From Neisseria zalophi (GTDB lineage: Bacteria > Pseudomonadota > Gammaproteobacteria > Burkholderiales > Neisseriaceae), in NCBI RefSeq assembly GCF_008807015.1, contig NZ_CP031700.1, forward strand, positions 1,054,001 through 1,118,000: 64,000 nt of DNA, written 5' to 3'. This document shows positions 1-64,000 of the stretch, in pieces. Positions within the stretch are counted from its first letter, which is position 1, and each line of letters opens with the position of its first letter. The notes below the pieces were generated by a model that saw nothing but the letters and a program-made list of their open reading frames with translations, had not been told where the DNA came from and did not search any database. Made by a program: the position numbers and the translations under genes.

Positions 1-199
1 CATTGAGTTGGTCGTCTTGGTAGCCTTCCCACCAATTGGGCTGGATATGGTAGCGTTGGGCGGTTTCGGTGGCGGAAATCACGTTGCCTGTTGCCGCCAG
101 AGTCAGGTTTTGATCGGCACTATGCTGAATAGCGCAGCCGCCAAGTAGGAAAACCGCTCCTAAGGTAAAGGCCGTCTGAAAAGAGGTGTGTGGTTTCAT
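1..199 (-). CDS. NodT-family outer-membrane efflux lipoprotein, N-terminal part
   Basis: Only the first 66 codons lie in the window; the rest runs off the left edge. The translation starts MKPHTSFQTAFTLGAVFLLG and reaches a lipobox ending GGC, so it is an exported lipoprotein. The mature start, with the motif QPNWWEGYQDDQLN, matches the conserved beginning of NodT-type outer-membrane factors of tripartite efflux pumps. It lies directly downstream of macB on the same strand, so it probably supplies the outer-membrane channel for MacAB. A DUS is embedded in the signal-peptide codons and reads FQTAF. The family call rests on a short stretch and on context; another lipoprotein family is possible but less likely. 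Confidence 0.7.
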   Translation of the reverse strand, partial: MKPHTSFQTAFTLGAVFLLGGCAIQHSADQNLTLAATGNVISATETAQRYHIQPNWWEGYQDDQLN

Positions 200-248
200 A
201 AAACGGTTCCGATGGTTTTCGGACAGCTTGTTTCGCCGTCCGAATGGT

Positions 249-2186
249 TTAATCGTGTGCCAACGCATCAATCGGGTTTAAACGTGAAGCGCGTCTGGCC
301 GGCATAAAACCGAATATCACGCCGATAATGGTGGAGCAGGAAACGGCGGCAACAATCGACATGGTTGAAAATGCCATTGCAAAATCGGTTACAAAATGAT
401 TAAACAATACGCTGATGGCAAAAGAAAACAGTACGCCGGTCAGCCCGCCTATCAGGCAGATTAAAACGGCTTCGATCAGAAACTGCTGCAAGATATTTGA
501 TTGGCGGGCGCCGATGGCCATGCGTATACCGATTTCTTTGGTACGCTCGGTAACGGATACCAACATAATATTCATTACGCCGATGCCGCCGACTATCAGG
601 GAAATCAGGGCGATACTGGAAATCAGTAAGGTCATGGTTTCGGTGGTGCTTTCTACGGTTTGCTTAATGCTATCGCTGTTTTGCATAAAGAAATCGCGGG
701 TGCCGTGTCTGGCAGTTAGCAGTTCGGTCAGGCTGTTTTCTGCAGCTTGCGCATTGGCATTGTCTTTTAATTTAACGGTGATAGAACTTATGTATCGCTG
801 GCCGGTTATCTGGTTAAGTACTGTTGTGTAGGGCGCCCACATCTGTAAGCTTTCGTTGTCGCCGAAAGGGCTGTCATCTTGTTCTGTTACTCCGATAATC
901 CGCAGTGGGCGTTTACGGAAAAAAATGATTTTACCCAATGGATCGGTGCCGTCTGCAAACAGTTTATTTTCGGTATTGTAGTCAATCACCACCACTTGAT
1001 TGTTTTGCTTCACGTCGTCGGCATCATAAAAACGGCCTTTGGCCAGTTTAATCCCACGGACATCGAAATATTGTTCGCCTGCACCATAAAGTTGGGCGGA
1101 AAGATTCATATTGCGGTAAGTCAGTGTGCCGCCGGAAGCGGTCATCGGTGTGGTGCTGTCAATATAACTTTGTCTACCGATGGCTGTGGCATCTTGAATG
1201 GTAAGGGTACGTATCCGCCTTGCTCTGCGGTCGCCAAAACCGCTCCCTGGGTAAATGCTGATGGTATTGGTGCCGATCGCATTGATTTCTTCGAGAATTT
1301 TTTCTTGCGAGCCTTTACCGAGTGCCACTATCGATACTACCGAGGCAATGCCGATAATGATGCCGAGCATGGTCAGCAGCGAGCGCATTTTGTGCGCCAT
1401 AATGGCTTGTACCGACATCCGAAAAGATTCTAAAAATTGATCTTTAAAAAACAGCCATGAAGTTTTTTCTGCAATACTGTTTACATTACCGCTTGGAATA
1501 TCAGTGTTTTTGCTGGTGTCGTTAATAATTTTGCCGTCGCTGATTTCGATAATACGGTTGGCACGGGCGGCAATTTTAGGGTCATGGGTAACCAAAATTA
1601 CGGTATGACCTTGTTCGTGTAGGTTATGAATGATTTCCATCACGTTTTCGCCCGATTCGGTATCTAAAGCACCGGTCGGTTCGTCGGCAAGAATAATTTC
1701 ACCACCGTTCATCAGGGCGCGGGCAATGCTTACACGTTGCTGTTGGCCGCCTGAAAGTTCGCTGGGTTTATTATTTTCTTTTCCCTTTAAACCCAAATCG
1801 CTCAAAATGTTGTCTGCGCGCCGGCTGCGTTCGGCAGGCCCTGTTCCTGCATAAACGGAAGGCAGGGCTACATTATCACGGGCACTCATCGCACCAAGTA
1901 GGTTGTACTTTTGGAAAATAAAGCCAAACCGTTTACGGCGTAAAGCGGCCAATTCGTCGGCAGACATTTGTGCAGTTTCGATGCCGTCTATGGTGTACGA
2001 ACCCGAGCTGGCTGTATCCAAACACCCTAAAATATTCATCAGCGTGGATTTTCCCGAACCGGATTGGCCGATAATGGCAACAAAATCCCCTTTTTCGATA
2101 GAAAGGCTGACGTCTTTCAATACGTGAACACGGTTGTTGCCTTCACCGAAATAACGATTGATATTCTTACATTCGATTAAACTCAT
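249..2186 (-). CDS. macB: MacB, macrolide-type ABC exporter (ATPase plus permease)
   Basis: This is the inner-membrane subunit of a MacAB-type efflux pump. It hydrolyses ATP in the cytoplasm and drives export of macrolides, toxins or other periplasmic substrates through a partner channel. The 645-residue length is normal for the family. The N-terminal ATPase shows Walker A GQSGSGKS (40-47), signature LSGGQ (144-148), Walker B IILADEP (164-170) and an H-loop VTHD near 200. A transmembrane segment near 270-290 precedes a large periplasmic MacB domain, and three further helices lie at the C-terminus (about 520-640). It follows macA by 19 bp in one operon and is followed by a NodT-like gene. Confidence 0.95.
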
Positions 2187-2205
2187 AACCCGCTCCGTTA
2201 CCCTG

Positions 2206-3366
2206 CTAGAACCGGGGGCGGTTGTTATTAGGGGCAGAAGGATCCGACTCTGAAAGAATCACTTGTTCTCCTTCTTTCAGACCCTCTGTTATTTCGATAT
2301 TGGTGCCGTCACTCAAACCGGTTTTGACAATACGTTCTTGGGGTTGGTTTTTATCGTCGAGAATACGCACAATTTTTTTACCTTCTCTGGTTTTAACGGC
2401 TAGATTCGGGATGCTTAATACGTTTTTAACGTCGTTGATAATAATGCTGTTTTCCGTGGTCATGCCAATGTGTAACATATTGTCTTCATTGGGGACCAAC
2501 GAGCGGGCATAGTAATAAACGGCGGTATCGGTTGTGTCGGTTTTGGCTGAATAAGCACCTTGTGAAAGAATTGTCAGACCCGGATCAATCGAATCGATAA
2601 CGGCTTCACGTGGTGTTTCTTCGGTATCACCCAATATAGAAAATATCAGTTTTTGGCCGGCCTGTACTTTATTGGCGTCGCCTTCGGCAATCTGCATTTT
2701 ATTCAGCATTTTGCTTAGATCTGCAACTTGTACGATAGTGGGTGTGGTTTGATTGGCGTTAACTGTTTGCCCTTCTTCTACAGGTACAGATACCACCGTA
2801 CCGTTGATGGGGGAAACAATACGTGTGTAGCCAACATCTGCTTCAGCGGTATTGATGGAAATGCGGGTTTGTTTAATTAGGGATTGTAGCTCTGCCACCG
2901 AAGCACGGGCAGCAGCACGAGCATCTTCGGCATCTTCCAATTCTGCTTTGGAAGTTGCCTGCTCAGCCCATAATGCTTGTTCGCGCCGATATTTCCGTTC
3001 GGCTGTATTGCGTCTGATTTCGGCCGAGCGCAATTGTGCTTGATAGGTTTCTAATCTGGCTCTGAATGTATTTAAAGAGTTTAATTGGGTGGTGGCATCA
3101 ATTTCAGCGATCAAATCACCTTTAGTTATCTGTTGCCCTAATTTGACATGAAGTTTTTTGATCTGGCCGGAAGCCTGCGCACCGACATCGACCAATTGGG
3201 CAGCCGATATTTCACCAGTGGCGCTGACTGTTTTACGGATATCCATACGGCTAACCGTTTGTGTCAGATAATTAATTTTTTGTTCAGGCTTGAAGTATAA
3301 CCAAGCCGCTACCCCTACAATTAATATAGCTGCCGATATGGCAATCCATTTTTTTGCTTTTGCCAT
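2206..3366 (-). CDS. macA: MacA, periplasmic adaptor of the MacAB efflux pump
   Basis: This membrane-fusion protein links MacB to an outer-membrane channel. The 386 residues begin with one membrane anchor (about 8-26, ISAAILIVGVAAWLYF). A barrel-sandwich (lipoyl-like) region follows, with VSATGEISAAQLVDVGAQASGQI. Next comes a long helical hairpin (about 100-175, rich in Ala, Glu and Arg), and then the closing lipoyl half TRIVSPINGTVVSVPVEEGQ. The C-terminal beta-barrel and membrane-proximal domains complete the protein. It is the first gene of the macA-macB-NodT operon, and its promoter must lie in the AT-rich region upstream. Assignment is by overall architecture and by the adjacent macB. 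Confidence 0.95.
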   Translation of the reverse strand: MAKAKKWIAISAAILIVGVAAWLYFKPEQKINYLTQTVSRMDIRKTVSATGEISAAQLVDVGAQASGQIKKLHVKLGQQITKGDLIAEIDATTQLNSLNTFRARLETYQAQLRSAEIRRNTAERKYRREQALWAEQATSKAELEDAEDARAAARASVAELQSLIKQTRISINTAEADVGYTRIVSPINGTVVSVPVEEGQTVNANQTTPTIVQVADLSKMLNKMQIAEGDANKVQAGQKLIFSILGDTEETPREAVIDSIDPGLTILSQGAYSAKTDTTDTAVYYYARSLVPNEDNMLHIGMTTENSIIINDVKNVLSIPNLAVKTREGKKIVRILDDKNQPQERIVKTGLSDGTNIEITEGLKEGEQVILSESDPSAPNNNRPRF

Positions 3367-3866
3367 TGTTTTCCACTTACTTTAAAAATTTTAATCGTTT
3401 ATTTGATAATACTGAGAAAAAGGATACCTGAGATACCCGATGAAATCGAAAGGAGCAGTTTACTGTAAAAGTAATTGTGCTCCAAGTGGAATGAAGAGTA
3501 TTGTTTTATTTAATATATTGTTATTTAACAGATTTTATAAAAATATTTTACTCATTAAACATTATTTCTTCACAAAACTTTCCACCGGCTTTGATTTTTA
3601 TGAAATAAATTACAACAGTTTTATCAGAAAACTATTCCGTTTATCATATTTATGATGCCAAATATCTTTTTATATAATATGTAGCACATGAAACAATTAT
3701 ACTTCTAAGTTGAATAAGTATAGTTGGAAAAGTTGATAATCAGGCAGTAAATAAAAAATAATATGATTGTCTGAATAGCTGCTTTATTTTAAATCCGGCA
3801 CTTTAAAAATATTGTCTGATAAAGACACATTCGGCTAACACGCTTACTTTCTTTTAACGAACGAAT
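3367..3866. other. AT-rich intergenic region between macA and the pilin genes
   Basis: This 500-bp region separates divergent units: macA leftward and the pilin genes rightward. It is strongly AT-rich with many homopolymer A and T runs and contains no DUS. A 71-codon open frame on the plus strand near its left end has no plausible ribosome binding site and low-complexity Phe/Leu/Asn/Ile-rich content, so it is not called. Promoters for both directions are expected here, but no convincing -35/-10 pair was identified. Confidence 0.6.
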
Positions 3867-4274
3867 ATGATGAAACAACAACAAAAAGGTTTTACATTGG
3901 TTGAGCTGATGATTGTGGTTTTAACATTGGCACTTTTGGCAACTATTGCCTATCCTTCCTATCAAACCTATATCCGCCGAACGCGCTTGGAAAACGTGCG
4001 TGCAAGTTTATTGTTAAATGCTCAGAAAATGGAGCGGTATTATAGCCAGCAACATCATTTTCCGAGCACGATTGCCGCTGCCGATTTGGAGCAGAATACC
4101 TATTTTGACATTAGCTATGAAGCAGTAAGTGGCGATAATTTCAGACTAATTGCCAAGCCGAATAAAAGTAATAATCCCAATGAAAATCGTTATATGCAGA
4201 TTAATGGCGATGGGATTGTCAGCGTTTGCGAACAGTCAGCAGGTACAGATGAAAATTGTTATGTGTATAAATAA
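3867..4274 (+). CDS. Type IV pilin-like minor pilin
   Basis: This is a 135-residue type IV prepilin. A short basic leader (MMKQQQKG) is cleaved by prepilin peptidase before Phe9, and the mature N-terminus FTLVELMIVV has the conserved Glu at mature position 5. A single hydrophobic helix (9-30) continues into the helical spine SYQTYIRRTRLENVRASLLL. Two C-terminal cysteines (121 and 131) would close a disulfide D-region loop. The helix and the MERYY region closely resemble the following comP-like gene, which suggests tandem duplication. It could be a minor pilin incorporated into or priming the pilus; I cannot match it to PilV, PilX or another named Neisseria pilin. No terminator separates it from comP. 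Confidence 0.85.
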   Translation: MMKQQQKGFTLVELMIVVLTLALLATIAYPSYQTYIRRTRLENVRASLLLNAQKMERYYSQQHHFPSTIAAADLEQNTYFDISYEAVSGDNFRLIAKPNKSNNPNENRYMQINGDGIVSVCEQSAGTDENCYVYK

Positions 4275-4369
4275 AGACACATAGCAAGATTTATTGATAA
4301 CTTAATTTACAATTTCTTGAAAAATAAACATACTCTTTCTATTCATTATGGATAATAGAAGGAGAAAGT

Positions 4370-4831
4370 ATGTTGAAACAATATAAAGGCTTTACGCTGC
4401 TTGAGTTAATGATAACTTTGGCAGTATTTGCTATCTTGGCGGTTGTTGCAATTGAGGGTTATCAAACTTATATCCGCCATGCACGCTTGTCACAAGTACA
4501 CGCGGCTTTATTGCAAAATGCGAATTTTATGGAGCGCTTCTATCAGCAAAACCGAAGTTTTAAACAAACATCAACAACTTGGCCGATATTGCCTGAGCGC
4601 AGTACCGGCCATTTTTGTATCCTTCCGCAGGGCAATGCCAGAGGTGCGCACGATGATCAATTTACTTTGAAAGCGGTAGCATTCGATAAAAACAATGAGC
4701 CGAGAAGTTTAAAAATTGATGAATCTTTGATCGTCACGATTTGCGAGAAAACTTCGAGTAGTTGTAATGATAAAAGGGATTTTTTTAGAGGGGGTAGTAG
4801 GGTAGATAAAAAATGTACGGTTTTCCAATAA
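4370..4831 (+). CDS. comP: ComP-like minor pilin, candidate DUS receptor
   Basis: This 153-residue type IV prepilin has a leader cleaved after Gly7, the mature start FTLLELMITL with Glu12 (mature position 5), and one hydrophobic helix. The globular part contains SFKQTSTTWPILP, FTLKAVAFDKNNEPR, and four cysteines (83, 125, 132, 149), consistent with two disulfides. From memory this matches ComP of Neisseria, the minor pilin that binds DNA uptake sequences during transformation. The start follows a clear AAGGAGAAAGT ribosome binding site. It lies 95 bp downstream of a paralogous pilin gene and is followed by a DUS-pair hairpin. In this organism it would recognise the AG-type DUS that fills the window. 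Confidence 0.8.
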   Translation: MLKQYKGFTLLELMITLAVFAILAVVAIEGYQTYIRHARLSQVHAALLQNANFMERFYQQNRSFKQTSTTWPILPERSTGHFCILPQGNARGAHDDQFTLKAVAFDKNNEPRSLKIDESLIVTICEKTSSSCNDKRDFFRGGSRVDKKCTVFQ

Positions 4832-4909
4832 GGGAAAACAATATTTTTTGTTATGAATTTTTAATTTTAAAAAGTTTTTTGTGCTTTGGTATAAAGTATG
4901 TGATCAATG

Positions 4910-4960
4910 TTTTCAGACGGCCTCAAGTATTGAAATGTATTCATTAGGGCCGTCTGAAAA
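4910..4960. terminator. Inverted DUS pair between comP and grxB
   Basis: Two 13-nt arms (TTTTCAGACGGCC and its exact complement) are separated by 25 nt. They lie in the convergent gap between comP and grxB. The loop is longer than usual and the T-run on either side is short, so termination may be weak, but the position suits a bidirectional terminator that also carries two uptake sequences. Confidence 0.6.
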
Positions 4961-4969
4961 GCAATTGGA

Positions 4970-5617
4970 TTAAATGGCTTTATCGGTAAATAAAGGAACA
5001 TTGGTCATTTTGCTGATGCGGTCAATATAGGCTTGGGTCTTGGTAGGGAATGTCAGCCCGCGCACAATGGTCAGAATACATAATATTGGAAATATAAGAA
5101 TATCTTCCATGCTGAATGTGCCATTTAATCCTTCTGGGGAAACGATCCATTTTTCCAGTTCGGCTAGATCAGCATTGATTTTTTGCATATATTCATCAGT
5201 GTTATCAAGGTTTTCTTGAAAACTACCGATATTTTTTTCTTTCTTGCGAACAAAATAATCAATAGCAGATTGTGTCGCAAATTCAGGCATATCAACCAGT
5301 ACATCACGAGGATGAACAAGTCGGGTTACATATTTACTTACATTATCAAACCATGTTTGTATTTCAGGCCGGATATCTTCGTTCAGACGGCCTTTGCCTG
5401 CTTGTTCGTCTAGGTATCGGACAATATCTAGGCTTTCACCCATATAGCTTCCGTCATCTTTTTGCAAAATAGGAACTTGTTTGGCACCTATCATGCTGAT
5501 AGGGGTGGCTTCGTCATCGTTTTGCAGAATAATATTTTCTATATTCATATGATGAAAGCCGGCAACCATGCGGGCGCGTATGCAAAACGGGCAATGATCG
5601 TAAATATAAAGTTTCAT
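4970..5617 (-). CDS. grxB: Glutaredoxin 2 (GST-fold)
   Basis: This is a GST-like glutaredoxin of 215 residues that reduces disulfides with glutathione in the cytoplasm. It begins MKLYIYDHCPFC, giving the active-site pair Cys9/Cys12. The GSH-binding region KQVPILQKDDGSYMGESLDIV follows (about 47-67), and an all-helical C-terminal domain completes the Grx2 fold. Length and motifs closely follow E. coli Grx2. A DUS (about 5384-5395) is embedded in coding sequence and contributes to the GRLNE segment. It appears to be a single-gene unit. Confidence 0.93.
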   Translation of the reverse strand: MKLYIYDHCPFCIRARMVAGFHHMNIENIILQNDDEATPISMIGAKQVPILQKDDGSYMGESLDIVRYLDEQAGKGRLNEDIRPEIQTWFDNVSKYVTRLVHPRDVLVDMPEFATQSAIDYFVRKKEKNIGSFQENLDNTDEYMQKINADLAELEKWIVSPEGLNGTFSMEDILIFPILCILTIVRGLTFPTKTQAYIDRISKMTNVPLFTDKAI

Positions 5618-5750
5618 TGTCTAAGTCCTCCTTATAAAAATTATAAATTGCTGCAGTTTGATATACAGCTGGGCACATTAAAGATAGGTGGCTTTAGAGT
5701 CGCACTGTCACTGTTCTGCTGAGTCTCTATCTTTATATTTTATTTGGGGG

Positions 5751-6359
5751 TTATGTGGGCCGTCTGAAAGGGGGTATCTCTATATTTAGTGTCTTTAATA
5801 AAGAGATGGTTTCAAAAACCGGCAGCCCCATCACGCCGGTAAAACTGCCTTTTAAGTTTTCAACGAAGATACCGCCTGTACCTTGGATACCGTAGGCACC
5901 TGCCTTATCCATCGGCTCGCCGCTGGCAATATAGGCGGAAATTTCCGCATCATTTAATATTTTGAAATCCACATCACTTTGTTGCACAAGATGATAGGTA
6001 CGACCTTGCCAATAAATACATACGGCGGTCAGCACCTGATGGGTCGTGCCTGAAAGTTGGCTTAGGATTTCAAAAGCATGATCGGCGGATTCGGGTTTGC
6101 CCAGAATATGGTTGCGGAGGGCGACAACCGTATCTGCGCTGAGCAAAGGATATTCGGGTTCGTTTGAATATTCCGTTTGCCAACGCCTAACCGCATCTGC
6201 ATTTTTTTCGTAAGCCATGCGCAATACATAATCTGCTGCTGTTTCGTTTGGCAAAGGGCTTTCGTCAATACCGGCAGGCAGTTTTAAGACGGTATAGCCT
6301 AAGTTTTCTAAGATTTCCCGTCTTCTCGGGCTGCCGGATGCCAAATAAATCTTGTGCAT
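5751..6359 (-). CDS. maf: Maf-family nucleotide pyrophosphatase (YhdE type)
   Basis: Maf proteins hydrolyse non-canonical or excess nucleoside triphosphates to the monophosphate, a house-cleaning role, and have been linked to septum inhibition. The 202-residue protein starts MHKIYLASGSPRRREILENL, the conserved substrate loop. LLSADTVV carries the catalytic Asp near 75, and KAGAYGIQG lies near 155. The SxSPRR and AYGIQG motifs resemble the E. coli YhdE (dTTP/UTP) subgroup. The last codons (FRRPT) are formed by a DUS that spans the 3' end. The start codon directly abuts the stop codon of the upstream SDR gene, so the two are co-transcribed and probably translationally coupled. Confidence 0.92.
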   Translation of the reverse strand: MHKIYLASGSPRRREILENLGYTVLKLPAGIDESPLPNETAADYVLRMAYEKNADAVRRWQTEYSNEPEYPLLSADTVVALRNHILGKPESADHAFEILSQLSGTTHQVLTAVCIYWQGRTYHLVQQSDVDFKILNDAEISAYIASGEPMDKAGAYGIQGTGGIFVENLKGSFTGVMGLPVFETISLLKTLNIEIPPFRRPT

Positions 6360-7208
6360 TTATTTTTTACCCTGTCCCTTAACCGCTCCGCGCTGCATAC
6401 GGTCAAGCAGCCAAATCGGCAGCAGGCGGCGTAAATACCAAAATAAAACCGTGGGGAAAGTAACCAAATAGCGTGGCTTGGGTTTGTCGGCTGTTAATGC
6501 TTTCACACAAATTGCCGCACAATCATGAGACGACATGGTAAAGGGTGCGGCAGCACCTTCCATCTTCAAACGGTTCAACTGGCGCTGGTAGCTGTCTGCA
6601 TGAACACTAGCCGACATATCAATATATTGAAGAAATTTTTTCAACGCATTCGGGCGGAAACGGGTAGCAATCGGCCCGGGTTCGACCAAGCTGACAAAAA
6701 TACCGCTGCCGTAGGTTTCATGCCTTAAAGTGTCGCACATGCCTTCTAAGGCAAATTTAGTACTGTTGTAAGCACCCCGCCAAGGCATGGCGGAAAATCC
6801 CAAAATACTGCTGTTGACTAAAATACGCCCGCTTTGCTGTTTACGGAATACTTTCATTGCCAAACGGATACATTCCCATGCACCGAATACATTGGTTGCA
6901 AATTGTTCGCGTAATGCTTCGTTTGGAATATCTTCTACCGCGCCGACTTGACCATAACCGGCATTGCAAAACAAAGCATCTAAAGATCCGCCGGTTTGTG
7001 CCAAGATGCTTTCAAAGGCCGTCTGAATATTACCGATATCGGTGACATCCAAGCGGAGCGCATCGGATAGTCCCTCACGTTGTAAACGGTCAACATCTTC
7101 CTGATTACGGCAGGATGCAAAGACACGCCAACCGGCCTGATGTAATTGTTTGGCGGTGTCATACCCGATTCCGCTCGAGCACCCTGTAATTAAAATGGTT
7201 TTTTTCAT
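6360..7208 (-). CDS. SDR-family NAD(P)-dependent oxidoreductase
   Basis: This 282-residue classical short-chain dehydrogenase/reductase has the nucleotide-binding TGCSSGIG (8-15), NAG (about 87-89), the catalytic Ser and YNSTK tetrad residues (about 147-151), and the VEPGPIATRF substrate loop. A basic hydrophobic C-terminus (FPTVLFWYLRRLLPIWLLDRM) may associate with the membrane, as in the YbbO-like SDR group. The substrate cannot be deduced. It is the first gene of a two-gene unit with maf. A DUS lies within codons near 7016. Annotation as a generic SDR is safe; any specific activity would be a guess. Confidence 0.88.
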   Translation of the reverse strand: MKKTILITGCSSGIGYDTAKQLHQAGWRVFASCRNQEDVDRLQREGLSDALRLDVTDIGNIQTAFESILAQTGGSLDALFCNAGYGQVGAVEDIPNEALREQFATNVFGAWECIRLAMKVFRKQQSGRILVNSSILGFSAMPWRGAYNSTKFALEGMCDTLRHETYGSGIFVSLVEPGPIATRFRPNALKKFLQYIDMSASVHADSYQRQLNRLKMEGAAAPFTMSSHDCAAICVKALTADKPKPRYLVTFPTVLFWYLRRLLPIWLLDRMQRGAVKGQGKK

Positions 7209-7699
7209 TGTTTAAGCATACCTGATAAATGGATGGAAGTACCATTAATTTCATCATCTTGAGATAGTTGGTCTATGAATTCAATATATTTTTAACCTTT
7301 TTCTATTATTGCATAATAGTCAGTAAAACACCCGTAAGCTCAACTTTAAGCTGTATAAGTCAATGGCTGATTATTATATTTATTATGTAGTTTGAATGGT
7401 CTGCTAAATATTTTCTTCCAGATTATTTTTTATTTGTTAAATAATTTTAATTTGTGTTAGTTTTGCAACATGCTATATAAATAGTTAAGTATTTATAAAT
7501 AGAAAGAAAATATATAAACAGCATGTTTGAATAATATGTTGCTTAATACACATATTCAGTAAATTAATGTAATTGGGAAATTTATTTGGTATATTATTTC
7601 TTTATTGAAAGTTTTTTGGGAAAACATACCTAAAGAAGCATTTTTAAAGCTTCTGATAATTAAAAATATTTAACATACTTTATTAAAAAGGGGCTGTTT
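7209..7699. other. AT-rich intergenic region upstream of the CheA-like gene
   Basis: This 491-bp region lies between the divergent SDR and CheA-like genes. It is very AT-rich, with many short A/T runs, and has no DUS, tRNA or convincing hairpin. AAGGGG about 8 nt before position 7700 is a good ribosome binding site for the kinase gene. The composition is clearly lower in GC than the flanking housekeeping genes. No other gene is visible. Confidence 0.6.
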
Positions 7700-9895
7700 A
7701 TGGGTAATGCCACATGTAATGTTGCTCAACCGTCATGTGAACAGAGTTTCTCGCTTAGAAAACGATACCGTAATGTAACAATTTCCATAGCTATATTCTT
7801 GGCTTTAGTTTCCGGGTTGATGTATTACAGTTACAGTATCTCGGTCAAAATTCAAAGAAATCAAGTCCAAATTGATGCAGCTGGCACGCTGAGCGATACT
7901 TTCTACGATATTTTGACAGCCACCCAAGCATTGCAAATTTCAAGTTTGGAGCAGAATGCGGCAAAAATGGCATCGGCAACTAACCCTGCTGAAATGCAGC
8001 TTGAAGATGCTCATTATGTCACTCGGCAAATAGAAAAACAAAAATGGTTGGAAGAACGCCATAAAACGGCGGAAAGTTTGCTTCACATCTTAGATAAAGG
8101 TGGTGCATATGATGTGGTGGAAGGTGTCGAACACATCATGCCTTTAGAAATTGAAGAAACCAGACGTTCCTTGGATGTTGTTGAGCGTATTTGGGGGCAG
8201 TACCAATCATTATTGAGCAAGGCAACTGCTTATCCGGCTGGTTCAGGCGCTAATGCCGACTTTGCGAAAGAAGTATCGGAGTTCGCAGCACAAAATCAAG
8301 AAGAAATTTATGATCAGATTGATGAGATTATTGTCGTTCTGAATGAAAATATTATCGAATATGCGACCTTACAAAGAAATATTCAGATAGCAGGTATCAC
8401 TTTATCTCTATTGTATTTTTTATTTTTTATAGGGTTCTTCATGCGGCGGCTGACAAAATCCGACCGAGAAGCGGCTATGGTTCGCCGTGAGAATCTAGAA
8501 ATTTTACAAACTGTAAACAGTGGTTTGTTTTTATTAGATAAAAATTTAAATATTGGTTCACAATATTCTCAGGAATTAGAGCATCTGTGGGGTAAAAAAA
8601 ACTTTGGTGGACAAAATATGCTCAGTGTTTTGTCTGACATGGTGAGCAATCCCGATGATTTGGAAGTTGCCGGTAGTTTTGTGCGTCAGCTGTACAATCC
8701 GAGAACTAAGGAAAAATTAATCGGTAGTTTGAACCCATTAAACCGTACCCCTATGCTCGTGACCAATCAGAAAGGGGTAAAGGAAACCCGTTATTTAGAC
8801 TTTAAATTTAATAGGGTATATCACGATAATGAGATTGCCCGTGTATTGGTTAGCGTAACAGATGAAACTAATTCGGTATTATTGGCCGATAAAATTACCA
8901 AAGAACGTAAGCAAAATGATTTACAGATGGAAATGTTGTCTTTCATTTTAAATGCGGATGCCAAATTGCTGACTGACTTTATTGATACAGCTAAAAAGCG
9001 TAATAACAGCATTAACGAGGTTTTAAAGCGACCGGTAAAAGTTCAAACAGATTTCTTTGATAAATTACGTATGATTTTTAGAGAAGTGCATGGTTTGAAA
9101 GGGGATGCCAGTTCTTTAAGTTTACATGGGTTTGTGACTATTGCGGAAAGACTAGAAGAGAATCTTAAAGATTTACAGCAAAGAAACACTTTAAACGGAG
9201 AGGATTTCCTCATGTTGACTGTGTCGCTGGAAGAATTGTTCAACCTCACTCAAACCATTGAAGATTTACATAACCGGATTAATAAAGCTACCGAAAATGG
9301 GGGACGTTCGTCACTTGCCGCACGTCATATTAAAAAGTCCGATCCAATGAAAACACAGCTCAATAAGTATGTACAGGAACTGGCTGAACGAAATGGTAAA
9401 AAAGTAGATTTTAATTGTGAAGGTATGGACAACCCACGTATCAGTATGATGGTAAGAAGTCAATTTAAGGAGTTGGCGGTACAGTTGTTAAGAAATGCTG
9501 TTGTGCACGGTATTGAAGTGCCTCAGGTTCGCAAACAAAAGCATAAATTGGAGTCGGGTCATATACGTTTGGTTTTAGAAGAAACAGAAAATACTTTCCG
9601 TCTTGATATACAAGATGACGGTAGCGGCATTGATACCGAGCTAATCCGTGCGGCCTTGGTGAAACAAGATATGTATTCTGAGGAAGAGGCTGCCAAGTTG
9701 GATAAACAGGCATTGATTCAAAAAATCTTTATGCCCGGATTTTCTACTATGGCTGATAAAAATGAAGATGCGGGGCGAGGTGTCGGTATGGATCTGGTAA
9801 ACGATAGAATCAAAAAGTTGAAGGGTAAAATATCTATTTCTACTCGGGTAGGTGCTTATACATGTATTACCTTAAGCATACCGAATAAATTTTAA
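7700..9895 (+). CDS. Membrane-bound CheA-like histidine kinase with Hpt domain
   Basis: This 731-residue two-component kinase has CheA-like phosphotransfer and ATPase modules but a sensor-kinase layout. Two membrane helices (about 26-48 and 228-248) flank a helical periplasmic region of about 180 residues. A PAS-like stretch follows (about 265-390). An Hpt domain carries HGLKG with the predicted phosphorylated His464. The CheA-type ATPase shows N box LLRNAVVHG (596-604), G1 DDGSGID (639-645), F-box FMPGFST (677-683) and G2 GRGVGMDLV (692-700). No CheW-like domain is present, and no chemoreceptor or CheW gene is nearby. It is followed by CheY-like and CheX-like genes on the same strand, its likely partners. 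The sensed signal is unknown. The gene looks more AT-rich than its neighbours. Confidence 0.9.
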   Translation: MGNATCNVAQPSCEQSFSLRKRYRNVTISIAIFLALVSGLMYYSYSISVKIQRNQVQIDAAGTLSDTFYDILTATQALQISSLEQNAAKMASATNPAEMQLEDAHYVTRQIEKQKWLEERHKTAESLLHILDKGGAYDVVEGVEHIMPLEIEETRRSLDVVERIWGQYQSLLSKATAYPAGSGANADFAKEVSEFAAQNQEEIYDQIDEIIVVLNENIIEYATLQRNIQIAGITLSLLYFLFFIGFFMRRLTKSDREAAMVRRENLEILQTVNSGLFLLDKNLNIGSQYSQELEHLWGKKNFGGQNMLSVLSDMVSNPDDLEVAGSFVRQLYNPRTKEKLIGSLNPLNRTPMLVTNQKGVKETRYLDFKFNRVYHDNEIARVLVSVTDETNSVLLADKITKERKQNDLQMEMLSFILNADAKLLTDFIDTAKKRNNSINEVLKRPVKVQTDFFDKLRMIFREVHGLKGDASSLSLHGFVTIAERLEENLKDLQQRNTLNGEDFLMLTVSLEELFNLTQTIEDLHNRINKATENGGRSSLAARHIKKSDPMKTQLNKYVQELAERNGKKVDFNCEGMDNPRISMMVRSQFKELAVQLLRNAVVHGIEVPQVRKQKHKLESGHIRLVLEETENTFRLDIQDDGSGIDTELIRAALVKQDMYSEEEAAKLDKQALIQKIFMPGFSTMADKNEDAGRGVGMDLVNDRIKKLKGKISISTRVGAYTCITLSIPNKF

Positions 9896-9989
9896 TATTC
9901 TATTGGGGCGATAAAAGCCATATATGATATTTTTTACTATATCGGATATGGCTTTAAGAATTAATCACAACACATTATAAAAAGGGAAA

Positions 9990-10373
9990 ATGATGATTAC
10001 TATTATGGTAGTGGATGATTCTAATGTTATCCGAAACCGTATTACACGCAGCTCTGAAAGCAAGGGGTTTGAGGTGGTGGCTACGGCAGCCAACGGGGTG
10101 GATGCCGTACAGTTGTATGAAATATTGAAGCCGGATTTAGTCACGATGGATCTGACGATGCCGAAAATGGACGGTTTGGCTTGTATCCGTAATATTATCA
10201 ACTTAGATGAAAATGCCAATATTCTGGTGATTTCCGCATTGGCAGATAAGGCCACAGGTATTAAGGCGTTGGAATATGGTGCACGCGGGTTTATTTATAA
10301 ACCTTTTACCGATGAGGATTTATTTGAAGCGTTTCGTGAAATGGCGGCAGAGGTTGTAAATGAAAGAAGATAA
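9990..10373 (+). CDS. CheY-like single-domain response regulator
   Basis: This 127-residue stand-alone receiver domain has no output domain. The acidic pair Asp9/Asp10 (VVDDSN), phosphoacceptor Asp54 (VTMDLTMPKMDG), Ser82 (ISAL) and Lys104 (YKPF) are all present, so it should be phosphorylatable. The probable donor is the upstream Hpt-containing kinase, and the probable phosphatase is the CheX-like protein whose gene overlaps its 3' end by 14 bp. As in CheY, output would be by protein binding; no flagellar motor exists in this genus, so the target is unknown. The start could be either of two adjacent ATG codons after AAAAAGGGAAA. Confidence 0.93.
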   Translation: MMITIMVVDDSNVIRNRITRSSESKGFEVVATAANGVDAVQLYEILKPDLVTMDLTMPKMDGLACIRNIINLDENANILVISALADKATGIKALEYGARGFIYKPFTDEDLFEAFREMAAEVVNERR

Positions 10374-10851
10374 AATACAAGTTTTTTTAGAAGGCGTACG
10401 CAAATATTTTACCCAAGTGGCAGGGGAAGAAGTATTTATCGGAACCCCTTATTTGGTGGAAAACAAGATGCCTGCCGCACAGCATTATTCAGGTGTGATT
10501 GCAGTATCTGGATGTACCAGAGGTATTGTATATTTTACTTGCCCTCAACAAATGGCAAGACGTTTACTGGTGTTAATGGGTGAAACAGACACTTCGGAAG
10601 AAAATATTATGGATTTGATTGGTGAGGTTGCCAACACAATTGCCGGTAATGCACGAAGTCAATTTGGTGAAAAATTCGAAATTTCTGTACCTGTTGTGAT
10701 AAGGGGAGCTCCAGATGAAATTATGTTGCCTCGGGAGGGACGGTCTTTTGTGATTCCTTTGGAATGGGAAAAACTACAGGCAGCAATTATTGTTGCTTTA
10801 TATAAGGCAACGGGTTGTGTGCAGGCAGTAAGCAAACCTGTTGCACAATAA
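10360..10851 (+). CDS. CheX-like CheY-P phosphatase
   Basis: This 163-residue protein resembles the CheC/CheX/FliY phosphatase family that dephosphorylates CheY-P. The diagnostic active-site helix is visible as IGEVANTIAGNA (87-98), with the Glu89-x-x-Asn92 pair characteristic of CheX. The flanking beta-strand elements (GVIAVSGCTRGIVYFT and VIPLEWEKLQ) also fit. The gene begins inside the last codons of the CheY-like gene, which indicates translational coupling and a stoichiometric partnership. The three genes therefore form a kinase / receiver / phosphatase circuit. Only one copy of the motif is present, as expected for CheX rather than CheC. Confidence 0.85.
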   Translation: MKEDKIQVFLEGVRKYFTQVAGEEVFIGTPYLVENKMPAAQHYSGVIAVSGCTRGIVYFTCPQQMARRLLVLMGETDTSEENIMDLIGEVANTIAGNARSQFGEKFEISVPVVIRGAPDEIMLPREGRSFVIPLEWEKLQAAIIVALYKATGCVQAVSKPVAQ

Positions 10852-10912
10852 ATCAAGTAGAGGTATGTTTTTTTATTTTGTTATAGTGACTCGGTATCTG
10901 ATCAACATATAT

Positions 10913-10943
10913 AAAGGCTGTCTGAATCATTCAGACGGCCTTT
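10913..10943. terminator. DUS-pair hairpin between cheX-like gene and ubiM
   Basis: Fourteen-nt arms AAAGGCTGTCTGAA and TTCAGACGGCCTTT enclose a 3-nt gap. One arm is a one-base DUS variant (GCTGTCTGAA), which remains paired as a G-U wobble in RNA on one strand. It lies in a convergent gap and so probably acts as a bidirectional terminator. Confidence 0.75.
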
Positions 10944-10960
10944 ATTCTTTGCTTATTTGT

Positions 10961-12145
10961 TTAACCGGTAAGCTGACGGGTAATCAGTTTTTTCAACGGC
11001 GGCAGGTTATTGCTGACACGTAATACCAAGCCACGGAGCAGTTTTGCCGGTGGCGCTTCGTTGGTAAAGAGCTTCAGCAGCATATTGGTGCCGTAATAAA
11101 GTGATCGGGCATGTAGCGCATGTTTACTGTCATATTGGGAAAGTAAATCTCGTGAGGCAATATCTTTGCCTTGTTTGACTGCTTCGGAAACTAAGCCTGC
11201 CAGAATATCTGCGCTAGCAAGTCCTAAATTGAAACCATGTGCTGTTACAGGGTGCATGCCGACAGCAGCATCACCAATTAAGGCACTACGTACGCCGTAA
11301 AAACGCTCGGCTAGCACACCGACTAAGGGATAGGCATGACGGGTGCTGACCAGCTCCATATCACCTAAACGATTACCCAATTGCTGTTGCACTGTAGCAG
11401 CCAATTCTTGATCAGACAGATTCTGTATGGAGGAAACCCGGTCGCTATCAACAGTGATAACGGTATTGGTGAGATTTTCTTCTAAAGGTAGCAGGGCGAT
11501 GGTGCGTCCATAGTGGAAGCATTCATAGGCAGTATGCTGGTTGGAAAGTGTGTGTTTCATCCGGCATAAAAACATGGTTCGGCCGTAGTCGTGCATATCG
11601 GAGGCAATGCCGAGTTGCCGACGGGTTTGTGAAAAACGGCTGTCGGCTGCGACGAGTAGTTTGGCGGTTAGCGTACGGCCGCTTTCTAGTGTTACCTGTG
11701 CTTCTTCGGTATCGGTTTTCACATGTTTAACGCCTTCGCCGCAGATAAATGTAATATTTTCGGCTTCCGCTACGGCTTCATAGCTGGCTTTGCGTATATT
11801 GTGGTTTGAAATCAAATAGCCTAAGCAGTCGGCAGGCTCTCCACGTGCATAAGCAGGTTGCGGAAAGTGTAATTGGTAATCGGATCGTCCGTTTAGCACT
11901 TTGGCATCACGTAAAGGATAGATTTCATGTTCGGGAATGCGTTGCCAAATGCCCAACCGTTGCATAATTTCTTTGGAAAGGTGAGTGAGGGCGATTTCAC
12001 GACCATCATAAGGCGGGTTTTGCAGGACTTCCAACGGGCTTTTTTCAATAAGGGTGATATTCAAACCGCTGTCGGCAAGTGCTCCGGCAAGACTTAATCC
12101 TGAAGGGCCGGCACCAATAATGATAATGTCGCTGTCAGGTGTCAT
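10961..12145 (-). CDS. ubiM: FAD-dependent ubiquinone-biosynthesis hydroxylase (UbiM-like)
   Basis: This 394-residue flavoprotein monooxygenase of the UbiH/UbiF/UbiM/COQ6 group hydroxylates the ubiquinone ring on the inner face of the membrane. It has the Rossmann dinucleotide fold GAGPSGLSLAGAL (12-24) and a central ADSRFSQTRRQLGI motif. The second FAD motif is LIGDAAVGMHPVTAHGFNLG. The VTAH sequence in place of the usual GQG after HP is what I associate with UbiM of Neisseria, but the exact regioselectivity cannot be proven from sequence alone. It is a single gene that starts after an AAGGAGT ribosome binding site and converges on the CheX-like gene. Confidence 0.75.
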   Translation of the reverse strand: MTPDSDIIIIGAGPSGLSLAGALADSGLNITLIEKSPLEVLQNPPYDGREIALTHLSKEIMQRLGIWQRIPEHEIYPLRDAKVLNGRSDYQLHFPQPAYARGEPADCLGYLISNHNIRKASYEAVAEAENITFICGEGVKHVKTDTEEAQVTLESGRTLTAKLLVAADSRFSQTRRQLGIASDMHDYGRTMFLCRMKHTLSNQHTAYECFHYGRTIALLPLEENLTNTVITVDSDRVSSIQNLSDQELAATVQQQLGNRLGDMELVSTRHAYPLVGVLAERFYGVRSALIGDAAVGMHPVTAHGFNLGLASADILAGLVSEAVKQGKDIASRDLLSQYDSKHALHARSLYYGTNMLLKLFTNEAPPAKLLRGLVLRVSNNLPPLKKLITRQLTG

Positions 12146-12277
12146 GACAACTCCTTTAATGACAAATTAGAGAAAATAAAACAGCCATAAGGATAACCGA
12201 AATATCGTTATAGTGTGTGGGTTTTTAACATGCTTTTAATATCGGTCAATGAAGGTTTCAGACGGCCTAATATTAAA

Positions 12278-12320
12278 AAAAACCGCATATCAAAGCAGTT
12301 GCTTTTAATATGCGGTTTTT
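12278..12320 (-). terminator. Rho-independent terminator of rplU-rpmA
   Basis: A 13-bp perfect stem (AAAAACCGCATAT with its complement) and a 17-nt loop lie 28 bp beyond the rpmA stop, with A/T runs on both sides, so RNA from the minus strand ends in a U-run. A single DUS lies just beyond it near 12257. Confidence 0.85.
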
Positions 12321-12347
12321 GTATGTCGATAAACTGTTGCAAACAGA

Positions 12348-12620
12348 TTATTCGTCAGCGCCTGTAAAAGGGCGGATGCTTACTGTTTTACGGTTTAAAG
12401 CACCTTTGGTTTTGAATTCTACATAACCGTCTACTTTTGCAAACAGGGTATGATCTTTACCCATGCCTACATTATCGCCGGCGTGGAATTTGGTACCACG
12501 TTGACGAACGATAATAGAACCTGCCGGAATCAATTCGTTACCGAATGCTTTTACACCCAAGCGTTTGGCTTCTGAATCGCGGCCGTTTTTAGAGCTACCA
12601 CCAGCTTTTTTGGTTGCCAT
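12348..12620 (-). CDS. rpmA: 50S ribosomal protein L27
   Basis: L27 is a 50S subunit protein near the peptidyl-transferase centre. The 90-residue sequence begins [19 protein letters not shown], the standard L27 start without the cleaved Firmicute-type leader. It continues with the diagnostic [19 protein letters not shown]. It is 19 bp downstream of rplU in the usual rplU-rpmA operon and is followed by a strong terminator. Confidence 0.98.
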
Positions 12621-12639
12621 TTGAATTACTCCTAATTAA

Positions 12640-12948
12640 TTAAGCGATTGCCACGATTTCAATTTGGGTGAAATTTTGGCGGTGACCTTGACGTTTTTGG
12701 TAGTGTTTACGGCGGCGCATTTTGAAAATGCGTACTTTTTCGCCGCGCCCGTGGGCGACCACTTTGGCTGTTACTTTTGCGCCCTCAACAAGAGGGGTGC
12801 CTACTTTTACAGATTCACCGTCAGCAATCATCAAAACTTCGTTTAGTTCGATTTGGCTGTCGAGTTCGGCTGGTATCTGTTCTACTTTCAATTTTTGGCC
12901 AACGGTAACTTTATATTGTTTACCGCCGGTTTTTATGACCGCGTACAT
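12640..12948 (-). CDS. rplU: 50S ribosomal protein L21
   Basis: L21 is a 50S subunit protein that binds 23S rRNA. I place the start at the ATG giving [14 protein letters not shown], the family's canonical N-terminus (102 residues), rather than at the upstream GTG, which would add 14 non-conserved residues. A GGAGT ribosome binding site sits 5 nt before this ATG. The C-terminal [20 protein letters not shown] is the conserved rRNA-binding tail. The operon order rplU-rpmA, divergent from ispB, is common in proteobacteria. Confidence 0.97.
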
Positions 12949-13177
12949 ACTCAACTCCATTAAATTTTTAGGGTTATTTCCGCGCACCATGCGCGAAACG
13001 ATGAATTTTAATTTTATTGTTTTGTTTTGTCAAAGTTTTTATGTGTAATAACATCATGCTGTTTGAAATACGCTTTAGAGCAGTGCAGTTGTCGGCTATT
13101 AACTGCTATAATCGCCTGTCGTTGTTCAAATTCATTCTTTTTCCGTTTTTTTGTTTTTTATACGAAAACCAAACGTC

Positions 13178-14152
13178 ATGCTCGAAAATCTGCCTTATTT
13201 CCAACGCCATCTTAATGACGACCTTGCACGGGTCAATGTAGTGATTAATCGTGCGGTACAGTCTGAAGTGGCTTTGATTTCGCAAATCGGTACTTACATC
13301 ATCAGCGCGGGCGGTAAGCGGTTGCGCCCGATTATCACGATTTTAGCCGGCAAGGCTTTGGATTATGATGATGATAAGCTTTATTCGCTTGCCGCGATGG
13401 TGGAGTTTATCCATACTTCCACGCTTTTGCATGATGATGTGGTCGATGAGAGCGAATTGCGCCGAGGCCGTAAAACTGCCAATAATTTATTCGGTAATGC
13501 GGCGGCCGTATTAGTTGGCGACTTTCTATATACCCGAGCGTTCCAATTAATGGTGGGTTCGGGCAGCATGAAGATTTTGGAAGTGATGGCCGATGCGACC
13601 AATATTATTGCCGAAGGTGAGGTGATGCAGCTGATGAATATCGGCAATACCGATATCACCGAGGCAGAATATGTGCGTGTGATTCAATATAAAACGGCCA
13701 AATTATTTGAAGCTGCCGCTCAAGTGGGGGCAATTTTGGCCGGTGCTTCGCCCGAGCAGGAACAGGCATTGAAAGATTACGGCATGTATGTCGGCACGGC
13801 TTTCCAAATTATTGATGATGTGTTGGATTATTCCGGCCATGCCGATGAAATCGGTAAAAATGTGGGCGATGACTTGGCAGAGGGTAAACCTACTTTACCG
13901 CTGATTTATCTGATGAGGCAGGGCAGCCAAGAAGTGGCGGATGATGTACGTACGGCATTACAAAATGCGGATAGAAGCTATTTTGATAAAATTTATCAAT
14001 ATGTGATGAACTCGGATGCGCTGTCTTATTCGGTTTCGGAAGCGGCAAAAGCCGTAGAAAAAGCGGTGGCGTGTTTGGATAAACTGCCGGATAACGAGGT
14101 AACGCAGGCGATGCGTTCTTTGGCTGAAGAGTCGTTGGCACGTGTGTCTTAA
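13178..14152 (+). CDS. ispB: Octaprenyl diphosphate synthase
   Basis: IspB is a trans-polyprenyl synthase that makes the C40 side chain of ubiquinone. The first aspartate-rich motif is LLHDDVVDES, the second is IIDDVLDY, and AGGKRLRP marks the isopentenyl-diphosphate binding region. The start at MLENLPYFQRHL (324 residues) is preferred to an upstream TTG that would add nine residues. Ubiquinone chain length is inferred from the IspB-like alignment and from the divergent rplU-rpmA neighbours; other long-chain synthases share the motifs. tRNA-Arg follows 24 bp downstream. Confidence 0.93.
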   Translation: MLENLPYFQRHLNDDLARVNVVINRAVQSEVALISQIGTYIISAGGKRLRPIITILAGKALDYDDDKLYSLAAMVEFIHTSTLLHDDVVDESELRRGRKTANNLFGNAAAVLVGDFLYTRAFQLMVGSGSMKILEVMADATNIIAEGEVMQLMNIGNTDITEAEYVRVIQYKTAKLFEAAAQVGAILAGASPEQEQALKDYGMYVGTAFQIIDDVLDYSGHADEIGKNVGDDLAEGKPTLPLIYLMRQGSQEVADDVRTALQNADRSYFDKIYQYVMNSDALSYSVSEAAKAVEKAVACLDKLPDNEVTQAMRSLAEESLARVS

Positions 14153-14176
14153 GGTTTCAATATCAGATATAGATTT

Positions 14177-14251
14177 CCCGCTGTAGTTCAACGGATAGAA
14201 CGTATGCCTCCTAAGCGTAAAATACAGGTTCGATTCCTGTCGGCGGGGCCA
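14177..14251 (+). tRNA. tRNA-Arg (anticodon CCU)
   Basis: A complete 75-nt cloverleaf can be folded. The 7-bp acceptor stem is CCCGCTG with CGGCGGG. The D-arm contains AACGGAT. The anticodon loop CTCCTAA gives anticodon CCU (codon AGG), flanked by a 5-bp stem TATGC/GCGTA. The T-arm is ACAGG-TTCGATT-CCTGT. Discriminator G and an encoded CCA complete the 3' end. It decodes the rare AGG codon. Confidence 0.95.
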
Positions 14252-14258
14252 ATATAAG

Positions 14259-14290
14259 AAAGGCCGTCTGAAATATTTCAGACGGCTTTG
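14259..14290. terminator. DUS-pair hairpin after tRNA-Arg
   Basis: Arms AAAGGCCGTCTGAAA and TTTCAGACGGCTTT are separated by 3 nt in the convergent gap between tRNA-Arg and yhhQ. It is a plausible terminator for both the ispB/tRNA side and yhhQ. Confidence 0.75.
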
Positions 14291-14311
14291 TTTATATTGG
14301 TGTGAGGGGAA

Positions 14312-14992
14312 TTACGATTCGTAAACCGCGGTTTGTTGATTGGGTGTGCCCTGATTTAAAGCGGTTAGTTTTTTGGTTAGGATATTCAATAGAATGCCGT
14401 AGGCAGGCAGGAAGAAAAGGGTACAGATAATCAGTTTGAACAGATAGTCTACCAAAGCGATTTCAGGCCAGTTTGCCGCCATAAAGGCATCACTGCTGGC
14501 ATAAAAAGCAATACCGAAAAAGATTAGCGTATCTAGAGCATTGCCTAGGATAGTGGAAGCGGTAGGGGCAATCCACCAAGATTTAAGCTTGCGTAATCGG
14601 TTAAATACAAGAATATCCAGCAGTTGGCCGAACACATATGCGGCAAAGCTGGCCAAAGCGATGCGACCGGTGAAAGTGTTAAATGACGAGAGTGAAGCCC
14701 AGCCAGTCCAGTGGCCTTCGTGAAATAAAACCGATAATACATAAGACAACAACAGTGCGGGAAACATCACGCGGAAAATAATACGGCGGGCAGGGGTTTG
14801 GCCAAAAATACGCACGGTTAAATCGGTGGCCAGAAAAATAAACGGAAAGGTAAAAGCACCCCAAGTGGTATGAAAGCCGAAAATTTCAAAGGGGAACTGA
14901 ACCAGATAGTTGCTGGATGCAATAATCAGAATATGGAAAAAAGACAGTCGGATTAAGGCTTTTTTCAATTGTGCATCGGTAAAGTGGAACAC
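14312..14992 (-). CDS. yhhQ: YhhQ, queuosine-precursor (preQ0/preQ1) transporter
   Basis: This 226-residue inner-membrane protein of the YhhQ (VUT) family imports the 7-deazaguanine precursors of queuosine. About six hydrophobic helices can be read, starting with LSFFHILIIASSNYLVQFPF. The family motifs FPFIFLATDLTVRIFG and the acidic/Asn motif TILGNALDTLIFFGIAF are present. It is 125 bp upstream, in transcription order, of nothing else on its strand, but the same strand carries queF just before it, and tgt lies 5 kb away. This suggests coordinated queuosine synthesis and salvage. Confidence 0.9.
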   Translation of the reverse strand: MFHFTDAQLKKALIRLSFFHILIIASSNYLVQFPFEIFGFHTTWGAFTFPFIFLATDLTVRIFGQTPARRIIFRVMFPALLLSYVLSVLFHEGHWTGWASLSSFNTFTGRIALASFAAYVFGQLLDILVFNRLRKLKSWWIAPTASTILGNALDTLIFFGIAFYASSDAFMAANWPEIALVDYLFKLIICTLFFLPAYGILLNILTKKLTALNQGTPNQQTAVYES

Positions 14993-15117
14993 GAGTTATC
15001 TTTCATTCAATAATTGTCGGATATATATTTCAGACGGCCTGAGTACCGGATATAGTCAATATTGCCTATATTTTATAGGTGGCCTGATTACACTGCTTTG
15101 TTTGGTTTTGATATGCC

Positions 15118-15594
15118 TTAGGAACGCATCTCGTGCGCAAATAGGCGGGTTTTGGCGAGTTGTTCGTATTCCGAATCCGGTTTGCCATAGTTGGCGAAAG
15201 GATGGATGGCAATACCGCCGCGTGGGGTGAATTCACCGAAAACCTCGATATATTTAGGCTGCATCAGTTTAATGAGGTCTTTCATAATAATATTGACACA
15301 GTCTTCATGGAAATCGCCATGATTGCGGAAACTGAATAGATACAGTTTCAGCGATTTGCTTTCTACCATTTTAATATGGGGGATATAGCGGATATAAATG
15401 GTTGCAAAATCCGGTTGTCCGGTAATGGGGCATAGACTGGTGAATTCGGGGCAGGTGAAGGTAACGAAATAATCGTTATCGGGGTGTTTGTTGTCGAATG
15501 CTTCTAAAATTTCGGGAGCATATTCGGTTTGATAGACAACGTTTTGATTGCCGAGCAAGGTGATATCTTGCAGCTCTTGGGTGCTTCTGGTCAT
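15118..15594 (-). CDS. queF: NADPH-dependent preQ0 reductase QueF
   Basis: QueF reduces the nitrile of preQ0 to preQ1 in queuosine biosynthesis. At 158 residues it is the short unimodular type. The active-site segment [11 protein letters not shown] supplies Cys55 (thioimide nucleophile) and Asp62. The NADPH-side motif [21 protein letters not shown] follows. The same strand continues to yhhQ across a 125-bp gap containing a single DUS, so the two may be co-transcribed. Confidence 0.95.
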
Positions 15595-15698
15595 TGATTT
15601 TCCTTAGTTTTTTTATGTGGGAGGTTTTCGAACCACAGTGTTAGCGCGCTATTGTAATACAAACCCGACAGCTTTGCATGAAGAGGTTTGGTTTGAAT

Positions 15699-15727
15699 AA
15701 AGCCGTCTAAATATTTCAGACGGCCTA
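15699..15727 (-). terminator. DUS-pair hairpin after the 138-residue membrane protein gene
   Basis: A degenerate left arm (AAGCCGTCTAAA, one base off the DUS) pairs with an intact TTTCAGACGGCC. It lies 11 bp beyond the stop codon of the minus-strand gene at 15738. Confidence 0.6.
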
Positions 15728-15737
15728 TTAAGTAAGA

Positions 15738-16154
15738 TTAAGCGGTAATTTGTTGTTTTTTATATTTATTGTGTAGTTTCCATTTGACGGCATAACCTAA
15801 AATCACCGGAATGATGGCGATAATCCATTTGAAAGTCCATGTTGCATACCAAGGTTTGGCAATTACGATCGTGTTGGAAACATTGCCATTGGAAACCAAA
15901 ATATCGCGAACAGCCACCCAATCGAGATAAGGCCACCAACAGGCAACGAGCAGTCCGAAGAAAAACGGCCAAATAGCACGGCTGAGATGGCGTTGCCATA
16001 AAATAAAACAAACGGCTGCGCAAATAAGTGTTAAGGCGCTAATCAGTAATTTGGTTTGGGTCGGTGCGCCGAAATAATCGGTTATCAGATAGGTTAGAAC
16101 CACCCAGAGCGCAGCAAGTATGGCGACAATTAATTCTTCGGGGCGTTTAAACAT
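15738..16154 (-). CDS. Unrecognised small membrane protein, four predicted helices
   Basis: I do not recognise this 138-residue protein. Hydrophobic segments at about 8-27, 35-53, 60-76 and 108-127 predict a four-helix inner-membrane protein. The loop between helices 3 and 4 contains DWVAVRDILVSNGNVSNTI and the C-terminus is basic (KLHNKYKKQQ). The start follows an AAAAGGAATTT ribosome binding site. The neighbours (queF and a divergent SDR gene) give no clear hint. It looks like a real gene: it has a good ribosome binding site, ordinary codon use, and DUS hairpins at both ends. Confidence 0.7.
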   Translation of the reverse strand: MFKRPEELIVAILAALWVVLTYLITDYFGAPTQTKLLISALTLICAAVCFILWQRHLSRAIWPFFFGLLVACWWPYLDWVAVRDILVSNGNVSNTIVIAKPWYATWTFKWIIAIIPVILGYAVKWKLHNKYKKQQITA

Positions 16155-16392
16155 TCGGAAATTCCTTTTAAAACATAACTGATGATGTTGATGTATCGTC
16201 TCGGGGCCGTCTGAAAGTAGGCGGCAAATAGGTTTTTAATATACCGCAAAATAAAGAAACTGGATACGGGCTAAGTTATTTGGTCGGCAAACAGGTGGTT
16301 TAATAAATGTGAAAAACGGTATTAATTTGAGATAGCCGCGCGTGTTTGCGATAAAATCAATACATATTTTTAAGCACAAAAAAGAGAGGTAT

Positions 16393-17130
16393 ATGATGAA
16401 TAAAAAAGTCATTATCAGCGGATACAGCAGCGGTTTAGGCTTTGCTTTGGCCGAGTATTATTTGAAACAAGGTTATGCAGTTTTGGGCTTGGCCAGAAGG
16501 CAGGCAGAGCCTCAGCCGTCTGAAAATCTGAAGCAATACCGTATTGATTTGAGTGATGGCGATGCGGTAGCCAAATTGCTTTCAGACGGCCTTTTAAAAG
16601 ATTTTGTGGCAGATGCCAAAGAAATCATCTTGATTAATAATGCCGGCACAACCATGCCAAATGCGGTGGCCGGCAAACAGAATCCGGCGGAAATCGCAAC
16701 GGCGGTATCGCTGAATATTGCCACGCCGTTTTTATTGTCGAACCATTTGATTTCTATTAAGCCGTCTGAAACCTTATTGAAAATTATCCATATCAGCAGT
16801 GGTGCCGGTCGTGAAAACTATGCAGGTTGGAGCGTATATGGTGGTACAAAAGCTGCTTTAGATCATCACGCCCGTTGTATCGTGGCTGAGCAGCATCCGG
16901 GTGTGGCGATTGCCAGTATCGCACCGGGTGTGGTGGATACACCAATGCAGGATTTACTCCGTGCTGCCAAAGCTGAGGACTTCCCGATGTTGCAAAACCT
17001 TAGAGCTTTGGAAGAGAAAGGCCTGTTGAGCAGCCCGAGTGAAACCGCTGCCCGTATTGCTAAAATTATTGATGATAAAGATTTTGGCAAGATAACCATT
17101 GATGATGTCCGCCGCTTTGATAATGCTTAA
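16393..17130 (+). CDS. SDR-family oxidoreductase (sepiapterin-reductase-like)
   Basis: This 245-residue short-chain dehydrogenase has a variant nucleotide-binding loop SGYSSGLG, NNAG, a catalytic serine pair (ISSGAG), YGGTKAAL and the loop APGVVDTPMQ. The layout resembles sepiapterin/benzil reductase-type SDRs; the substrate is unknown. The start is the first of two tandem ATG codons behind AGAGAGG; an upstream in-frame ATG adds 17 residues without a ribosome binding site. Three DUS cores lie within 260 bp of coding sequence and read QPSENL, SDGLLK and KPSETL. Confidence 0.88.
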   Translation: MMNKKVIISGYSSGLGFALAEYYLKQGYAVLGLARRQAEPQPSENLKQYRIDLSDGDAVAKLLSDGLLKDFVADAKEIILINNAGTTMPNAVAGKQNPAEIATAVSLNIATPFLLSNHLISIKPSETLLKIIHISSGAGRENYAGWSVYGGTKAALDHHARCIVAEQHPGVAIASIAPGVVDTPMQDLLRAAKAEDFPMLQNLRALEEKGLLSSPSETAARIAKIIDDKDFGKITIDDVRRFDNA

Positions 17131-17156
17131 AGGCCTGAACCGGATAAGGTAGTAAG

Positions 17157-17771
17157 ATGAGCGATAATTTTCAAAACACTCTTAAAGCTTTAGGTAAGCA
17201 GGCCAAGCAAGAAAGGTTGGCAGCCGAGGAAGCAGCAGCACGTAAAAAACAAACTGCCGAACCGGATTTCGCCAAAGAAATGGCCGGTGTGGTGCCTTTA
17301 AAACAGGATAACCGTTATATACCACCACGTGATAATACGCCGCTTAAACCGCGCCGGCAGCAGGAAGAAGCGTTAGGCGAGGGAAATTATTTTTATGTCG
17401 GCGATTCTATTTTGGATGAGCCGCCTTCTTCGTTTAGCAAAAACGGACAGGGTAAAAACGATATCCGCCGTTTGCAAAGCGGGCATTGGCCGGTGGTTGC
17501 CGATGTGGATTTACATGGTTATACGCAGGAGCAGGCGCAGCAGGTCCTGAATGAGTTTATTGTATTTACCCGCAAGCGCGGGGTGTGCGGTGAAATCATA
17601 CACGGCAGCGGCTTAGGTTCGTCCGGCTATAAACCGGTGTTGAAAACATTGGTACGCCGTTGGTTAATGGAGCATCCTGATGTCTTGGCTTATGCCGAAC
17701 CGCGTGCCGGTAATGACGGTGCGGTACGGATTTTGTTGAAGCGGAATAAGTATAGCGGTGAAGATGAATAG
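17157..17771 (+). CDS. Smr-domain protein (putative DNA endonuclease SmrA-like)
   Basis: This 204-residue protein has a charged, coiled N-terminal half and a C-terminal Smr domain. The domain's DLHG (118-121) and IHGSG (148-152, usually HGKG) motifs are present, followed by AEPRAGNDGAVRILLKR. Smr domains of MutS2 and SmrA/SmrB have nuclease or RNA-cleaving activity. The gene lies 26 bp after the SDR gene and probably shares its transcript. A DUS-pair terminator follows directly. The exact subfamily (SmrA or SmrB) cannot be fixed by eye. Confidence 0.88.
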   Translation: MSDNFQNTLKALGKQAKQERLAAEEAAARKKQTAEPDFAKEMAGVVPLKQDNRYIPPRDNTPLKPRRQQEEALGEGNYFYVGDSILDEPPSSFSKNGQGKNDIRRLQSGHWPVVADVDLHGYTQEQAQQVLNEFIVFTRKRGVCGEIIHGSGLGSSGYKPVLKTLVRRWLMEHPDVLAYAEPRAGNDGAVRILLKRNKYSGEDE

Positions 17772-17789
17772 CTTATAGCGCATAATTAG

Positions 17790-17826
17790 AAAAAGCCGTC
17801 TGAATAATGCTTCAGACGGCTTTTTT
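17790..17826. terminator. DUS-pair terminator after the Smr gene
   Basis: Arms AAAAGCCGTCTGAA and TTCAGACGGCTTTTTT have a 6-nt loop and T-runs on both strands. It sits between convergent genes and is suited to bidirectional termination. Confidence 0.85.
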
Positions 17827-17856
17827 ATAAGATTGCTAAAATTACGATAGGGGTGG

Positions 17857-19683
17857 TTAAGCTTTCGCCATTTCAGTCTCTTCGTTGTCGGTTACTAAAG
17901 CAACCAGTTTATACCCAGTTTGGCTTTTTGAATTAAAGTCTGTGGTAATCACGCGCATTACACCGTTTTTATCAATAACCAGCAAAGGAATCGCATTTTT
18001 ATTGTCTTGTTGATATTGGGTGTAATTATAGGTGGCAGTAATGTTGGTTGTTTTTGTACGCGCATTTTTAGACACCATACTGGCCAGTTTGCTGTATGTC
18101 ATGTCTTTACCAAACAGATAGTTGGAGGAAAAGCTCTGTTGGCTGCGGTGGCGCTCCGGCCGAGATTTTTCATCAGGAAGCTGTAAACGGTAAACATTAC
18201 GTTCGCCAAATTCGTGGCGGTAGTGCATTTCGCATAAAGTATTTAATTCACGGTCGGTACTCATGGCAAACATATGGCCGATGCCGATTAAGTCCATATG
18301 CAGTTCGGCGTGTTCCGATACCGGATTGCCATAATAAGTGCGCAAACCGATCATGCGTGCTTTGGATATATTGGTATAGCTGGCATCGGCAACCAATACT
18401 TCAAAACCTTGTTCTTTAATGGCTTTGGCAACCGTCAATGCAGCTTGGTTGGCACCGACAATCAATACGCCGTTATTACCCGGTTCGCGGACTTGTAAAA
18501 TGGTACCAACCAATTTCGCACCCAAGCCCTGAATCAATACCGTGCCGATAATAATCAGAAATACCAACGGTACTAAAAGCTCGACACCTTGTAGGTTTTG
18601 ATCTTCCAAGCGGATGGCAAACAAAGAAGAAATGGCAGCAGCAACAATACCGCGCGGGCCAATCCAGCTGATCATCAGTTTTTCATTGGTGGTGAGGGAT
18701 GTGCCTTTGGCAGAGACCCAAACAGCCAACGGCCGCGCCACAAACATCACGATCAACAGCAATACAATGCCGCTGAAGCCGACGGTTGCCAATGCGGCCA
18801 AATCCATGCGGGCAGCCAGAATAATAAACAGCATGGAAATAAGCAAAACCGTGAGCGATTCGTTGAATTCCAAAATATGGTCGCGTGGGAAACCTTTCCA
18901 GTTGGCCAATGCAACGCCGAGCACGGTAACCGTCAGTAAGCCCGACTCATGTTCCAAATGGTTTGAGAATGAGAATAGAAATAAAACATAAGCGAGGGTA
19001 AAGACATTGCGCAGATATTCCGGAATCCAATACCGTTTAATCAGAAACGCTAAAACTGCTGCACCAACCATACCGATCACAAAGGCCAACAGCACAATTT
19101 CACCAAATAATAATAAAGAACTGTTATGGCCGCCTGAAATAATATATTCATACACCAACACCACTGCAATGGCACCGATGGGATCGATAATAATCCCTTC
19201 CCATTTCAAGATGTTGCTGATGTTTTTTTTCGGACGCACACTGCGTAATAAAGGCGTAATCACCGTCGGTCCGGTGACACAAACCAGCGAACCGAATAAA
19301 AGTGCGACTTGCGGATCAATATCAAACAGCAGGTAGGCTGTCAGTGAGATAACGATAATGGTAATGAAGGCACCGATGGTAACCAGATTTTGTACCATAC
19401 GGCCGTGTTGCTTGACTTCATGAAATTCAAGTGTGAGCGACCCTTCAAACAGAATCACGGCCACGCCGAGTGAAATAAAGGGGAAGAGTAATTCACCCAG
19501 TACCGCATCAGGTTGGAAATAGCCTAAAACAGGGCCGATGATAATGCCGATTAAGAGTAAGAATAAAATCGACGGCTGTTTCAGATACCAAGCCAACCAT
19601 TGTGCACCGATACCTAAAGCCAATACACCGGATAGTAAAAGTGCCGTGTCCATAAACGCACTACTCCGAAAAAAAGATGACAT
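17857..19683 (-). CDS. CPA1-type sodium/proton antiporter with C-terminal RCK domain
   Basis: This 608-residue monovalent cation:proton antiporter has about twelve hydrophobic helices over residues 10-395, with motifs such as FPFISLGVAVILFEGSLTLEF and MISWIGPRGIVAAAISSLFA. A cytoplasmic nucleotide-binding RCK/TrkA-N-like domain follows (VLIVGANQAALTVAKAI, about 405-520), with a C-terminal extension that may be a second regulatory domain. It resembles NhaP/KefB-like antiporters that govern pH and Na+ or K+ balance. A second ATG ten codons in is preceded by CGGAG and may be the true start (protein MDTALLLSG...). Ion specificity cannot be told from sequence. Confidence 0.88.
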   Translation of the reverse strand: MSSFFRSSAFMDTALLLSGVLALGIGAQWLAWYLKQPSILFLLLIGIIIGPVLGYFQPDAVLGELLFPFISLGVAVILFEGSLTLEFHEVKQHGRMVQNLVTIGAFITIIVISLTAYLLFDIDPQVALLFGSLVCVTGPTVITPLLRSVRPKKNISNILKWEGIIIDPIGAIAVVLVYEYIISGGHNSSLLLFGEIVLLAFVIGMVGAAVLAFLIKRYWIPEYLRNVFTLAYVLFLFSFSNHLEHESGLLTVTVLGVALANWKGFPRDHILEFNESLTVLLISMLFIILAARMDLAALATVGFSGIVLLLIVMFVARPLAVWVSAKGTSLTTNEKLMISWIGPRGIVAAAISSLFAIRLEDQNLQGVELLVPLVFLIIIGTVLIQGLGAKLVGTILQVREPGNNGVLIVGANQAALTVAKAIKEQGFEVLVADASYTNISKARMIGLRTYYGNPVSEHAELHMDLIGIGHMFAMSTDRELNTLCEMHYRHEFGERNVYRLQLPDEKSRPERHRSQQSFSSNYLFGKDMTYSKLASMVSKNARTKTTNITATYNYTQYQQDNKNAIPLLVIDKNGVMRVITTDFNSKSQTGYKLVALVTDNEETEMAKA

Positions 19684-20109
19684 TGTGCCATATCTGCCCG
19701 ATATTTAAACCATTTTTTATAAAAAAACGTGTGATTGGGCAGAGATAACAGATTGAAAATGTTTTTTTACAACTTGCCAGTATTTTGAATAAAAATACGG
19801 AAACGGCAGGCTGCAAAAGAAACAAACGGATATTTTCTCAGATAATCGGTATTGAATTTGTCAATTTTATAAAATGATTTCGGCATTTTATAATTTAAAA
19901 ATAATTTTTGTTAAAATAAATTTTATTTTTAATATAAATATTAGCATACCCTTGCGTTTCTTGAGAAACTTATCAGGTGGCAGATACTCTTATTACACAA
20001 TGTGGCTATGTCTGCATCTATCGGTTTGAGGCCGAAACGGCTGCGGTTCTTAATACGGCAGCCATTGAGAAAATGTAAGAAATCCAATTGAGAGAAAGGA
20101 TACTATTTT
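19684..20109. other. Intergenic region upstream of the small lipoprotein gene
   Basis: This 426-bp region separates the divergent antiporter and lipoprotein genes. Its centre (about 19860-19950) is very AT-rich. A short open frame with a GTG start (19977-20078, 33 codons, reading CGYVCIYRFEAETAAVLNTA near its end) looks protein-like but has no ribosome binding site. It may be a gene remnant. GAGAGAAAGGA near 20090-20100 is the ribosome binding site of the lipoprotein gene. No DUS was found. Confidence 0.5.
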
Positions 20110-20352
20110 ATGAAGAAATTATTAATCACTGCCGCTTTTTCAGGTTTGATGTTGAGTGCTTGTTCCAGCAATACGGAAACAACGCCCGAAGTGGCTCCTA
20201 TGACTGTTGATCAAGCGCTTCAAGAATGTCAGGCCAGCGTGGGTGATAACCAAGACCGTGCTGTTTTTGATGCCTGCATGAGAGACAAAGGTTTTGACCG
20301 TGCAGCACCTGCAGCAGATGCGGCAACCGATGCTTCTGCTCCCGCCATGTAA
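20110..20352 (+). CDS. Small lipoprotein of unknown function
   Basis: This 80-residue protein has a lipoprotein signal peptide: basic MKK, a hydrophobic core, and lipobox LSAC with Cys18. The mature part is short, acidic and Ala-rich, with two cysteines (CQASVGDNQDRAVFDAC) spaced as in a helical hairpin, and a low-complexity Ala/Asp tail. I do not recognise a domain. A GC-rich terminator immediately follows. The gene is single and well supported by its ribosome binding site and signal peptide. Confidence 0.8.
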   Translation: MKKLLITAAFSGLMLSACSSNTETTPEVAPMTVDQALQECQASVGDNQDRAVFDACMRDKGFDRAAPAADAATDASAPAM

Positions 20353-20380
20353 TGATTGACGGCATGTAGCATACAGATAG

Positions 20381-20410
20381 AAAACGGCAGCCTTAAGTGG
20401 CTGCCGTTTT
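20381..20410. terminator. Rho-independent terminator between lipoprotein gene and tgt
   Basis: A 12-bp perfect stem (AAAACGGCAGCC with its complement) has a 6-nt loop and flanking A and T runs. It lies between convergent genes and so probably serves both. Confidence 0.9.
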
Positions 20411-20432
20411 CTATTATGTCGGTGCTTATGGT

Positions 20433-21638
<1,206 letters not shown>

Positions 21639-21643
21639 TTAGG

Positions 21644-21677
21644 GAAGCCGTCTGAAACTTTTCAGACGGCCTTTTTT
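21644..21677. repeat. Inverted DUS pair in the tgt/ung divergent promoter region
   Basis: Arms GAAGCCGTCTGAAA and TTTCAGACGGCCTTTTTT have a 2-nt gap. Unlike most DUS pairs in this window, it lies upstream of both flanking genes, so it is not in a normal terminator position. It could still end read-through RNA or be tolerated in the leader. Confidence 0.75.
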
Positions 21678-21685
21678 ATCTCTTA

Positions 21686-21691
21686 TATAAT
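21686..21691 (+). promoter_or_regulatory. Candidate -10 element for ung
   Basis: A perfect TATAAT lies 33 nt before the ung start codon. No good -35 is visible at the right spacing because that position is occupied by the right arm of the DUS hairpin. Confidence 0.4.
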
Positions 21692-21723
21692 GCGGATCAT
21701 GAAAACCCAACGGAGTGCGGTTT

Positions 21724-22383
21724 ATGCATACTTGGCATGAGGCCATCGGCTCGGAAAAAGAGCAGCCTTATTTTCAACATATTTTAAAAAGCGTGCGCGC
21801 GGAGCGTGAAACCGGACAGATTATTTATCCGCCGGCCGCCGATGTGTTTAATGCTTTTAAGGCCACCGAATTTGATCAGGTGAAAGTGGTGATTTTAGGG
21901 CAGGATCCTTATCACGGCGCAGGGCAGGCGCATGGTTTGGCTTTTTCGGTTCGCCCCGATATTGTGATTCCGCGTTCGCTGGTGAATATCTATAAAGAAT
22001 TGGCCGACGATATTGCCGGTTTCCAAATCCCTCATCATGGTTATCTGCAATCTTGGGCGGATCAGGGGGTATTGCTGTTGAATACCGTGCTGACTGTTCG
22101 TGCCGGACAGGCGCATTCTCATGCGGCTTTGGGTTGGGAGCAGTTTACCGACCGTGTGATTGCCCAATTGAATAACCACCGCGAACATATTGTATTTCTG
22201 TTATGGGGCAGTCATGCCCAGAAAAAAGGTGCGTTTATCGATCGCAACCGTCATTTGGTGCTTGCTGCACCGCATCCTTCACCCTTATCCGCCCATCGCG
22301 GATTTTTTGGGTGTAAGCATTTTTCACGCACGAATCAGTATCTGCAAGAACACGGCATTATGCCAATCAATTGGCAGGTTTAA
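21724..22383 (+). CDS. ung: Uracil-DNA glycosylase
   Basis: Family 1 UDG removes uracil from DNA. The 219-residue protein has the catalytic GQDPYHG, with the water-activating Asp, near 62-68. The uracil-binding LLNTVLTV follows, and the minor-groove loop [10 protein letters not shown] lies near 187-196. The ATG (MHTWHEAIG) is chosen because CGGAG lies 8 nt upstream; an in-frame GTG three codons earlier is less likely. The stop codon is followed at once by a DUS-pair hairpin. Confidence 0.96.
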
Positions 22384-22410
22384 AGGCCGTCTGAAACTTT
22401 CAGACGGCCT
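22384..22410 (+). terminator. DUS pair directly after ung
   Basis: Thirteen-nt arms AGGCCGTCTGAAA and complement are separated by one base. The hairpin begins immediately after the ung stop codon. There is no long U-run, so termination is likely but may be incomplete into gshB. Confidence 0.65.
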
Positions 22411-22453
22411 GAAGACGGCGTATGATAATGACGTTTGATAATAAGGAAAACTT

Positions 22454-23413
22454 ATGAATATTTTGTTTATTGCCGACCCGATGGCAACTTTTAAAACCTA
22501 TAAAGATACCACTTATGTGATGATGCGCGAAATGGCCAAACGGGGCTGGCGTTTGTCGCATACCTTGAGCAGCAGCTTATCGGTGAAAGACGGCGATGTG
22601 GTGGCACAAGCATCGGCTTTTGTATTCAACGGGGTGAAAAGTGATGACGATAAACAATGGTTTCAAACCGAATCGGCGGTTCAGACGGCCTTAAAAGACT
22701 ACGATGCCGTGATTATGCGTACTGATCCGCCTTTCGATATGCAATATCTGTATGCTACCCAATTGCTGACTTTAGCCGAAGCGCAAGGTGCGAAAGTGTT
22801 TAACAGCGGTCAGGCCATGCGCGATTTTAATGAAAAACTGGCGATTTTAAACTTCAGCCGGTTTACTGCACCTACTTTGGTTTCTACCCATTCGGCAGAT
22901 GTGCGTGCTTTTTTAAAAACGCATGGCGATATTATTGTGAAGCCGCTCGACGGTATGGGCGGCATGGGTATTTTCCGCCTAACCGAATCTGATCCGAATA
23001 TCGGCAGTATATTGGAAACCCTGATGAAGTTGGATACGCGCACGATTATGGCGCAAAAATATATTCCCGAAATCGTTCACGGTGATAAACGGATTTTGGT
23101 GATTGGCGGCGAAGTGGTGCCGTTTGCATTAGCCCGCATTCCGCAAAAAGGCGAAACAAGGGGAAATCTGGCGGCCGGCGGACGGGGTGTGGCGCAGGAA
23201 TTGTCTGCCCGCGACCGCGAAATTGCCGAATCGCTTGCACCGGAATTAAAACGACGCGGTATTTTATTGGCGGGTTTGGATGTGATTGGCGATTATCTGA
23301 CTGAGGTGAATGTGACCAGCCCGACCGGTTTCCAAGAAATCATGAAACAGAAAGATTATGATGTTGCGGCGGTGTTTGCCGATACCGTAGCTGAATGGTC
23401 TGAGGCCGTCTGA
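22454..23413 (+). CDS. gshB: Glutathione synthase
   Basis: GshB joins gamma-glutamylcysteine and glycine using ATP. The 319-residue ATP-grasp enzyme contains IADPMATFKTYKDTT at the N-terminus, the substrate segment MRTDPPFDMQYLY and the ATP-grasp loop KPLDGMGGMGIFR. Near the C-terminus it has GRGVAQELSARD and GLDVIGDYLTEVNVTSPTGFQ, all typical of proteobacterial GshB. Its last codons and TGA stop are formed by a DUS (AGGCCGTCTGAA), and dgkA begins four bases after the stop, so the two are probably coupled. Confidence 0.97.
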   Translation: MNILFIADPMATFKTYKDTTYVMMREMAKRGWRLSHTLSSSLSVKDGDVVAQASAFVFNGVKSDDDKQWFQTESAVQTALKDYDAVIMRTDPPFDMQYLYATQLLTLAEAQGAKVFNSGQAMRDFNEKLAILNFSRFTAPTLVSTHSADVRAFLKTHGDIIVKPLDGMGGMGIFRLTESDPNIGSILETLMKLDTRTIMAQKYIPEIVHGDKRILVIGGEVVPFALARIPQKGETRGNLAAGGRGVAQELSARDREIAESLAPELKRRGILLAGLDVIGDYLTEVNVTSPTGFQEIMKQKDYDVAAVFADTVAEWSEAV

Positions 23414-23429
23414 AAAGATGCCGTCTGAA
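23403..23429 (+). repeat. Tandem direct DUS spanning the gshB stop and dgkA start
   Basis: An AGGCCGTCTGAA (23403-23414) contains the gshB TGA stop. After three bases, ATGCCGTCTGAA (23418-23429) provides the dgkA ATG and codons M-P-S-E. Both are full 12-mers in the same orientation, of two different dialect forms. Confidence 0.95.
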
Positions 23430-23819
23430 AAGATAAAGGATAAACCGCAAAGCTATGCCGCAACGATGAAAGGCGGGCAGGGTGTCCACCGAATCATCAA
23501 AGCCTTGGGTTATTCTGCCGACGGTATCCGTTCAGCTTGTGCAGAGCAGGGGTTCCGTCAGCTTTTATGGATACATGCGGTATTGCTTATCGGCATAGTG
23601 GTATTAGATTTCACTTTGCCGGTGCGTATGATTTTATTGTTGGCATCACTGCTTTCCATTGTGGTGGAATTGATTAATACCGGATTGGAAGCGGCGGTTG
23701 ACCATACTTCGGAAGAAATGCATGTATTGGCCAAAAAAGCCAAAGATGTCGGCTCGGCAGCACAATACCTTACTTTAGCCGGGGTGATTGTATTGTGGAT
23801 TATGGCTTTAGTGGGATAA
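23418..23819 (+). CDS. dgkA: Diacylglycerol kinase, first copy
   Basis: This is a small integral-membrane diacylglycerol (and undecaprenol-like lipid) kinase of the DgkA family, 133 residues. The conserved AEQGFRQL segment, VELINTGLEAAVDHTSEE and AKKAKDVGSAAQYL carry the catalytic glutamates and metal/nucleotide-contact residues of E. coli DgkA. Three membrane helices are readable. The start codon is part of a DUS. A second paralogue lies 2.3 kb downstream (26110), the two being separated by a divergent-strand pyruvate oxidase gene. Confidence 0.93.
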   Translation: MPSEKIKDKPQSYAATMKGGQGVHRIIKALGYSADGIRSACAEQGFRQLLWIHAVLLIGIVVLDFTLPVRMILLLASLLSIVVELINTGLEAAVDHTSEEMHVLAKKAKDVGSAAQYLTLAGVIVLWIMALVG

Positions 23820-23850
23820 GCAACCATACTTGAATGATTGGTATCAGATA

Positions 23851-23884
23851 AAAACCGGCAGTGCAATCACACTGCCGGTTTTTT
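23851..23884. terminator. Terminator between dgkA and the pyruvate oxidase gene
   Basis: A strong GC-rich stem (CCGGCAGTG with CACTGCCGG) flanked by A4 and T6 runs lies in a convergent gap and can terminate both transcripts. It contains no DUS. Confidence 0.9.
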
Positions 23885-23901
23885 GTGGGGATTCGCTTTG
23901 A

Positions 23902-25698
23902 TTAGAAGTTTTCGACACCGTGGCGGTCGAGAATTTCGCCGAACGGTTCAAGTGCTTCTGCTTGGAAGTGTTTGATAAACTCATCAAAATCTCCAATCAC
24001 GGCAGGATGACCGGAACGACGGTGCGGGAATTGCTCAACCGGCAATAAGCGTTCGTTGGAAATTTTGATATCCACAAGTACCGGCTTGCCCTCACGGGTT
24101 ACCTGCTGGGCTTTTTGCAAGGTCGGCTCTAATTCGCTTTCGGTGCGCACGGTAAATCCGGTGACTTGAAAGCCTTCCGCCACTTTAGCAAAATCAACGT
24201 CTTGTAGTTTTACGCCCGAATGCGGCTGATGGGTATCATCTTGTTCCGCCTCAATATAGCCGAGGGATTGATTGGTAAACACAAGATTCATCACCGGCAA
24301 TTTGTGCTCGGCTTGGGTAATCAAATCCTGTACCACCATCGCCAGCCCGCCGTCGCCGGATAAGCTCCAAACTTCACGATCCGGATATTCCAATGCAGCG
24401 GCAATGGAAGCGGGCATACCGAAGCCCATAGTGGCATACAGCGGCGAAGTAACCTGACGGCGTCCGCCGCCTAAATCCAACAGGCGGGCCACGGCGATAT
24501 TCACATTGCCGACATCAACGCCGAAAATGGCATCTTTCGCAGCGATGGCATTAATCGCTTTATAAATCCGCTCGAAGCCGACCGGATTGGCGGTGCTGGC
24601 TGCGCGTTTATCTAGCCATGCGTTCCATTGTTCTTTATCTTCTACTGCTGCCGCATACCAAGCATCGTGGTTGACGCCTTTATTATTGTAACCTGCGCCG
24701 TCTTCACCATAGCGTTTTTTCGCTGCGGCAATAAGCTGGCGCAAGAAAGTCGGAGCGTCGGCGATAATGCCCAATTTGGTTTGGTGTCTCGCCCCGATAA
24801 CCGATGGCCTTAGGTTAACATCGACAAACGTCGCTTCCGGTGAGAACATCGGAAACTCAAAATTGGTACCGACAAACAATACAAAATCCGCCGCGCGCGC
24901 AACATCCACACCCGGTTTGGTGGCAACGCGTCCGGTCGAGAGCATATAAAATTCTTCATCGCCCTCTAAAATCCCTTTGGCCAGATAAGTGGCGGGCATG
25001 GGCAATTTCAATAATTTCGCCAGCTCGCGCAATTCGTCTGCCGCGCCTTTGGCGCCTTGTCCGAAATAGACAATCGGACGTTTGGCTTTTTCAAGCAGAT
25101 TGAGCACTTGTTCGACATCTTCTTCTTTTGCCGGCAACTGCCATTGCGGCGTACCGTATTTTTGTGCGGAAGAAACATAATTATCGTCGATTTCAGTCCA
25201 ACCGAAATCTTTCGGAATCACCACCACGGCAGGGCCTTTTTTCTCATACGCCTTACGAATGGCGGTATCGACAACTTGCGGCAATTGCTCCGCCGTCATC
25301 ACCGTGCGGTTATAAACCGCCGCATCGGCAAACATCGGGTTTTCCGGCATTTCCTGAAAATAATCGGTATTCATGCGTGAGCTGGGCACCTGACCGACCA
25401 GCACCAACACCGGAATATTGTCAGTAGCCGCATCATAAATCGGGTTGAGCAAATGCGCTGCACCCGGGCCGGCCGAGCCGAACATCACGGAAATTTTGCC
25501 GGTGAGTTTTGCCTCGGCAACAGCAGCCAAACCGCCGACTTCTTCATGGCGAACGCCGATATATTGAATTTTATCGCGCCAGTTATAAATCGCATTCATT
25601 GTCGAATCGAAAGAACCGCCAGGTAAACCGTAAATCCGTTTGATTCCCCATTCGTGTAAGACTTTCATCATGGCATCAGAGCCGCTGATTTTATTCAT
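23902..25698 (-). CDS. Pyruvate oxidase (SpxB/Pox-like, thiamine diphosphate and FAD)
   Basis: This 598-residue ThDP-dependent enzyme resembles the phosphate-dependent pyruvate oxidases of lactic acid bacteria (Lactobacillus Pox, streptococcal SpxB), which turn pyruvate, phosphate and O2 into acetyl phosphate, CO2 and H2O2. Visible features are YGLPGGSFDSTMNAIYNW and VRHEEVGG with the ThDP-activating Glu. FGSAGPGAAHLLNPIYDA, YFQEMPENPMFADAAVYN and the diphosphate motif GDGGLAMVVQDL...NQSLGYI follow. The start has an excellent AGGAGGT site. The C-terminal region shows no obvious membrane-binding helix, unlike the quinone-dependent PoxB of E. coli. Whether it reduces O2 or quinone needs biochemical data. 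It sits between two dgkA paralogues. Confidence 0.85.
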   Translation of the reverse strand: MNKISGSDAMMKVLHEWGIKRIYGLPGGSFDSTMNAIYNWRDKIQYIGVRHEEVGGLAAVAEAKLTGKISVMFGSAGPGAAHLLNPIYDAATDNIPVLVLVGQVPSSRMNTDYFQEMPENPMFADAAVYNRTVMTAEQLPQVVDTAIRKAYEKKGPAVVVIPKDFGWTEIDDNYVSSAQKYGTPQWQLPAKEEDVEQVLNLLEKAKRPIVYFGQGAKGAADELRELAKLLKLPMPATYLAKGILEGDEEFYMLSTGRVATKPGVDVARAADFVLFVGTNFEFPMFSPEATFVDVNLRPSVIGARHQTKLGIIADAPTFLRQLIAAAKKRYGEDGAGYNNKGVNHDAWYAAAVEDKEQWNAWLDKRAASTANPVGFERIYKAINAIAAKDAIFGVDVGNVNIAVARLLDLGGGRRQVTSPLYATMGFGMPASIAAALEYPDREVWSLSGDGGLAMVVQDLITQAEHKLPVMNLVFTNQSLGYIEAEQDDTHQPHSGVKLQDVDFAKVAEGFQVTGFTVRTESELEPTLQKAQQVTREGKPVLVDIKISNERLLPVEQFPHRRSGHPAVIGDFDEFIKHFQAEALEPFGEILDRHGVENF

Positions 25699-26109
25699 TA
25701 TGACCTCCTGATTTGTGTTATGGTAAAAACTGATTTGGCTGGGTAAAAGTTATAATTTACTCTTGCTACATGCAGCAAACAAGGTATAGGCAGTAGCCGA
25801 TTTTTACAGTGCCTTTTTGTAGATAAATTGATTGTTTATATATAAACAATTGTTTTTATTGGTTAGTAGAGATTATTTAGATAGAAGTAAATTCAAATTA
25901 TGTTTAAATCTTTTACGCATAATTTATAAGAAAATTTACAATTTTCTGTCTGTCATTTTCTATCGTTATTTCCATTTTTAAAGCGAAGACCGGTGTTTAA
26001 CAGGCCGAATAAATTATCATATAATTTAATCGCTAATTGTAAGGTGATGGATGAAGGTCGTAATGAAATATGTGGCTTAACGGCGGAAATGGTTTTGATA
26101 GGATAAATT
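25699..26109. other. Divergent promoter region of the pyruvate oxidase gene and second dgkA
   Basis: This is 411 bp, AT-rich, with no DUS. It carries the strong AGGAGGTC ribosome binding site of the oxidase gene and a perfect 20-bp palindrome at 25831-25850. The right third (about 26030-26109) is more GC-balanced and acts as the leader of the second dgkA. No gene was recognised. Confidence 0.6.
25831..25850. promoter_or_regulatory. 20-bp perfect palindrome, candidate operator
   Basis: ATTGTTTATA is followed by its exact complement. It lies about 130 bp upstream of the pyruvate oxidase start codon, within promoter range once a leader is allowed for. Without a consensus match (it is not an FNR or Fur box) the bound regulator, if any, is unknown. 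Confidence 0.4.
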
Positions 26110-26514
26110 ATGTCGGATAAACAATACGCGCAAAAAGTAAAAGGGAAAAGCGGCTTCGGCCGCCTCCGGAAGGCCGTCGGTTATTCGAAAGACGGGTTAC
26201 GTGCCGCATACCGACATGAACGTGCATTCCGCCAGCTTATTTGGTTAAATGTGGTTTTGTTGACGGTGGCAGTGATATTGGATTTTGGCCCGGCAACCCG
26301 CATGATGTTGATTATTGCCTCGTTTTTATCGCTGATTGTCGAGTTATTCAATACCGCTATTGAAGCAGCAGTTGATCATACTTCTACCGCGCATCATGAG
26401 CTGGCCAAGCGTGCGAAAGATGCCGGCTCGGCTGCGCAAATGCTGGCGCTGGTCTTGTTGGCGGTTTTGTGGTTTATGGCACTTTGGCGGGAGTACGGCT
26501 TGAATATTTGGTAG
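26110..26514 (+). CDS. dgkA: Diacylglycerol kinase, second copy
   Basis: This 134-residue paralogue of the gene at 23418 aligns end to end: KAVGYSKDGLRAAYRHERAFRQL, FLSLIVELFNTAIEAAVDHTS, AKRAKDAGSAAQML. It retains the Glu of the RHERAFRQ segment and the EAAVD catalytic region and should therefore be active. It is closer to E. coli DgkA than is the first copy in the RAAYRHERAFRQ part. It may be co-transcribed with the PCuAC gene 69 bp downstream. Confidence 0.92.
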   Translation: MSDKQYAQKVKGKSGFGRLRKAVGYSKDGLRAAYRHERAFRQLIWLNVVLLTVAVILDFGPATRMMLIIASFLSLIVELFNTAIEAAVDHTSTAHHELAKRAKDAGSAAQMLALVLLAVLWFMALWREYGLNIW

Positions 26515-26583
26515 TCGGTCGATTGGCCGATATGGTTTTTCTATATTTAAATTGAAAATAAATCAATTAGGAGCATAAAGAAT

Positions 26584-27015
26584 ATGAAAAAATGGTTAGG
26601 TGCATGTGTATTGGCCGGTTTTTGCCAAGTGGCCGCAGCGGCCGGTATGGATATCGATGATGCTTGGGCGCGTGCAACGGTTGCCGGCATGAGTATGGGT
26701 GGTGCGTTTATGGAAATTACCAATGAAACCGGTAGCGATGATGTTTTGGTAGGTGCTTCCAGCCCGGTGGCTGAAAAGGTCGAATTGCACACGCATATTA
26801 ATGATAACGGTGTGATGCGGATGCGTGAGGTTCAAGGCGGCGTCGCTCTGCCTAGAAATAAAGAAGTCGAACTGAAGCCGGGTAGCTACCATATTATGTT
26901 TATGGGCTTGAAAGCCCCGTTGAAAGCAGGCGAGACATTCCCGTTAACATTAAGATTTAAAAAAGCCCAACCGCAAACGGTTCAAGTTGAGGTTAAAGCG
27001 GCAGCCAGCCGATAA
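26584..27015 (+). CDS. PCuAC-type periplasmic copper chaperone
   Basis: This 143-residue exported protein has a signal peptide (1-19, MKKWLGACVLAGFCQVAAAA) and a PCuAC domain. The Met/His copper motif is readable: AFMEITN, then His-Thr-His...MRMREV, and finally YHIMFMGL near the C-terminal side. This is the HX10MX21HXM pattern of proteins that deliver Cu(I) to the CuA or CuB site of terminal oxidases such as cbb3. A cytochrome cbb3 assembly gene (ccoS) also lies in the window, 11 kb away. A GC-rich terminator follows. Confidence 0.92.
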   Translation: MKKWLGACVLAGFCQVAAAAGMDIDDAWARATVAGMSMGGAFMEITNETGSDDVLVGASSPVAEKVELHTHINDNGVMRMREVQGGVALPRNKEVELKPGSYHIMFMGLKAPLKAGETFPLTLRFKKAQPQTVQVEVKAAASR

Positions 27016-27042
27016 TATTGTTATGCATAATGCTCATAGATA

Positions 27043-27078
27043 AAAAACGGTTCGGATAAAATTATCCGAACCGTTTTT
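27043..27078. terminator. Terminator between PCuAC gene and mpl
   Basis: A 17-bp perfect stem (AAAAACGGTTCGGATAA with its complement) with a 2-nt minimal loop lies in a convergent gap, flanked by A and T runs. It contains no DUS. Confidence 0.9.
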
Positions 27079-27091
27079 ATATGGATGGTGA

Positions 27092-28474
27092 TTACACAGC
27101 CAGTGCGGCCAATAGCTTATCGTGTATGCCGCCGAAGCCGCCATTACTCATTACTAAAATATGGTCGCCGCTACGTGCTTTGGCAACGATAGCTGCAACA
27201 AAGGCATCAAAGTCTTTATTGGTATGGAGTTTGCCGTCTAAAGGGGACAGGGCGGCGGCAACATCCCAATCCACGCCGCCTGTGTAGCAGAACACATAAT
27301 CGGCATCTTGCAGGCTTTCCGGTAGGGCGGCTTTCATGGTGCCGAGTTTCATGGTATTGGAACGTGGCTCCAAAACGGCAAGAATCCGTCCGTTAGTGCC
27401 GATTTTCTGACGCAGCCCGGCAACGGTTGTAGCAATGGCGGTAGGATGGTGGGCAAAGTCATCATATACGGTAATATTATTCACCGTGCCTTTGGTTTCC
27501 ATACGGCGTTTGACATTTTTAAATTCGCCCAATGCTTCGCAGGCCGTCTGAATATCTACGCCCACATGACGGGCTGCGGCAATCACGGCTAAGGCGTTCA
27601 TGCGGTTGTGTTCGCCGATAATATCCCAAGCGACATGGCCGACTTTTTGGCCGGAAAGCACAACATCAAAAGAGCCGTCGCTGGCCACTTGGCCTGTTTG
27701 CCAACCGCTTTCTATGCCGAATTTTTCTACCGGTGTCCAACAGCCTTTTTCTAAAGTATCGTTTAGATTTTGTTCGCTGCCGTTGGAAACAATCAGGCCG
27801 TCTGAAGGAATGGTGCGGACAAGATGGTGGAATTGGGTTTGAATGGCAGCCAAATCGGCAAAAATATCGGCATGATCAAACTCAAGGTTATTTAAGATGG
27901 CGGTACGTGGTCGATAATGAACAAATTTCGAACGTTTGTCGAAAAAGGCGGTATCGTATTCGTCGGCTTCAATCACGAAAAAAGGTGATTGGCCGGCAGG
28001 ATCTTGGCGGGGGGCTTGCGGCAAACGCGCGGATACGCTGAAGTTTTGCGGTACGCCGCCAATGAGAAAGCCGGGCGCCAAACCAGCAAATTCCAACACC
28101 CATGCCAACATGGAAGCCGTTGTGGTTTTGCCATGTGTTCCGGCCACGGCGAGCACCCAGCGGCTTTGTAATACATTTTCCGACAGCCATTGCGGGCCGG
28201 AAATATAGGGAAGGCCGCGGTTTAAAATGGCTTCGATTACATCCATACCCCGTTTGGCCACATTACCGATAACGTAAACATCCGCAGGAAACGCGTCTAA
28301 TTGGGCAGCATCGAAGCCTTCATGCACGTCAATACCTAAAGCTTCAAGCTGTGTACTCATCGGCGGATACATTTTGGCATCGCAACCCGTTACTTTAAAT
28401 CCGGCTTCTTTTGCAATCGCGGCCAAACCGCCCATGAAAGTGCCGCCGATACCGATAATGTGGATATGTTTCAT
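27092..28474 (-). CDS. mpl: Murein tripeptide ligase Mpl
   Basis: Mpl recycles peptidoglycan by ligating L-Ala-D-Glu-mDAP to UDP-MurNAc. The 460-residue Mur-ligase fold begins MKHIHIIGIGGTFMGGLA. It has the ATP loop VAGTHGKTTTASML (about 109-122), the EADEYDTAFFD segment and the late motifs YDDFAHHPTAI and LEPRSNTMKLG. The N-terminal GIGGTFMGGLAAIA distinguishes Mpl from MurC. Two DUS cores are embedded in coding sequence (near 27542 and 27798). Confidence 0.95.
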   Translation of the reverse strand: MKHIHIIGIGGTFMGGLAAIAKEAGFKVTGCDAKMYPPMSTQLEALGIDVHEGFDAAQLDAFPADVYVIGNVAKRGMDVIEAILNRGLPYISGPQWLSENVLQSRWVLAVAGTHGKTTTASMLAWVLEFAGLAPGFLIGGVPQNFSVSARLPQAPRQDPAGQSPFFVIEADEYDTAFFDKRSKFVHYRPRTAILNNLEFDHADIFADLAAIQTQFHHLVRTIPSDGLIVSNGSEQNLNDTLEKGCWTPVEKFGIESGWQTGQVASDGSFDVVLSGQKVGHVAWDIIGEHNRMNALAVIAAARHVGVDIQTACEALGEFKNVKRRMETKGTVNNITVYDDFAHHPTAIATTVAGLRQKIGTNGRILAVLEPRSNTMKLGTMKAALPESLQDADYVFCYTGGVDWDVAAALSPLDGKLHTNKDFDAFVAAIVAKARSGDHILVMSNGGFGGIHDKLLAALAV

Positions 28475-28542
28475 AATAAATTCTGAGTCAAAAATGGCTA
28501 TTATATAGCGAATAACCGATAACGGATAATTTACCTAATTAA

Positions 28543-28573
28543 CAGGCCGTCTGAAATATTATCAGACGGCCTG
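28543..28573 (-). terminator. DUS-pair hairpin downstream of the sodium symporter gene
   Basis: CAGGCCGTCTGA and its complement are separated by 7 nt, 40 bp beyond the stop codon of the minus-strand symporter gene and upstream of mpl. Confidence 0.7.
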
Positions 28574-28613
28574 CTTGTCTATGCCATATAGTGGTTAATA
28601 GTCTATGCTTTAA

Positions 28614-29966
28614 TTAGCCGATAAGTTGCTGCACAAATACAATAATCACACCGACAGGGGCAATCACACGGTAAATAAACTGCCAGATCTTAAAAGCACC
28701 GCCCAAACGCAGCTCATCGCGAATACTGTCTTGCTTCATAAACCAGCCCATAAAGACCACAATGGCAAAGCCGCTTAAGGGTAGAGTGAATTTGCTGGTA
28801 AAGACATCTAACAAGTCAAAAATATTCAAATCCATAATCTTAACGTCGCTCCATACATTGAATGACAATGCGGAAGCTACCCCCAACAGCCAAACCACGA
28901 TACCGGCAACCAATGTACTACCGACACGGTTCATGCGTGTACGTTCTTCAAGAAATTCAACAGACGATTCCAATAGGGAAATAGATGATGTTAATGCAGC
29001 AAAGCTTAATAGAAGGAAGAAAATCAAACCTAAAACCGTACCGCCGCTCATATTACCAAATGCAATTGGTAGGGTAACAAAAACAAGGCCGGGACCTGCT
29101 TCGGTATCCAAACCGTTGGCAAATACAATTGGGAAAATTGCCAAGCCTGCCAAGACGGCAATCGCCGTATCCAAAATCACCACAATAGCAGCAGAGCGCA
29201 ACAGATTGACTTCTTTACCAAGATAAGAACCGTAGGCCAACATAATACCCATACCCAAAGATAGGGTGAAGAAAGCGTGGCCTAGCGCAGACAGTAAAAC
29301 ATCGGCATTAATTGCACCCCAATCGGGTTTGAACAAGAAGCTGAGTGCTTCGCCAAAATGGCCGGTATTCGCACCATATATAACCAAAACACCTAAAAAT
29401 GCGGCCAGTAGCGGCATCATGATTTTAGAACCTCTTTCCAAACCACCTGTAACGCCTGCCGCTACAATAAAAATTGTTACAGCCATAAAAATAGTATGCC
29501 ATATCAGTAAGCCGGTGGGGTTGGCGAGCATAGATGTGAAAACAGCTCCGGTTTGCTCACCCGTCATACCGGAAAACAAGCCTGAACCTGCTTTAACAAT
29601 GTAGTTCATCGACCAACCGCCGATAACACTATAAAAAGACAAAATCAGATAGCCGCCCAAAGTGCCGGAAGCACCGATAATCGCCCATGCTTTGCTACGG
29701 CCTTCTTGTTGAGCAACTGTTTTCATGGCATCAATCGGGTTACGCTGCCCGCGCCGGCCGATTAGCCATTCGGCCGATAAAATCGGCAAGCCGATTAAAA
29801 CGATACAGGCCAAATAGGTAAACATAAAAGCAGAACCCCCGCTTTTACCCAACATATAAGGGAATTTCCAAATATTACCCAAGCCGACGGCGGAACCTAC
29901 CGCCGCTAAAATAAAGCCCAAACGGGAACCCCACTGGGCATGCGTATGTTTATGATTGCTAGTCAT
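28614..29966 (-). CDS. Neurotransmitter:sodium symporter (SNF) family transporter
   Basis: This 450-residue sodium-coupled amino-acid type transporter of the NSS/SNF (LeuT-fold) family starts at MTSNHKHTHAQWGSRLGF. The family hallmark AAVGSAVGLGNIWKFPYMLG lies in helix 1. About twelve hydrophobic helices and GMGIMLAYGSYL in helix 7 support the call. The start is placed at the ATG preceded by AGGATAC rather than at one 31 codons upstream, whose extra residues are not conserved-looking. Substrate (tryptophan, alanine, tyrosine or other) cannot be read. Confidence 0.9.
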   Translation of the reverse strand: MTSNHKHTHAQWGSRLGFILAAVGSAVGLGNIWKFPYMLGKSGGSAFMFTYLACIVLIGLPILSAEWLIGRRGQRNPIDAMKTVAQQEGRSKAWAIIGASGTLGGYLILSFYSVIGGWSMNYIVKAGSGLFSGMTGEQTGAVFTSMLANPTGLLIWHTIFMAVTIFIVAAGVTGGLERGSKIMMPLLAAFLGVLVIYGANTGHFGEALSFLFKPDWGAINADVLLSALGHAFFTLSLGMGIMLAYGSYLGKEVNLLRSAAIVVILDTAIAVLAGLAIFPIVFANGLDTEAGPGLVFVTLPIAFGNMSGGTVLGLIFFLLLSFAALTSSISLLESSVEFLEERTRMNRVGSTLVAGIVVWLLGVASALSFNVWSDVKIMDLNIFDLLDVFTSKFTLPLSGFAIVVFMGWFMKQDSIRDELRLGGAFKIWQFIYRVIAPVGVIIVFVQQLIG

Positions 29967-30333
29967 TTTTTTGTATCCTGTTTTTCTGATTTGAAACAGC
30001 TTCGGTTGAATATCGCAAAGATGATGCCGACAAAACCGGAGGTTGTTGTTACGCATCATGCCAGTAGGTGGAAAAATTTACAAGTATCAATCTTTAATAA
30101 CGCCAATTAACATTTATGATATTGGAAATAGAAAGTAATGGAAATACGGAGGATATTCTGCTAGAAACAGATAATACGTTTAAGTGTTATTGGCTTAGTG
30201 GCTAGTTAATGAAGAACAATATATGTTTGTTTTTCTTTTAAAATAAAGGCCGTCTGAATATTGTTCAGACGGCCTTTATTGAGAAACCGAGACAGAATAA
30301 TTGAAGATTTATGCAGCCCCGGTGGCAAGCGAC
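29967..30333. other. Gap between the symporter gene and ftsH
   Basis: This 367-bp region holds the leader and promoter of the symporter gene at its left and the ftsH terminator at its right. A 93-bp in-frame extension of the symporter frame exists but is not considered coding. No gene is visible. Confidence 0.6.
30242..30280 (-). terminator. DUS-pair terminator of rlmE-ftsH
   Basis: Seventeen-nt arms AATAAAGGCCGTCTGAA and complement enclose a 5-nt loop, 54 bp beyond the ftsH stop codon. Confidence 0.8.
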
Positions 30334-32340
30334 TTATTGGGTTTGGCTATCAGATGGAATATCGTTATTTCGTTGGATACTGCCCGAAGCCGGTAATTCA
30401 TGTGTAGGCTCGATAATATTATCCGTATTTTTTTCTTCATCTTCCGAAGAAGTCGGTTGGGACGGAGTATTATCTTCCGGACGGATATTATGGCTGTAAT
30501 CTTTAGGCGGGCTGGGTTGCTTGCCGGCCATAATTTCCAAAACTTGATCACGGTCGATGGTTTCCCATTCCATCAGTGCTTTACACATGGTTTCCATTTT
30601 ATCGCGATTTTCATCCAGAATTTTATAAGCAACGGCATATTGCTCATCTAAAATTCTGCGTACTTCTGCATCCACTTCCTGCTGGGTTTTTTCGGAAATG
30701 TGTTGCGAGCGGGTTACGGAGCGGCCTAAGAAGACTTCGCCTTCGTTTTCCGCATAGACCATAGCGCCCATTTTATCGCTCATGCCGAAGCGGGTCACCA
30801 TTTCACGGGCAATTTGTGTTGCGCGTTCAAAGTCGTTGGAGGCGCCGGTAGATACACGGCCGACAAAAATATCTTCGGCAATACGTCCACCATATAAAAT
30901 CGAAATTTGGCTCAGCATTTGATCTTTATACATACTGATTCTGTCGCGTTCCGGCAGCTGCCAAGTCAAACCTAATGCGCGTCCACGCGGCATAATGGTA
31001 ACCTTATGAACAGGATCGGTGAAATCCAAGCTCTCGGCCACAATGGCATGGCCTGACTCATGGTATGCGGTTGCACGTTTTTCATCTTCGTGCATTACCA
31101 TGGAACGGCGTTCGGGACCCATATAGATTTTATCTTTGGCATCTTCAAAATCGCTTTGGTCGACTTTGATTTTATTGCGGCGGCCGGCAAATAGAGCGGC
31201 TTCGTTTACCAAGTTGGCCAAGTCGGCACCGGAAAAGCCTGGTGTACCGCGTGCCAGGGAAACCAAATCTACCGATTCATCTAACGGCACTTTTTTGGCG
31301 TGTACTTTTAAAATCTGCTCACGGCCGCGGATGTCCGGCAGTGGTACGACCACTTGGCGGTCGAAACGTCCGGGGCGTTGTAAAGCAGGATCAAGTACGT
31401 CTGGGCGGTTGGTTGCGGCAATCACAATCACGGTTTGATTGCTTTCAAAACCGTCCATTTCCACCAAAAGTTGGTTTAATGTTTGTTCGCGTTCGTCATT
31501 ACCGCCACCCAAGCCGGCACCGCGTTGGCGGCCGACAGCGTCAATCTCGTCGATAAAGATAATACAGGGGGCATTTTTCTTGGCCTGTTCGAACATATCG
31601 CGAACACGGCTTGCACCTACGCCGACAAACATTTCAACGAAGTCCGAACCGGAAATACTGAAAAACGGCACTTGTGCTTCGCCGGCAATGGCCTTAGCGA
31701 GCAAAGTTTTACCGGTACCCGGGCTACCTGCCAGCAGGATGCCGCGCGGCACACGTCCGCCCAAGCTTTGATAGCGGTTAGGGGCTTTCAGATAGTCGAC
31801 AATTTCCTGAACTTCTTCTTTGGCTTCGTCGCAACCAGCTACGTCGGCAAAGGTTACTTTGTTTGTATCCTTATCCAGAAGCTTGGCGCGGCTCTTGCCG
31901 AAAGAGAAAGCGCCGCCTTTCCCGCCGCCGCCGGCCTGCATACGCATAAAGTAAAACCATGCGCCTATCAGCAAGATAACGGGCAACAGGCTGAAGAAAA
32001 CGCTAGCCAGCATGCTGGGTTTCTCTTCAGGAATGACTTTAACGCGTACTTTATGATCCAACAACGTCGGAACAAGGTTGTCGTCTAACGGTGCGTTAGT
32101 GAAAAATTGACTTTTATCGGTGCGCTCGCCTTTAATCAGGTAGCCTGCCAAACCGGAACCTTCAATGTTCACATTGGCGACTTCACCTTTATTGACTTGC
32201 TCGATAAATTGCGAATATTCGATTTGTTGGTTGCTTTCTTGTTTGTCACTAATGGCATTGAATGCTGCCATCAGGGCGACACCAAGTACCAGCCAAACCA
32301 AAACGTTTTTAAAAATATTCCCCACAGAAACAGGCTCCAT
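30334..32340 (-). CDS. ftsH: FtsH, membrane ATP-dependent zinc metalloprotease
   Basis: FtsH is the essential AAA+ protease of the inner membrane that degrades misfolded membrane proteins and regulators such as LpxC and sigma-32. The protein is 668 residues from the ATG giving [14 protein letters not shown]; a longer frame reaches the preceding gene but lacks a suitable start. Two N-terminal helices flank a periplasmic domain. AAA motifs are GSPGTGKT (Ser where Pro is usual), FIDEIDAVG, and the arginine-finger region [20 protein letters not shown]. The zinc site is HESGH. The C-terminal tail is Pro/Ser/Asp-rich and slightly longer than usual. It is co-transcribed with rlmE, 46 bp away. Confidence 0.97.
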
Positions 32341-32386
32341 AAAAGGGTAAAAGACAAATAAATTGTAAATCAGGCGGTATGTGTTG

Positions 32387-33007
32387 TCAGCGTTTATTTT
32401 TGCCCAATAAATAAATCTCACTGGAACGATTGCGAGAGGCTTGCGGTTTTCGGGTTTGCACGGATGTAAAAATTTCGCGCATGGCCGCCATATATTCTTG
32501 ATAACCGCTGCCCTGAAAAACTTTGACTAGAAAATTCCCGCCTTGTTTCAAATGGTTGGCGGCAAAATCCAAAGCCAGTTCGCATAAATAAAAACTGCGC
32601 GCCTGATCGGTTACGGCGTTTCCTGACATATTGGGTGCCATATCGCAAATTACAAGATCCAGCGGCCGGTTATCTAATAATGATTCGAATTCGGCCAAGA
32701 CGCTGTCTTCGCGAAAATCACCCTGAATAAACGACACACCTTCAACGGGTTCCATTGGCAAGATATCTAATGCAAATACATGGCCGCTCGAACCGACTAA
32801 TTGTGCGGCGGCTTGAGACCAGCTTCCCGGGGCGCTGCCTAGGTCGGCTAAAACTGTACCGGAGTTAATGAGTTTGTCTTTTTCATTGATTTCTAAAAGC
32901 TTATAGGCTGCGCGGGCGCGATAACCGTCTTTTTGGGCTTTATGCACATAATGATCGTTGACATGCTCGTTTAACCAAGCTTTAGAAGATTTTGAACGGA
33001 CAGACAT
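32387..33007 (-). CDS. rlmE: 23S rRNA 2'-O-methyltransferase RlmE (FtsJ)
   Basis: RlmE methylates U2552 of 23S rRNA. The 206-residue protein has FtsJ motifs: [17 protein letters not shown]-binding [15 protein letters not shown], the catalytic D...K pattern in [12 protein letters not shown] and NFLVKVFQG, and [12 protein letters not shown] at the end. The start [11 protein letters not shown] is chosen over an upstream ATG five codons earlier. It forms the conserved rlmE-ftsH pair, with yhbY divergent, as in E. coli. Confidence 0.96.
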
Positions 33008-33105
33008 GAAATAACCACACAAATAAAAAATAGGATTGTACGTGATTTTTCCCCGTAAGGTGGTTGTTTCGCGTAGAATACGCTGCTTAATCTATTTATA
33101 GTTTT

Positions 33106-33399
33106 ATGTGTAAGAAAATGACCGATAAATTAACTACTCAAGAAATTGCCGCGCTCAAAGCGCGCGCGCATCATTTACATCCTGTTGTTATGGTAGGGCA
33201 GCAAGGCCTAACCGATGCCGTTATTCAGGAAACAGATACCGCGTTGACAGCTCATGAATTGATTAAAGTAAAAGTTGCCGGAGACGACCGTGCCGAACGT
33301 GTTGCCATCAGTGATGCTTTATGCGAAGCGGTCGGGGCGCAGTTGGTACAACATATCGGTAAGCTTTTGGTATTGTGGCGCCCTAATAAGGAAGTTTGA
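33106..33399 (+). CDS. yhbY: YhbY, CRM-domain RNA-binding protein
   Basis: This single-CRM-domain protein associates with pre-50S ribosomes. The 97-residue sequence contains LKARAHHLHPVVMVGQQGLTDAVI with the GxxG-like loop. ALTAHELIKVKVAGDDRAER and VQHIGKLLVLWRP then complete the fold. The start could be either ATG at the 5' end (MCKKMTDKL). The arrangement divergent from rlmE-ftsH matches other proteobacteria. A DUS-pair terminator follows. Confidence 0.94.
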   Translation: MCKKMTDKLTTQEIAALKARAHHLHPVVMVGQQGLTDAVIQETDTALTAHELIKVKVAGDDRAERVAISDALCEAVGAQLVQHIGKLLVLWRPNKEV

Positions 33400-33420
33400 T
33401 AGATACTTGCTTTAAAAATC

Positions 33421-33453
33421 ATAGGCCGTCTGAAAATATTTCAGACGGCCTAT
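33421..33453. terminator. DUS-pair terminator between yhbY and the DUF4149 gene
   Basis: Arms ATAGGCCGTCTGAA and complement have a 5-nt loop in a convergent gap. Confidence 0.8.
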
Positions 33454-33471
33454 TGTTATACATAAAATTGA

Positions 33472-33915
33472 TTAACGCTCTTCTAATGCAGTTAGGCGGA
33501 ATACCAGGATTAAGGCAAGCAGACTGCATGCCATATAAATAATGCTGGAAGTGCCATGCCATAGACCAAATGAACCGCCTACCAATGATAGCAGCCAATT
33601 TGATGTATTGGTTTTATACGCTTCGATAACAGGGGTGACCAAAAATTGATTGGCAATAATCAAAAGCAACAAGAGCATAATGGCTTTACCGCTGAATGAA
33701 CGGCCATAATTGTGTCGAGTGTTTTTCCTATTGGCGATATAGGCCAGTAGCCAAACCACAATGCCGATATAAGATGTGATATTAAATGAAATTCCGGCGA
33801 TATTGCCGGCTTGCATTTTATCTAAATGTTGGAATAACAGGGGAGCAAACAAATAGCCCGCAGACAATTGCAACCCCAACCATGCGCCAATCAATACTGC
33901 AATCCATTTTTTCAT
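33472..33915 (-). CDS. DUF4149-like membrane protein
   Basis: This 147-residue protein has four hydrophobic helices (about 5-25, 47-62, 75-97, 120-140). Conserved-looking features (GAWLGLQLSAGYLFAPLLFQHL, ITSYIGIVVWLLAY, SFGLWHGTSSIIYM) match what I recall of the DUF4149 family found near rlmE/ftsH/yhbY in beta-proteobacteria. The function is unknown. The start follows a GGGAAT-type site. Confidence 0.75.
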   Translation of the reverse strand: MKKWIAVLIGAWLGLQLSAGYLFAPLLFQHLDKMQAGNIAGISFNITSYIGIVVWLLAYIANRKNTRHNYGRSFSGKAIMLLLLLIIANQFLVTPVIEAYKTNTSNWLLSLVGGSFGLWHGTSSIIYMACSLLALILVFRLTALEER

Positions 33916-34086
33916 GGGTGATTCCCTTTATTTTTATTCACTTAAAATTAAATTTTTTGAAAGATAGCATGCAATAATCTTTTCAGGCAAGCGGCACTAA
34001 CGGGTGTCGTTATTGTTGCTGTATGGCAAAGACAAAAAAGTTAAATAATGTTATGCTTCAAACTTTATATTTATTGTGTGAAAGCA

Positions 34087-35649
34087 ATGAAAAAGCTCCT
34101 CATTTCTTTACTTGTCATCATTGTGTTGGTGTTTGCGGGTATGCCTTATTATCTTGGCCTGAAGGCCGAAGAAAGTCTGAATGCCCAACAGCAGATGCTT
34201 TCACAATCCGGTGTTTTAACAGTTGAATCCTATCAATATGAACGCGGTTGGTTTGGTGCTACGGAAACCATGGTGGTTCGTTTGAATCCGACATTGTTTC
34301 ATAACACCCAAAAATATCTGCCGGATAATATCAAAACATTATTAAAAGAGCCGGTAACCATTGTTAACCATATTAAGCACGGCCCGTTTGCTTCAGGTAT
34401 TTCCCCCGTTCGTGCTTATGTGGAGACCGAATTTCGATATCACCCCGATACTGAAAAAGTATTAACCCGATTTTTTGGTAAACAACAGCCGGTGCGGATG
34501 AACAATACTGTGTATTTGAACGGCAGCGGCAAGCTGGATATGACTGTTCCTGCTTTTGATTACGAAGAATTGTCGGGTATCAAGCTGAATTGGCAAGGTT
34601 TAACCGGAACGGTGGATTATCAAGCTGATTTTGCATCTTATATTCAAGATTATCTAATACCTGCCATCAATATTAAGTTGGCCGATAAAGGCGATATTGC
34701 AATGGAAAACCTGCATGTTCGGGCAGATACGGCTGACAGCAGCAACCAACTTGCCTTGGGCAGCAGCAGTTTGACACTGGATAAATTTTCTATGCAGTGG
34801 CAGGAAGGCTTTGACTACAATGTTAAAGCGAATGAGTTGGTGAATTTGGTTACCGATTTGCAAATCGGTGCCTTTATCAACCCGACCGGCACGGTGCCGC
34901 CTTCTAAAGTCGAAGTGGAAAAACTGAGCTTTAATACCGACACGCAAGAAGTGGAAGGGTGGGTCAACAGCAAGGGGCGTTTCCAATTCCAAACCTTAGT
35001 TTATGGCGAAGACCGCTACGGCCCGCTGGATATTAATGTTGCTGCCGAGCATCTTGATGCCCAAGGATTGTTGGCTATTAAAAATAAAATGGCCGAACTG
35101 GCAACTCAGGAAATGACTGAAGAGCAAGTTCAAAACGAAGTATTAAAAACGGTGAAAAACGAAGCGGCCGGTTTGTTTACCAAAAACCCTGTTCTCAAAG
35201 TGGAAACTTTCCATTTCACCATGCCGCAGGGCGATGTGGATGTAAAAGGCGAAGTTCGTTTTAACGGGCTGACTCAGGCGGATATGGACGATATCACTGC
35301 ATTGGTGAAAAAAATCGATGCCGAATTTGATATGAAAGTACCGCAAAAACTATTGGAAGATTTGGCTGTGAATCAGGCCAGCAGTCTGTTTAGTGTGAAT
35401 CCGGAAGACTTGGCGGCAGGGCGCGCCAGTATGGATGATATTAACGAAACACTGCAATTGATGGTTGAAAGCACCATCAGATCCATGGCAGGTGAACAGT
35501 ATCTGAGTTTAGATCAAGGCAATATCCAAACCAAAATCGAATTGGAACAAGGGCAGTTAAAACTGAACGGCAAGGTTTTTAAAACCGAGCCAGAGCCTGA
35601 GTTTACCGATGCGGATATGGTGCCGGAAGTTGCTGCTTCGGCGCCATAG
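34087..35649 (+). CDS. DUF945 (YdgA-like) exported protein
   Basis: This 520-residue protein has one N-terminal hydrophobic segment (MKKLLISLLVIIVLVFAGMP), a signal anchor or signal peptide. The large extracytoplasmic domain follows YLGLKAEESLNAQQQMLSQSGVLTVESYQYERGWFGATETMVVRL, the typical start of the DUF945/YdgA family. The rest is beta-rich repeats of polar strands. It is probably periplasmic or membrane-anchored; the function is unknown. The ATG chosen places MKKLL at the start; an upstream in-frame ATG would add 13 residues. Confidence 0.85.
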   Translation: MKKLLISLLVIIVLVFAGMPYYLGLKAEESLNAQQQMLSQSGVLTVESYQYERGWFGATETMVVRLNPTLFHNTQKYLPDNIKTLLKEPVTIVNHIKHGPFASGISPVRAYVETEFRYHPDTEKVLTRFFGKQQPVRMNNTVYLNGSGKLDMTVPAFDYEELSGIKLNWQGLTGTVDYQADFASYIQDYLIPAINIKLADKGDIAMENLHVRADTADSSNQLALGSSSLTLDKFSMQWQEGFDYNVKANELVNLVTDLQIGAFINPTGTVPPSKVEVEKLSFNTDTQEVEGWVNSKGRFQFQTLVYGEDRYGPLDINVAAEHLDAQGLLAIKNKMAELATQEMTEEQVQNEVLKTVKNEAAGLFTKNPVLKVETFHFTMPQGDVDVKGEVRFNGLTQADMDDITALVKKIDAEFDMKVPQKLLEDLAVNQASSLFSVNPEDLAAGRASMDDINETLQLMVESTIRSMAGEQYLSLDQGNIQTKIELEQGQLKLNGKVFKTEPEPEFTDADMVPEVAASAP

Positions 35650-35676
35650 AAATGGGATTGTGAAGCATAAACCATG

Positions 35677-35715
35677 ATTTCAGACGGCCTACGATATAGA
35701 GAGGCCGTCTGAAAT
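35677..35715. terminator. First DUS-pair hairpin after the DUF945 gene
   Basis: ATTTCAGACGGCCT and its complement are 11 nt apart. It lies 28 bp beyond the DUF945 stop, in a convergent gap. Confidence 0.7.
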
Positions 35716-35800
35716 ATTTGAAAAGTGAGTGAATGATTATCTTAGCGGATATGTAAGCCATCAAACAGGTTGTGCTGTATTCCGAACTACTTTGAATGAA

Positions 35801-35849
35801 TAAGCATAAGGCCGTCTGAAATATTATTTTTCAGACGGCCTTATGCTTA
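35801..35849. terminator. Second DUS-pair hairpin, 20-bp perfect stem
   Basis: Two 20-nt perfectly complementary arms, each a DUS plus 8 flanking bases, enclose a 9-nt loop. It lies 51 bp beyond the ypfJ stop codon (minus strand), so it is the probable ypfJ terminator. The flank complementarity exceeds the DUS itself. Confidence 0.8.
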
Positions 35850-35899
35850 TATTGGTTATATTTGGAATATCTTCTTATATATAAAAAGTAAAAAAACAA

Positions 35900-36730
35900 T
35901 CAATTGGCGGCAAAAGTATTGCACTGGTTTACATCGCCGCTGTTCAAGCCGCGCCTGAACCATGTCATCCTTTGTTCGGAAGAGCCGTGGGTGAAACTAT
36001 CGGGCACAACATAGCCTTGGGCTTGTTGTTGCAAATGGTCGTCGCCCACGGCTTCGGCAGCGCGAACGGCTTCTTCAATATCGCCGGTTTCCAAGATATT
36101 TTGATTGACGGCATAGTGTGCCCAAATACCGGCAAAGCAGTCTGCCTGTAATTCCAGTTTAACGGAAAGCGCATTGGCTTGCGTTTGGTTGACTTCTCTT
36201 TGTGCCTGATGCACTTGCGGCAAAATACCGAGTAGGTTTTGAACATGATGGCCGACTTCATGCGCGATAACGTAAGCAAAAGCAGCATCGCCTGAAGCGC
36301 CGAGTTTTTGGCGCATATCTTCATAGAATGATAAATCCAAATAAACCTTACGGTCGGCCGGGCAGTAAAAAGGCCCCATTGCCGCTTGGCCGGTGCCGCA
36401 GGCGGTTTGGGTGCCGGCGGTGTAGAGCGTCAGCGTTGCCGGCGTGTATTGGCTGCCGTGTTGGGCGAAATAATTGCCCCAAACGGTTTCGGTATCGGCC
36501 AAAACCACTCTGGAGAGCTCGTTAAGTTGTGCTTCCAATTGGCTGTCTATCGGCGTCTGTTGAGCAGGCGATACGGTTGGCGCGCCGGTAATGCCGGATA
36601 AATCGACCCCGTAATATGCGCCTACCAATACAATAATAATGCCGAGAATGCCGGTACTTTTTCCGCCTATACGGCTTTTGCCGCGGCGGTCTTCCACATT
36701 GGTGCTTTGTCGTCTTCCTTGCCAACGCAT
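35900..36730 (-). CDS. ypfJ: YpfJ-type neutral zinc metallopeptidase
   Basis: This 276-residue membrane-anchored protein has one helix near 27-43 followed by an extracytoplasmic domain. The zinc-binding HEVGH motif lies at 157-161 with downstream helices rich in Gln and Ala (LELQADCFAGIWAHY) that supply the third ligand. The N-terminal MRWQGRRQSTNVEDRRG matches the YpfJ/PF04228 family. The protease activity is inferred from the motif; the natural substrate is unknown. Confidence 0.92.
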   Translation of the reverse strand: MRWQGRRQSTNVEDRRGKSRIGGKSTGILGIIIVLVGAYYGVDLSGITGAPTVSPAQQTPIDSQLEAQLNELSRVVLADTETVWGNYFAQHGSQYTPATLTLYTAGTQTACGTGQAAMGPFYCPADRKVYLDLSFYEDMRQKLGASGDAAFAYVIAHEVGHHVQNLLGILPQVHQAQREVNQTQANALSVKLELQADCFAGIWAHYAVNQNILETGDIEEAVRAAEAVGDDHLQQQAQGYVVPDSFTHGSSEQRMTWFRRGLNSGDVNQCNTFAAN

Positions 36731-36808
36731 GGCGGGTTCCTTTGGGTATTTGCGATATGATAGCCGCTATTATACCGCCGGCTACATAATTGGGCATATT
36801 CAGAGATA

Positions 36809-36834
36809 GGCCGTCTGAAAACGTTCAGACGGCA
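36809..36834 (-). terminator. DUS pair after the LplT-like gene, one AG and one AT form
   Basis: A GGCCGTCTGAA arm and a TTCAGACGGCAT arm have a 4-nt gap, 9 bp beyond the MFS stop codon. The two copies belong to different DUS dialects (AG and AT). Confidence 0.7.
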
Positions 36835-36842
36835 TGTTCGGT

Positions 36843-38153
36843 TTATTTTATACCGATATATATTTTTAAGTCTTGTAGAAAGCGCGGATCCAGTTTGAGC
36901 AGATAGGCAATCAGAATAAGGTTGCCTAGCGCCACGACCAAATAGAGTAGGGTGATACTGTCAAACAGCCATAATAAAGCAGCGCTGATAAGTGCGGCGG
37001 AAACCATAAACAAACCGTTCACAATATTATTAGCAGCAATGGCATGGGCGCGAAACGCTTCATGGCTGGCTGTTTGCAACCATGTATATAAAGGCACGGA
37101 GAAAAAGCCGCCGAAGAAGCCGATGGCAATCATGGTCAGCATAACCGGATAGGTGGTGCTTTGGGTAAGAAACCAACCGATACCTTGCAGTTGCTCGAAA
37201 AAGCGACCGTGTGTCAGCCATACCAACAATAAGCCCGATACTGTGAGGCCGAATGCGCCGACGGCAACCAAACCCAAATGTAGGCGGTGATGGCTGATTT
37301 TGGCGCAGATAACCGAACCTGTGGCAATGCCGATGGAAAACAGCGCGAGCATGAGGTTAAAAACATTATCGTCACCGCCGAGGTGGATTTGGGTAAAGGT
37401 AGGCAGTTGGGTGGTGTAAACCGAGCCGATAAACCAAAACCATGAAATACCGATAATGGCCGCATAAAGTTCGCGCTGGGCAAAGGTTTCCTTTAATAAC
37501 AATCGGGTGCTGCGAACAATATTCGGGTCTAGTCGGGTGTTGGGGTTTTTAGCGGGAACGGGCGGCATAAACAGGCTGGTAGCCGTTCCGGCAGCCGCGA
37601 CGGCCAATACTAAGATGCCGACAATATAAGGGGGAATACCGGCAACGACCGTGCCGAGTATCTGGCCGAATAAAATGGCGATAAACGTACCCGATTCAAT
37701 CAGGCTGTTGCCCATAATCAGTTCTTTATCATTGAGATAGTCGGGCAGAATGGCATATTTCAACGGGCCGAATAAGGTGGATTGCGTGCCCATACAAAAT
37801 AGGCAAAATAGCAATAAAGGCGCAGATTGGATATAAAAACCGACCGCCGCCACCGCCATCACCACGATTTCCAATACTTTGATAACGCTTGCCAGTTTGG
37901 CCTTATCGAATTTGGTACTCAATTGCCCTGAAAGGGCGGAAAAAAGGAAATAGGGCAGAATAAACAGCAACGCGCCTAAGTTGAGCATCTGGCTGGCAGG
38001 AATCGTATTATTTTGACCCAAACCATAAAAACTGATCATCACAAACAGCGCGGTTTTAAACAGATTGTCGTTAAACGCGCCGAGAAACTGGGTGCCGAAA
38101 AGCGGCATAAAACGGCGGCGGGTGGCAAAGTTCAGATTATCTTTTACGCTCAT
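36843..38153 (-). CDS. MFS transporter, LplT-like lysophospholipid flippase
   Basis: This 436-residue major-facilitator protein has about twelve helices. The start FATRRRFMPLFGTQFLGAFNDNLFKTALFVM, with FLGAFNDN in helix 1, is typical of the LplT group that flips lysophospholipids across the inner membrane. Helices continue through ALLFILPYFLFSALSGQLSTKFDK (MFS loop 2-3). No acyltransferase domain (Aas/LplT fusion) is fused. The start is taken at MSVKDNLNF; a longer frame running into ccoS adds 47 low-complexity residues. It overlaps ccoS by 17 bp, indicating translational coupling. Confidence 0.78.
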   Translation of the reverse strand: MSVKDNLNFATRRRFMPLFGTQFLGAFNDNLFKTALFVMISFYGLGQNNTIPASQMLNLGALLFILPYFLFSALSGQLSTKFDKAKLASVIKVLEIVVMAVAAVGFYIQSAPLLLFCLFCMGTQSTLFGPLKYAILPDYLNDKELIMGNSLIESGTFIAILFGQILGTVVAGIPPYIVGILVLAVAAAGTATSLFMPPVPAKNPNTRLDPNIVRSTRLLLKETFAQRELYAAIIGISWFWFIGSVYTTQLPTFTQIHLGGDDNVFNLMLALFSIGIATGSVICAKISHHRLHLGLVAVGAFGLTVSGLLLVWLTHGRFFEQLQGIGWFLTQSTTYPVMLTMIAIGFFGGFFSVPLYTWLQTASHEAFRAHAIAANNIVNGLFMVSAALISAALLWLFDSITLLYLVVALGNLILIAYLLKLDPRFLQDLKIYIGIK

Positions 38154-38346
38154 CTTGCGGCTTTTCCGGGTCGGTGGTTGTGTTGTTGTCGTTGGTGTTT
38201 TCGGTGGAATCATCATCCATAATAATGCGGTGCGCCGGGCCTTCCAAGTCATCAAATTGCCCGTTTTTGCCTGACCACCAAAAAAAATAAGCAATCAGAA
38301 AGGCCAAAATAATGCTGATCGGTATCAGGATAAATACACTTTCCAT
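38137..38346 (-). CDS. ccoS: Cytochrome cbb3 oxidase maturation protein CcoS
   Basis: This 69-residue single-span protein has helix FILIPISIILAFLIAYFFWW followed by SGKNGQFDDLEGPAHRIIMDD, the CcoS signature. CcoS is required for insertion of haem and copper into cbb3 oxidase. The tail (TENTNDNNTTTDPEKPQDERKR) is disordered. It starts within the stop codon of the upstream gene (TAATG overlap) and its 3' end overlaps the MFS gene. No other cco genes lie in the window. Confidence 0.93.
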   Translation of the reverse strand: MESVFILIPISIILAFLIAYFFWWSGKNGQFDDLEGPAHRIIMDDDSTENTNDNNTTTDPEKPQDERKR

Positions 38347-38663
38347 TATATGATTCCCGTTAAATCGGTTAAAACCAAAGTTTGGCCGTTAACCGTTAAA
38401 TATTCGTTACGCAAGCGGCCGATAACGGCATTATCGTCTGATAAGATCACATAATCTTTTTCAATCTGCCAATATAAAGGCGTATCGCTATCTTGAAGCG
38501 GTGCCAATGCGTTGACGGCGGCTTTGTCTTGCGGCGTTGTTTCACTTTGCAGCTTCACCGCAAACCGTCCGCTTTGCGGTTGTGCTTCGGATTCATCATC
38601 GGGCAGCATAATAAAAAAGCCCAAATGTTCGCCTTGTTGCGTATGGATACTGAAATAATGCAT
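38346..38663 (-). CDS. Hypothetical protein upstream of ccoS
   Basis: This 105-residue soluble protein has no signal or membrane segment. The sequence (MHYFSIHTQQGEHLGFFIMLPDDE... then WQIEKDYVILSDDNAVIGRLRNEYLTV) suggests a beta-rich cytoplasmic domain. I do not recognise the family. It overlaps ccoS by one base (TAATG) and is probably the first gene of an operon with ccoS and the LplT-like gene. A single DUS lies just before its start. Confidence 0.75.
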   Translation of the reverse strand: MHYFSIHTQQGEHLGFFIMLPDDESEAQPQSGRFAVKLQSETTPQDKAAVNALAPLQDSDTPLYWQIEKDYVILSDDNAVIGRLRNEYLTVNGQTLVLTDLTGII

Positions 38664-38730
38664 GGTTTCAGACGGCCTTTAAAGTAGATAAGCAAGCGGA
38701 GTGAATATTCAATCGGTTTTGATAGCGTTA

Positions 38731-39234
38731 TTATTCCCGCCCGCTGATTTTATCGGAAACTTCCACTTCATGCGGATTAATACGGGCATTGTCTTCCTGT
38801 CCCAAACCGACCAATTTGCGCAAACGGGTCATATAAGCATTCACATCCAAGCCGCGCCCGAAACGTTGCGCTTCCCAAACCGTTTCCGCCAACGCATCGG
38901 CCATATCATGCTCGGCTTTCACCCAATCACCACTGTATTTCCCGCACAAATTTTCATGAACGGCACGGATGCCGGGCGGTTGGTCGATAGCCACTTGCTC
39001 TTGGATGGAAAGGTGTAGCGACATATGTAGAAACGGGTTGCTTTCCCCTTCTTCGGGCGTCCAGTTTTTATCCAGATAGTTTTCGATGTGTTCTAAATAG
39101 TGGTGGTATTCAGGATGCGCTTCAATAATGCGCAAAGCTTTTTGTTGCAGGGCGTCCAATTGCAACGGCAGCATACGTTGTTGCCAGACACCGGCAAAAA
39201 AGCGGCGCACGTCGTGGGTATTGACGTCATACAT
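38731..39234 (-). CDS. DUF1841-family protein
   Basis: This 167-residue cytoplasmic protein starts MYDVNTHDVRRFFAGVWQQR, with HPEYHHYLEHIE and FLHMSLHLSIQEQ motifs. I recognise this as the DUF1841 family common in beta- and gamma-proteobacteria; no function is known. The frame extends 71 codons upstream into the DUS pair and the tmRNA promoter region; the ATG giving MYDVN is preferred because the extension is not conserved-looking. The mature C-terminus is acidic (VEVSDKISGRE). Confidence 0.82.
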   Translation of the reverse strand: MYDVNTHDVRRFFAGVWQQRMLPLQLDALQQKALRIIEAHPEYHHYLEHIENYLDKNWTPEEGESNPFLHMSLHLSIQEQVAIDQPPGIRAVHENLCGKYSGDWVKAEHDMADALAETVWEAQRFGRGLDVNAYMTRLRKLVGLGQEDNARINPHEVEVSDKISGRE

Positions 39235-39254
39235 AGTTTTCAAATCCCGATATG

Positions 39255-39295
39255 GTTTCAGACGGCCATTATAACCGATAAGGCCGTCTGAAAAC
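39255..39295. repeat. Inverted DUS pair upstream of DUF1841 gene and tmRNA
   Basis: GTTTCAGACGGCC and GGCCGTCTGAAAAC are 14 nt apart. It lies upstream of both divergent genes rather than at a transcript end. Confidence 0.7.
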
Positions 39296-39332
39296 GTTTT
39301 AAGCAGATATGGTAATTTATAAATAACCTGCG

Positions 39333-39338
39333 TATAAT
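39333..39338 (+). promoter_or_regulatory. Candidate -10 element for tmRNA
   Basis: A perfect TATAAT ends 15 bases before the mature tmRNA 5' end, consistent with transcription starting a few bases upstream of the processed end. The -35 region is not obvious. Confidence 0.5.
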
Positions 39339-39353
39339 CGAATATTCCTATCT

Positions 39354-39717
39354 GGGGGCGATCTTGGTTTCGACGGGGGTTGCGAAGCAGATGCGGGCAT
39401 ACCGGGGTCTCAGATTCCCGTAAAACACTGAAACAAAATAGTCGCAAACGACGAAACTTACGCTTTAGCCGCTTAAGGCTAGCCGTTGCAGCAGTTGGCC
39501 GATGGGCTGCGTAGGGTCAAACCTACAGCAACGTCATTTTACATTGGCTGGTTTTCTGTCGGGTTACTTGGCAGGAAATAAGATTTAAGGTAACTGGTTT
39601 CCAAACAGCCCGTCTGCCGGCGGAATGGGAATAAGATTTTAAGTAGGCAAGACTAAGTATGTAGAACGCTTTGTAGAGGGCTTTCGGACGGGGGTTCAAT
39701 TCCCCCCGCCTCCACCA
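39354..39717 (+). ncRNA. ssrA: Transfer-messenger RNA (tmRNA)
   Basis: tmRNA rescues stalled ribosomes and tags the nascent peptide. The 5' end GGGGGCGATCTTGGTTTCGACGGG and the 3' end GGTTCAATTCCCCCCGCCTCCACCA are the tRNA-like domain. The first 7 bases pair with CGCCTCC before an encoded CCA. The open frame at 39444-39476 encodes tag ANDETYALAA followed by TAA. The length of 364 nt is ordinary. A hairpin terminator follows. Confidence 0.98.
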
Positions 39718-40163
39718 GTATCACAAATAATGCAATCGTCAGGTTGCATTATTTTTTTTATCGGTTGGAAATAATTTAATGTCAGTTGATTGACTTTAAA
39801 TGTATGATTGTTTGTTTAATGAAATAGTAATGGTAAAGTAGAACACTCATTACTGTTTTAGGCAATTAGACCAAATTGATTCTGACTAATTGTTTTAAAA
39901 TAGAAATCTGACATTTTGTTGTGCAATTGTTAAAATGCCGTTCTCATTCTTTTAAATAAAGCTTGAAATGCGCTGTTAAAAATACTGTTAAATAGATATT
40001 AAATGGCTCTTTGGTTCAAGATGATTGTTTCCATTTTATAGATGCGGGGCTGAGACTTGGCAAAATGTTTATGGATATTGATGTAGAAACCGCAGAAACC
40101 GCCCACGCTATCGATGTGGTATGGTGCGAAAGATTAGAATAACTTAATGTAAGGAAATTAAAT
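39718..40163. other. Region between tmRNA and yqjG with a possible ORF remnant
   Basis: This 446-bp region begins with the tmRNA terminator. Near its right end an open frame on the plus strand (about 40005-40142) reads LVQDDCFHFIDAGLRLGK and ends AHAIDVVWCERLE before a TAA. An internal ATG is at 40065. It is protein-like in composition but short and unrecognised. The yqjG ribosome binding site (TAAGGAAATTAA) lies at the right end. No DUS is present. Confidence 0.45.
39725..39759 (+). terminator. Terminator of tmRNA
   Basis: AAATAATGCAA pairs with TTGCATTATTT across an 8-nt loop and is followed by a long T-run. Confidence 0.8.
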
Positions 40164-41147
40164 ATGGGATTGTTGGTTGATGGTAAATGGCATACCGATT
40201 GGTATGATACTGAATCTACCGGCGGAAAATTCGTCCGCAGTAAAGCTGCTTTTCGTAATTGGGTCACTGCCGATGGCTCTGCCGGCCCCAGTGGTAAAGA
40301 TGGCTTTAAAGCCGAACCGGATCGCTATCATTTGTATGTTTCTTTAGCGTGCCCTTGGGCACACCGTACCTTAATATTCAGACATCTCAAAGGTTTGGAA
40401 GAGATGATTCCGATTTCTGTTGTCAATGCTTTTATGCTTGATGATGGCTGGACTTTTGAAGAGGGTGACGGGGTGATTCCCGATATGGTGAACCATAAAA
40501 ACAAACTTCATGAGATTTATACTCAGGCCATGCCGGATTATTCAGGCCGTGTAACGGTGCCGGTATTGTGGGATAAAAAAACCAATACCATCGTTAGCAA
40601 CGAATCATCAGAAATTATTCGCATGTTTAATAGCGCGTTTGACGGTATTGGTGCGAAACCGGGAGATTATTATCCGGTTGAATTGCGTGAAGAGATTGAT
40701 TCACTCAACGAATGGATTTATGACACTGTAAATAACGGCGTATATAAAGCAGGGTTTGCTACAACACAATCTGCTTATAACGAAGCGGTTGGCGCTTTAT
40801 TTGAATCATTAGACAGGCTGGAAGGCATTTTGAGCAAACAACGTTATTTAACCGGTGATCGCTTAACCGAAGCCGATTGGCGTTTGTTTACCACTCTGCT
40901 CCGCTTCGATGCGGTTTATTACGGGCATTTTAAATGCAATATCAGGCAAATAGAAGATTATCCGGCATTATCAAATTATGTTCGCGATTTATATCAATAT
41001 CAGGATGTTGCTAAAACCGTGGATATTCCTTATACCAAAGCACACTATTATGGTTCGCATACCAGCATCAACCCGACAAGGATTATTCCGGTAGGCCCGG
41101 TGCAAGACTTTAGCAAACCACATGATCGCGACCGTTTTCCTAGATAA
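40164..41147 (+). CDS. yqjG: Glutathionyl-hydroquinone reductase (YqjG/Ecm4)
   Basis: This 327-residue Xi-class glutathione transferase reduces glutathionyl-hydroquinones. The catalytic Cys63 is in LACPWAHRTL. WVTADGSAGPSGKDGFKAE before it and the TVPVLWDKKTNTIVSNESSEIIRMF segment are family-typical, and the C-terminal helical domain ends HYYGSHTSINPTRIIPVGP. It carries a TAAGGAAATTAA site just upstream. It has no obvious operon partner; what follows is the tail of a degraded ABC ATPase gene. Confidence 0.93.
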   Translation: MGLLVDGKWHTDWYDTESTGGKFVRSKAAFRNWVTADGSAGPSGKDGFKAEPDRYHLYVSLACPWAHRTLIFRHLKGLEEMIPISVVNAFMLDDGWTFEEGDGVIPDMVNHKNKLHEIYTQAMPDYSGRVTVPVLWDKKTNTIVSNESSEIIRMFNSAFDGIGAKPGDYYPVELREEIDSLNEWIYDTVNNGVYKAGFATTQSAYNEAVGALFESLDRLEGILSKQRYLTGDRLTEADWRLFTTLLRFDAVYYGHFKCNIRQIEDYPALSNYVRDLYQYQDVAKTVDIPYTKAHYYGSHTSINPTRIIPVGPVQDFSKPHDRDRFPR

Positions 41148-41157
41148 ATCGGTTTAA

Positions 41158-41298
41158 TTTATCAACCTTATCAGGTGGGCCGTACGAACGGGACATCCTG
41201 CCGAAGTGATTAACCGTGACAGCATATCGGCGCTGTATGGTATTAATGTTACGGTATTGGATTACAATGGCAGGCCGGTTATTGTCGATACTAGATAA
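41158..41298 (+). pseudogene. C-terminal remnant of an ABC-transporter ATPase gene
   Basis: Directly after yqjG an open frame without a start codon reads RTGHPAEVINRDSISALYGI and then NVTVLDYNGRPVIVDTR before TAA. This matches the far C-terminus of siderophore/iron or cobalamin-type ABC ATPases (FecE/FepC-like), where GxPxEVI, YGI, and V-x-GRPV recur. Walker motifs are absent; everything upstream has been lost, probably replaced by the yqjG region. A strong terminator still follows, as expected of an operon end. Confidence 0.7.
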
Positions 41299-41317
41299 TT
41301 GAAATGGATACATTATC

Positions 41318-41347
41318 GGGGCTTTGCTACCAGGCAAAGCCCTTTTT
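41318..41347 (+). terminator. Rho-independent terminator on the plus strand at the aroA 3' end
   Basis: GGGCTTTGC pairs with GCAAAGCCC across a 6-nt loop, followed by TTTTTATTT on the plus strand. It overlaps the aroA stop codon and probably belonged to the deleted ABC-transporter operon. Confidence 0.85.
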
Positions 41348-42638
41348 ATTTTTGCAGCGATGCAAAAACATCAAAATAAGTCGGGAATGTTTTATAGGTA
41401 CATTTGGGGTCGTTAATAATCACCGGTACACCCAATAATGACACCAATGAAAAACACATAGCCATACGGTGGTCGTCGTAGGTGTCGATTTCGGCACCAG
41501 GGGTTAGTGATGCCGGTGGTGTGATATGGATGGCTTCGGGTTCTTCGACCACGGTGGCGCCGACTTTACGCAGCTCGTTTGCCATAGCGGCAATGCGGTC
41601 GGTTTCTTTGACGCGCCAGCTACCGATATTGCGCAATGTACAAGTGCCGCCGCTTGCCAAGGCAACAATGGCCAAGGTCATAGCGGCATCGGGAATATGG
41701 TTGGCATCTAAATCAAACGGCAAAACCGCTTGGTTTGCGGCGCGGGAAACTTCGATAAAGTTTCCCCCCCACACAACGGTCGCCCCGATTTTCTCCAATT
41801 CGCGGGCAAAAGCCACATCGCCTTGAATACTGTCGGCACCGATACCGGTCACACGGATGGGCTCACCGGACAGCAAGCCGGCGGCTAAGAAATAAGAGGC
41901 GCTTGAAGCATCACCTTCCACATACAACCGATCTGGGGCATGGTATTGCGATCCGGCCGGAATTTTAAAAACACGGTAATCTTCGTTAACAACCGCTACA
42001 CCGAATTGTGCCATCAATTTCAACGTAATGTCGATATAGGGTTTGGATATCAATTCGCCAATCACACGAATTTCAAACGCTTGTTTGGTGAGGGGCAGAG
42101 CCATCAGCAGGGCGGTGAGAAATTGGCTGGAAACATTGCCCTTAATCGGAATCACCCGTTCGCCGTTGTCTGTACGTTTGCTAATGTGTAGCGGCGGATA
42201 ATGTTCATTGCCGAAATATTGGATATCGGCACCGGCTATCCGTAAGGCATCTACTAAGTCACCGATGGGGCGCTCGTGCATACGCGGTACGCCGTGAAGA
42301 CGATAATCTCCGCCTAAAATAGCCAGTGCGGCGGTGAGTGGACGGAATGCCGTACCCGCATTGCCGAGAAAGAGATCTGCTTCACGGTTGGGAAATTGTC
42401 CGCCGCTGCCGTGTACTTTCAGACGGCCGTCTGAAAAAAACTCTAGTTGAATTCCCAGTTTTTCTAATGCTTCAAGCATTCGTTCGGTATCGTCGGATTG
42501 CAGCAAAGAGTGAATTTCGCACACATTGTCGGATAAAGCCGCCAATAAGAGTGTACGGTTGCTGATACTTTTAGAGCCGGGTAAGGCGATAGAGGAAGGC
42601 TTGAGCGTAACGGCAGGTAGGCGGATGAATTCGGTCAT
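41346..42638 (-). CDS. aroA: 3-phosphoshikimate 1-carboxyvinyltransferase (EPSP synthase)
   Basis: AroA condenses shikimate-3-phosphate and PEP in aromatic amino-acid synthesis. The 430-residue protein begins [37 protein letters not shown]. It carries [13 protein letters not shown] and [18 protein letters not shown] near 120, and [18 protein letters not shown] and [18 protein letters not shown] later on. A palindromic double DUS is encoded as [11 protein letters not shown]7 run (coding strand) near 41764-41770 is part of WGGN. Confidence 0.97.
42418..42437. repeat. Perfect palindrome of two overlapping DUS inside aroA
   Basis: Two DUS overlap head to head, sharing GGCC, to form a 20-bp perfect palindrome. 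It lies in frame with aroA and supplies the codons for F-S-D-G-R-L-K. Confidence 0.95.
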
Positions 42639-42754
42639 GGTTATCTTTTAATCAATAAAATATCAATATGGTATCGATATTGCTGAATATGATGTTTCAG
42701 ACGGCCTCAGCTTTTATATTGGGCTGATTGGTATTTTTTTAGTAAGCCGGCGTG

Positions 42755-43705
42755 TTATGCGGTTTTGGGTTTGCTGGCTAGAATATTAATCACCTTTTTA
42801 GGGGTGGGCGGGGATAGTGTGATTTCACTATCATTTTCGGATAGGCCGTCTGAAAAACGGGCGGGTACGGTTTCCGAATCAAAAGCGGTATCGCCACCGT
42901 GTTTTAAGGTTTGGCCGCGTACTAAGCCGGTAAAGTCAAATAGTTCGGTGTCGGCAAGATGTGAGGGTACAACGTTTTGTAACGCTGAAAACATTGATTC
43001 AATACGGCCTGGGAAGCGTTTGTCCCAATCTTGTAGCATTTCCTTAATTACCTGACGTTGCAGGTTGGGCTGTGAACCACAAAGGTTGCAGGGAATAATG
43101 GGAAACTGTTTCAATTCGGCATAGCGTTCCAAGTCTTTTTCTTTCACATAAGCCAAAGGCCGGATCACAATATGTTCGCCATTGTCGGAAACCAGTTTGG
43201 GCGGCATGGCTTTGAGTTTGCCACCATAAAACATATTGAGGAACATGGTTTGCAGAATATCGTCGCGATGGTGGCCGAGTGCGATTTTAGTGCAGCCTAA
43301 TTCTTTCGCCACACGGTATAGCACGCCACGGCGCAGGCGGCTGCATAGCGAGCAGGTGGTTTTGCCTTCTTCTATTACACGCTTAACAATAGAATAAGTA
43401 TCTTCTTCTACAATACGGTAGGGCACGCCGATACTTTCGAGGTATTCGGGCAGGATGTGTTCGGGGAAACCGGGTTGTTTCTGATCAAGGTTAACGGCAA
43501 CCAATTCGAAATCAATAGGCGCGCTGGCTTGTAATTGACGCAAGATGTCGAGCAGGGCGTAGCTGTCTTTGCCACCTGAAAGGCAAACCATAATTTTATC
43601 GCCGTTTTCAATCATATTGAAATCGTTGATGGCATCGCCGACTGCATGGCGCAATCGTTTGTTTAATTTATTGTTTTCTAATTGTTGTTTGCTTTTTTTA
43701 GACAT
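42755..43705 (-). CDS. ttcA: tRNA 2-thiocytidine biosynthesis protein TtcA
   Basis: TtcA thiolates C32 of tRNA using an Fe-S cluster and ATP. The 316-residue protein has the PP-loop SGGKDS (43-48) and [13 protein letters not shown] with two of the cluster cysteines. The [20 protein letters not shown] segment follows, and [12 protein letters not shown] contributes the third. A DUS in the C-terminal part reads [10 protein letters not shown]; this tail beyond about residue 280 is longer than in E. coli TtcA and probably disordered. Confidence 0.94.
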
Positions 43706-43880
43706 GGTGTGCGTAACTGAAAAAGAGGCGGGAAAGAAAAAAGATTGTACCTGAAAATCGGCTTATTCGGTAATGGTTGCCTGCAAATGCCGTGTTTATA
43801 AGTTATTTATTTAAAAAATATGAAAAATTATGGTGCAATTCATTGTTGGATTATCTGTTAAATCTGATTATAATGGAAAT

Positions 43881-44366
43881 ATGAAAAAACATATTCCCCT
43901 CTTATTATTATCGGTTGCATTGGCAGGTTGTGAAACAATTTATCTTCCTTCTTTGAAAGAAGTACCGCTGAAACCTACTAATGTTAAGAATGAACCTGCG
44001 AAAGCGCCTTATAAACTGGCGGCTAGCCATTGGACGGATGTTTCTAAAATTCGTGAAGAGGCTACGCGGCTGAGTTATCAGGTTAGTGGCGGACAGATTA
44101 CCAAAGTTCAAGCTGCGCAATACCTTAATCGCTTCCGTATCCGCCAGGTCGGTCGCAATCAGGTAGACGACAGTATGTATGAGGTTTATCTGCGTTCTGC
44201 TGTGGATAGCCAACGTGGTGCGATTACAACCGAACAGTCTAAACTGTATATCCAAAATGCTTTACGCGGCTGGCATCAGCGTTGGCCGAATATGAGCAAT
44301 AAACCGTCTAATCCCGCGTTTACCAACTTCCTGATGGAAGTCATGGGTATGGATCCTTTAAAATAA
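43881..44366 (+). CDS. Neisseria lipoprotein of unknown function
   Basis: This 161-residue lipoprotein has signal MKKHIPLLLLSVALAGC with lipobox LAGC. The mature domain (HWTDVSKIREEATRLSYQVSGGQITKVQAAQYLNRFRIRQVGRNQVDDSMYEVYL) is helical and basic. I do not recognise a domain. The start at MKKH is preferred to an upstream ATG that would place 17 residues before the signal. A very strong DUS hairpin follows. Confidence 0.82.
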   Translation: MKKHIPLLLLSVALAGCETIYLPSLKEVPLKPTNVKNEPAKAPYKLAASHWTDVSKIREEATRLSYQVSGGQITKVQAAQYLNRFRIRQVGRNQVDDSMYEVYLRSAVDSQRGAITTEQSKLYIQNALRGWHQRWPNMSNKPSNPAFTNFLMEVMGMDPLK

Positions 44367-44393
44367 TTGATTAAAATTTAAAGATTAAGTTTG

Positions 44394-44442
44394 AGATAAA
44401 TAAAGGCCGTCTGAAAATAGATTCAGACGGCCTTTATTTATC
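44394..44442. terminator. DUS-pair terminator with 21-bp perfect stem
   Basis: Two 21-nt perfectly complementary arms, each a DUS plus nine flanking A/T-rich bases, enclose a 7-nt loop. It lies in a convergent gap between the lipoprotein and DUF1232 genes. Confidence 0.88.
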
Positions 44443-44470
44443 TGGTTTGTTTTATAAAACAATAAATGGG

Positions 44471-44839
44471 TTAGCCGAAAATTTTATCCACGGCAATCCG
44501 TGCTTTTTCACGTATTTCATCGGTCAGGTGGCTTTTCATTTGTGCATAGACCAAGGTAATCACGGCAATATCATCGCTAAAGCCTAATGGGCCGAGTAAG
44601 TCCGGAATGCTGTCGATAGGGCTGAAAAAATAAATCAATGCACCCAAAATAATCATTTTGGAACGTTTGGGTGTGGCCGGATCTTTAAATAAAAAATACA
44701 AAGCATAGAGTTGTTTCACAACCGGTTTGCCCAATTTGCCGGAGAAACGTATGATTTTTTTCAGAAAACCCGGTTCGTCCAGATTTCTTTGGCGAAATTT
44801 AGGGATAAATTCTTCAGGAGAAGTTTTATTCTTCATCAT
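44471..44839 (-). CDS. DUF1232 (YkvA-like) membrane protein
   Basis: This 122-residue protein carries the DUF1232 core IILGALIYFFSPIDSIPDLLGPLGFSDDIAVI. Its motif SPIDxIPDxxxxxGxxDD is clear. The N-terminal 35 residues are basic and cytoplasmic-looking. The function is unknown; YkvA family members are small membrane proteins. It appears to be a single gene. Confidence 0.88.
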   Translation of the reverse strand: MMKNKTSPEEFIPKFRQRNLDEPGFLKKIIRFSGKLGKPVVKQLYALYFLFKDPATPKRSKMIILGALIYFFSPIDSIPDLLGPLGFSDDIAVITLVYAQMKSHLTDEIREKARIAVDKIFG

Positions 44840-45032
44840 TTTCAGCTAATCCTTTCTGTTTATCAGATGTGTGGTTTTCTATTGCCGTCAATAAAATTTA
44901 TTTTGTCTCTGTATGACAACTCTTTATAAAATAATGATGATTTTTCAAAATGCAAGTTTCAAAAAGGGGAGGAGATATGCAAAAAAATGTTATGGAATCA
45001 AATATGGTATTGATAATCTGATAACTACTCAA

Positions 45033-45455
45033 TTATTTTTTATCGTGTTTTTCCGCTAGTTTCTGCAAAGCTTCGGCTAATTTGGGGTGGTGTTGTAGTT
45101 GCTCAGCTGAATGACGAAAGCTTTGCACTGCTGTTTTGCTCAGTTTTAAATGATTCTCACGGGGCGGTAACGGGCGGGTGGGAATGGTTTTAATGCGCAC
45201 GCTAACGATATCCGGATGCAGATTTTGTAGTTTCGGCAGCAGACTCGGGGTAATCATACGCAAACGGGAGGCGGCCATATTGTTGTTTGCCAATAAAACC
45301 AACGTTCCTTCTTCTATACAGGCCGTCTGAAAGTGTTCGCGCAGATTGGCCGGCAAAACCTGCTTGATTTGCCGGTCTAATTTTTGCCATTGTTGTGACT
45401 GTTGCAATAATGTCAGTAGCCCTCCGTTGCGCCAGGCTAATTTTTCCAAATTCAT
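45033..45455 (-). CDS. dciA: DUF721/DciA-like replicative-helicase loader
   Basis: This 140-residue protein contains the DUF721 fold: LLQQSQQWQKLDRQIKQVLPANLREHFQTACIEEGTLVLLANNNMAASRLRMITPSLLPKLQ. DciA loads DnaB in bacteria without DnaC. Placement divergent from secA is the classic location for DciA in proteobacteria, supporting the name. A DUS is embedded in coding sequence (45322-45333). The C-terminus is basic and helical. Confidence 0.85.
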   Translation of the reverse strand: MNLEKLAWRNGGLLTLLQQSQQWQKLDRQIKQVLPANLREHFQTACIEEGTLVLLANNNMAASRLRMITPSLLPKLQNLHPDIVSVRIKTIPTRPLPPRENHLKLSKTAVQSFRHSAEQLQHHPKLAEALQKLAEKHDKK

Positions 45456-45647
45456 ATTATTGTCAATGCTAGTGTTGTTTTCATAAGTAAAGAAAGGCGT
45501 AATCAGTTGAAATCCGATAAAACTGCCGCTATTTCAAACGGCATTGTAACCCTGATAAGCGGCTTGTGTTAAAATTCACATTATTTTATACCGACTCTAT
45601 CGAATCTATTACGGAGTGTGTGGAAACACTTCGTCACAGGAAATTTC

Positions 45648-48404
45648 ATGCTTACTAATTTAGCTAAAAAAGTTTTTGGCAGCCGTAATGACCGCCTACT
45701 GAAACAATATCGGAAAACCGTATCAAAAATCAATGACCTGGAACCTAAAATAAAAGCTTTGAGCGATGATGAGCTTAAAGCCAAAACACCGGAATTCAAG
45801 CAACGTATTGCCAACGGCGAAAGCTTGGATAGCATCCTTCCAGAAGCGTTTGCTGTTTGTCGTGAAGCCAGCCGTCGGGTGTTGGGTATGCGTCATTTTG
45901 ATGTACAACTTATCGGCGGTATGGTGTTACACAACGGTAAAATTGCCGAAATGCGTACCGGCGAGGGTAAAACACTGGTTGCCACACTTCCCGTTTATTT
46001 GAATGCGTTAACAGGACGTGGCGTACACGTTGTGACCGTGAACGATTATTTGGCTTCGCGTGACGCGGGTATTATGGAGCCGCTGTATAACTTTCTTGGG
46101 CTGACGGTGGGTGTGATTGTCAGCGATATGCAGCCGTTTTTCCGACAAACTGCCTATAATTCAGATATTACATACGGTACCAATAACGAATTCGGTTTCG
46201 ATTATCTGCGTGACAATATGGTGACCGACCAATACGATAAAGTACAACGTGATTTGGCATTCGCCGTTGTGGACGAAGTGGATTCAATTCTGATTGATGA
46301 AGCGCGCACGCCGTTGATTATTTCCGGACAAGCCGATGATAATGTTCAGCTTTATCAAGTTATTGATCAGGTTCCGGGGAAATTGCACCGCCAAGAAACA
46401 GAAGAGGGTGAAGGCGATTACTGGGTAGATGAAAAAGCCCATCAGGTTATTTTGAGTGAAGCGGGCCACGAACATGCCGAGCAGGTTTTAACCGACATGG
46501 GTTTGCTGCAAGAGGGTGATTCGCTTTACTCTGCCGGTAATATTATGCTGATGCACCATTTAATGGCAGCATTACGTGCCCACACCTTATTCCATAAAGA
46601 TCAACATTATGTGATTCAAGATGGTGAAATTGTGATTGTCGACGAATTTACTGGCCGCTTGATGGCCGGTCGTCGTTGGTCAGAAGGTTTACACCAAGCA
46701 GTTGAAGCGAAAGAGGGCGTGGAAATCAAACGTGAAAACCAAACTTTGGCTTCAATTACGTTCCAAAACTATTTCCGTTTATACGACAAATTATCCGGTA
46801 TGACCGGTACGGCCGATACTGAAGCATTTGAGTTCCAAAGTATTTATGGCCTTGAAACTGTGATTATCCCAACCAACCGTCCGATGCAGCGGAAAGACTA
46901 CAACGATCAGATTTTCCGTACCGCCGAAGAAAAATACGAGGCGGTAGTAAACGATATTCAAGCTTGCTTTGATAAAGGCCAACCCGTATTGGTTGGTACA
47001 ACCAGCATTGAAAATTCTGAGTTGGTATCCCGACTATTGACCGAAGCCGGTTTGCCGCACAATGTTTTGAATGCGAAAGAGCATGAGCGTGAAGCCTTGA
47101 TTGTGGCACAAGCCGGTAAAACCAGTATGATTACTGTGGCTACCAATATGGCCGGACGGGGTACGGATATTGTGTTGGGCGGTAATGTTAAGCACTTAAG
47201 CGATGCCATTATGGCAGATGAAACCTTAAGCGATGAAGAAAAACAAGCGCGTATTTCATCGCTGGAAAATAACTGGGAGACCGAGCACCGACGTGTTTTA
47301 GAAGCGGGCGGTTTACATATTATCGGTACAGAACGGCACGAAAGCCGCCGTATCGACAACCAACTGCGTGGCCGTGCCGGTCGTCAGGGTGATCCGGGTT
47401 CCAGCCGTTTCTATCTTTCGTTTGAAGATCCATTGTTGCGTTTATTTGCTTTAGACCGTGCCGCTGCCATTTTGAACCGCTTAGCCCCTGAGCGCGGGGT
47501 AGCGATTGAGCACAGCCTGCTGACCCGACAAATTGAAGGAGCGCAGCGCAAAGTGGAGGGGCGCAACTTTGATATGCGTAAACAGGTTTTGGAATACGAT
47601 GATGTGGCAAATGATCAACGTAAAGTCATTTATCATTATCGTAATGAAATTCTCACCAATAAAGATGTCGGCGATTTGGCTCAAAGTATTCGTGATGAAG
47701 TCGTGGCAGATTTGGTAAATATTTATATGCCGCCGGATACCATGGAAGAAGAGTGGGATATTCCGTCTCTTGAGGCGCAATTGGCTGGAGAATTTAGAAT
47801 TCAGGCCGATATCCAAGGATGGTTAAAGCAAGACAATACTTTGGATAATCAGGATGTTAAGGAGCGCTTGGTTCAGCAGGTAGAGAAAGAGTATGCAGCT
47901 AAAGTTGAATTGGTCGGTAAGCAAAATATGAGTGGTTTTGAGCGCAATGTCTTGTTGCAGGTGATTGACAGCAATTGGCGTGAACATCTTGCTGCGATGG
48001 ACTATTTGCGTCAGGGTATTCATTTGCGTAGTTATGCTCAAAAAAACCCCAAGCAGGAATACAAACGTGAAGCATTTATTATGTTTGAAAACCTGTGGGC
48101 AGGCATCAAACAAAGTGCTGCTTCTTTGATGACCAGTGTTGAGGTTGAGCAGTCTGACAATATTGTTGCCGAAAGCGAGCCGCAGGAACCGGCTATGATG
48201 CAAACGATTCATTCCGGTGCGCCGACTATGGAAGATGTATTGGGTGAGTCACGCCAAGAGTTGGCAACCGAAGCGTTTGACCCTACCGGCAATGATTTCA
48301 GCCCTGAGGCATTGGCGGCACAAGGATTGAATGTGCATCGAAATGATCCTTGCCCTTGTGGAAGCGGTAAAAAATACAAACATTGTCATGGTAAGTTAAA
48401 TTAA
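45648..48404 (+). CDS. secA: SecA, preprotein translocase ATPase
   Basis: SecA drives Sec-dependent export. The 918-residue protein has Walker A MRTGEGKT near 104-111 and the DEAD-like [18 protein letters not shown]. The preprotein-binding domain and helicase motif [10 protein letters not shown] follow, then [16 protein letters not shown] and [16 protein letters not shown]-terminal zinc site [15 protein letters not shown] binds SecB and lipids. The start [21 protein letters not shown] is chosen over an ATG-less upstream frame; ACAGGAAATTTC is its ribosome binding site. No secM-like gene precedes it. Confidence 0.98.
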
Positions 48405-48416
48405 TTGGATAACCGC

Positions 48417-48450
48417 AAAAAAGCCTGCTTCAACTAAAGCAGGCTTTTTA
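48417..48450 (+). terminator. Terminator of secA
   Basis: AAAAAGCCTGCTT pairs with AAGCAGGCTTTTT across a 6-nt loop, 13 bp beyond the secA stop codon. A lone DUS follows near 48463. Confidence 0.9.
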
Positions 48451-48508
48451 TTATTCAAGAAAAGGCCGTCTGAAAAATAGATGGTAGAAGGCAAGTATCC
48501 TTTAAATT

Positions 48509-48736
48509 TTAGCTTTCAACAGTTAAATTGACTAATTTTAAAACCAATGGCTTGATAGCCAATAGGCTGAAAAAGGCAATTGGCCAAGCCACAATATAAG
48601 CGTGGAAAAGCCGGTAAGGAAAATTTGTTAATCCATTGTTTAATATAATTAATATGCTGCTGACGATAAATACCATAATTGCAGAGGTATAAAATGAAAA
48701 AGCGATGCCTGTGTATTTTTTAGAAAGTTTTTTCAT
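48509..48736 (-). CDS. DUF2798-family small membrane protein
   Basis: This 75-residue protein has two membrane helices (FSFYTSAIMVFIVSSILIIL and IVAWPIAFFSLLAIKPLVLKLV). The motifs YRLFHAYIVAWPIA and the second helix match the DUF2798 family of duplicated-repeat membrane proteins. The function is unknown. It looks like an independent gene. Confidence 0.8.
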   Translation of the reverse strand: MKKLSKKYTGIAFSFYTSAIMVFIVSSILIILNNGLTNFPYRLFHAYIVAWPIAFFSLLAIKPLVLKLVNLTVES

Positions 48737-48902
48737 GGGTATTTTTTGTATACTAAAATTTGAATATTGAAAGAGGAGTAGTTTCTAAACTTATGATGTA
48801 CGGTGTCTATAATTGGTTATCAATAAGGGATATTTTTATCAAGAAACAAGGCATCGGTTGCTAGAATCAAACAGCTGATGCCTTTTATTGAGCTAGAATA
48901 GT

Positions 48903-49871
48903 TTAAAGATTACCGGCTACTTTTTTATTCCTCATTAGGCAAAGCATATCAGCAGCCACGTGGGCGGCAGCAATAGCTGTGATTTCGGCATTGTCATAAG
49001 CCGGAGAAACTTCCACAACATCCATACCGACAATATTTAAATCACCCAAACTGCGGATAATGCCCAAGGCGGTATGGGAGTTTAAGCCGCCGGGAACGGG
49101 GGTGCCGGTGCCGGGGGCAAAGGCGGGATCCAAGCAGTCGATATCGAAAGTGATATAGACAGGGTTGTCGCCGATAATATCGTAAATACGTTTTACCGTT
49201 GCCTCTATGCCATTTTCGTTTACCCACGGTGCAAACAGCATATTCATGCCCATGAAATCGCTATTCCATGTGCGGATGCCGACTTGTGCCGAAGTTTCAG
49301 GTTGAATCAAGCCCTCTTTAATGGCTTTATAGAACATGGTGCCGTGATTGAGCGATTCGGGCGCATCATCCGGCCATGTATCGCAATGGGCATCGAAATG
49401 CAGCAGGCTCAAAGGTTTGCCGTATTTTTCGGCATGGGCTTGCAACAGGGGATAGGTAATAAAATGGTCACCGCCGAATGTGAGCATTTTGGCAGAACTA
49501 TTGTTGATAATGTCGCGGGCGTGTTGCACGATGGTTTCGCGGATTGTCCACGGTTGGTGCGCATCAAACCAACAGTCACCGTAGTCGATAACGGCCAAGT
49601 CGTCGAAAGGATCAAAGCCCCAAGGGAATAGGTTTAACTCGGCAAGCTGTACGCTGGCGGCGCGGATGGCGGCGGGGCCCAAACGTGCGCCGGGGCGGAA
49701 AGTGGTCGCTAAATCCAACGGTACGCCTGACACAACCACGTCAACGCCGTTTAAATCACGGGTGTAGCGTCGGCGCATAAAGGATAATGCACCGGCGTAA
49801 GTATTTTCTATGGTAGAGCCTTGTAGGGATGTGCGTCGGAATGCGCCATCGCCGTAGATATGTTCAGTCAT
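48903..49871 (-). CDS. speB: Agmatinase
   Basis: This 322-residue ureohydrolase converts agmatine to putrescine and urea. The binuclear manganese ligands are visible in FGGDHFITYP, LLHFDAHCDTWPDD and TFDIDCLDPAFAPGTGTPVPGG. The family-specific GLNSHTALGI supports agmatinase rather than arginase. It is a single gene on the minus strand with a DUS pair upstream. Putrescine from it could feed polyamine pools; no speA is nearby. Confidence 0.92.
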   Translation of the reverse strand: MTEHIYGDGAFRRTSLQGSTIENTYAGALSFMRRRYTRDLNGVDVVVSGVPLDLATTFRPGARLGPAAIRAASVQLAELNLFPWGFDPFDDLAVIDYGDCWFDAHQPWTIRETIVQHARDIINNSSAKMLTFGGDHFITYPLLQAHAEKYGKPLSLLHFDAHCDTWPDDAPESLNHGTMFYKAIKEGLIQPETSAQVGIRTWNSDFMGMNMLFAPWVNENGIEATVKRIYDIIGDNPVYITFDIDCLDPAFAPGTGTPVPGGLNSHTALGIIRSLGDLNIVGMDVVEVSPAYDNAEITAIAAAHVAADMLCLMRNKKVAGNL

Positions 49872-49887
49872 ATTGGTGTCCCTGATT

Positions 49888-49937
49888 ATTTTTTCAGACG
49901 GCCTTATTGATTCAGATATACGGCCGTCTGAAAAATA
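49888..49937. terminator. DUS pair between speB and dedA
   Basis: TATTTTTTCAGACGGCC and its near complement are separated by about 18 nt, just upstream of speB. It may terminate dedA, whose stop codon is 163 bp further up. Confidence 0.5.
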
Positions 49938-50099
49938 GAGCCTGTGATGTGATTTTAGATTATCAATAATTTTATATGGGGATAAAATTATATTTATAAA
50001 GCAATATATTACTTAGATTGTTGTAATACTCGGTTTTGTTTTGCGAAGAGAGATAAATTATCTTCGACCAATCCGAGGTTGGCCGAAAGCTATCAGGTT

Positions 50100-50765
50100 T
50101 TATTTGGGCGGGATTTTAGATTCTTTCCGTTTGCGGCGTATGATGCGGATATTTTCACGATAAAAGTTCAGACGGCGGCGTTTTTTCCACCAAAAATACA
50201 ATAACACCAGAAGACCAATACCGATAACCACAAATAAACCGTATTGGAATTGGTGGATTTTTTGCATAAGCCATTCCCGGTTTTCTGCACCGTAGGAGCC
50301 GAGATAGACCCATATTGGTACGGAAATTAAGGCGGCCAAGCCATCCATCATAATAAAACGCAATACGGAAACTTTTCCACTGATACCGGCACTAATAAAA
50401 ATAGGGGTACGTAAACCGGGTAGAAAGCGGGCGACAAATAATACTCGGTTTCCGTATTTATCAAATTTTTCCTGTACTTGGGCATAACGCTTCGGTGTCA
50501 TCACGCGGGCGATAAAACGTACTTTTAAAATTTTATGGCCATACCAACGGCCGGCCATAAACATTAAGCCGTCGCCTGCCAATACACCGAGTAAGCCGAC
50601 TAAAACCATCAGATGGACATTGGTATATCCTAATCCGGATATGACACCGCCTGCTGCGAGGGTAATATCTTCGGGGATGGGTATGCCCAGCCCGCAAGCG
50701 AGTAGTACAGAAAATACCGCTGCATAACCGTATTGAATGAAAAAAGCTTCTAAAATCGCAAGCAT
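50100..50765 (-). CDS. DedA-family membrane protein
   Basis: This 221-residue inner-membrane protein has the DedA hallmark GIPIPEDITLAAGGVISGLG and RFIARVMTPKRYAQVQEKFDKYGNRVLFVARFLPGLRTPIFISAG. These contain the conserved Glu and Arg residues of the undecaprenyl-phosphate/PE flippase family. About four to five helices are predicted, and the C-terminus is strongly basic (KKRRRLNFYRENIRIIRRKRKE). The specific lipid substrate cannot be named. Confidence 0.9.
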   Translation of the reverse strand: MLAILEAFFIQYGYAAVFSVLLACGLGIPIPEDITLAAGGVISGLGYTNVHLMVLVGLLGVLAGDGLMFMAGRWYGHKILKVRFIARVMTPKRYAQVQEKFDKYGNRVLFVARFLPGLRTPIFISAGISGKVSVLRFIMMDGLAALISVPIWVYLGSYGAENREWLMQKIHQFQYGLFVVIGIGLLVLLYFWWKKRRRLNFYRENIRIIRRKRKESKIPPK

Positions 50766-50894
50766 ATAGCTTGTGTTCCTTATTGGTTTGATTATATGGA
50801 ATATAGTAGGGTTCTATCCGAATCAGGCCGTCTGAATCATATTGATATACTGACTTAACATTTCCCTTGAGTTCTTCATTATTTATAAAATAAA

Positions 50895-50942
50895 TTTTCA
50901 GACGGCTCTATTAGTAGTTTGCTGATAACAGGCCGTCTGAAA
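50895..50942. repeat. Inverted DUS pair between dedA and glmM, with a third copy nearby
   Basis: TTTTCAGACGGC (left) and GCCGTCTGAAA (right) are about 26 nt apart. A separate DUS lies near 50826-50837. The 230-bp gap thus carries three copies and is downstream of glmM (minus strand), which ends at 50996. Confidence 0.7.
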
Positions 50943-50995
50943 TAGGGTGGATACCAATTATATACTTTGATGATATCTTGCCTTATTTTTATTTT

Positions 50996-52348
50996 TTACG
51001 CCTTGTCGGCAGAAGCAGCGCTTTGGATGGCTTTGGCAATACGTTCAGCGCCTTTTTTCGCCCATTCGGCATCAGCGGCTTCCACCATAACACGCACTAC
51101 GGGCTCGGTGCCGGAAGCGCGCAAGACTACGCGACCTTTGCCTTCCAATTCTTTTTCAACTTCTGCTAAAACCGTTTTGGAAGCACTTTCCCAGTCCAAA
51201 CCTTTACGTATGCGCACATTGATCATGGTTTGCGGAAAAGCTCGCCAGTCGGCACATACAGTCGGCAGGTCTTGTTTAAGGATGCGTAAAGCCGCCAAGA
51301 CTTGCAGCGCGGAAATAATACCGTCGCCGGTATTGTGTTTATCCATACACAAAATATGGCCGCTGGCTTCACCACCGATTAACCAGCCGCGTTGTTGAAG
51401 CTGTTCGAGCACATAACGGTCACCGACTTTGGCACGGCAGAACGCAATATTTTGCTCTTTGAGCGCCAATTCCATTCCCATATTGGTCATAACAGTGCCG
51501 ACCACACCGCCGATTTCTATGCCTTCGGCGGCACGGGCTTTGGCAATCACATAAATCAGGCGGTCGCCGTCGTAAACCTTGCCGTTTTTATCCACCATCA
51601 TCAGGCGGTCGCCGTCGCCGTCGAGCGCGATGCCGTAGTCGGCTTCATTTTGCAAAACCGCCGCTTGCAGGGCTTTTGGGTGGGTTGCACCGCATTTTTC
51701 ATTAATATTATAGCCGTTCGGTTCGTCGCCGATGGTTACGACTTTAGCACCCAATTCATGGAAAACTTTCGGTGCCACATGATAACCCGCACCATTGGCG
51801 GTATCGACAACCAGTGTTAACCCGCGCAGATCAAGATTGGCAGGGAAGGTTGATTTGCAAAATTCGATATAACGGTCGTCGGCACCACTGATACGGCGGG
51901 CACGGCCGAGTTTGTCGGAGGGCAGGGTTTTTAACTCTTCATCGAGCTTGGCTTCTATTTCCAATTCGATTTCGTCGCTGAGTTTCACGCCGCCTTCGGC
52001 AAAAAATTTGATACCGTTATCCGAATAAACATTATGTGAAGCCGAAATCATGACGCCGGCCGACAAACGTAGGGCTCGGGTCAGGTAGGCAACGCCCGGT
52101 GTCGGCAGGGGGCCGGTTTGAATCACATTTACGCCGGCAGCGGTAAAGCCCGCTACCAAGGCAGCTTCAAGCATATAACCTGAAATGCGGGTGTCTTTGC
52201 CGATTAATACCGTCGGCTTGTGTTCGCTGTCATGCTGAACCAATACTTGGCCTGCCGCATAACCGAGTTTCAATACAAAATCAGGGGTAATCGGAAAAGT
52301 ACCCACTTCACCGCGCACACCGTCGGTACCAAAATATTTTTTTGCCAT
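50996..52348 (-). CDS. glmM: Phosphoglucosamine mutase
   Basis: GlmM converts glucosamine-6-phosphate to glucosamine-1-phosphate for UDP-GlcNAc. The 450-residue protein begins [19 protein letters not shown]. The phosphoserine loop is [17 protein letters not shown] (Ser near 102) and the metal-binding loop is DGDGDRLMM. Late motifs [19 protein letters not shown] and [14 protein letters not shown] bind sugar and phosphate. It is an independent gene. Confidence 0.97.
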
Positions 52349-52597
52349 AAATACACTCCGTTTCTCACTTGAAACAGTATTGTAAAGCAGCGCCGCGCCG
52401 CTATCCAGCGGTTTACAAGGTTTTTCGGTTGTGGTTTTTTAGCCTGCTAATTATACGGCATAAACCGCTTGAATGGGATATTTATAGTCGCTAAAAAACA
52501 AAGGGAATATAATATGACAATTGGTCGGTAATGCCGGCTCTTGCCAATATATATTGATGCAATAAGACATGGTTTTTAAGGTAGATTAACAATCAAA

Positions 52598-53032
52598 ATG
52601 AATTTCGATTTAAAAGATGATGCCGTTTATCAACGGGAGCTGCAATATGCTTTACTGTATCGTAAAAAAAGCTTTTTGGGACGTGCTTCTTTTGTGAGTA
52701 TTTATGTTTTATTTATCATTATATGGTCATTAGACAGATGGTATAGCGTATGGATTATCAATTACAGTAAAGTAAGATCAGGCCTATTTGTATTATTATT
52801 TATCGTGGCATTCTTTTGTCCTATCCATATTTTAATCTTTGGCCGTTGCCCTAAATGCAGAAAAGTCCAGCCTGGTGGTTATCGAGGAGCAGAGGTGGGC
52901 GGTGAAGGGGTTGGCCTGTCTCGTGGCAATGGCTTTACACCTTTTAGGAAACGCTGTTATTTCTGCGGAACATATTTATCAGTGAAGCAGTTGGAAAAAG
53001 ATAAATTAAAGCAGCAGACTAACGCCGAGTAA
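52598..53032 (+). CDS. Unrecognised membrane protein with a zinc-ribbon-like tail
   Basis: This 144-residue protein has two hydrophobic helices (about 28-50 and 65-86, the second ending CPIHILIFG). A cytoplasmic-looking domain follows with CPKC and CYFCG pairs separated by a Gly-rich segment (GGYRGAEVGGEGVGLSRGNG). The CxxC...CxxC layout suggests a zinc ribbon. I do not recognise the family. The start lacks a strong ribosome binding site. It has its own DUS-bearing terminator. Confidence 0.65.
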   Translation: MNFDLKDDAVYQRELQYALLYRKKSFLGRASFVSIYVLFIIIWSLDRWYSVWIINYSKVRSGLFVLLFIVAFFCPIHILIFGRCPKCRKVQPGGYRGAEVGGEGVGLSRGNGFTPFRKRCYFCGTYLSVKQLEKDKLKQQTNAE

Positions 53033-53056
53033 TATATGATTATTTAAGGCCGTCTG

Positions 53057-53098
53057 AAAGCCGTCTGTTTGTTTGGAATGGTTTTCAGGCGGCTTTTT
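53057..53098 (+). terminator. Degenerate DUS-pair terminator of the zinc-ribbon gene
   Basis: AAAGCCGTCTG pairs (with one G-U wobble) to CAGGCGGCTTT and ends in TTTTTTA. It immediately follows an intact DUS (53047-53058). Confidence 0.7.
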
Positions 53099-53164
53099 TA
53101 TAACCATAATCAATCGACAATGGCAACACAATAAGCGCTTACTGGGTCGGGTGCTGTCCATAAA

Positions 53165-53195
53165 AAGGGGATTTCAGACGGCCTGAAATCCCCTT
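53165..53195 (-). terminator. Single DUS embedded in a perfect GC-rich hairpin
   Basis: AAGGGGATTTCAG and its complement bracket ACGGC, so that one DUS (TTTCAGACGGCCT) forms the centre of a 13-bp stem. It lies 19 bp beyond the MFS stop codon. Confidence 0.85.
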
Positions 53196-53213
53196 GTATA
53201 AACTTTTGTTGGT

Positions 53214-54755
53214 TTATCGGAATAAATCCACCACTTTCACAAATACCATAATCACACCGTAGGCCAACGGAATAGCTACGACCGCCCAACGCCACCATAC
53301 GCTGATACCGCCGTGTGACACTTCTTCGGCCGCCAGATAAGCATCGGAAAGCGTGGTTTCATCTTTGGGGTTATGACTTTGTGCTGCATCGTGGATACTT
53401 TTATCGTGATGTTTTTCATGTACGGATTTCACCAGCATATTACATACCAAGCCGGCGATTAATAATGCCGCCATAATATACATGGTGATGCTGTACGCCT
53501 GTGCCGCTGGTACGCCGCTGTTGATCTGCCCTTGACGGATATAATTCACCAATACCGGCCCTAAAACCGCAGCGGTCGACCAAGCCAACAGCAGGCGGCC
53601 GTGAATCGCGCCGACTTGGAATGTGCCGAACAAGTCGCGTAAGTAGGCCGGAATGGTGGCGAAACCGCCGCCATACATCGACATAATCACACAGAATCCA
53701 ATCACAAACAGCGCTTTATTGCCGCTTTCGCCGATGGTGGGAATGGCAAAATACAAAATCGCACCGAGTACAAAAAACAGCATATAAGTGGTTTTGCGGC
53801 CGATTTTGTCGGAAATGCTCGACCAGAAAAACCGCCCGCCCATATTAAACAGACTGAGCAGACCGACGAATCCTGCGGCGGCGGCAGCGCCGACAGCCGC
53901 ATCTGCGCCGACTGATGTGGTAGAAAACAACTCCTGAATCATCACCGATGCCTGCCCGAGTACGCCGATACCGGCGGTCACGTTCAAACACAAGATGCCG
54001 AATAACAGCCAAAATTGCGGTGTTTTCATCGCCTGTTTCACATTCACATGATTTTGGCTGACTAATTTTTTGCTTTTAACAGGGGCGACAAATCCGGCCG
54101 GTTTCCAATTCGGGGCGGGGATTTTGATGGTGAACACACCAAACATCATAAAAATAAAATAAAAAATGCCCAATACCACAAACGTAGCGGCAACGCCGGT
54201 AGATGAGGTACTGGAAAAAGCATTCATTAACGTTACTGATAACGGCGAAGCCAACATAGCGCCGCCGCCGAACCCCATAATTGCCAATCCCGTCGCCATA
54301 CCGGGTTTGTCGGGAAACCATTTCATCAATGTCGATACCGGCCCGATATAGCCTAAACCCAAGCCCACGCCGCCTAAAACACCGTTGCCCAGATAGAGCA
54401 GCCATAAGTTATGCAGCGATACGCCAAGTGCCGACACCAAAAAACCCAAACCAAAACAACATGCCGCCACAAACATGGCTTTACGCGGGCCGACACGTTC
54501 CATCCAAGTGCCGAATAAAGCCGCCGACGCACCCAATACGGCCAAGGCGATGCTGAATATCCAGCCGACGGTGGTCAGTTGCCAATCGTCCGGCGCAGAT
54601 TCGGTGATGCCGATGATTTTGGTGAGCGGGGCGTTAAATACGGAATAAGCGTAAATTTGTCCGATAGAAAGGTGGACGGCCAGAGCGGCAGGTGGAACAA
54701 GCCAACGGTTGAATCCCGGTTCGGCTATGGTTTTAGATTTATCTAAAAAAGACAT
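53214..54755 (-). CDS. OFA-family MFS transporter
   Basis: This 513-residue major-facilitator protein of the oxalate/formate antiporter (OFA) family has about twelve helices and the long N-terminal PPAALAVHLSIGQIYAYSVFNAPLTK. MFS motif-like GRFFWSSISDKIGRKTTYM lies after helix 6-7. Distinctive is a glycine-rich first half (GVGLGLGYIGPVSTLMKWFPDKPGMATGLAI). Members transport organic anions such as oxalate, formate, lactate or pyruvate; the specific substrate is unclear. A hairpin with a single DUS follows. Confidence 0.82.
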   Translation of the reverse strand: MSFLDKSKTIAEPGFNRWLVPPAALAVHLSIGQIYAYSVFNAPLTKIIGITESAPDDWQLTTVGWIFSIALAVLGASAALFGTWMERVGPRKAMFVAACCFGLGFLVSALGVSLHNLWLLYLGNGVLGGVGLGLGYIGPVSTLMKWFPDKPGMATGLAIMGFGGGAMLASPLSVTLMNAFSSTSSTGVAATFVVLGIFYFIFMMFGVFTIKIPAPNWKPAGFVAPVKSKKLVSQNHVNVKQAMKTPQFWLLFGILCLNVTAGIGVLGQASVMIQELFSTTSVGADAAVGAAAAAGFVGLLSLFNMGGRFFWSSISDKIGRKTTYMLFFVLGAILYFAIPTIGESGNKALFVIGFCVIMSMYGGGFATIPAYLRDLFGTFQVGAIHGRLLLAWSTAAVLGPVLVNYIRQGQINSGVPAAQAYSITMYIMAALLIAGLVCNMLVKSVHEKHHDKSIHDAAQSHNPKDETTLSDAYLAAEEVSHGGISVWWRWAVVAIPLAYGVIMVFVKVVDLFR

Positions 54756-55163
54756 GAACTTCCTTTAAGTATAAAAGCAGGAGGTGCGCACTGGTAAACA
54801 CATTTTCTCTACTTGCGTTGCCGGTGTGTACAGGACTTCTGTGCCGGCATTCAAGGTAATGGTTGGTAGTGCGCACGACTGTAAAAAAAAGATATAAAAC
54901 GTACCCGTCTGAAACTTATTAGATTCTAACCGTGTCGAATTTTGTGCAGTAGATGCAACATTTTTTCATGTATTCCAGCCATAAACAAGGCCGTCTGAAA
55001 ACTTTACTTTCAGGTGGCCTTAAATCAAGTTATATTGCATTTTTAGAAATTATTTATTTATCGTAAAAATCAATGCCGGATAAACTTTAGAAAATGTAAA
55101 TTGCCGGCCTGATATTTCGAATAACAAACCTTTATTATTTAAAAATACAGCAAAGGACACACC
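54756..55163. other. Divergent promoter region of the OFA permease gene and nadE
   Basis: This 408-bp region holds two copies of the self-complementary octamer GTGCGCAC (54784-54791 and 54869-54876), a short inverted repeat TGCCGG/CCGGCA between them, a variant DUS (CCGTCTGAAA near 54904) and an AG-DUS facing a degenerate partner (54989-55020). The AT-rich end near nadE probably holds its promoter. No gene is visible. Confidence 0.6.
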
Positions 55164-55961
55164 ATGCAAGCACACGCCGTTATCGACCATATTACCGGTT
55201 GGCTGAAAGATTATCATGCCACAGCCCATTCTAAAGGTTTTGTTGTCGGTGTGTCGGGTGGGGTTGATTCTGCTGTGGTTTCTATTTTGGCCGCCCGTAC
55301 AGGATTGCCGACTCTTTTGTTGGAAATGCCTATCCGCCAGAAAGAAGACCAACGCGAGCGGGCGCTGGCGCATATTGAAGACCTGAAGCAGCGTTTTCCT
55401 AATGTAAAAGCCATCAGTGTGGATTTAACGCCGTCGTTTAATACCTTTGCCGAAACGGTTGAGGTCGACGAAAGCGAATATCCGGCCAAACAGCTTGCCT
55501 TAGCCAACGCCCGTTCACGCCTGCGTATGATGACGCTTTATTATTACGGGCAACTCAACGGCTTTTTGGTTACCGGTACCGGCAATAAGGTTGAGGATTT
55601 CGGGGTCGGCTTTTTTACCAAATATGGCGACGGCGGTGTGGACATCAGCCCGATTGGCGATTTATTGAAAACACAGGTATATGAATTGGCGGCCGAATTG
55701 GAAGTGATTGAGTCTATTCAAAAAGCCCAGCCGACCGACGGCTTGTGGGATACCGACCGCACCGACGAACAACAAATGGGTGCGACTTATCCGGAATTGG
55801 AATGGGCGATGAGCGTACACGGCTGGAACCGCCCTGAAGATTTTGAAGGCCGCCAGCGTGAAGTATTGGAAATTTATACACGCCTTAATCAGGCTATGCA
55901 GCATAAGATTAATCCAATCCCTGTTTGTGAAATTCCGCTTAAATTATTGAACGGGTCGTAA
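55164..55961 (+). CDS. nadE: Ammonia-dependent NAD synthetase
   Basis: NadE makes NAD from deamido-NAD using ATP. The 265-residue protein lacks an N-terminal glutaminase domain, so ammonia is its nitrogen source. The PP-loop VSGGVDSAVVS lies near 29-39. MMTLYYYGQLNGFLVTGTGNKVEDFGVGFFTKYGDGGVDISPIGDLLKTQVYELA carries the NAD and metal contacts. TDGLWDTDRTDEQQMGATYPELEWAM follows. A DUS-pair hairpin follows the gene. Confidence 0.96.
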   Translation: MQAHAVIDHITGWLKDYHATAHSKGFVVGVSGGVDSAVVSILAARTGLPTLLLEMPIRQKEDQRERALAHIEDLKQRFPNVKAISVDLTPSFNTFAETVEVDESEYPAKQLALANARSRLRMMTLYYYGQLNGFLVTGTGNKVEDFGVGFFTKYGDGGVDISPIGDLLKTQVYELAAELEVIESIQKAQPTDGLWDTDRTDEQQMGATYPELEWAMSVHGWNRPEDFEGRQREVLEIYTRLNQAMQHKINPIPVCEIPLKLLNGS

Positions 55962-55983
55962 TCGCCTTTTAAATTACAAGCAG

Positions 55984-56010
55984 AGGCCGTCTGAAACTTT
56001 CAGACGGCCT
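55984..56010. terminator. DUS-pair hairpin between nadE and the Nudix gene
   Basis: AGGCCGTCTGAAA and its complement are separated by one base, in a convergent gap. Confidence 0.75.
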
Positions 56011-56038
56011 TTGTGTTATTAATTCCATTGCAGAGGGA

Positions 56039-56578
56039 TTAACTGTTCAGTAGCCAATATTGCAAGCCGATAAGGGTTTTGGCATCTTGGATTTCATTGT
56101 TTTTTAATGCGGCTTTCACTTCGTCGCGGGTCAGTAGCACAGTTTCGGTAAACTCGTCTTCATCATTTTCCAAAATACTGCCTTCTTTCACCCCTTCGGC
56201 CTGATAAAGATACATCAACTCGTCGCAGAAACCGGGGGCGGTGTAGAAGGTGTGGAGCAGTTTAACGCGCTCGGCATTGTAATGCGTTTCTTCTGCCAGT
56301 TCGCGCAGGGCGCATTCGGCAGGGTCTTCGCCGTCCACATCCAGTTTGCCGGCGGGCAATTCGAGCAGAGCTTGGTCGCAGGCGTAGCGCCATTGCCGTA
56401 CCAAAACGATTTCGTCTTTATCGGTTACGGCCAATACGCAGGCGGCTCCGGGATGGCGGATAACAATCCGTGTACCTTCGTTGCCGTTGGGCAGGCGGAC
56501 GGCATCGCGGGCAATGGTAACAAAAGTGCCTTGAAAAATCGGCTCGGAGCTTAATTGCGTTTCTTTTAAATCCATCAT
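56039..56578 (-). CDS. Nudix hydrolase, ADP-ribose pyrophosphatase type
   Basis: This 179-residue Nudix protein carries the Nudix box GKLDVDGEDPAECALRELAEETHYNAE, with the REx2EE core. The N-terminal strand region (PIFQGTFVTIARDAVRLPNGNEGTRIVIRHPGA) and the GFCDELMYLYQAEGV segment are typical of ADP-ribose/NDP-sugar pyrophosphatases such as NudF. The substrate is inferred from this resemblance. It is a single gene upstream of bioA on the same strand. Confidence 0.88.
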   Translation of the reverse strand: MMDLKETQLSSEPIFQGTFVTIARDAVRLPNGNEGTRIVIRHPGAACVLAVTDKDEIVLVRQWRYACDQALLELPAGKLDVDGEDPAECALRELAEETHYNAERVKLLHTFYTAPGFCDELMYLYQAEGVKEGSILENDEDEFTETVLLTRDEVKAALKNNEIQDAKTLIGLQYWLLNS

Positions 56579-56603
56579 TTTTCCTTTATCCGTTCAATAT
56601 GAT

Positions 56604-57893
56604 TTAGAGAAATAAGTCGTTATGGCCGACCGCTTCACCAATGGTGTCGGTCAGCCGTGTTAATTCAGCCGGCGTGCTAATAAACGGCGGCATCAGATAA
56701 ATCAATTTGCCGAAAGGCCGAATCCATACGCCGTGTTCGACAAAAAAGCGCTGTATGGCGGCCATATCGACAGGGCGTCGGGCTTCGACTACGCCGATGG
56801 CACCGATAAAGCGGATGTCGGCCACATTTTCCTGTTGCCGCAATGGGGTAAGGGCCGTCTGAAAATGTTGTTCGATAGCGGCAACTTGTTGCGGCCATTC
56901 GTTGCGCTGCAAAATCTGCATATTGGCTTCGGCAACGGCGCAGGCAAGCGGGTTGCCCATAAAAGTGGGGCCGTGCATAAAAACCCCTGCTTTGCCGCTG
57001 CAAACGGTTTCGGCTATATGGCGGGAAGTGGCTGTTGCCGAAAGTGTCATCATACCGCCGGTTAAGGCTTTGCCGATACACATAATATCGGGCTGAATAC
57101 CGGCATGTTCGCAGGCAAACAGTTTGCCGGTGCGGCCGAAGCCGGTGGCGATTTCATCGAGAATCAACAGGATGCCGTATTCGTCGCACAACGAACGCAC
57201 CTGTTTTAAATATTCGGGATGATAAATGCGCATCCCGCCCGCACCTTGCACCACCGGCTCTAAAATCACGGCGGCAATCTCGGTATGGTGTTGTGCCAAG
57301 GCCGTCTGAAAAGGCAGGATGTCTTCGGCCTGCCATTCGCCGTCAAAGCGGCTTTGCGGCGGGGAAACAAAAATATGTTCGGGCAGAAAATGGCGGTATA
57401 AGCTGTGCATCGAGTTAACCGGATCGCATACGCTCATCGCACCGAAAGTGTCGCCATGATAACCGCGCGCTATGGTGAGGAATTTGCTGCGCGGTTTGCC
57501 GCGTGCATGCCAGTATTGCAAGGCCATTTTCAATGAAACTTCTACCGCCACCGAGCCTGAATCCGCGAGAAAAATGCAGTCGAGGTTGTCGGGCAACATG
57601 GTTTTCAGGTTTTGGCACAAACGAATGGCCGGTTCGTGAGTGATGCCGCCGAACATCACATGCGGCATGGTATCCAACTGCCGTTTGGCCGCCGCCACTA
57701 ATTCGGGATGGTTGTAGCCGTGTTGGGCGCACCACCAAGACGACATACCGTCTATCAAACGGCGGCCGTCTGAAAGTTCGAGGTAGACCCCTTCGGTGCG
57801 GGCAACGGGGTAAACAGGTAAGGGGGTGCTTATCGATGTATAAGGATGCCAGATATGGCGGCGGTCGAAATCTAAAGCATGGGAATCAAGCAT
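56604..57893 (-). CDS. bioA: Adenosylmethionine-8-amino-7-oxononanoate aminotransferase
   Basis: BioA converts KAPA to DAPA in biotin synthesis. The 429-residue class III PLP aminotransferase begins [20 protein letters not shown], with [29 protein letters not shown] and the PLP region [21 protein letters not shown] followed by [11 protein letters not shown] (Schiff-base Lys). The start is placed at MLDSHALDF because the upstream frame extension is not conserved-looking. Several DUS lie in the coding sequence (near 56852, 57299 and 57764). It is divergent from metZ. Confidence 0.95.
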
Positions 57894-58102
57894 AATAATG
57901 AAAAGGCCGTCTGAAAGTATTCGGATGATTATATAGCAAAGCAGCCGGTATTTTTGAAAATGGGTGAGGGCGATATCGGTTTGCAATCACTTAAGAAGGT
58001 TGAAAGCCAAGATAAATAGGCGCAAAATGTTGACAATTTTTGGGCCGTACTTTTTTCAGACGGCCTTTGTTGTTGACAGTATTTGAGTGTAGAGAAGGAA
58101 TC

Positions 58103-59275
58103 ATGAGCGATAATAAACTTCATCCGGAAACACTGGCTATTCGCGGTGCAAAAAGCCAAACCGAATATCGGGAACACAATCAGGCAGTATTTTTAACCAG
58201 CAGTTTTATGTTTGACGATGCTGCACAAGGTGCGGCTTTGTTTGCCAAAGAAATCGAGGGCTTTACCTATTCACGCACGGCCAATCCGACCGTAGCAGCT
58301 TTCGAACAGCGCATAGCCTGTTTGGAGGGCGCTGAAAAAGGGGTGGCCGTTGCCACCGGTATGGCGGCGATTCAGGCCGCATTGCTTACCTTTTTGAAAG
58401 CAGGCGACCATTTGGTGGCAGGGCAGAGTTTGTTTGGCACGACGGCAGGATTTATCAACGGCATCGTATCGAAATTCGGTATTGAAATTACCTTGGTGCC
58501 GCAAACCGATTTGGCGGCATGGAAAGCGGCGGTAAAAGAAAACACCAAAATGCTGTTTGTCGAAACGCCGTCGAACCCGTTGAGCGAGATTGCCGATATT
58601 CAGGCGTTGGCCGATATTGCGCACAGTGTGGGCGCATTGTTGGCGGTGGATAATAGTTTTTGTTCGCCGGCGATACAGCAGCCGCTGAAGTTCGGGGCGG
58701 ATTTGGCGGTCGAATCGGCTACGAAAGCGATTGACGGCCAAGGCCGCGTATTGGGCGGTGTGGTATGCGGTCGCGCCGATTTAATCAAAGAGATAGCGAT
58801 GTATGTCAATTCTTCCGGGCTGGCGTTGTCGCCGTTTAGCGCATGGGTATTGCTCAGCGGCGTGGAAACTTTGTTTGTGCGCATGGAACGGCAGTCGGCC
58901 AATGCTTTGCAGGTGGCACAGTGGCTGCGCGGCCATGAGCGGGTAAAAGCGGTTTACTATGCGGGGTTTGACGACCATCCGCAAGCCGATTTGGTGCGCA
59001 AACAGCAGGTATCGGGTGGTATTGTGATCGGCTTTGAAGTAGCGGGCGGCAAAGAAGCGGCATGGAAAGTGATTGATACGCTGAAGCTGTTTTCGAAAAC
59101 GGCCAACTTGGGCGATGTGCGCTCGACCATTACCCACCCTTGGACAACCACGCACGGTAGAATGACCCCCGAAGCTAAAGAAGCGGTCGGTATTGAGGCA
59201 GGGTTGCTGCGTTTGTCGATCGGTTTGGAAAACGTACAAGATTTGATTGCCGATTTGCAACAGGCGCTGGCTTAA
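58103..59275 (+). CDS. metZ: O-succinylhomoserine sulfhydrylase
   Basis: MetZ joins O-succinylhomoserine with sulfide to make homocysteine. The 390-residue Cys/Met-metabolism PLP enzyme contains AVFLTSSFMFDDAAQGAALFAKEIEGFTYSRTANPTVAAFE near the N-terminus. The Schiff-base lysine sits in ESATKAIDGQGRVLGGVV. The final motifs GDVRSTITHPWTTTHGRM and GLENVQDLIADLQQAL agree. The ATG after GAAGGAATC gives MSDNKLHPE; an in-frame upstream extension is rejected. MetZ rather than MetB is by resemblance. Confidence 0.9.
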   Translation: MSDNKLHPETLAIRGAKSQTEYREHNQAVFLTSSFMFDDAAQGAALFAKEIEGFTYSRTANPTVAAFEQRIACLEGAEKGVAVATGMAAIQAALLTFLKAGDHLVAGQSLFGTTAGFINGIVSKFGIEITLVPQTDLAAWKAAVKENTKMLFVETPSNPLSEIADIQALADIAHSVGALLAVDNSFCSPAIQQPLKFGADLAVESATKAIDGQGRVLGGVVCGRADLIKEIAMYVNSSGLALSPFSAWVLLSGVETLFVRMERQSANALQVAQWLRGHERVKAVYYAGFDDHPQADLVRKQQVSGGIVIGFEVAGGKEAAWKVIDTLKLFSKTANLGDVRSTITHPWTTTHGRMTPEAKEAVGIEAGLLRLSIGLENVQDLIADLQQALA

Positions 59276-59286
59276 GTTTCAGATGA

Positions 59287-59333
59287 TTTCAGACGGCCTG
59301 ATAGTCAATACATATTATCAAGGCCGTCTGAAC
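59287..59333. repeat. DUS pair after metZ
   Basis: TTTCAGACGGCCT and AGGCCGTCTGAA face each other with a 22-nt gap, between metZ and a small membrane gene on the same strand. The long loop weakens the terminator case. Confidence 0.7.
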
Positions 59334-59356
59334 GACACACTATTGAGGATAAGAAA

Positions 59357-59563
59357 ATGGATGAAGCGGTTTTCTCTGAGTGGGCATTGAAAATCCTGTT
59401 AACAGGGTTGGTGATTTTTCTCGGCTTTATCGTATGGGATCTCGGTAAAAAATCGAAAGCTGGAAAATTCGGTATGTTTGTATTGTTTTTGGTATTGGGG
59501 CTGGGCGTGTTCGGCTTTATATTCAAAAATATATTGATAGAATTTTTTGTTTTGCAAAAATAA
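59357..59563 (+). CDS. DUF2788-family small membrane protein
   Basis: This 68-residue protein has two helices: IFLGFIVWDLGKKSKAGKFG brackets the first helix end and loop, and MFVLFLVLGLGVFGFIFKNIL forms the second. The GFIVWDLGKKSKAGKFG signature and the helix-loop-helix layout match DUF2788. The function is unknown. It lies between metZ and folP on one strand, with a DUS hairpin after it. Confidence 0.82.
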   Translation: MDEAVFSEWALKILLTGLVIFLGFIVWDLGKKSKAGKFGMFVLFLVLGLGVFGFIFKNILIEFFVLQK

Positions 59564-59572
59564 CGGCAACAA

Positions 59573-59613
59573 AAAGGCCGTCTGAAAAGCCCGTATTGCT
59601 TTCAGACGGCCTG
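59573..59613 (+). terminator. DUS-pair hairpin between the DUF2788 gene and folP
   Basis: AAGGCCGTCTGAAA and TTTCAGACGGCCT are separated by about 11 nt. It lies between two same-strand genes, so partial read-through into folP is possible. Confidence 0.65.
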
Positions 59614-59632
59614 ATATTTTTAAGGATGGGTA

Positions 59633-60478
59633 ATGGTAGCGACATATTGGCAGGCAGGTCGTTTTCAAGTGGATTTGACCGAGCCGAAAGTCATGGGAAT
59701 TGTGAATGTGACGCCGGATTCGTTTTCAGACGGCGGTGTGTATTCCAAAGATGTTCAGACGGCCTTGAAACATGCCGAGCAGTTGGTTCGCGAGGGTGCC
59801 GATATACTTGATATCGGCGGCGAATCGACCCGGCCGGGTGCGGCGGAAGTCTCACCTGAAAACGAATGGGCGCGGGTGTCGCCGATATTGAAAGAGGTGG
59901 CAACGTGGAATATCCCCGTGAGCTTGGATACGCGCCGTACGGTGGTGATGCGGCAGGCGTTGGAACAAGGCGGTGTGGATATTGTTAATGATGTTTCGGC
60001 GTTGAGTGATGAGGGTGCGGTGGCATTGTTGGCCGAACAGCCCGATATCGGCATCTGCCTGATGCACATGCTGGGCATGCCGGCGACCATGCAGGAAAAC
60101 CCGCAATATCAGGATGTGGTTAAAGAAGTGGCCGACTATTTGAGTGAGCGTACCGCCGTGTGCGAAGTGGCGGGTATTGAGCGCCGCCGTATTGTGTTGG
60201 ATCCCGGTTTCGGTTTCGGTAAAAACCTGCAACATAATATTGCCCTGATGCGGCATTTGGATTTGTTGCTGAAACAAACAGATATGCCGTTGTTAATAGG
60301 TATTTCCCGCAAACGTATGATTGGCGAATTAAGTGGTGAAGCTAATGCTGCAGATAGGGTATACGGCAGCGTGGCCGGTGCGATTGCGGCAGTGGCACGC
60401 GGCGGGCAGATTGTCCGCGTGCATGATGTGAAAGCTACGGTCGATGCCTTGAGGGTGTGGCAGGTGTTGGGCGTTTGA
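59633..60478 (+). CDS. folP: Dihydropteroate synthase
   Basis: DHPS condenses para-aminobenzoate with dihydropterin pyrophosphate in folate synthesis and is the sulfonamide target. The 281-residue protein has the first signature [15 protein letters not shown] (22-36) and the second, [17 protein letters not shown], the pterin-binding GFGFGK, and the phosphate-contact Arg (SRKRMIG) follow. Two DUS lie in the first 50 codons: the first forms codons of the signature SFSDGG, the second reads VQTAL. A long DUS hairpin follows. Confidence 0.96.
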
Positions 60479-60496
60479 TTCGGATAAAATGATAGG

Positions 60497-60557
60497 AGGC
60501 CGTCTGAAAACCTATTTATCGGTTTATAAAATAGATAAATAGGTTTTCAGACGGCCT
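60497..60557 (+). terminator. Terminator of folP: DUS pair with 24-bp perfect stem
   Basis: Two 24-nt perfectly complementary arms, each a DUS plus a 12-nt flank (AAACCTATTTATC-like), enclose a 13-nt AT-rich loop. It is the longest DUS hairpin seen in this window. Confidence 0.9.
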
Positions 60558-60651
60558 TGTTATTGAATACATTATTTTCTTTAATTTTCAATCGGATGGT
60601 TTGATTTTATTCCGTTTCTCTTTGGCCTTTATCGGCTATTCTCATGATTTA

Positions 60652-60809
60652 TTTTAGACAAAATGTATATATTTTTACTTTATAAATAACCTATATTCAA
60701 TTTTTTTAATAATTTATTGCCATTTTGTCTGATTTGAGTATAATTGGCAGCATCTTTACCACTGCTTTAATAAAAATTAGACAAAGGTTTGACATGCAAT
60801 TAGACATTG
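60652..60809 (+). promoter_or_regulatory. Promoter and repeated operator-like motifs upstream of leuA
   Basis: TTGCCA (60717-60722) and TATAAT (60739-60744) with 16-bp spacing form a near-consensus sigma-70 promoter. Four TTAGACA-like motifs surround it. They are TTAGACAAAATG at 60654-60665, a reversed TCAGACAAAATG at 60721-60732 (between -35 and -10), TTAGACAAAGG at 60777-60787 over the ribosome binding site, and TTAGACATTG at 60800-60809 in the first codons. The copy in the spacer would block RNA polymerase if bound. Confidence 0.65.
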
Positions 60810-62581
60810 ATCGTTTGATCGCCTATTTCGGCGGTGTGAACGCCTTAGCCGAAGCCCTTAAAGAACACGACCCCGAAAATGCCGCCAGTACGGCAGCGAT
60901 TTATAAGTGGCGTACCCGTGGTTCTCTGCCGTTGGCGCAGTTGCAAAAACTAACTGCGTTGGCCGAATCACAAGGCCGTCCGTTGGATTTAAATGCTTTT
61001 CTACAACAACAAAATACCCTGGAGAAACAAACCATGCCCCAAAATAACCGCGTTATTATTTTCGATACCACCCTGCGTGATGGCGAGCAGTCGCCCGGTG
61101 CTGCTATGACCAAAGAAGAAAAAATCCGTGTTGCCCGCCAGTTGGAAAAATTGGGCGTGGATGTGATTGAAGCGGGCTTTGCCGCGGCCAGCCCGGGTGA
61201 TTTTGAAGCTGTGAATGAAATTGCAAAAACACTGACCCGCGCCACCGTTTGCTCATTGGCGCGCGCTATTGAGCGTGATATCCGTGCGGCCGGTGAAGCA
61301 GTGAAACCGGCTAAAAACCGCCGTATCCACACCTTTATCGCCACCAGCCCTATTCACATGGAACACAAGCTGAAAATGAAGCCCAAACAGGTGATTGAAG
61401 CGGCGGTTAAGGCAGTAAAAATCGCGAAAGAATATACCGATGATGTCGAATTCTCCTGCGAAGATGCGTTGCGTTCTGAAATTGATTTTCTAGCGGAAGT
61501 GTGTGGCGCCGTTATTGCAGCAGGTGCCACTACGATTAATATTCCCGATACCGTCGGCTATTCGATTCCGCACCGTACCGAAGCCTTTTTCAGTGAATTG
61601 ATTGCTAAAACACCGGGCGGAGACAAAGTGGTTTGGTCGGCACACTGCCATAACGACTTGGGCTTGGCTGTTGCCAATTCGTTGGCTGCCTTGCGCGGCG
61701 GTGCGCGACAGGTGGAGTGTACCGTAAACGGTCTGGGGGAGCGTGCCGGTAATGCCTCGATTGAAGAAATCGTGATGGCTTTGAAAGTACGCCATGATGT
61801 ATTCGGTTTCGAAACCGGTATCGACCCTACCCAAATTGTGTCGGCATCCAAATTGGTTTCCACCATTACCGGTTATCCGGTGCAGCCGAACAAGGCCATT
61901 GTCGGCGCCAATGCGTTTGCCCATGAATCAGGTATTCACCAAGACGGCGTATTGAAACACCGTGAAACTTATGAAATTATGTCGGCCGAGTCTGTCGGCT
62001 GGGCGGCTAACCGTCTAACTTTGGGCAAACTTTCCGGCCGCAATGCCTTTAAAACCAAACTGGCCGATCTCGGCATTGATTTAGGCAGCGAAGAAGCGCT
62101 GAATGCCGCTTTTGCTCGCTTTAAAGAGTTAGCAGACAAAAAGCGTGAAATTTTCGATGAAGATCTGCATGCTTTGGTATCGGATGAAATGGTTCATTTG
62201 TCGCACGACCATTACAAATTTGTTTCCCAAAAAATTACCACCGAAACCGGCGAACAGCCGGCTGCCGAAGTGGTGTTTACCGCCAACGGTTCGGAACATC
62301 GGGCTATTGCAACCGGTTCCGGCCCTGTTGATGCTATTTTCAAAGCAATTGAAAGCGTGGCGAAAAGCGGTGCGGTTTTGCAGCTTTATTCGGTGAATGC
62401 GGTTACGGAAGGAACCGAAAGCCAAGGTGAAACTTCAGTACGCTTGGCACGCGGCAGCCGTATTGTAAACGGGCAGGGGGCGGATACCGATGTATTGGCC
62501 GCAACCGCTAAGGCTTATTTGTCGGCTTTGAGTAAATTGGAGTTTGGCGGTGAAAGAATGAAAGCCCAAGGCGATATATAA
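60794..62581 (+). CDS. leuA: 2-isopropylmalate synthase with N-terminal helix-turn-helix extension
   Basis: LeuA condenses 2-oxoisovalerate with acetyl-CoA as the first committed step of leucine synthesis. From the ATG at 61034 the protein is 515 residues, the normal length, starting [20 protein letters not shown]. It has HCHNDLG and a C-terminal LeuA regulatory domain ending [12 protein letters not shown]. The frame is however open upstream with no stop to an ATG at 60794 that follows AAAGG. Those extra 80 residues ([20 protein letters not shown], then [20 protein letters not shown]) look like a Cro/YdaS-type HTH (about 12-58). The upstream ATG at 60725 precedes the -10 and is not used. A GGAG 9 nt before 61034 suggests internal initiation as well. 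Confidence 0.85.
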
Positions 62582-62620
62582 TTGCGATTAATTTCACTGT
62601 AATAGCGGTTTATGTTGGCA

Positions 62621-62651
62621 CAGGCCGTCTGAAAATTGTTCAGACGGCCTG
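62621..62651 (+). terminator. DUS-pair terminator after leuA
   Basis: CAGGCCGTCTGAA and complement have a 5-nt loop, 40 bp beyond the leuA stop. A one-mismatch AT-type DUS (ATGCCATCTGAA) lies further on near 62702. Confidence 0.75.
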
Positions 62652-62723
62652 AATATCTTGATTGGCAAAATAGACACTTCAGGCCGCTATCGGTAAAATC
62701 CATGCCATCTGAAAAGGGAAAGC

Positions 62724-63476
62724 ATGAATATTCTGATTTGTAACGACGATGGTTATCTGGCACCCGGCATTGCCGTGTTGGCGCGGGTGGCCGGTGAATT
62801 TGCCAATGTGCGGGTTGTCGCCCCCGAGCGCGACCGTAGCGGCGTCAGCAATTCGCTGACCTTAGACCGCCCGCTGCAATTGAAAGAAGCCGACAACGGT
62901 TTTTACTATGTAAACGGTACGCCCACAGACTGTATTCATCTGGCTTTGCATGCTTTACCTGATTTTAAACCCGATTTAGTGCTTTCAGGGATTAACAACG
63001 GCGCCAATATGGGCGATGATACGCTCTATTCGGGTACGGTTGCGGCCGCAACGGAAGCCTATCTGCTCGGTATTCCCGCCATTGCGTTTTCGCTCAACGA
63101 TTTTAGCGGGCGTTATTGGGAAACGGCCGAAAAAGCAGCGTGGATGCTGTTGGCGCATCTGTTGAAAAATCCTCCGAATCATCCTGTTTTGTGGAATATC
63201 AATATTCCTGCCGTTGCCCCTGAAGATATTCAGGGCTGCCGGATTACCCGTTTGGGTCGCCGCCATCATGTTCAAAGTATCGTGCCCGCCCGTAATCCGC
63301 GTGGCGAGTCGGTATATTGGATAGGCCCGGTCGGCGATATTTCCGACCGTGAAGGCGGTACCGATTTTGCCGAAAGCGAAGCGGGGTATATTACGGTAAC
63401 ACCGTTGCAGATTGATTTGACCGATTATGGCAATATGGCTCATGTGGCCGGATTTTGGCAGGAGGTCGCGCCGTAA
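62724..63476 (+). CDS. surE: 5'/3'-nucleotidase SurE
   Basis: SurE is a divalent-metal acid phosphatase that removes phosphate from nucleotides and polyphosphate; it is linked to stationary-phase survival. The 250-residue protein begins [16 protein letters not shown] with the conserved NDDG metal ligands. [29 protein letters not shown] and [24 protein letters not shown] follow, a canonical series. It overlaps pcm by one base (TAATG), as in many proteobacteria. Confidence 0.97.
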
Positions 63477-64000
63477 TGCATGGGAATTGGACAGGCTTTG
63501 AAAACCGCCGCCGCCGTATGATTGAGCGCTTGGCACGGATGGGTATCGGAGATTATGTTTTACAGGCGATGAGCCGTGTGCCGCGCCATCTTTTTGTCGA
63601 AGAAGCGCTCCAATCCCGTGCCTATGATGAAATGTCGCTGCCGCTCGGATTGGGGCAGACCATATCCCAACCCTATACCGTTGCGAAAATGACGGAACTA
63701 TTATTGGGTAATGCCCCACAAAATATGCGGCGGGTACTGGAAATCGGTACGGGTTGCGGTTATCAGACCGCTGTTTTGTTGGCACTCGAATTGCCGGAAA
63801 TTTATTCGGTAGAACGTTTGCGCCCGCTGCACGAACGTGCCAAACACCATCTGCGCTCGGCAGGCTTATTGGCCAAAGCGCGCACAGTATGCGGCGACGG
63901 CTATTTGGGTTTGCCGGAAGTGGCACCTTTCGATGGCATTTTGGTAACGGCGGCGCCGGCAGAAATACCGATTGCACTCTTGCAACAGCTCGCTATCGGC
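63476..64000 (+). CDS. pcm: Protein-L-isoaspartate O-methyltransferase, N-terminal part
   Basis: Pcm methylates isoaspartyl residues to allow repair of aged proteins. About 175 codons lie in the window, and the frame is open at the right edge. Motifs are VPRHLFVEEALQSRAYDE, LGLGQTISQPYTVAKMTELL, the SAM loop VLEIGTGCGYQTAVL and VCGDGYLGLPEVAPFDGILVTAAP, a full series for PCMT. The start shares one base with the surE stop codon, so the genes are translationally coupled. Confidence 0.95.
   Translation, partial: MHGNWTGFENRRRRMIERLARMGIGDYVLQAMSRVPRHLFVEEALQSRAYDEMSLPLGLGQTISQPYTVAKMTELLLGNAPQNMRRVLEIGTGCGYQTAVLLALELPEIYSVERLRPLHERAKHHLRSAGLLAKARTVCGDGYLGLPEVAPFDGILVTAAPAEIPIALLQQLAIG

Follow-up and report, generated by a model that had tools for sequence, protein, structure and literature searches.

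A receptor-fused, CheW-free CheA-type kinase encoded with CheY and CheX in Neisseria zalophi and other Neisseriaceae

Neisseria zalophi carries a three-gene unit that appears to be uncharacterised: a receptor-fused, CheW-free CheA-type histidine kinase encoded together with a stand-alone CheY-like receiver and a CheX-family protein. The kinase-cheY-cheX order recurs in loci of other Burkholderiales and of Gammaproteobacteria, so that its conservation extends well outside Neisseria. The overall explanation that fits best, to which we give a little better than an even chance, is an array-free, receptor-fused chemosensory-type pathway in which phosphorylated CheY (CheY~P) would act on a GTPase/Roadblock module and through it on type IV pili. 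The core logic of the pathway, in which a sensor-kinase would signal to CheY and CheX would reset the signal, is highly probable.

Results

Within the window, the 64-kb stretch of N. zalophi DNA that was analysed, three co-directional genes occupy positions 7700-10851 in the order kinase, cheY, cheX, and the ORF coordinates agree exactly with the gene positions and overlap in the original prediction. The kinase gene (7700..9895, + strand) encodes a 731-aa receptor-fused CheA-type histidine kinase composed of a transmembrane helix, a periplasmic helical sensor, a second transmembrane helix, a PAS-like region, an Hpt domain and a P4 ATPase. It is separated from cheY by a 94-nt gap that contains a strong RNA hairpin (9914..9955, + strand; z = -3.41, 0/200 shuffles). 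A repeated mobile element was considered for this hairpin and ruled out, as the 64-kb window holds no second copy. The cheY gene (9990..10373, + strand) encodes a receiver of 127 aa with phosphoacceptor Asp54 (10149-10151), Ser82 and Lys104, and its end is overlapped by 14 nt by the start of cheX (10360..10851, + strand), which encodes a predicted phosphatase of 163 aa. The interval between cheX and the convergent ubiH contains a hairpin terminator (10911..10945, + strand) that carries an inverted DUS pair, in accord with the DUS hairpin of the original prediction.

The catalytic modules of the kinase were recognised by Pfam as Hpt (3.1e-07) and HATPase_c (1.3e-13); like Response_reg and CheX in the two partner proteins, they scored above the curated cut-offs, as the original prediction would have it. 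The CheA P1-like Hpt domain (aa 423-504; 8966..9211, + strand) is present as PF01627 in all 36 aligned relatives, and its phosphoacceptor, His464 (9089-9091), is invariant in two family alignments (38/38 and 36/36). The CheA-type P4 ATPase (aa 593-729; 9476..9886, + strand) carries an N box (LRNAVVHG), a G1 box (DDGSG) and a G2 box (GRGVGMD), and it aligned to the P4 domain of Thermotoga maritima CheA in the PDB with an E value of 2.2e-25 as a single sequence and 2e-54 as a profile. The best NCBIfam matches are CheA models that cover the ATPase only. The P3 region has no Pfam match, and the profile alignment to 4xiv extends weakly into it. Pfam detected neither a CheW-like (P5) domain, the protein ending after P4, nor a fused receiver; HisKA families were matched by neither the kinase nor its relatives, which have Hpt instead. 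A survey of CheA proteins describes a core of P1, P3, P4 and P5 and no sensor domain (PMC10782961). Because a CheW-like domain is missing and a sensor is present, the kinase is not CheA by that four-core-domain definition. Its engine should nonetheless work like that of CheA.

The kinase had been proposed to sense through its own periplasmic region, and its architecture bears this out. Hydropathy places two hydrophobic helices at about aa 25-44 and 228-250, on either side of a periplasmic sensor (aa 45-227; the three elements together span 7772..8449, + strand), and AlphaFold2 modelling of this region alone gave four long helices with a pLDDT of 81. Conserved residues in the sensor include GG134-135 and W165. 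A Foldseek search with the sensor-only model listed the sensors of NarQ, McpN and the aspartate receptor, none of them significant (best E value 0.03). PF13675, the N-terminal domain of PilJ, matched 9 of 36 kinase family members at E <= 0.01 and scored above the cut-off in three relatives (L157, L159 and L163); the window kinase itself gave no match. The helical model and the PF13675 matches in relatives indicate a helical-bundle sensor, probably of the PilJ/NarX type. The PilJ domain is related to nitrate-sensor domains.

The full-length AlphaFold model (pLDDT 49) is too poor to judge the cytoplasmic part. The PAS-like region that had been proposed there (aa 265-395; 8492..8884, + strand) gives no Pfam match in the window protein, and what speaks for it is PAS_4 in 2 of 36 relatives, in L157 at aa 356-402, together with low-confidence predicted strands at aa 351-388.

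CheY matched Response_reg at 4.8e-28, above the curated cut-off, with no fused effector or output domain, and Asp54 is invariant across the aligned family members. The third protein is CheX-like, as originally proposed: it matched PF13690 at 4.2e-22 (78.5 bits against a cut-off of 27) and carries the ExxN catalytic motif within D85xxxE89xxN92, whose three residues are invariant in 19/19 sequences. These invariant residues point to phosphotransfer from the kinase to CheY, and CheX would act as a CheY~P phosphatase. The predicted His-to-Asp transfer is a single step with no multi-step relay, so that "phosphorelay", the term first applied to the unit, holds loosely.

Other chemotaxis parts were sought more broadly. 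CheW had no match in the N. zalophi genome. Among 83 Neisseriaceae genomes, no MCP domain scored above the curated cut-off, the one sub-threshold match being outside the window genome, and the FliM/FliN C-terminal domain (PF01052) was absent from all 83. The expected lack of CheW, chemoreceptors and a flagellar switch thus extends, for the latter two, to the family.

The kinase occurs in 29 of the 83 Neisseriaceae genomes and in 9 of 12 genera. CheX was found in 28 genomes, exactly once in each, and the sole kinase-bearing genome without it is 58% complete. Carrier genomes hold one to four kinases, several genera having extra kinase-cheY pairs, and at 38/38 Neisseriaceae kinase loci that were read the kinase has its own cheY 3′ on the same strand, mostly at gaps of less than 60 nt. 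Beyond the Neisseriaceae, about a dozen full-length kinase relatives were found among 399 genomes searched at the level of the order. The order kinase-cheY-cheX was seen in ten other Burkholderiales loci, and a class-wide profile search added thirteen gammaproteobacterial units with all three genes. One locus (L256) has kinase and cheX, its cheY not being displayed by the ORF filter used, and at another (L263) only the kinase is present. Among named genomes, the search matched only N. dentiae and Neisseria sp. MVDL19-042950. In a full-text literature search, with most subscription journals outside its coverage, neither a published description of the unit nor a characterised Neisseria member was found, the latter in line with the original prediction.

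Gene neighbourhoods of the paralogues bear on the input. On the kinase tree, 11 paralogues form a clade (SH-aLRT 97), and a Peripla_BP_4 gene with a lipoprotein signal directly adjoins the kinase in 11/11 members of this clade and in 0/27 other cases (Fisher P 8e-10, descriptive since the rows are related). An SBP_bac_3 lipoprotein gene lies 5′ of the kinase at three loci (L082, L084 and L269) and 3′ of cheX at a fourth (L077). Because genes for binding lipoproteins adjoin the kinase or cheX, these arrangements suggest that at least the paralogues sense solutes via such proteins. The paralogue clade is ancient, and the lipoprotein encoded beside its kinases is of a sugar-binding type. No binding-protein gene is adjacent to the window unit. 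A dedicated sugar-binding partner elsewhere in the window genome was considered and rejected: the sole homologue found (G000:C1:1011792) has the gene of an RbsC-type permease beside it and resembles part of an ordinary transporter.

For the output, a linked neighbour is a gene for an MglA-type Ras-like GTPase. In two related genera (g7 and g8), it lies directly 5′ of cheX or of the whole unit, on the same strand, in 7/7 genomes with CheX; at L092 it precedes the complete kinase-cheY-cheX set. The cheX-linked GTPase is about 200 aa long, and 326 aa in G062. This close linkage, one of gene neighbourhood, is limited to the two genera. A related GTPase is found in 70 of the 83 Neisseriaceae genomes, comprising 29/29 unit carriers and 41/54 non-carriers (P 0.002, kinship ignored), and the 13 genomes that are without the GTPase are all without the unit as well. 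Its presence in 41 genomes that do not have the unit means that the GTPase has other inputs.

At the window locus no GTPase or pilus gene is adjacent. Elsewhere in the window genome, an operon (L264) encodes five proteins: a TPR protein, one that is receiver-like, the GTPase, one of 213 aa and a Roadblock protein (Pfam: Ras 8.7e-11, Robl_LC7 2.2e-15). It matches the neighbourhood of group 3 MglA, a beta- and gammaproteobacterial class in which the Ras-like GTPase gene has neighbouring Roadblock and receiver-like genes (PMC4316618), the group call resting on that description and on taxonomy. In Snodgrassella, a member of the Neisseriaceae, spreading in soft agar, which is ascribed to type IV pili, changes when the Roadblock gene mglB is mutated (PMC11112851), and in Myxococcus the MglA/MglB switch receives input from a Che-type system via a response regulator (PMC3441718). 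We favour an output through the GTPase and pili on account of the g7/g8 linkage, the co-occurrence in carriers, the L264 operon and these two precedents. That CheY~P acts on a group 3 MglA-type GTPase/Roadblock module, and so on type IV pili, is nevertheless a tentative proposal that falls short of an even chance.

Type IV pili might also be reached without a GTPase, CheY~P acting directly on pilus motors or assembly proteins as PilG and PilH of the Pil-Chp system do. CheY-type control of twitching in Pil-Chp is a precedent (PMC12632253, PMC10896506), PilJ-type sensors occur in relatives of the kinase, and the N. zalophi genome has PilB/PilT-type (T2SSE) ATPases; yet no pilus gene was recognised beside the unit in the inspected loci, and the linked neighbour in g7/g8 is the GTPase and not a pilus gene, so we regard this route as unlikely. 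We consider it improbable that the output of the unit is gene expression or a second messenger (c-di-GMP or Ser/Thr phosphorylation) and not a motility machine, with CheY acting allosterically on a cyclase, a kinase or a regulator. Three related genomes (L163-L165) have a divergent EAL-GGDEF gene next to the unit, and at L253 cheX is directly followed by a gene for a REC-Ser/Thr kinase, but such neighbours are confined to single lineages outside the Neisseriaceae and none is adjacent in Neisseria. Together with an MCP gene near the unit at L159, they hint that the output may differ by lineage.

Acquisition of the unit as a cassette had been proposed from its base composition and the downstream hairpin. 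The unit is indeed more AT-rich than neighbouring DNA, with a GC content of 0.39-0.42 against 0.456 for the flanks in the window, and it lies below its flanks in every Neisseria copy. Its GC nevertheless tracks the host (0.55 in a 0.61 locus, 0.39 in the 0.456 locus), and the hairpin is a terminator of the ordinary kind, in a region where DUS are plentiful (75 in the 64-kb window). The unit itself holds no DUS in eight DUS-rich species, which are not fully independent, against about 18 expected from intragenic density.

A tree of UbiH proteins, a proxy based on one gene, stood in for the species tree. On it the carriers of the unit cluster (8 changes vs 19.8 in shuffles), and a clade of 21 Neisseria species is entirely without the unit, consistent with one loss at the base of the clade. 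The kinase tree repeats the UbiH groups (the window genome with G053; G019/G020/G029; G010/G036; G014/G034/G038/G049), and kinase and UbiH identities have a rank correlation of 0.78; this agreement rules out recent transfer for most copies. The exception is G012, whose UbiH falls among Neisseria and whose kinase falls with genera g2, g9 and g12; because the two placements disagree, this copy may have been transferred. A plasmid origin was also ruled out, since none of the plasmid records spans as much as half of the kinase.

Recent arrival as a cassette that may be non-functional, for which the low GC, the missing DUS and the misplaced G012 copy could be cited, is thus highly improbable against intact ORFs, invariant catalytic residues, largely congruent trees and a distribution over most genera. 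Because its GC tracks the host, the kinase and UbiH trees largely match and 9 of 12 genera carry it, the unit is, as far as sequences can tell, an old accessory locus inherited mostly vertically, with losses.

Discussion

In the pathway that we propose, the periplasmic helical bundle of the kinase would sense a ligand, either directly or with the help of a binding protein in the periplasm, and the signal would run through TM2 and the PAS-like region. The CheA-type ATPase would then phosphorylate His464 in the kinase's own Hpt domain, from which the phosphate would move to Asp54 of the adjacent CheY, and CheX would strip it from CheY~P. Paralogous kinase-CheY pairs in other genera would share the single CheX. 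As FliM, a fused output domain, MCPs and CheW are all missing, CheY~P would have to act by binding a protein, and the best-supported candidate is the MglA-type GTPase/Roadblock module acting on type IV pili. A wider reading is that this class of pathway is widespread in beta- and gammaproteobacteria, and that in the Neisseriaceae, one large Neisseria clade excepted, it reads periplasmic solutes, in part via sugar-binding-type lipoproteins, switches the GTPase/Roadblock module and biases type IV pili, which would amount to taxis without MCPs, CheW or flagella. We hold this wider reading to be speculative and somewhat doubtful.

This kinase family combines a CheA-type engine with a membrane sensor of its own and is without a CheW part, so it would tend to escape surveys that are based on CheW or on HisKA. 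The unit offers a minimal three-protein system in which the passing of chemosensory signals can be studied without receptor arrays. For the Neisseriaceae, in which no other chemotaxis-type parts were found, it provides a testable sensory input for surface behaviour. It may also act upstream of group 3 MglA GTPases, for which the literature search found no inputs.

Four known systems invite comparison. The canonical CheA-CheY-CheX/CheC chemotaxis pathway, as in Thermotoga maritima and the spirochaetes, shares with the unit an Hpt domain and a CheA-type P4 ATPase, a single-domain CheY and a CheX with the ExxN motif; it differs in that the unit has no CheW/P5 and no MCP, its sensor is fused to the kinase, and its family has no flagellar switch. 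In TorT-TorS and LuxP-LuxQ a sensor kinase works with a periplasmic binding protein, and the paralogues resemble these pairs in having a periplasmic sensor beside a binding-protein gene. Here, however, the partner is a lipoprotein, the kinase is of the Hpt/P4 and not the HisKA type, and CheY and CheX stand in place of a DNA-binding regulator. The Pil-Chp system of Pseudomonas and Acinetobacter (ChpA-PilJ-PilG/PilH) likewise joins a CheA-type kinase to CheY-like proteins, with a PilJ-type periplasmic sensor (found here in relatives) and a possible type IV pilus link, but its PilJ is a receptor apart from the kinase, it includes CheW proteins, and its ChpA has multiple Hpt domains and a fused receiver, whereas the unit has a single Hpt and CheX. 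The Frz-RomR-MglA/MglB system of Myxococcus xanthus uses a group 1 MglA where the GTPase here is of group 3 (PMC4316618), and no RomR or FrzCD was identified here. What the two would share, in our case by gene neighbourhood only, is a Che-type kinase and receiver leading to a switch, made of a Ras-like GTPase and a Roadblock protein, that sets the position of type IV pili (PMC3441718).

In eight DUS-rich Neisseria species, no DUS was found inside the kinase-cheY-cheX unit, vs. approximately 18 expected from intragenic density; the count took in window 7700-10851, loci L061-L066 and L077. The latter locus (L077 = G012:C1:574000-593000) holds the copy of the unit from Neisseria genome G012, with an SBP_bac_3 lipoprotein gene downstream of cheX. 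In the kinase tree, the G012 kinase clusters with those of other genera and not with Neisseria, and horizontal transfer of this copy is possible.

A strong RNA hairpin (window 9914-9955, z -3.41) lies inside the 94-nt gap between the kinase gene and cheY. Gaps of 94, 101, 115 and 298 nt in the window's own clade are unusually long, as those elsewhere are mostly <60 nt; the exception within the clade is G053, at just 32 nt. At another locus, L093, a gene divergent from a kinase-cheY pair (L093:11078-13114) encodes a double-length binding protein (678 aa) that appears to be a fusion of two periplasmic binding domains.

The proposed partner of CheY, a conserved group 3 MglA operon, is located in the window genome at G000:C1:544,923-549,166 (L264:4924-9167), and encodes a TPR protein, a receiver-like protein, a Ras-like GTPase, an uncharacterised 213-aa protein and a Roadblock protein.

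Among gammaproteobacterial relatives, G555 carries two kinase-cheY-cheX units in tandem (L258:5742-13431), one with two CheX genes side by side, and each is followed 3′ by one gene of unassigned family (312 and 291 aa). Elsewhere, a REC-Ser/Thr kinase fusion lies immediately 3′ of cheX (L253:11113-12357), and a PP2C-Ser/Thr kinase protein adjoins the unit (L251:5500-7212).
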